6,774 bases of DNA from Candidatus Omnitrophota bacterium (GTDB taxonomy: Bacteria > Omnitrophota > Koll11 > Aquiviventales > Aquiviventaceae). The stretch spans positions 1-6,774 of the forward strand of contig JACPXS010000100.1 of assembly GCA_016196415.1 (NCBI GenBank). The letters run 5' to 3'. A program made the translations under genes and the position numbers. Positions within the stretch are counted from its first letter, which is position 1. Every line of letters starts with the position of its first letter. This document shows, one piece after another, positions 1 through 6,774 of the stretch. The notes below the pieces were generated by a model. That model searched no databases and was not told where the DNA came from. It saw only the letters and a list, made by a program, of their open reading frames with translations.

Positions 1-1
1 G

Positions 2-517
2 CGCAATGTCCTGCGCCAGAGCCCGGACGTGCTCTTCCTCAGCGATATTCGCGATCGGGAAACCATGGAGGCCGCATTGCTCGCCGCCGAAGCTGGGCAG
101 CTCGTCATCAGCTGTGTGCACACGACCAACGCGGTTACCACCGTTGAGCGCGTGGTCGCGTTCTTTTCGCCGCACCAGCACCACCTCATCCGCCTGCGGC
201 TCTCCCTTGTGTTTCGCGGCGTGGTATCGCTGCGGCTCTTGCAGCGCCGCGACGGATCGGGGCGGATCCCCGCCTGCGAGATTTTGGTTTCGACGCCGAC
301 CGTGCGGGAGCTCATCCGGGAGGGGCGGACGGAACAATTGCCGATGGCGCTCCACGACGGGGCGATGGACGGGATGCAGACATTCACCCAAGCGCTCTAC
401 CAGCGGTACCGGCAGGGCGAGGTGGCGCTCGAGGAAGCGCTGCGCTACGCCGATCACCCGGAAGAACTCCAATTGGCCGTTCGCGAAATCCGCTCGACCC
501 GAGATGTCCAGTACTGA
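2..517 (+). CDS. PilT/PilU-family pilus retraction ATPase, C-terminal part (5' end outside window)
   Basis: The visible 171 residues are the C-terminal half of a RecA-like ATPase of the type IV pilus retraction family. The segment begins at the Walker B region (LRQSPDVLFLSDIRDRETME, first visible residues 4-23). It continues through the His-box region (VHTTNAVTTVERV) and the helical C-terminal domain, including a TPTVRELIREG stretch that matches the PilT motif around AIRNLIRE. The IRDRETME wording is closer to PilU than to PilT. Two motor positions differ from the family norm: the Walker B Gly-Glu is Ser-Asp here (visible residues 14-15), and the first His of the His box (normally TGH) is Gln (AGQ, residue 33). 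The protein may therefore be a weak or accessory motor, as PilU is to PilT. The Walker A half lies outside the window, so this cannot be settled. Its stop overlaps the start of the next ATPase gene by 14 bases, so the two are probably co-translated. The family call is firm; the PilU assignment is tentative. Confidence 0.88.
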   Translation, partial: RNVLRQSPDVLFLSDIRDRETMEAALLAAEAGQLVISCVHTTNAVTTVERVVAFFSPHQHHLIRLRLSLVFRGVVSLRLLQRRDGSGRIPACEILVSTPTVRELIREGRTEQLPMALHDGAMDGMQTFTQALYQRYRQGEVALEEALRYADHPEELQLAVREIRSTRDVQY

Positions 518-1682
518 CGCGTTCCTGTCGCCGGCCTCCGACGGCGCTCAGCCCGCGCGTTGCGACACGAACGGGGCGACGCCGTCTCTCGCCGACATGC
601 GGGCGCTCTTCGAGCTCGCCTTCGGGCGGAGGGCCTCGGATATCCATTTGACGGAGCGGACCCCGCCGATGCTGCGCATCGACGGTGCCCTTCAGCCGAC
701 GGCGTTCGCTCCGCTCGCCCGCGCGGACATCAAGCGGCTCGTCTACTCGCTCCTGACCGACCGGCAGAAAACCCAGTTTGAGCAGGAGCTTGAGCTGGAC
801 ATCTCGATCGCTGTGCAGCGCCTGGGACGGTTCCGCATCAATGTCCACCTGCAGCGCGGCAGCGTCGAGGCGGCGTTTCGCCTGGTGCCCTCGCGCATCC
901 GGACCTTGTCAGAGCTCGGCCTGCCGCCCGTCGTCGCAGAACTCTCCCGAAAGCCCAACGGCCTGGTGCTCATCACCGGCCCCACCGGGGTGGGGAAGAC
1001 CACGACGTTGGCGGCCATGGTGGATCTCATCAACCACGAGCGCCGCTACCACATCGTCACCATTGAGGATCCCATCGAATACGTCCACCAGAACCGCCTC
1101 TCGATCATCAAGCAGCGGGAGGTGTATTCCGACACCAAGTCGTTTGCCAGCGCCTTGGTGCACGCCCTGCGCCAGGACCCGAACGTGATCGTCGTGGCGG
1201 AGATGCGCGACCTTGAGACGATTGCCATCGCGCTTACCGCCGCGGAGACCGGCCATTTGGTGCTGGCCACGCTCCATACCGCGGACGCCGCGCAGACGAT
1301 CGATCGGATCCTCGATATTTTCCCGGCCCACCGGCAGGACGAAGTCAAGGTGCAGCTTGCGGATTGCTTGCAGGGGGTGGTCTCGCAGCAGCTCCTGCCG
1401 CGCTGCGATCAGCCGGGCCGGGTGCTCGCGTACGAACTCATGATCGCTACCCCAGCCGTGCGCAATCTCATCCGCGAGCATGCCACCGAGCAGATCCCCA
1501 CGGCGCTCCAGACCGGCGCCTCGCATGGGATGTGCACGATGGATGCCTGCCTCAAGGAGCTCTACGAACGGGGCGTCATCTCCCACGAGGCGGCGATCAG
1601 CCGCATGAAGCATCCCGAGGAATTCCATCTGCTGGGCAAGCCGGACACCGCTCGACGTCAGTTGTGGTCTCACCATCGTTAA
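504..1682 (+). CDS. pilT: Type IV pilus twitching motility ATPase PilT
   Basis: This is a cytoplasmic hexameric ATPase that drives pilus retraction by depolymerising pilin at the inner-membrane base. From ATG 504 it has 392 residues. The N-terminal PAS-like domain carries the family signature ASDIHL at 44-49 and AFRLVPS at 124-130. The RecA domain has Walker A GPTGVGKTT at 159-167 (Lys165), an Asp box TIEDPIEYVH with Glu188, Walker B VVAEMRDLET with Glu233, a His box with His251 and His258 (TGHLVLATLHT), and the PilT-specific VRNLIRE at 319-325. All catalytic residues are present; the only oddity is Ala for the usual Gly before the Walker B Glu. PilT proteins usually have about 340-370 residues. 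ATG 597 (Met32) would give 361 and aligns with the common PilT N-terminus. I chose ATG 504 because it overlaps the upstream stop and suggests coupling, but neither start has a good Shine-Dalgarno. The family call is very secure; the start is uncertain. Confidence 0.95.
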   Translation: MSSTDAFLSPASDGAQPARCDTNGATPSLADMRALFELAFGRRASDIHLTERTPPMLRIDGALQPTAFAPLARADIKRLVYSLLTDRQKTQFEQELELDISIAVQRLGRFRINVHLQRGSVEAAFRLVPSRIRTLSELGLPPVVAELSRKPNGLVLITGPTGVGKTTTLAAMVDLINHERRYHIVTIEDPIEYVHQNRLSIIKQREVYSDTKSFASALVHALRQDPNVIVVAEMRDLETIAIALTAAETGHLVLATLHTADAAQTIDRILDIFPAHRQDEVKVQLADCLQGVVSQQLLPRCDQPGRVLAYELMIATPAVRNLIREHATEQIPTALQTGASHGMCTMDACLKELYERGVISHEAAISRMKHPEEFHLLGKPDTARRQLWSHHR

Positions 1683-1701
1683 CCGGAACTCTCGAAATCG
1701 C

Positions 1702-1730
1702 TTGACGTTACAGCGGGGGTGTGCTACAAC
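1702..1730 (+). promoter_or_regulatory. Sigma70-type promoter for the tRNA-Glu gene
   Basis: A TTGACG -35 box (1702-1707) is followed after exactly 17 bases by TACAAC (1725-1730), which matches TATAAT at four of six positions. The expected start is near 1737, about 40 bases before the mature tRNA. It lies 20 bases after the pilT stop with no visible terminator between, so read-through from pilT is also possible. Promoter function is inferred from box quality, spacing and position. Confidence 0.6.
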
Positions 1731-1778
1731 AAACACCGCTCCGGTCAGTCAGCACTCGGCCGGGTCGCGGGATGACGG

Positions 1779-1853
1779 GGCCCCATCGTCTAGCCCGGCC
1801 CAGGACGTCAGGTTCTCAGCCTGAAGACACCGGTTCAAATCCGGTTGGGGCTG
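1779..1853 (+). tRNA. tRNA-Glu (anticodon CTC)
   Basis: A complete cloverleaf can be drawn. The acceptor stem GGCCCCA (1779-1785) pairs with TGGGGCT (1846-1852), with one G-U pair at the top. The D stem is GTC/GAC with the CGTCTAG...CCAGGAC sequence typical of tRNA-Glu. The anticodon stem TCAGG/CCTGA encloses the loop TTCTCAG with anticodon CTC at 1815-1817. The T arm is ACCGG-TTCAAAT-CCGGT (1829-1845). The discriminator is G1853, as in E. coli tRNA-Glu. The 3' CCA is not encoded (CTT follows), so it must be added by a nucleotidyltransferase. The tRNA reads GAG codons, which are frequent in this GC-rich window. It is flanked by its own promoter and terminator and so looks like an independent transcription unit. 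Confidence 0.96.
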
Positions 1854-1919
1854 CTTATTCAGTCACGTCACGAGTCACCTGCAGGGGGCAGTGGGACTGG
1901 CAAGTCATCCAGAACGCAC

Positions 1920-1955
1920 AAGACAAGGGAGGGCGAATTCCCTTGTCTTTTTTTT
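1920..1955 (+). terminator. Strong intrinsic terminator after tRNA-Glu
   Basis: A perfect 11-bp stem, AAGACAAGGGA (1920-1930) against TCCCTTGTCTT (1939-1949), closes an 8-base loop (GGGCGAAT) and runs straight into eight T residues (1948-1955). This is a textbook rho-independent terminator. The 66 bases between the tRNA 3' end and the stem hold no gene, only short GTCAC repeats near 1862-1878 and a weak CTGG/CCAG hairpin. They would form a trailer removed during tRNA processing. Confidence 0.92.
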
Positions 1956-2008
1956 GTGGCGTTCTTGGCGAGTCTGTCTTGGTGAGTCGTCCATGCCCCA
2001 GCGGGGTA

Positions 2009-2017
2009 TGTTATACT
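2009..2017 (+). promoter_or_regulatory. Extended -10 promoter for the small membrane protein gene
   Basis: TG-T-TATACT reads as an extended -10 element: TG at 2009-2010 and the -10 box TATACT at 2012-2017, five of six matches to TATAAT. No convincing -35 box lies 16-18 bases upstream, which extended -10 promoters tolerate. Transcription would start near 2024, leaving a leader of about 63 bases before the 2087 start. With the terminator at 1920-1955 just upstream, this is the likely source of transcription for the 93-residue gene. It may also supply the Tad operon, since no good separate promoter is seen between 2369 and 2467. Confidence 0.5.
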
Positions 2018-2031
2018 GGAAGTAATTCCAG
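2016..2031. promoter_or_regulatory. Palindrome over the predicted transcription start (possible operator)
   Basis: CTGGAA (2016-2021), a GTAA spacer, and TTCCAG (2026-2031) form a perfect 6-bp inverted repeat. It begins in the -10 box and covers the predicted start point, a position where a dimeric repressor would block transcription. No regulator gene is visible in the window, and a 6-bp repeat can arise by chance, so the role is inferred from placement only. Confidence 0.3.
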
Positions 2032-2086
2032 CATCATCCAACAGGGGAGACGCAGGACGCATTCACAGCAGTAGGAGGAGGCATCG

Positions 2087-2368
2087 ATGGCGCAGTCGCA
2101 TAAGTTCCTACGAGTCAGCGCAACGGTGTTTAAGGTGCTGGCGTGGGTGGCGTTGGTGTTGCAGGTCGTCGCCGGATTCATCTTAGTGATTGGCGGAGGA
2201 GAGCCCGTGATCATCGGCGGGCTTCAGTTGCCGGCTCGGGTGGTGGGGGTGCTGAACTTCGTCGCCGCCGGCATGTACTTCTTCTCGCTCTGGCTCATGC
2301 GCGCCTTGGTGCTCCTCTTGCTTGAGATCCGAGAGCGGGTGGAACGAGGCGGCGCGACCACGTCCTAA
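2087..2368 (+). CDS. Small membrane protein of unknown function (93 aa)
   Basis: I do not recognise this gene with certainty. The start is firm: ATG 2087 follows an AGGAGGAGG Shine-Dalgarno (2073-2081) at 5-base spacing, the strongest in the window. The 93-residue product has two hydrophobic segments, about residues 13-37 and 51-80. Between them is a short glycine-rich turn (GGGEPVIIGG). A basic N-terminus (KFLR) and a charged tail (EIRERVERGG) flank them, giving a likely two-helix inner-membrane protein with both ends inside. The layout faintly recalls small DUF4282-type membrane proteins, but I would not assign it there without a profile search. It has its own predicted promoter and stands between a terminated tRNA unit and the Tad cluster, 99 bases before CpaF on the same strand. 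It may be the first gene of that operon or simply a neighbour. Confidence 0.8.
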   Translation: MAQSHKFLRVSATVFKVLAWVALVLQVVAGFILVIGGGEPVIIGGLQLPARVVGVLNFVAAGMYFFSLWLMRALVLLLLEIRERVERGGATTS

Positions 2369-2467
2369 CGTCAGGGGATCCGCCGCTGAGGGCGGGGTCT
2401 TGAGCGGTGTGGAGGGCAGGTGGGTCCTAAAACGGCAGTCAGCGAACGCGGTCACAGGCGGCCCGGA

Positions 2468-3754
2468 ATGAGCCCCTCAGTCTCGTATGAACAGCTCAAG
2501 CGAAAGCTGAAGCTCCGCCTGGCCAACGTGTTGCCGGATGACGGCCGGGCAGGGCAGAACCTCCATCCGGATCGGAACGCCGTCCTGATCCAGGCGCGCA
2601 GCGCGTTACGCGTGTTGCTGGATGATGGCCGCGCACTCCCCGCGTTGAGCCCAACGGAGCAAGAGCAGCTCATTACGGAAGTCCTTGAAGAGATCGTCGG
2701 GCTCGGCCTGCTTGAGCCGTTGCTTGCGGATCCTGAAATCAGCGAGATCATGATCAACGGCCCATCCGAGGTGTTCGTTGAGCGCCGCGGGCGCCTGGAG
2801 CGCATCGAAGTACAGTTCACCGGTACGGATCACCTCATGACGGTCATCGAGCGCATGCTGGGCAGCGTGAACCTGACCGTGAGCGAATCCACCCCGCTGT
2901 GCGACGCCAGCCTTCCGGACGGCTCCCGCATCAACGTCATCATTCCTCCCCTCGCGCTCAACGGCCCGGTTGTGACCATCCGGCGGAAGCTGCGTGAGTG
3001 GACGATGGGGGAGTATACCGCCTTGGGGGTGCTGAGCCAGCAGGCCGCGGAATTTCTCGAGAGCTGCGTCAAGGCCAAGGTCAATTTGGTCATTTCCGGC
3101 GGCACCTCAACCGGGAAGACGACGCTCGTGGGCATCCTGGCCAGCGTGATTCCTCCCGAGCATCGAATCATCACGATCGAGAACGTGTCGGAGCTTGAGC
3201 TGACGGGGCGAAGGCACTGGATCCGGCTCGTCACCAAATTGGCCAACGTTGAGAATCGGGGCGAGATTCCGCTGCGCACCTTAGTGAAGAACGCGCTGCG
3301 CATGCGTCCGGATCGGATCATCTTAGGCGAGGCGCGGGGCGGGGAAGCCCTCGACGTCGTCCAGGCGATGCACTCCGGCCATGATGGCTTCATCACCGTC
3401 CTGCACGCCAACAATCCAAAGGCGGCGCTGGAGCGGCTGGAGACCCTCATGCTCATGAGCGGGTTGGACCTGCCTCCGTCGGCGTGCCGCATGCAGATCG
3501 CCAGCGCCGTGGACCTCGTGATTCATGTCGCGCGGTTTGCCGACGGCAGCCGTCGCGTTTCCACCATCAGCCAAGTGCTTGGCGTCTCACAGGAGGGGTT
3601 TGACATGGAGGATGTGTTCACCTTCGAGGCGGAGGGATTTTCCACTGAGGGAGCGCTCCGGGGGGCGTGCCGGTACACGGGAGCCGTGCCGAAATTCCTG
3701 GCCAAGTTCCGGCTCAACAACGTGGCGATTCCCTCATGGGTGACCACCGCATGA
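2468..3754 (+). CDS. cpaF: Tad pilus assembly ATPase CpaF/TadA
   Basis: This is a type II/IV secretion ATPase that powers Flp-pilus assembly at the inner membrane. From ATG 2468 it has 428 residues. The N-terminal domain has the family stretch GLGLLEPLLADPEISEIMI at 78-96. The RecA domain has Walker A GGTSTGKTT at 211-219 (Lys217), an Asp box TIENVSELEL (Glu238), Walker B RIILGEARGGE (Glu288) and a His box with His305 and His313 (SGHDGFITVLHANNP). NALRMRPDRI and GGEALDVVQAM are strongly CpaF-like. The C-terminus (VPKFLAKFRLNNVAIP) is the usual CpaF ending. Asn239 replaces the Asp that normally follows Glu238. Two starts are possible. GTG 2420 has a GGAGGG (2411-2416), but at only 3-base spacing, and adds 16 unconserved residues. 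ATG 2468 has a weaker AGGCGG (2456-2461) at 6-base spacing and starts directly at the YEQLKRKL helix typical of CpaF, so I prefer it. The stop overlaps the next start in an ATGA. Confidence 0.96.
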   Translation: MSPSVSYEQLKRKLKLRLANVLPDDGRAGQNLHPDRNAVLIQARSALRVLLDDGRALPALSPTEQEQLITEVLEEIVGLGLLEPLLADPEISEIMINGPSEVFVERRGRLERIEVQFTGTDHLMTVIERMLGSVNLTVSESTPLCDASLPDGSRINVIIPPLALNGPVVTIRRKLREWTMGEYTALGVLSQQAAEFLESCVKAKVNLVISGGTSTGKTTLVGILASVIPPEHRIITIENVSELELTGRRHWIRLVTKLANVENRGEIPLRTLVKNALRMRPDRIILGEARGGEALDVVQAMHSGHDGFITVLHANNPKAALERLETLMLMSGLDLPPSACRMQIASAVDLVIHVARFADGSRRVSTISQVLGVSQEGFDMEDVFTFEAEGFSTEGALRGACRYTGAVPKFLAKFRLNNVAIPSWVTTA

Positions 3755-4767
3755 GCCGCCGCTGCGTCGTCTGCGCGATCCAGGGGTGGCTTGCGCTCAG
3801 CCTCCTCGTTGCGATCGGGTGCGAGAAACTGCCGTGGGCGCCGCACGCCGCCTCCAACAAGAACCAAGGCGCCGCCGCTTCGCCCACCCCGTCGTCCCTC
3901 GTGGTGCCGAGTCAGCCATCGGTGCTCCCCAATGATCTCTTGGCGAACGTCAACGGCGTGCCGATCTCGAAGTATGATCTGGAGTTTCGTATTCAAGAGC
4001 TCAAAGGGCTCATGGCGAATTTCAACCAGCCTTGGAAATCGCTCTCAGCGCAGCAGCTCGGAGACCTCCTGGATCAGCTCATCAACAATGAGCTGATGAA
4101 CCAGGATGCGGTGGCGCGCGGGCTTGAGCGGTCCACCGAGACGCAGCGCCGCTGGGCATTTACCCGCCGCGCGTTTTTTGTCCAAGAGTGGCTGCGCTGG
4201 AATCAGCAGCGGTTCGAGGTGAATACGGCGGAGATCGAGCAGTTCTATGAGAAGAACAAGCTCGGGTTCCGCGTGCCGGAGCGGCGCCAGTTGCGGCAGC
4301 TTGTCGTGTCCTCGGAGAGTCAGGCCAAGCAAGCGCTCTCCCAGCTCTTGGCAGGCTCGATGGAGTTTGCGACCCTCGTGAAACAGATCTCCGAGGGACC
4401 GACGGCGTCGGAGGGCGGACTGCTCTCCGGGTGGGTGATGCGGGCCAACGAAAAGGCCTTCCTGTACGCCACAGAGGCCGACGCAGAGGCCGCCGGCGTC
4501 CTCAGTCTCGATCCCGCGCTGGAAGCGGCCGCATTTGCCATCGATCAGGAGAACGGTTTGAGCAACTACGTGAAGGGCTCCGATAACCGGTTTCATCTCT
4601 TCCAGATGGTGAAGCGCGAGGAAAGCCGGCAGCGTCCCCTCACGGAGGCGTGGGATCAGATCAAGAACCTCCTGACGGTCCAAGCGCTGCAGCAGACGAT
4701 GGAAGCCCTCCGCACCAAGGCGAAGATCGAGCGGTTTCCGGATCGGTTGGATGCCGTGACCCAATGA
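3751..4767 (+). CDS. Parvulin-type peptidyl-prolyl cis-trans isomerase lipoprotein in the Tad operon
   Basis: This is a predicted envelope foldase of the SurA/PrsA/EpsD kind, 338 residues long. The signal peptide is basic (MSRRC) then hydrophobic, ending LLVAIGC with Cys24 as probable lipidation site, so the protein should be membrane-anchored in the periplasm. A Pro/Ser/Ala-rich linker (25-65) follows. Next is a SurA_N-like helical domain that begins ANVNGVPISKYDLEFRIQEL. The PpiC domain covers about 172-290, with the markers EFATLVKQISEGPTASEGG, a Gly-Trp, and LEAAAFAID before RFHLFQMV (His282). The first active-site His, expected in an RxxHIL motif, is Arg182 (RQLRQLVV), and there are about 15 extra residues after the Gly-Trp. 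Isomerase activity is therefore doubtful and a chaperone role more likely. The start is fixed by the ATGA overlap with cpaF, with GGTGA 7 bases upstream. Its location suggests it helps a Tad component such as the secretin; that is inference. Confidence 0.87.
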   Translation: MSRRCVVCAIQGWLALSLLVAIGCEKLPWAPHAASNKNQGAAASPTPSSLVVPSQPSVLPNDLLANVNGVPISKYDLEFRIQELKGLMANFNQPWKSLSAQQLGDLLDQLINNELMNQDAVARGLERSTETQRRWAFTRRAFFVQEWLRWNQQRFEVNTAEIEQFYEKNKLGFRVPERRQLRQLVVSSESQAKQALSQLLAGSMEFATLVKQISEGPTASEGGLLSGWVMRANEKAFLYATEADAEAAGVLSLDPALEAAAFAIDQENGLSNYVKGSDNRFHLFQMVKREESRQRPLTEAWDQIKNLLTVQALQQTMEALRTKAKIERFPDRLDAVTQ

Positions 4768-5657
4768 TCCGGCTCACCGAGACCCTCAAGCGGCGCATGC
4801 CGATCATCTTTGCGTTGGCGATGGGGGCCTTGGCTGTCGGGATCATGAACAGCTGGGTTCAGGGGGAGCGGCGGAAGCTGGAGGCCGCGCGGCGGAAGCT
4901 GCTCGAAGACTACCGCAAGCCGATCGAGGTCGTGGTCGCGTCGAAAGACGTGAATCAGGGCGTGCCGCTGGAAGCCTCAGTCTTGGCCACCGTCGCCGTG
5001 CCGGAGAAATTCGCCCAGCCGTATGCGGCGCGCTCGCCGCGGGACGTCATCGGCTTGGTGACGATTGCGCCGCTCGCCGAAGGCGAGCAGGTCTTGCTGA
5101 ACAAAGTGCGCCGCCCCGAGGAAGTGCCGAGCGGCACCTCGCTCTCAAGCCTGACCCCGGAGGGCAAGCGGGCGGTGACCATTGGCGTGGATGCGGTGAC
5201 GGGAGTCGGAGGGTTCGTCCGTCCCGGCGACAACGTCGATGTGCTGTGGAACTTTAAACTGCCGCAGGCGGACAGCCAGAAAGAGCAGATCATCACGCTG
5301 ACGCTCTTCCAGGACATCCAGGTCTTGGCCGTGGGCGGCCAGGTGGTGGGGGGGGGCGGGCTGAAACCGGAGTCGCAACAGCAGCAACAGCGCGACTACA
5401 CCGTCACCCTCGCCTTAGATCCTCAGGAGATCTCGTTCCTCCTCTTCGCCAGGGAGCAAGGACGTATTCAGCTCAGTCTTCGTCCCCAGCATGAGGGCAA
5501 GTCGCAGGCGGCGGTCGCGCCAACGAATATCAACACGATGCTTGAGGCCAAGCTCGGGATCAAGATGACGGCGCCGCCTCAGAAACCCGCCCGCCAGGTC
5601 GAGGTGTTCAAGGGGCTCCAACGAGACGTCGTGCTCCTCCCCGAGGAGGATAAATGA
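4764..5657 (+). CDS. cpaB: Flp pilus assembly protein CpaB/RcpC
   Basis: This is a periplasmic Tad component that works with the secretin in the outer-membrane channel complex. It has 297 residues. One N-terminal membrane segment (about 13-32, IIFALAMGALAVGIM) is followed by a charged, probably coiled-coil stretch (QGERRKLEAARRKLLEDYRK). A SAF domain spans about 53-115 (IEVVVASKDVNQGVPLEASVL through APLAEGEQVLLNKV). The RcpC/CpaB domain follows, with the hallmark KRAVTIGVDAVTGVGGFVRP and GDNVDVLW. A glycine-rich loop (GGQVVGGGG) and a glutamine run (SQQQQQ) lie before the last beta segments, and a charged tail EEDK ends it. The length is normal for the family. The start is the ATG of an ATGA overlapping the foldase stop; it has no strong Shine-Dalgarno of its own, so translation probably depends on coupling. 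The in-frame open region upstream of 4764 belongs to the foldase gene in another frame. Confidence 0.94.
   Translation: MIRLTETLKRRMPIIFALAMGALAVGIMNSWVQGERRKLEAARRKLLEDYRKPIEVVVASKDVNQGVPLEASVLATVAVPEKFAQPYAARSPRDVIGLVTIAPLAEGEQVLLNKVRRPEEVPSGTSLSSLTPEGKRAVTIGVDAVTGVGGFVRPGDNVDVLWNFKLPQADSQKEQIITLTLFQDIQVLAVGGQVVGGGGLKPESQQQQQRDYTVTLALDPQEISFLLFAREQGRIQLSLRPQHEGKSQAAVAPTNINTMLEAKLGIKMTAPPQKPARQVEVFKGLQRDVVLLPEEDK
5644..5649 (+). promoter_or_regulatory. Ribosome binding site that fixes the secretin start
   Basis: AGGAGG lies at 5644-5649, inside the last codons of cpaB, 4 bases before ATG 5654. That ATG overlaps the cpaB stop as ATGA. This pairing supports 5654 as the true or ancestral start of the secretin gene and argues against later in-frame ATGs such as 5798. 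Confidence 0.7.
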
Positions 5658-6774
5658 GGATGACGTCTAGCAGGCTGCGGAAAAACTCCCGCAGCGCTCA
5701 AGGTTCGAGGTTCAAGGCTCGAGGCAAGAGCACGACGCTCGACGGTGAAACGGTTTTCCCCTCGAGCCTTCAGCCTAGAGCCTCCAGCCAAAACATCATG
5801 TGGGGCCTGCCCGGTTCGACCCCCGCGCAAGAACGTCATTCGACGCAAGCCCGCCGCTCGACCGAACCCCTCGTCGTCGCGGATCTCACGACCGGTTCGG
5901 GAACGGAAGTCGGCAAATCCGCCGTGTCCGCTGAGCATCAGCCCGCATCCTCACCAGCCCATGGAGAGGCGGCTCCCATTCCCCCGGCAATTTTCATGGA
6001 ACCCGGCGCCATCCAGAGCCTCGCTGTCGATGGGCTCACGCGAGTGGCGATCGGGGATCCCAAGGTGGTGGATGTCACCGTCGTGTCGGCGAGTGAGCTC
6101 CTCCTCCAGGCGAAAGCCGTCGGGGTGACAACCCTCCTGCTCTGGGATCGCCGGGGCCAACTGACATCAGCCGTGGAGGTGATCGATCGCACCCCGGAAG
6201 CCGTGACGGCGCAATTGCGCCAGGTGCTCAACGAACTGAATTTTTCTGACATCCAGGTGACGCGCGAAGGCGATAAGATCTTCCTCGGCGGCCAGGTGCC
6301 CACCAAGGAAGACCTGGATCGGCTGAAGGAGATCCTCGCCGCGTACGAGGGGATGGTGACGAACCTCGTGACCACCCCTCCGGTGCCTCCAGCGCCTTTT
6401 GTGGCTCCGCAGTCGGTCAAGCTGACCGTCCAGCTCGTTGAAATGACCCGGGATGGGACGGAAAAACTCGGCGTGGATTGGGCGGATAAGCTGACGTTTA
6501 CCGAGACGACCTTTGGAGTGCTCGGGCCCTCCGGCGTGTCGCAAGTCGCAAGGCTTGGAGAAGCGTTCCGGCTTGGGGCGCTCAGCCGAACCGGCTTGAA
6601 CCCGGTGCTGAACATGCTGGTATCGAAAGGGAAAGCGCGCATTTTAGCCGAGCCGAAGCTCGTGGCGGCAAGCGGGAAGGAAGCGTCGACCTTCCTGGGC
6701 GTGGAAGTGCCGATCATCACCGCCACGTCGTTTGGCACGACCACCTCATCCGTCAGCGCGAGCATCGAGTTCCG
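5654..6774 (+). CDS. cpaC: Tad/Flp pilus outer-membrane secretin CpaC/RcpA, 5' part (3' end outside window)
   Basis: The frame stays open from ATG 5654 to the window end (373 residues visible). Residues 113-178 form a pilus-formation N-terminal domain (MEPGAIQSLAVDGLTRVAIGDP, then LLLQAKAVGVTTLLLWD). About 179-240 is BON-like (TAQLRQVLNELNFSDIQV, IFLGGQVPTKEDLDRLKEI). A Pro-rich hinge leads to the secretin domain from 254, with VKLTVQLVEMTRDGTEKLGV, then ARILAEPKLVAASGKEASTF and GVEVPII. These are standard CpaC/RcpA features. The first 112 residues are abnormal. CpaC normally has a short signal peptide and then this domain, but here the region is polar, Ser/Arg/Pro-rich, and has no hydrophobic stretch. 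Residues 16-46 are encoded by a heptamer repeat array. No signal peptide is visible in any forward frame between 5658 and 5990. As written, the protein lacks an export signal, so the gene may be disrupted, may use an unseen route, or may carry a recent insertion. The domain call is secure; functionality is not. Confidence 0.9.
   Translation, partial: MRMTSSRLRKNSRSAQGSRFKARGKSTTLDGETVFPSSLQPRASSQNIMWGLPGSTPAQERHSTQARRSTEPLVVADLTTGSGTEVGKSAVSAEHQPASSPAHGEAAPIPPAIFMEPGAIQSLAVDGLTRVAIGDPKVVDVTVVSASELLLQAKAVGVTTLLLWDRRGQLTSAVEVIDRTPEAVTAQLRQVLNELNFSDIQVTREGDKIFLGGQVPTKEDLDRLKEILAAYEGMVTNLVTTPPVPPAPFVAPQSVKLTVQLVEMTRDGTEKLGVDWADKLTFTETTFGVLGPSGVSQVARLGEAFRLGALSRTGLNPVLNMLVSKGKARILAEPKLVAASGKEASTFLGVEVPIITATSFGTTTSSVSASIEF
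5674..5695. repeat. Short hairpin at the start of the secretin gene (possible element end)
   Basis: GCTGCGG (5674-5680) and CCGCAGC (5689-5695) form a perfect 7-bp inverted repeat around AAAAACTC. It starts 17 bases after the cpaB stop and directly precedes the heptamer arrays. The preceding CTAGCAGG and the A-rich loop look like the end of a small repetitive or MITE-like element rather than coding sequence. No target-site duplication could be identified, so the boundaries are unknown. Confidence 0.55.
5695..5789. repeat. Two opposed arrays of a 7-base repeat forming a long imperfect hairpin
   Basis: The left array reads CGCTCAA, GGTTCGA, GGTTCAA, GGCTCGA, GGCAAGA in perfect 7-base phase (5695-5729). 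The right array reads TCGAGCC, TTCAGCC, TAGAGCC, TCCAGCC (5762-5789), the reverse complement of GGCTNNA units. The arms 5702-5724 and 5760-5782 pair at 19 of 23 positions, with an uninterrupted 11-bp match next to a 35-base loop. Unit length, phase and opposed orientation identify this as a structured intergenic-type repeat, not ordinary coding sequence, yet it sits in the open frame of the secretin gene. Similar GGCTCGA-type arrays are familiar to me from intergenic DNA of some environmental bacteria; that is memory, not a search result. Confidence 0.8.

Follow-up and report, generated by a model that had tools for sequence, protein, structure and literature searches.

Probable MITE-like repeat DNA at the signal-peptide position of a Tad secretin gene from a Candidatus Omnitrophota bacterium

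The window analysed here, a stretch of 6,774 nucleotides from a Candidatus Omnitrophota bacterium, carries part of a Tad pilus operon, as seen by its open reading frames and Pfam-backed gene calls. Its first part holds two consecutive ATPase genes of the T2SSE family (PilT-like; 2-517 and 504-1682), overlapping at 504-517 and followed by a tRNA-Glu gene (1779-1854), and when the whole window was compared with Rfam at gathering scores, a tRNA alone was matched. Further on lie the gene of a TadA-type ATPase (ORF 2420-3754, Pfam) and, between tadA and cpaB, a gene for a PPIC/SurA-like prolyl isomerase (3751-4767, Pfam). The cpaB/rcpC gene (4764-5657, forward strand, Pfam RcpC and SAF) overlaps the start of a Tad secretin gene of the CpaC/RcpA type (5654-6774, forward strand), assigned by Pfam and by homologues, whose 3' end is outside the window. 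The ribosome-binding site GAGGAGG (5643-5649) and the ATGA overlap (5654-5657) between the cpaB stop and the secretin start, both on the forward strand, are intact, and the coupling pointed out in the first-pass annotation is kept. No intrinsic terminator or sigma-70 promoter was found between 5500 and 6000.

Regarding the secretin itself, the T2SS-T3SS_pil_N model lies above the Pfam cut-off, and the Secretin model reaches 25.3 bits, below its cut-off of 27.5, in a protein truncated by the contig end. Among its homologues, at least five are named Candidatus Omnitrophica in a source (P0053, P0055, P0076, P0085 and P0104). Most of the homologues listed in a precomputed table (P0002-P0099) also possess a TonB domain (PF03544), and a secretin-TonB fusion of this sort is, to our knowledge, unusual.

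Just past the secretin start, a foreign stretch of 44 codons in the secretin frame (5666-5797, forward strand) replaces about 12 codons of the signal peptide, as delimited by eye against the homologue P0002 and by codon usage. At its left is CTAG (5667-5670), a tetranucleotide of the YTAR kind that flanks related MITEs, followed on the forward strand by an 18-base terminal inverted repeat (CAGGCTGCGGAAAAACTC, 5671-5688) like those of DUF772-type IS and MITE elements, recognized by pattern match and by related sites in other genomes and contigs. This terminus and the bases just inside it form a 7-bp hairpin (5674-5695), detected by inverted-repeat search and RNA folding, with the arms GCTGCGG (5674-5680) and CCGCAGC (5689-5695) and a loop of 8 nt. 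Then, also on the forward strand, come a left heptamer arm of the GGYTCRA type (5696-5725), a separating stretch (5726-5759) delimited by repeat search and RNA folding, and a right heptamer arm (5760-5789) that is inverted relative to the left one.

Tandem Repeats Finder assigned to each arm a period of 7 and 4.3 degenerate copies, that is, at least four tandem 7-base units, with matches of 78% on the left and 73% on the right. The best lag-7 score of the window, 18/23, is located at 5696, and 60 dinucleotide shuffles do not exceed 17, the value of the right arm, which one of the 60 equalled. The arms, 35 nt apart, are mutually inverted over 29 nt with 79% complementarity (23/29), a score of 23 for 29-nt inverted arms that the 60 shuffles do not attain (at most 22). 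Thus, the hairpin, the heptamers and the imperfect stem between the arms, all described in the first-pass annotation, were recovered at their places, the best heptamer score and the stem exceeding all shuffles. The RNA minimum free energy of 5660-5800 is -63.4 kcal/mol (z -5.8), with none of 200 shuffles as good. Upstream, a further inverted repeat (5624-5668) places the secretin ribosome-binding site within a hairpin (5620-5700: -37.7 kcal/mol, z -5.1); the two outermost pairs of this hairpin involve CTAG bases, and it would suit translational coupling to cpaB. A REP element was also considered as the origin of the 7-bp hairpin; REP elements are described as short palindromes bearing a GTAG or CGTC tag (PMC3733652), and it was rejected, as the hairpin is preceded by CTAG CAG, with neither tag.

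The position of the insert becomes visible by comparison with P0002, the best homologue among the matches listed, with 80% identity over 87% of the query. P0002 begins with MLANMTRRIARMALCGLLVWGLPGSTTAQE, and the window reads MRMT, 44 codons and then MWGLPGSTPAQE. As read by eye, P0002 has MTRRIARMALCGLLVWGLPGST in place of the window's MT, 44 codons and MWGLPGST, with MT and WGLPGST common to both, 12 residues missing from the window and one V replaced by M. The junctions of the insert were set by this protein comparison, in which the common MT could be due to chance, and the similarity resumes at 5801, with WGLPGST. MAFFT puts the N-terminal residues elsewhere, yet resumes at the same WGLPGST. 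Further into the linker, at 5921-5965, the window has 15 extra in-frame residues (AVSAEHQPASSPAHG) that are absent from P0002, by eye.

Among the matches listed (120 of 123 homologues), the alignment never covers more than 87% of the query, and in the two that reach this value it begins at residue 49 or later. Moreover, no protein of 55-175 residues, the range searched, contains three 5-residue words of residues 1-49. Conserved N-terminal residues in close homologues had been named in advance as what would speak against an insertion; P0002 lacks the residues, none of them was found conserved, and a conserved coding N-terminus was rejected, as neither homologues nor 5-residue words support it. 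More distant searches added little: those of viral contigs with CpaB and the secretin gave no relative, a scan of genome contigs gave one distant secretin (L001, 29% identity), 297 sampled genomes from the phylum of the L001 genome held distant secretins only (up to 46%, across part of the protein), and a plasmid search returned six weak, short matches.

The codon usage of the insert is non-coding-like, as in out-of-frame DNA, with a score of -0.33 bits per codon, which no other forward frame of the insert exceeds, on a scale derived from the neighbouring genes themselves; 144 in-frame windows of those genes score at least 0.01, and 288 out-of-frame windows at most -0.20. The secretin frame has no stop across the insert, as had been noted before, but this says little because another forward frame of the insert likewise contains none, and the lack of stops was rejected as a sign of selection. 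The translated length of about 31 residues did not hold, since the hairpin belongs to the foreign stretch, which therefore covers about 44 codons. Likewise, the insertion near the first codons is supported by the absence of these residues from P0002 and by the codon usage, but it takes a changed form, in which the hairpin overlaps the terminal repeat and codons of the signal peptide are missing as well.

A hydrophobic segment, defined as a mean Kyte-Doolittle (KD) value of at least 1.5 over 11 residues, occurs upstream of the conserved domain in 77 of the 91 scorable homologues and is absent, as annotated, in the other 14 (of 119 homologues, 19 with fewer than 480 residues or lacking the search motif were excluded, and 9 had too little upstream sequence). 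The window secretin reaches a maximum KD of 1.03, located after the insert, and the insert itself has no hydrophobic segment. The database protein of this contig (P0001) starts at the ATG at 5798, and no signal peptide is present from there either. Hence the disruption of the gene, one of the outcomes that the first-pass annotation had considered, is probable from the missing segment and the codon usage.

The hairpin overlaps a terminal inverted repeat of the DUF772-type IS/MITE kind that follows the CTAG at 5667-5670, and the element may be of IS5 or IS1182 type. IS5-group elements duplicate YTAR. The 18-base terminus (CAGGYTGCGGAAAAACTC, 5671-5688) is the sole site of the window within three mismatches in either orientation. 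When a right terminus was sought in 5641-5900, the best match had 9 mismatches in 18 bases, and no duplicated flank was seen at the right-hand junction; a further CTAG (5775-5778) is part of a right-arm heptamer and adjoins no terminus. The element of about 127 bp, with no gene or transposase inside, fits the size of short MITEs (about 100-250 bp).

A terminus of the same kind was found paired, in inverted orientation, in 14 distinct elements, accepting up to six mismatches per end and eight in total at distances of 60-400 bp. Three are in viral contigs (L042, L043 and L045) and 11 in three genomes reached via an unrelated secretin match: G173 (L091, L094), G175 (L093, L106) and G199 (L092, L111, L114, L117, L119, L121, L122). 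This count omits a coincidental pair within the IS of L104, repeated occurrences of an element already counted and unpartnered sites. The cores of the paired elements measure 109-235 bp, 10 of the 14 being between 109 and 140 bp. Identical 4-bp flanks, all of them YTAR, border nine elements, and the flanks do not match in five (L045, L094, L111, L117 and L122); as seven of the 14 were found with patterns containing TAG at one end, this proportion is biased, and identical flanks occur in four of the seven found without TAG in the pattern. The interior of the 11 bacterial relatives is, by eye, another palindromic repeat of the CCCGCGAAAGCGGG type, and that of the window is the heptamer array.

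Autonomous partners with similar ends were found in other genomes only. In L002, a terminus with two mismatches, the one end seen, lies immediately outside the start of a DUF772 transposase (Pfam E 2.5e-15). In G173, a 1,382-bp stretch with non-matching flanks, between termini with three and two mismatches, holds a relative of the L002 transposase (64% over 85 residues). Searching five genomes, chosen because earlier patterns matched them, for the pattern CAGGHTGYKGAAAAAC yielded 22 sites, compared with 0 for the reversed control, and a 21-base form of the terminus was present within one mismatch in 4 of the 297 sampled genomes of the phylum mentioned above. In G001, a 19-base form with up to three mismatches gave nine sites against five for the control, so most of those sites are attributable to chance. 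The viral contigs contained five matches to the 18-base pattern, two of them (L044, and L041 at the edge of the examined stretch) without a partner end, and no exact match to a 22-base variant prefixed by CTAG; in four further viral loci (L095-L098), the terminus is unpaired.

Heptamer arrays of the GGYTCRA type occur in 44 viral stretches with 37 distinct left flanks. An opposite heptamer lies within 250 nt of 11 of the 44 arrays, compared to 79 of 682 control windows, so that inverted pairing, a trait of some but not all elements of this sort, is mildly enriched. None of the 44 arrays has the terminus within 250 nt (the fewest mismatches being 5), and at 47 terminus sites with up to two mismatches, some from overlapping loci, no tandem pair of GGYTCRA heptamers lies within 220 nt. 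Consequently, the composite of terminus plus heptamers is unique within the viral arrays and terminus sites searched, which is compatible with one element as well as with two adjacent events.

Within the secretins, N-termini were back-translated to ask which could be encoded by heptamers. A heptamer-compatible segment starting in residues 1-90 was present in 6 of 120 proteins (119 homologues plus the window), namely the window, P0015, P0022, P0054, P0080 and P0081, and the same criterion was satisfied internally in one of 120 (P0043, proline-rich), despite a nearly fivefold excess of internal segments (52,183 against 10,800). The criterion, applied to 10-residue segments, demanded a period-7 score of at least 20/23 and a fraction better by 0.10 than those of periods 5, 6 and 8, and it was chosen with these control lags after a first scan had failed to discriminate, in which not only 7 of 121 N-termini but also 18 proteins at residues 151-245 scored 20 or more; we attribute the latter scores to proline-rich linkers. 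A lag-7 test on plain amino acids was noisy. P0015 and P0022 look closely related by eye, and therefore the six proteins are not all independent.

In P0081, residues 49-76 (TLLLAPCSLRLAPCSLLLTAYCLLL) could, on back-translation, be encoded by a nearly perfect heptamer array, with 20-23/23 per segment, and these segments span the hydrophobic segment LLLTAYCLLLV. At that place, the sequence of its relative P0100 is, by eye, hydrophobic but not repetitive, and a query with the P0081 N-terminus matched P0081 alone, giving no sign that such signal peptides have spread to other proteins. P0080 has two heptamer-compatible stretches ahead of its hydrophobic segment (residues 9-34), whose inverted arrangement, as in the window, appears possible by eye at the peptide level. 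The recurrence of heptamer arrays in orthologous secretins is thus an unproven hint from peptide sequences, and heptamer-compatible N-termini would equally result if start codons had been assigned too far upstream, within intergenic repeats.

Taken together, we consider it rather probable that MITE-like DNA, having lost its right end along with codons of the signal peptide, has left an in-frame secretin that is probably not exported. Such an element, mobilized in trans by a DUF772-type transposase, would have entered at the CTAG just past the secretin start, its interior filled by the inverted heptamer array. The left terminal repeat (5671-5688) would have been preserved, and the right one would have been lost together with about 36 bases encoding the core of the signal peptide. 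With the frame and the ATGA coupling retained, the gene would still be translatable but deprived of its export signal, and the most likely effect would be a secretin that is not exported and a Tad pilus that is not assembled in this strain. Against this reading, the frame is open to the contig end, 325 codons past the insert, as would be that of a functional gene or of one struck only recently; the composite was not seen again among the 47 terminus sites and 44 viral arrays and has neither right terminus nor right flank duplicate; the flanks differ in five of the 14 paired relatives and around the 1,382-bp stretch; and 14 of the 91 homologues also lack the hydrophobic segment.

The lack of other composites bears as well on a history of two separate events, in which a decayed MITE end (5667-5695) came to lie beside an independent inverted heptamer array (5696-5789), one able to arise or spread by itself, at a tolerant site. 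The array without terminus in all 44 viral records, the terminus without tandem GGYTCRA at all 47 sites and the heptamer-compatible N-termini of the five orthologous secretins named above are in line with it; however, the MITE end directly adjoins the array (5695/5696), and together they measure about 127 bp, a length common among the paired elements, so we regard two events as conceivable but doubtful. The retained coupling and frame and the strong RNA structure could also point to a functional role, where the array tunes synthesis from the coupled start, given the suggestion that heptamer repeats directly preceding start codons regulate translation (MacGregor 2015, PMC4679880), or where the extension is itself a working export signal, as might be thought from P0081, whose heptamer-compatible sequence coincides with a hydrophobic segment. 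The translated insert of the window, however, has no hydrophobic segment and a non-coding-like codon usage, and no conservation of it was found among the homologues listed or by 5-residue words in proteins of 55-175 residues, which makes such a role very unlikely; neither was anything found in support of the translational or recombinational switch proposed initially, for which a right terminus is also missing. Repeats are classical points of mis-joining in assembly. The window protein P0001 is represented by one member sequence on one contig of 6,774 bases, and the repeat might have led the metagenome assembler to join two strain variants. However, the sequences on either side of the insert correspond, in frame and in the correct order, to a single gene of P0002, and the operon upstream shows no break, so that an artefact seems hardly credible.

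Under the preferred reading of a MITE-like insertion, mobile-type repeat DNA probably disabled the export of the secretin. This DNA occupies the position of the signal peptide and leaves the frame and the operon's start coupling unbroken, and as a result a gene caller sees a complete open reading frame although its product is probably not exportable. A broader and rather unlikely possibility is that, time and again in this bacterial lineage, heptamer arrays arrive or expand at the beginning of the Tad secretin gene and supply material for its signal peptide, where they might form the hydrophobic core (P0081) or the beginning (P0015, P0022), or destroy the signal peptide, as in the window. If so, the secretin would be a site at which non-coding repeats give rise to export signals or null alleles, and if the recurrence in orthologues holds at the DNA level, these genes would offer a tractable set for how non-coding heptamer arrays become signal peptides.

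Compared to known systems, the case of the window is a variant of kinds already documented, namely heptamer arrays and MITE-protein fusions, and the literature search found no paper joining Omnitrophota, Tad pili, repeat elements and the signal peptide. It resembles IS-derived MITEs with a DUF772 partner and YTAR flanks in its terminal repeat, the CTAG at its end, its size, its folded interior and its lack of a transposase, and differs from them in having an inverted heptamer array inside and neither a right terminus nor a duplicated flank. In the BrickBuilt MITE, the minisatellite unit is 23 nt long. This element of Porphyromonas gingivalis also has a tandem repeat inside, between ends like those of the IS5 family, but the repeat is a minisatellite, with no heptamers or inverted arms mentioned in the part of the report that describes it (PMC4596501).

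Regarding the repeats, heptameric sequences are reported to be over-represented in many bacterial genomes (PMC4692102). The heptanucleotide elements of Geobacter metallireducens are described as four or five tandem units, as in the window, located between and within genes, with one class displayed as folded-back sequences; their heptamers, GGGACCG and MTYCTGA, are different, and their description in that source mentions no transposon terminus (PMC2700814). Likewise, the TAACTGA repeats of Beggiatoaceae form heptamer arrays near start codons and, within open reading frames, mainly at the protein periphery, but they consist of a uniform heptamer in direct repeats, with one indirect case, and no terminal repeat is mentioned in the relevant part of that report (PMC4679880). 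As for fusions, MITEs are described as joining proteins in frame, and a 168-bp repeat of Yersinia, likewise a small mobile sequence that touches a signal peptide, forms part of it (PMC2229807); whereas the Yersinia repeat helps to build the signal peptide, the insert of the window replaces one with a polar sequence.
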